Below are positions 1-6,353 of a stretch of 6,353 nucleotides of DNA, in pieces (the first letter of the stretch is position 1; each line of letters starts with the position of its first letter). A program made the translations under genes and the position numbers. Source of the DNA: an uncultured Bdellovibrio sp. (lineage in GTDB: Bacteria; Bdellovibrionota; Bdellovibrionia; Bdellovibrionales; Bdellovibrionaceae); NCBI GenBank assembly GCA_946482355.1, contig CAMLRE010000136.1:1-6353 (forward strand), read 5' to 3'. The notes beneath the pieces are model-generated. The model had not been told where the DNA came from. It saw only the letters and a program-made list of their open reading frames with translations, and made no database searches.

Positions 1-403
1 GGGTGACTAGGTCACAGTGCTCTAATCTGGCTTTAAGGCTAGCTGCCGGTTCAAAGGGCGCAAAACATCTTAGGTTTTTAATCTGAAGTTGTTCAACGAT
101 TTGCTCTAAATCTTGGCTTTTAAATTCTTTAGGGTCGTGAATTAAGAATAACCAGTCAGCATCAAAGTGATTTTTACAACCAACAAGTGTCCATGGTTTT
201 TTCTCAGGATGCGGACGCATCGGAAAACCAATGTCATGAACTAACTGCGATAACTCCATCGGAGTTTTAGTTTTACTGTAGCGGTGAATTTCTGAAAGCA
301 AAAAGCCCGAATTGAAATTAAGCTTTTGCCACCATGGGTTTTGCGGGTCTTCAACTAAGACCCACAATTTACAAGATGTCGCCGAAAGATTAACGTCTTT
401 CAT
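1..403 (-). CDS. Unrecognised protein, 3' end missing (runs off left edge)
   Basis: An open frame without stops reads leftward from an ATG at 403-401 to the window edge, giving at least 134 residues. The start lies inside the end of nusB: the two genes overlap by 14 bases in different frames, so the gene is probably the third member of the nrdR-nusB operon and translationally coupled. The visible protein begins MKDVNLSATSCKLWVLVEDP and is rich in Trp and Phe (WW at residues 24-25), with no signal peptide or membrane segment and several scattered Cys residues (11, 76, 113, 130). I do not recognise a family and assign no function. Codon use matches its neighbours, and the overlap architecture argues that it is a real gene and not a chance frame. 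The C-terminus is outside the window. Confidence 0.8.
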   Translation of the reverse strand, partial: MKDVNLSATSCKLWVLVEDPQNPWWQKLNFNSGFLLSEIHRYSKTKTPMELSQLVHDIGFPMRPHPEKKPWTLVGCKNHFDADWLFLIHDPKEFKSQDLEQIVEQLQIKNLRCFAPFEPAASLKARLEHCDLVT

Positions 404-791
404 TTCTGATCACCTGATCAATGATACCGTTTACAAATGAAGCCGCTTCTTGCGTTCCGTAAGTTTTTGCAATTTCAATCGCTTCGTTCATGGCGATTTT
501 TGGTTCGATTAATTCAGGAGTAAAAAAGATTTCGCAAACAGCAATGCGGATGATATTGCGGTCAACTGAAGCCATACGGTCAATCTTCCAGTGGCGAGAC
601 GCCTCTTGGATTTTTGCATCGATTTTTTCTTTGTTGGCCTGCACGGCTCTTACGATGTCATAAGTGTATTTAAGAGTAGCTTCTTCGAAATTTTTATCAA
701 AGACCGTAGCTAAATCAGAAAGAGACATCTGTGGGGCAAATTCAGTTTGGAATAGGATCTGGAGTGCGAGTTCCCTTGATTGTCTTCTCAT
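390..791 (-). CDS. nusB: Transcription antitermination factor NusB
   Basis: This is the all-helical RNA-binding protein that, with NusE (ribosomal protein S10), binds boxA RNA and supports processive transcription of rRNA operons. The 133-residue length is normal for the family. Family signatures are clear: the N-terminal MRRQSRELALQ, the W68-x3-R72 segment leading into DRNIIRIA (77-84), then NEAIEIAKTYGT (102-113) and FVNGIID (119-125). The ATG at 791-789 is right because the conserved RELALQ segment begins immediately after it. The first 50 bases lie within the end of nrdR in another frame, and the last 14 bases overlap the start of the next gene. The Shine-Dalgarno match is poor (a GAAAGA-like run), which fits coupling to nrdR translation. 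The first 17 codons use AGA, AGG, CTC and CTA, unlike the TTA/CGT preference seen elsewhere in the window. Confidence 0.97.
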   Translation of the reverse strand: MRRQSRELALQILFQTEFAPQMSLSDLATVFDKNFEEATLKYTYDIVRAVQANKEKIDAKIQEASRHWKIDRMASVDRNIIRIAVCEIFFTPELIEPKIAMNEAIEIAKTYGTQEAASFVNGIIDQVIRNERR

Positions 792-1326
792 TGTTCGTAT
801 CTTTCAGTTCTTGTTGTTTCGGTTGCGGTTGTAATTGTGTCGTTAAACTTAATTGCGGGCCCGCTGTATCAATCATATCGATGAGTTCATCACCTTCAAG
901 TTTTTCCACGAAATCCTGGACGTCTTTAAAGGTTTTATAAACACTGGCGAATCTAACGTAAGCTACGTCGTCGAGTTGTTTTAGTTCAGCCATAACACGG
1001 CGGCCGATCACACGAGCAGAAATTTCACCTTCACCACGAGTAATAACCCAAGAAGCAATTCGTTCAACGATCGCATCTAATGCAGCTGTTGAAACCGGGC
1101 GTTTATTACAAGCGTAAGATAAACCACGTAATAATTTTTCTTTGCTGAAAGGTTCACGGCGTCCGTCTTTTTTGATCACAAACGGGTAACTTAAAACCAC
1201 GGTTTCTAAAGTTGAGTATCTAGATTTACACGATAAACATTCGCGACGGCGGCGGATGCCTCCATCTTTCTGTACGCGTGTATCTAAAACTTTGTCTTCG
1301 GAATGTCCGCAAAAAGGGCATTTCAT
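742..1326 (-). CDS. nrdR: Transcriptional repressor NrdR with C-terminal extension
   Basis: NrdR is a zinc- and nucleotide-binding repressor of ribonucleotide reductase genes that senses ATP/dATP through its ATP-cone. The N-terminal zinc ribbon is complete: Cys3, Cys6, Cys30 and Cys33, with the family's Arg-rich run (25-28) just before the second Cys pair. The ATP-cone spans about residues 48-138, opening with VIKKDGRREPFSKEKL. NrdR proteins are normally about 150-160 residues; this one has 194. The extra tail from about residue 150 is rich in Gln and Pro and looks disordered, and its last 16 codons overlap the nusB start. The ATG at 1326-1324 places the first Cys pair as usual and has an AAGGA ribosome site 9 bases upstream. 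Transcription probably continues into nusB. No NrdR-box pair was seen in the upstream 140 bases, so autoregulation is not supported here. Confidence 0.97.
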   Translation of the reverse strand: MKCPFCGHSEDKVLDTRVQKDGGIRRRRECLSCKSRYSTLETVVLSYPFVIKKDGRREPFSKEKLLRGLSYACNKRPVSTAALDAIVERIASWVITRGEGEISARVIGRRVMAELKQLDDVAYVRFASVYKTFKDVQDFVEKLEGDELIDMIDTAGPQLSLTTQLQPQPKQQELKDTNNEKTIKGTRTPDPIPN

Positions 1327-1335
1327 GGTTGTAAG

Positions 1336-1340
1336 TCCTT
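1336..1340 (-). promoter_or_regulatory. Ribosome binding site of nrdR
   Basis: Read leftward, AAGGA lies 9 bases before the nrdR ATG and supports that start. It sits inside a 12-base near-palindrome (1331-1342; arms GTAAG and CTTAC around two bases). The loop is too small for a normal RNA hairpin. Confidence 0.7.
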
Positions 1341-1350
1341 ACTGGTTTGT

Positions 1351-1379
1351 AACCTAGGTGAGGCTTGGAATTGGGTCAA
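1351..1379 (-). promoter_or_regulatory. Candidate sigma-70-type promoter for nrdR-nusB
   Basis: On the minus strand TTGACC (1379-1374, 5 of 6 to the -35 consensus) is separated by 17 bases from TAGGTT (1356-1351, 3 of 6 to the -10). The -10 overlaps a perfect 8-base palindrome, ACCTAGGT (1352-1359). The position about 25 bases before the nrdR ATG would give a short leader. The -10 match is weak, so this is a suggestion only. Confidence 0.35.
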
Positions 1380-1467
1380 TAAGGCTCAAAGAACTGGACT
1401 CGATTTTTGCACGGCGTTAGAGGGTAATTTGTGGTCAAAGACTGGGCGTAATTTTATGCTCATAGAC

Positions 1468-2118
1468 ATGAAAGTATTTAACATAATTCTTATTGGTTTT
1501 AGCATCGTGAGTTCAACGGCTTTTGCGGGTGGCGCTCCCTTAGTAGGCAAAAAAGCCGCTGCGAAATATTTTCAGGCTAAAGGCGACTCAAGTTACGAAG
1601 CCTCGGCTCCTCGTTACCCTTCAACAATTGAGTCGTTAACTTCAGATGATCACTACATGGCATTAGGTCTTTCAACTTACACAAGTTCAAAAGCCTATAA
1701 CTGGGGTGTAAATCGCGAAAACGATGTGGCTAAAACAGGCCTTGATGTAAGCTATCGTTTAACTCAAGACTATGAGCTTTTTGATGAAATCATTCGTTTA
1801 AGTTTTAATACTTACCGTGTAGCTGGCGATAAAGCTCAGAAAATGAGTTTTATGTACGGCATGACGTTTCCGGATGCGACGTCAAGATTTCCTCTGTATT
1901 TCGGTTTTGCCGCCGGGCCTGGAATTTTTTTCAAGCAAATCGATGGTGAATCAACGATTGCCTTAGATTATCAGATGTTTTTAGGTCTTCGCCTGTTTAA
2001 TTTATTCGAGAGCACTGGTTTTTTTGTTGAAGGTGGTATAAAAAACCATCTGCACTTAACAAGCGATGGCCAGCTTAACGGAACTTACATTTCGGCCGGC
2101 GCAGTATTTACGTTCTAA
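1468..2118 (+). CDS. Exported protein, probable small outer-membrane beta-barrel
   Basis: The 216-residue product begins with a clear Sec signal peptide: a Lys at residue 2, a hydrophobic core (about residues 4-17) and a likely cut after A-F-A at residue 20, leaving a mature protein of about 196 residues. The mature part has many short stretches with alternating aromatic/hydrophobic and polar residues, separated by turn-like G/D/N segments. It ends in Phe (GAVFTF), the usual C-terminal signature of beta-barrels recognised by BamA. No specific family is recognised. I chose the ATG at 1468 because it gives a normal signal peptide; an in-frame ATG at 1456 adds only MLID. Neither has a good Shine-Dalgarno sequence, so the start is less certain than the gene. 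It is transcribed away from nrdR, and the methyltransferase follows 46 bases downstream. A lipoprotein is unlikely because there is no lipobox Cys. Confidence 0.8.
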   Translation: MKVFNIILIGFSIVSSTAFAGGAPLVGKKAAAKYFQAKGDSSYEASAPRYPSTIESLTSDDHYMALGLSTYTSSKAYNWGVNRENDVAKTGLDVSYRLTQDYELFDEIIRLSFNTYRVAGDKAQKMSFMYGMTFPDATSRFPLYFGFAAGPGIFFKQIDGESTIALDYQMFLGLRLFNLFESTGFFVEGGIKNHLHLTSDGQLNGTYISAGAVFTF

Positions 2119-2151
2119 AGATTCAAGAAACTTCTTGGTCGTTATGGACTT

Positions 2152-2157
2152 AAGGAG
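2152..2157 (+). promoter_or_regulatory. Strong ribosome binding site fixing the methyltransferase start
   Basis: AAGGAG lies 7 bases before the ATG at 2165. The reading frame stays open upstream to 2066, with an in-frame ATG at 2144 that precedes this site. The strong match makes 2165 the clear start and excludes the longer versions, which would overlap the barrel gene. Confidence 0.85.
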
Positions 2158-2164
2158 TTTCACC

Positions 2165-3358
2165 ATGAAATTACACTTTCACGTTTTAAAGAAAATCGCT
2201 GAAGCTTTACACGATATTTTTGAAAACAAAAAATACGCTGATAAAGTGATCGAAAAATTATTCAAAGGTAATAAAAAATTAGGTTCACGCGATCGTAAAT
2301 TTATCGCGGAAACAATTTATCAAATCGTTCGTTACCACAGATTTTACCAAACTGTGGCTGAATCAAATGAATCGTACAATTTATTGTGTGCCCACTTAGT
2401 GAAAAACGGATTAGACACTGAAGAATTTCAAGACGAATATCCGATTGATATCGATGTTATTAAAGCCAATTTAAAGAAAAAATATCCACTGGTTGTGACT
2501 GAATCATTTCCTGATTGGATGAACGAAATGGGCGAAAAAGAATTCGGCGCTGATGAGTGGAAGCAAATCATGCACGCCTTAAACCGCCCGGCGGATGTGT
2601 ACCTTCGCACCAACACTTTACGAATTGAACGTGAAGCTTTAATGAAAGAATTAGAAAAAGAAGAAATCATTACTGAAAAAGTAGAAGGTTTGCCAGAGTG
2701 TTTACGTTTGGTCGAACGTAAAAATGTTTTTACCACTCAAGCTTTTAAAAATGGTTACTTCGAAGTTCAAGATGCGGCTTCGCAATTTATCGCACCGTTA
2801 TTAGATTTAAAACCTGGTCTTCGTGTGGTTGATGCTTGTGCCGGTGCCGGCGGTAAATCACTTCATATGGCCTCGTTAATGAAGAATAAAGGTAAGATCA
2901 TTGCGATGGATATTCACGAGTGGAAATTAGGCGAACTTAAAAAACGCGCCGCTCGTAATAAAGTAGATATCGTTGAAACAAAAGTGATCGAGGGCAGCAA
3001 AACTGTTAAGCGTTTGGAGGCTTCGTTTGATCGTGTGTTATTAGACGTGCCTTGTACGGGTTGGGGAGTGATCCGTCGTAATCCAGATACCAAATGGAAA
3101 TTAAATCCAGATGAAATTGACCGTCTTTTAACATTGCAACGTGAGATCATCACAGACTATTCGAAGATGTGCAAAGTTGGTGGACTTATGGTTTATGCAA
3201 CTTGCAGCATTTTAAATCAGGAAAATGAAAATCAAGTAAAATGGTTTTTATCGTCTCCTGAGGGGCAAAAATGGAGCTTCAAAAAAGAAATTCGTTTATG
3301 GCCACATAAAGACAACTTTGATGGCTTTTATGCCGCTCTTTTAGAGAAGAAGTCGTAA
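2165..3358 (+). CDS. RsmB/NOP-family RNA cytosine-5 methyltransferase
   Basis: A cytosolic SAM-dependent enzyme that places a methyl group on C5 of cytosine in RNA; the best-known relative, RsmB, modifies 16S rRNA C967. The 397 residues (E. coli RsmB has about 429) begin with a NusB-like helical RNA-binding domain (about 1-120; SRDRKFIAETIYQIVRYHRF at 41-60 is the typical core). A linker follows, then the Rossmann-like methyltransferase domain from about 195. Visible motifs are motif I for SAM (DACAGAGGK, 223-231), the acidic end of the next strand (MDIHEWK, 248-254), motif IV DVPCTGWGVIRRNPDTKW with Cys297, and motif VI YATCS with the nucleophile Cys347. The end, RLWPHKDNFDGFYAALL, is also typical. 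Both catalytic cysteines are present, so it should be active. The NusB-domain fusion favours RsmB over RsmF, but the exact target base is not determined by the sequence. Confidence 0.92.
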   Translation: MKLHFHVLKKIAEALHDIFENKKYADKVIEKLFKGNKKLGSRDRKFIAETIYQIVRYHRFYQTVAESNESYNLLCAHLVKNGLDTEEFQDEYPIDIDVIKANLKKKYPLVVTESFPDWMNEMGEKEFGADEWKQIMHALNRPADVYLRTNTLRIEREALMKELEKEEIITEKVEGLPECLRLVERKNVFTTQAFKNGYFEVQDAASQFIAPLLDLKPGLRVVDACAGAGGKSLHMASLMKNKGKIIAMDIHEWKLGELKKRAARNKVDIVETKVIEGSKTVKRLEASFDRVLLDVPCTGWGVIRRNPDTKWKLNPDEIDRLLTLQREIITDYSKMCKVGGLMVYATCSILNQENENQVKWFLSSPEGQKWSFKKEIRLWPHKDNFDGFYAALLEKKS

Positions 3359-3400
3359 GTTAAAAGTCGTTTTCGATTCGCGTTATCAGTCAGTAAATTC

Positions 3401-3426
3401 TTTGAATATTAGTGCAAATGTTCTAA
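3401..3426. promoter_or_regulatory. Operator-like 26-bp dyad upstream of the mmsA/URC cluster
   Basis: TTTGAATATT and AATGTTCTAA form two 10-base arms around a 6-base centre, with 8 of 10 positions complementary. The dyad covers the 3' part of the gap between the methyltransferase and mmsA. It coincides with the candidate promoter's -35 and spacer, where a dimeric repressor would block transcription. It has no T-run after it and contains mismatches, so it does not look like a terminator. No regulator gene is visible in the window. Confidence 0.35.
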
Positions 3427-3429
3427 CCT
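3402..3429 (+). promoter_or_regulatory. Candidate promoter for the mmsA-URC1-URC4 cluster
   Basis: TTGAAT (3402-3407, 4 of 6) and TAACCT (3424-3429, 3 of 6) are spaced by 16 bases and lie about 34 bases before the mmsA start. The 104-base gap after the methyltransferase gene is the only sizeable non-coding space before the cluster, so a promoter is expected here. The match is modest. Confidence 0.3.
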
Positions 3430-3447
3430 TATCTTTTACTCAAAATT

Positions 3448-3453
3448 AAAAGG
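3448..3453 (+). promoter_or_regulatory. Ribosome binding site for the TTG start of mmsA
   Basis: AAAAGG lies 9 bases before TTG at 3463. A stop in the same frame (TAG, 3454-3456) is directly upstream and there is no ATG or GTG between, so TTG is the only start that keeps the full N-terminus. Confidence 0.65.
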
Positions 3454-3462
3454 TAGGGTAAC

Positions 3463-4914
3463 TTGGTATCAGCAAACAATCTCATTGCCGGAAAATGGAC
3501 TGCGGGTTCACAGGGTGAACGTTCAGTTGTTTCTCCTTACGACGGCAAACAAATCGGAACATATTCAGTTCCGTCATTAGAACAAATTAATACAGCGATT
3601 AAAGCAGCAGACGAAGCCCAAAAAGCGTGGGGCCGACTGCCTATCAAAGAGCGTAGCAAAGTTTTATTTAACTTTCGCAATATCTTACTTCGCGATATCG
3701 ATAAAATTTCAAAAATCAAAGGTGCCGAATGCGGTAAAGTTTTTGACGAAGCTAAAGCCGGCCTTATGAAAGGTATCGAAGTTTTAGAATACGCTCTTTC
3801 AATTCAAAATTTAGATACCGGTGGAAAAACTGAAGTATCACGTGGTGTTTCTTGTGAATACCGCCGCGAAGCTTTAGGAGTGGTTGCGAACATTACGCCG
3901 TTTAATTTTCCAGCGATGGTTCCGATGTGGACAATTCCAATTGCGATTGCTTTAGGTAACTCTTACGTGTGGAAACCTTCTGATAAAACGCCATTAACTT
4001 CTTATTTTATCGGAGAAGCTTTAAAAGAGGCGGGATTACCTGATGGCGTATTCACAATTCTTCATGGTGGTCATGAAACTGTGAATGCAATTATCGATCA
4101 TCCAGCGGTTAAAGCGATTGGCTTTGTCGGTTCTACAAAAATTGCTAAGTTAGTTTACCAACGCGGAACAAACTTAGGAAAACGTGTTCTTGCTTTAGGT
4201 GGAGCAAAAAATCATATCGTTTTACTTCCTGACGCAAATCTTGAAATCAGTGGCGTTGGTATTTCTGATTCTTTCACAGGTTGTGCGGGTCAACGTTGTA
4301 TGGCGGCTTCTGTGTTATTAGCAGTAGGTGATACAAATGGTCACATCGAGCAAATCGTAAAACGTGCTTCTTCGTTAGAGCTTGGCAAACAAATGGGTGC
4401 CATCATTACGAAAGAACAAGTTCAGTTTTTAAATAATGCGATCGCTTCAGCTGAAAAAGCCGGTGCGAAAGTTATTCTTGATGGCCGTAAAGCTAAAGCG
4501 CCTCCGGGTATGGAAGGTGGAAACTGGATTGGTCCTACGATTTTAGATAATGTTCAGCCAAATTCTGAAGCTTCAAAAGTTGAATTATTCGGACCGGTGT
4601 TATCAATCATTCGTTGTAAAGACATTTCACAAGCCATGAGCATTGCGAACAGCAGTGAATACGGAAATGCGTGTTCAGTGTTTACTTCAAATGGCGGTTT
4701 AGCTGAGCGTGTAGCGCGTGAAGCGCATGCTGGTATGGTGGGTGTAAACGTTGGAGTTCCGGTTCCGCGTGAGCCGTTCTCTTTCGGTGGAACAATGGAA
4801 TCAAAATTTGGTCACGGTGATATCACTGGCGAACAAAGTTTAAATTTTTGGTCTAACTATAAAAAAGTAACAGTTAAGTGGGAAATGCAAAGCGACTCTA
4901 ATTGGATGTCGTAG
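3463..4914 (+). CDS. mmsA: CoA-acylating methylmalonate/malonate-semialdehyde dehydrogenase
   Basis: An aldehyde dehydrogenase superfamily enzyme that oxidises (methyl)malonate semialdehyde with NAD+ and CoA to propionyl-CoA or acetyl-CoA, with loss of CO2. The 483 residues match the family length. The N-terminal region is NLIAGKW...PYDG; the cofactor region contains NITPFNFPAMVPMW (143-156) and WKPSDKTP (170-177). The catalytic motif is GQRCM with Cys279, followed by ELFGPVL (374-380) and GVNVGVPVPREPFSFGG (427-443). The general-base Glu of hydrolytic aldehyde dehydrogenases (LELGGKN) is replaced: here the segment reads ALGGAKNH (244-251), with no Glu, as expected for the CoA-dependent MmsA group. 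The start is TTG. The next gene begins 9 bases after its stop, so the two are almost certainly co-transcribed. MmsA usually serves valine, inositol or beta-alanine breakdown; beside URC1/URC4 I infer that it consumes malonate semialdehyde from uracil. Confidence 0.92.
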   Translation: MVSANNLIAGKWTAGSQGERSVVSPYDGKQIGTYSVPSLEQINTAIKAADEAQKAWGRLPIKERSKVLFNFRNILLRDIDKISKIKGAECGKVFDEAKAGLMKGIEVLEYALSIQNLDTGGKTEVSRGVSCEYRREALGVVANITPFNFPAMVPMWTIPIAIALGNSYVWKPSDKTPLTSYFIGEALKEAGLPDGVFTILHGGHETVNAIIDHPAVKAIGFVGSTKIAKLVYQRGTNLGKRVLALGGAKNHIVLLPDANLEISGVGISDSFTGCAGQRCMAASVLLAVGDTNGHIEQIVKRASSLELGKQMGAIITKEQVQFLNNAIASAEKAGAKVILDGRKAKAPPGMEGGNWIGPTILDNVQPNSEASKVELFGPVLSIIRCKDISQAMSIANSSEYGNACSVFTSNGGLAERVAREAHAGMVGVNVGVPVPREPFSFGGTMESKFGHGDITGEQSLNFWSNYKKVTVKWEMQSDSNWMS

Positions 4915-4923
4915 AAGGTTGTT

Positions 4924-6177
4924 ATGGCAGAAACAAAAAAATCAAATCATATTATTTTAGCGTCGCACACGAATCTTAAATATAAAGAAACATTACCCAT
5001 TAACTGGGGAGCCAAAACCGCTGCTGAGCGTGGACCTGTTGTTGCCTCAATGACAGATAACAAAACTCGTAATGCGATTGGCGCTCACTCAGGATCATAC
5101 ACTGTATACCGTGCACTTTCGATTGCTTCTGGAAAATTCTCTCCAGTGCATAGACCAGATCTTCATAACACTGAAGCTCCAACACCAATCGGTCCTTACC
5201 CACAATGGCAAGATGCAACTAAAATCGTAACTCACGATCCATGGGGTTTAGATCCGCAAATTCATTTCAAAGAATTTTTTGATAAAGGTTACGACATCCG
5301 TCCAACGATTGCGATGACTCAGGCGCATTTACAATTACCTGAAGTTTACGAAGCGATTAAAGCGGGCCGTTTAAAACCAGACGGTAAAATCGTTAAAGAA
5401 AACGGCGATATTCGCGTAACTAAAGTAGCGTTAGAGCCTGTTTGGTATTTACCGGGTGTAGCAGAACGTTTAAATGTCACAGAAGGTGAATTACGTAAAA
5501 TTTTATTTCAAGAAACAGGCGGTATGTATCCAGAATTTATCACTCGTCGTGATTTAAAAGTTTGGTTACCACCAATTGGTTCATCAACAGCGTACATCTT
5601 TGGTGATGCGCGTGATTTAGCAAAACCTGAAGTAGAATTAACTTGCCGTGTGCACGATGAGTGTAATGGTTCTGACGTATTCGGTTCTGATATTTGTACA
5701 TGCCGTCCATACTTGATGTATGGAATCGAAGATGCGGCTCGCACAGCTCAACGCGGTGGTGTGGGTATTATCGTGTATTACAGAAAAGAAGGCCGCGCTT
5801 TAGGTGAAGTGACGAAGTTCTTAGTGTACAACGCGCGTAAACGCCAAGAAGGTGGCGACACAGCTGCCACTTACTTTAAACGCACTGAGTGCGTAGCGGG
5901 TACAGAAGATGCGCGTTTTCAAGAATTTATGCCAGATGCATTACACTTCTTCGGTATTAAAAAAATTCATAATTTACATTCAATGAGTAACATGAAATAC
6001 GACTCGATCGTGAAAAGCGGTATCGAAGTTGTAAATCGTATTTCTATTCCGCCAGAATTAATTCCGGCTGATGCGCAAGTTGAAATCGAAGCTAAAAAAG
6101 CAGCCGGTTATTTCTCTCCAGGCGGAGCGAAAGACACTGACGGGCTTAAAAAAGTAAAAGGACGCGACATTGAGTAA
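4924..6177 (+). CDS. urc1: GTP cyclohydrolase II homologue, URC1/Urg1 type (uracil catabolism)
   Basis: This 417-residue protein has two parts. The N-terminal domain (about 5-215) is of the kind found in URC1-type proteins (Pfam GTP_CH_N), with RPTIAMTQAHLQLPE (126-140), EPVWYLPGVAERLNVTEGEL (171-190) and LPPIGSSTAYIFGD (215-228). The GTP cyclohydrolase II domain covers about 225-376. The zinc cysteines align with E. coli RibA Cys54/65/67 as Cys247, Cys258 and Cys260 (same C-x10-C-x-C spacing); Tyr302, Asp329 and Arg331 align with Tyr105, Asp126 and Arg128. The RibA motif RCDCG reads ICTCR here, and QEGRNIGL reads KEGRALGE. Riboflavin RibA is about 200 residues and lacks the N-terminal domain. 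Yeast URC1 is required for uracil breakdown, so a ring-opening step in that pathway is inferred; GTP as substrate is not shown. AGAAGG (4913-4918) serves the ATG. The stop overlaps the next gene by 8 bases. Confidence 0.88.
   Translation: MAETKKSNHIILASHTNLKYKETLPINWGAKTAAERGPVVASMTDNKTRNAIGAHSGSYTVYRALSIASGKFSPVHRPDLHNTEAPTPIGPYPQWQDATKIVTHDPWGLDPQIHFKEFFDKGYDIRPTIAMTQAHLQLPEVYEAIKAGRLKPDGKIVKENGDIRVTKVALEPVWYLPGVAERLNVTEGELRKILFQETGGMYPEFITRRDLKVWLPPIGSSTAYIFGDARDLAKPEVELTCRVHDECNGSDVFGSDICTCRPYLMYGIEDAARTAQRGGVGIIVYYRKEGRALGEVTKFLVYNARKRQEGGDTAATYFKRTECVAGTEDARFQEFMPDALHFFGIKKIHNLHSMSNMKYDSIVKSGIEVVNRISIPPELIPADAQVEIEAKKAAGYFSPGGAKDTDGLKKVKGRDIE
6158..6162 (+). promoter_or_regulatory. Ribosome binding site for the TTG start of the URC4-like gene
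   Basis: AAGGA sits 7 bases before TTG at 6170, inside the end of the preceding gene. An in-frame stop at 6155-6157 excludes any earlier start, and the next in-frame ATG (6260) would remove the conserved N-terminal segment. Confidence 0.7.
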
Positions 6178-6353
6178 GCAAGTCACACTTTCAAATAACG
6201 AAATTAATTATATTCTATCACCGCAAGCGATTCGTGATTCATCGAAAAAAGTTTTTGATATGACAGTCGCTGGCGATGGTTATTTTACATTTAACGCTGA
6301 TAAAATGCAGCCGACAGTGAATTACGTTTTAGACGTGATCAAAAAGAATTATC
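6170..6353 (+). CDS. urc4: URC4/Urg3-family (DUF1688) protein, N-terminal part
   Basis: Only the first 61 codons are inside the window; the frame is open to the right edge. The start is TTG, overlapping the previous gene's stop by 8 bases, so translation is coupled. The visible segment ILSPQAIRDSSKKVFDMT (15-32), then the acidic/aromatic stretch GDGYFTFNADKMQPTVNYVL (35-54) and DVIKKNY (55-61), follows the pattern I recall for the DUF1688 N-terminus (L-s-x-x-A-[IV]-R-...-F-...-Y-V-x-x-x-I-x-x-x-Y-P). In yeasts URC4 is needed to use uracil as nitrogen source; its chemistry is not settled. The position right behind a URC1-type gene is the strongest support. The assignment rests on pattern memory over a short segment, without a profile search. 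Confidence 0.72.
   Translation, partial: MSKQVTLSNNEINYILSPQAIRDSSKKVFDMTVAGDGYFTFNADKMQPTVNYVLDVIKKNY

Follow-up and report, generated by a model that had tools for sequence, protein, structure and literature searches.

Three genes at the end of the window, the stretch of 6,353 nucleotides analyzed here, raise the question of why a CoA-acylating dehydrogenase should stand at the head of genes for uracil breakdown, and whether uracil would give such a cell carbon, nitrogen or both. The earlier note had named the three products and described their genes as one tight, overlapping unit, and both statements proved correct. MmsA gives 416 bits with Pfam Aldedh and marginally passes NCBIfam TIGR01722, the CoA-acylating methylmalonate-semialdehyde dehydrogenases (450.8 bits, where the cut-off is 448.5), and URC1 matches GTP_CH_N (267 bits) and GTP_cyclohydro2 and lies well over the cut-off of NF005536 (719 versus 403). 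The fragment of URC4 is just over the cut-off of DUF1688 (PF07958; 26.4 bits versus 25), and the complete protein of a relative reaches 479 bits. A gap of 9 bases separates mmsA from URC1, and URC1 and URC4 overlap by 8 bases. The start codon of mmsA is ATG at the equivalent place in the nearest single-contig relative (L086), compared with TTG in the window.

Genes of the URC unit, with positions in the window
Gene	Position	Strand	Description
mmsA	3463..4914	+	TTG start; CoA-acylating (methyl)malonate-semialdehyde dehydrogenase type, URC-linked subfamily
URC1	4924..6177	+	UTP-cyclohydrolase-type (GTP cyclohydrolase II homologue), predicted uridine-nucleotide ring opener
URC4 (DUF1688)	6170..6353	+	TTG at 6170; first 61 codons, cut by window edge

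The unit can be followed beyond the window in two close relatives, G257 and G169, which are 90 and 81% identical, respectively, to the window DNA, the former over its whole length. URC4 continues in G257 and is complete in G169, and in both it is followed by a match to uracil phosphoribosyltransferase, which the earlier note had expected, and then by one to the uridine kinase family. In G169 the Upp encoded directly after URC4 passes TIGR01091 (216.3 versus 208.35), and Udk passes NF004018 (215.6 versus 180) and falls short of TIGR00235 (186.2 versus 220.3). The five genes mmsA-URC1-URC4-upp-udk would then make up one operon, probably read as a single transcript, of which the window covers the first half. 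An Rfam scan of the window gave nothing above the gathering score; promoter-like sites are as frequent as in shuffled sequence (6 versus 6.2), and the terminator-like sites (6 versus 3.2) lie inside genes. On the 5' side of the operon the window carries rsmB and nrdR, which among the loci read are present only in the two nearest genomes.

We assessed how far this arrangement is conserved in the best 80 of at least 581 relatives with a URC1 alignment. In all 23 loci from L006 to L028, mmsA lies directly upstream of URC1 on the same strand (cut by a contig end in two); 22 of these loci continue with upp, and 21 have the kinase cluster; the contig of L006 ends within URC4, and L022 has an unclustered open reading frame at the place of the kinase. 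The URC-linked mmsA is upstream in 27 of these best 80 loci, namely L006-L028, L037, L038 (a 45-residue fragment), L045 and L085, and most of the remaining loci, largely outside the phylum, carry neither type of mmsA within the DNA examined. A single locus of the 80, L030 from the Cellvibrionaceae, has a canonical MmsA (TIGR01722, 694 bits) downstream of URC1-URC4-upp-udk, and because of this locus an MmsA seems to have joined the gene set at least twice. In L029 and L033 an open reading frame of ∼1400 residues with an aldehyde dehydrogenase domain follows upp or udk; the one in L029 is PutA-like and not an MmsA.

The same association is apparent in 290 genomes drawn evenly from the phylum. 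URC4 occurs in 110 of them and the URC-linked mmsA (E ≤ 1e-120) in 108, with both present in 98, so that mmsA accompanies URC4 in 98 of 110 genomes and occurs in 10 of the 180 lacking URC4 (Fisher's exact test, p = 4e-51, a value that ignores kinship). In 90 genomes, URC4 is preceded on its own strand, at a distance of 1273-1453 bases, by mmsA, which leaves room for URC1 between them, and the URC neighborhoods of relatives do include this dehydrogenase (90 of the 110). Contig ends mask some of the cases scored as URC4-only, since in G284 the beginning of the contig carries part of mmsA next to URC1 and in G282 the contig breaks off inside URC1, and in G146, G151 and G260, scored as non-adjacent or mmsA-only, URC1 adjoins mmsA at the contig end. 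There are further exceptions: in G031, G152, G238 and G277 mmsA lies away from URC1-URC4-upp-udk, and at E 1e-120 mmsA is missing from G016, G032 and G040, which carry the other four genes; a 37-39% identical relative lies elsewhere in the genomes of G032 and G040 (37-38%) and of G226. The neighborhoods read in these discordant classes are those outside G076, G094, G183, G190, G201, G226 and G268 (7 of the 12 URC4-only genomes) and G147, G162 and G178. The association is confirmed as real and conserved, and mmsA is not obligatory to the URC gene set.

We next consider what the two URC proteins may do. URC1 is 61% identical to a Gordonia protein within an annotated URC1-URC4-upp run, and Cys247, Cys258 and Cys260 are invariant in all 14 aligned sequences. 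The closest solved chains, 7ej3 and 7eev (591 bits over residues 7-416), are titled GTP cyclohydrolase II and presumably stem from the work of Zhang et al. 2021 on UTP cyclohydrolase. On this likeness, URC1 is predicted to open the uracil ring of a uridine nucleotide (UMP, UDP or UTP). The study of Zhang et al. (ACS Catal) is cited for the URC pathway in a passage of PMC12507026, and the reference list of PMC9499338 carries a citation on the mechanism of UTP cyclohydrolase.

For URC4, whose family DUF1688 is still named for unknown function, the predicted model of the protein from a Pseudobdellovibrio relative (L027) matches the fold of Qng1 (DUF2419), a queuosine-5'-monophosphate N-ribosyl hydrolase, and we predict from this model that URC4 is an N-ribosyl hydrolase of the same fold. 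At the level of sequence the signal is weak. An hhalign comparison with the Qng1 profile gave a probability of 1.6% and an E-value of 0.032; in this weak alignment, with no coordinates superposed, K273 and E304, present in 44 of 44 URC4s, fall in register with the catalytic K199 and D231 of Qng1. A profile of 35 Qng1s run against the 44 URC4s by local hmmsearch weakly separated them from reversed sequences (best 2.5 versus -0.9 bits). The Pfam family of Qng1, Q_salvage (PF10343), matches 29 of the 44 when E-values up to 10 are admitted (the best being 1.1e-6) and 6 of 10 scanned singly, with scores of 14.5 to 25 bits where the cut-off is 25 and no match to the L086 protein, which is near that of the window. 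The phylum of L085 gave no Q_salvage match in 117 genomes, in a search where control genomes gave none either, and 1 of 16 other genomes has one; when PDB sequences were searched with the URC4 profile, two chance-level matches came back, neither of them Qng1. The two proteins differ in family (Q_salvage versus DUF1688), in the acid position (Asp in Qng1, Glu in URC4) and in ligand, which is queuosine monophosphate for Qng1 and is predicted to be ribosylurea phosphate for URC4. A shared fold would provide a mechanism for the URC4 step that can be tested in both fungi and bacteria.

Together these assignments suggest a route in which Upp and Udk would convert uracil and uridine to UMP, URC1 would open the ring of a uridine nucleotide, the opened product would break down to malonate semialdehyde and a ribosylurea phosphate, and URC4 would cleave the latter to urea and ribose phosphate. 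MmsA would then use NAD+ and CoA to oxidize malonate semialdehyde, forming acetyl-CoA and CO2, where yeast reduces it to 3-hydroxypropionate. Urea would be waste, and the cell would gain carbon, NADH and ribose phosphate but not nitrogen. What the computation shows directly is which genes are present and in what order, their co-occurrence, the lack of three urea-degrading families over cut-off, and the fold match; we infer each of these reactions and the physiological role they would serve, and put the probability that the five-gene operon salvages uracil and uridine for carbon, with urea as waste, at roughly 0.7. The wider proposal is evenly poised in our judgment: that bacteria of this predator lineage burn uracil and uridine from their prey to acetyl-CoA and ribose phosphate by means of a dedicated MmsA subfamily, discarding urea, and that URC4/DUF1688 is a Qng1-type nucleotide N-ribosyl hydrolase with ribosylurea phosphate as its substrate. 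Living on the RNA of other cells would be compatible with the phylum, and the proposal would link the URC route to a group known for preying on other bacteria.

Malonate semialdehyde is reactive, and MmsA might act mainly to detoxify it, with acetyl-CoA incidental and the recovery of ribose phosphate as the main benefit of uracil breakdown. The occurrence of genomes without a neighboring mmsA would agree with such a role, as would the title of a paper on the Rut pathway, which speaks of "toxicity problems." However, a common dehydrogenase would suffice to remove the aldehyde by reduction, with no need for a dedicated CoA-dependent enzyme, and the place of mmsA as first gene of the operon suggests matched flux, and we consider detoxification as the main purpose unlikely, if the most credible of the alternatives. 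Detoxification and carbon salvage overlap as readings.

The earlier note had proposed that uracil supplies nitrogen as well as acetyl-CoA; the acetyl-CoA part is upheld by context, and the nitrogen part runs counter to the gene repertoire of the relatives, in which no genome with URC4 (0 of 110) passes the cut-off for urease, urea carboxylase or allophanate hydrolase. Urease alpha was found in 1 of the 290 genomes (G198, which lacks URC4), and 3 of 14 control genomes were positive in the same search. Urea carboxylase was over cut-off in 0 of 290 with two candidates scored per genome (positive in 1 of 14 controls); matches under the cut-off occur in 284 genomes and, among the matches listed, end before position 463 of 1201, and we take them for the biotin carboxylase part common to other carboxylases. 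Allophanate hydrolase gave no match at E 1e-100 in the 290 genomes (positive in 1 of 14 controls). The lack of any of these families over cut-off argues that urea leaves the proposed route as waste, the most likely products being acetyl-CoA and ribose phosphate with urea discarded. The same route could still serve nitrogen supply if an unrecognized enzyme hydrolyzed the urea; the yeast pathway is a nitrogen source according to passages of PMC7530994, and URC1-URC4-upp is widespread in bacteria outside the phylum among the best 80 of at least 581 loci. An oxidative, CoA-linked ending, however, would contribute nothing to the gain of nitrogen, and with the relatives so poor in urea-degrading enzymes we regard this use of the operon as improbable.

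Carbon salvage further depends on MmsA acting on malonate semialdehyde. All 7 solved sequences that match it under E 1e-100 bear the title methylmalonate-semialdehyde dehydrogenase or similar. The URC-linked proteins belong to the same CoA-acylating family (TIGR01722) as the canonical MmsAs of iol and other C3/C4-semialdehyde clusters but are ∼41% identical to them, and each of the 1034 plasmid records matching at E 1e-40 is <60% identical. In a tree, the URC-linked group splits with full support from five canonical MmsAs, which sit, among others, in an iol cluster (Phaeobacter) and beside a Zn-hydrolase and an aminotransferase on a plasmid (Deinococcus); its nearest named relatives are Pseudobdellovibrionaceae and Bdellovibrionales contigs. 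Position 103 is Lys and position 436 Arg in all 39 sequences on the URC-linked side, compared with Arg and Val/Met in the 5 canonical ones; the 39 include 12 labeled unlinked, and three rows so labeled (L102, L108 and L110) in fact have URC1 after mmsA at a contig end. Arg278-Cys279 is constant in all 44 aligned MmsAs, and position 244 is Ala, Cys, Ser or Thr in all 44, with no Glu ahead of the GGAKNH motif. We take GQRC to hold the catalytic Cys with its preceding Arg, the site before GGAKNH to be the Glu-less position that marks the methylmalonate-semialdehyde dehydrogenase type, and Arg at 103 to correspond to a substrate-carboxylate residue of Bacillus subtilis IolA (R107). The separate position of the subfamily, its marginal TIGR01722 score and the Lys in place of this Arg count against the proposed reaction, although Arg at 103 may not be a defining feature of the family. 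MmsA is predicted to convert malonate semialdehyde to acetyl-CoA and CO2. Passages of PMC6572756 describe this conversion to acetyl-CoA, MmsAs that accept both malonate and methylmalonate semialdehyde, and an MmsA in a malonate-semialdehyde route for substrates that generate β-alanine, and such a role is not new in itself.

Other sources of a C3 semialdehyde were sought in 60 genomes hand-picked from the 90 with adjacent mmsA and URC genes. As markers of inositol and valine breakdown, which the earlier note had named as competing purposes for mmsA, IolD and HIBADH were over cut-off in 0 of 60, with weaker matches in 3 and 5, respectively. D-hydantoinase, for the reductive pyrimidine route, was likewise over cut-off in none, and its 27 weaker matches we take for dihydroorotase-like proteins. 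Therefore, among the routes tested, URC is the sole source of a C3 semialdehyde left in these 60 genomes. No outcome that the earlier note had listed as refuting its reading was observed. That the URC-linked MmsA acts on another aldehyde, such as methylmalonate semialdehyde from valine, and was placed here by chance or for co-regulation is very improbable: the divergence of the subfamily in identity and at Lys103 and Arg436, and the dual substrate range of MmsAs (PMC6572756), would allow it, but the marker results, the co-occurrence with URC4 and the canonical MmsA adjoining the same genes in L030 all speak against it. Because mmsA adjoins URC in the relatives, IolD and HIBADH are absent over cut-off, and upp and udk are present, the acetyl-CoA ending has good support from context, and this carbon ending is a sound inference.

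The operon would supply a carbon end for the URC route in bacteria, and a pathway known as a nitrogen route would there serve carbon use instead. In yeast, the URC8 reductase described by Rasmussen in 2014 reportedly makes 3-hydroxypropionate from malonate semialdehyde. Excerpts of PMC3869809 and PMC7530994 give urea and 3-hydroxypropionic acid as the products of yeast URC, and the latter also states that yeast degrades urea with URC3/URC5 and terms steps of the route not characterized. In Schizosaccharomyces pombe, the clustered urg1, urg2 and urg3 encode GTP-cyclohydrolase-II-type, uracil phosphoribosyltransferase-like and DUF1688 proteins, according to a passage of PMC2174524. The bacterial URC1-URC4-upp clusters of Gordonia, Azospirillum and Pseudoroseomonas plasmids, and of many genomes, have these three genes in identical order; the plasmid records, whose gene tables are incomplete, show neither a match to mmsA nor a gene of the kinase cluster. 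Among the titles listed for the open-access literature, none concerns an operon of mmsA with URC genes or the fold of URC4; an earlier description is possible, and the link between mmsA and URC may be what is new here. Compared with the URC system of Lachancea kluyveri (URC1, URC4, URC6 and others), the operon has URC1, URC4 and uracil phosphoribosyltransferase in common, is accompanied by no known urea enzyme in the relatives, and adds an acylating dehydrogenase and a uridine kinase, and is hence a variant of a known pathway.

Ahead of the mmsA-URC1-URC4-upp-udk operon, NrdR and RsmB occupy the same position in the two genomes nearest to the window. Because the frame of the 271-codon ORF opens inside nrdR, antisense to that gene, translation probably begins at the in-frame ATG at 1456; this codon corresponds to the start of the homologue in the nearest single-contig relative (L086). 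The product resembles proteins that are secreted or located in the outer membrane.

Genes 5′ of the operon, and large ORFs with an aldehyde dehydrogenase domain at two other URC1 loci
Feature	Location	Strand	Remark
NusB	window 390-791	-	upstream of operon
NrdR	window 742-1326	-	upstream of operon
ORF, 271 codons	window 1303-2118	+	no match in Pfam search
RsmB/F-type 16S rRNA methyltransferase	window 2165-3358	+	upstream of operon
Large ORF, aldehyde dehydrogenase domain	L029 13265-17497		after upp
Large ORF, aldehyde dehydrogenase domain	L033 3918-8099		after udk

The large ORF of L029 bears a likeness to the bifunctional proline dehydrogenase PutA. Another MmsA group, ∼50% identical to the window MmsA, is found at L103, L104, and L107 (genomes G113, G278, and G217, respectively), and no URC4 match was found in these three genomes. 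In genome G277, the URC4 match (C54:19756-20929) is split into two separate pieces, with stops within the first, and is placed between matches to URC1 and upp-udk.

A URC1-like cyclohydrolase (49% identical) is also encoded on a Rhizobium leguminosarum plasmid (L005, 11920-13119), with no match to URC4 or upp nearby. An annotated deaminase and a Rieske domain protein lie upstream of it, and the cyclohydrolase and these neighbors possibly represent another ring-opening route.
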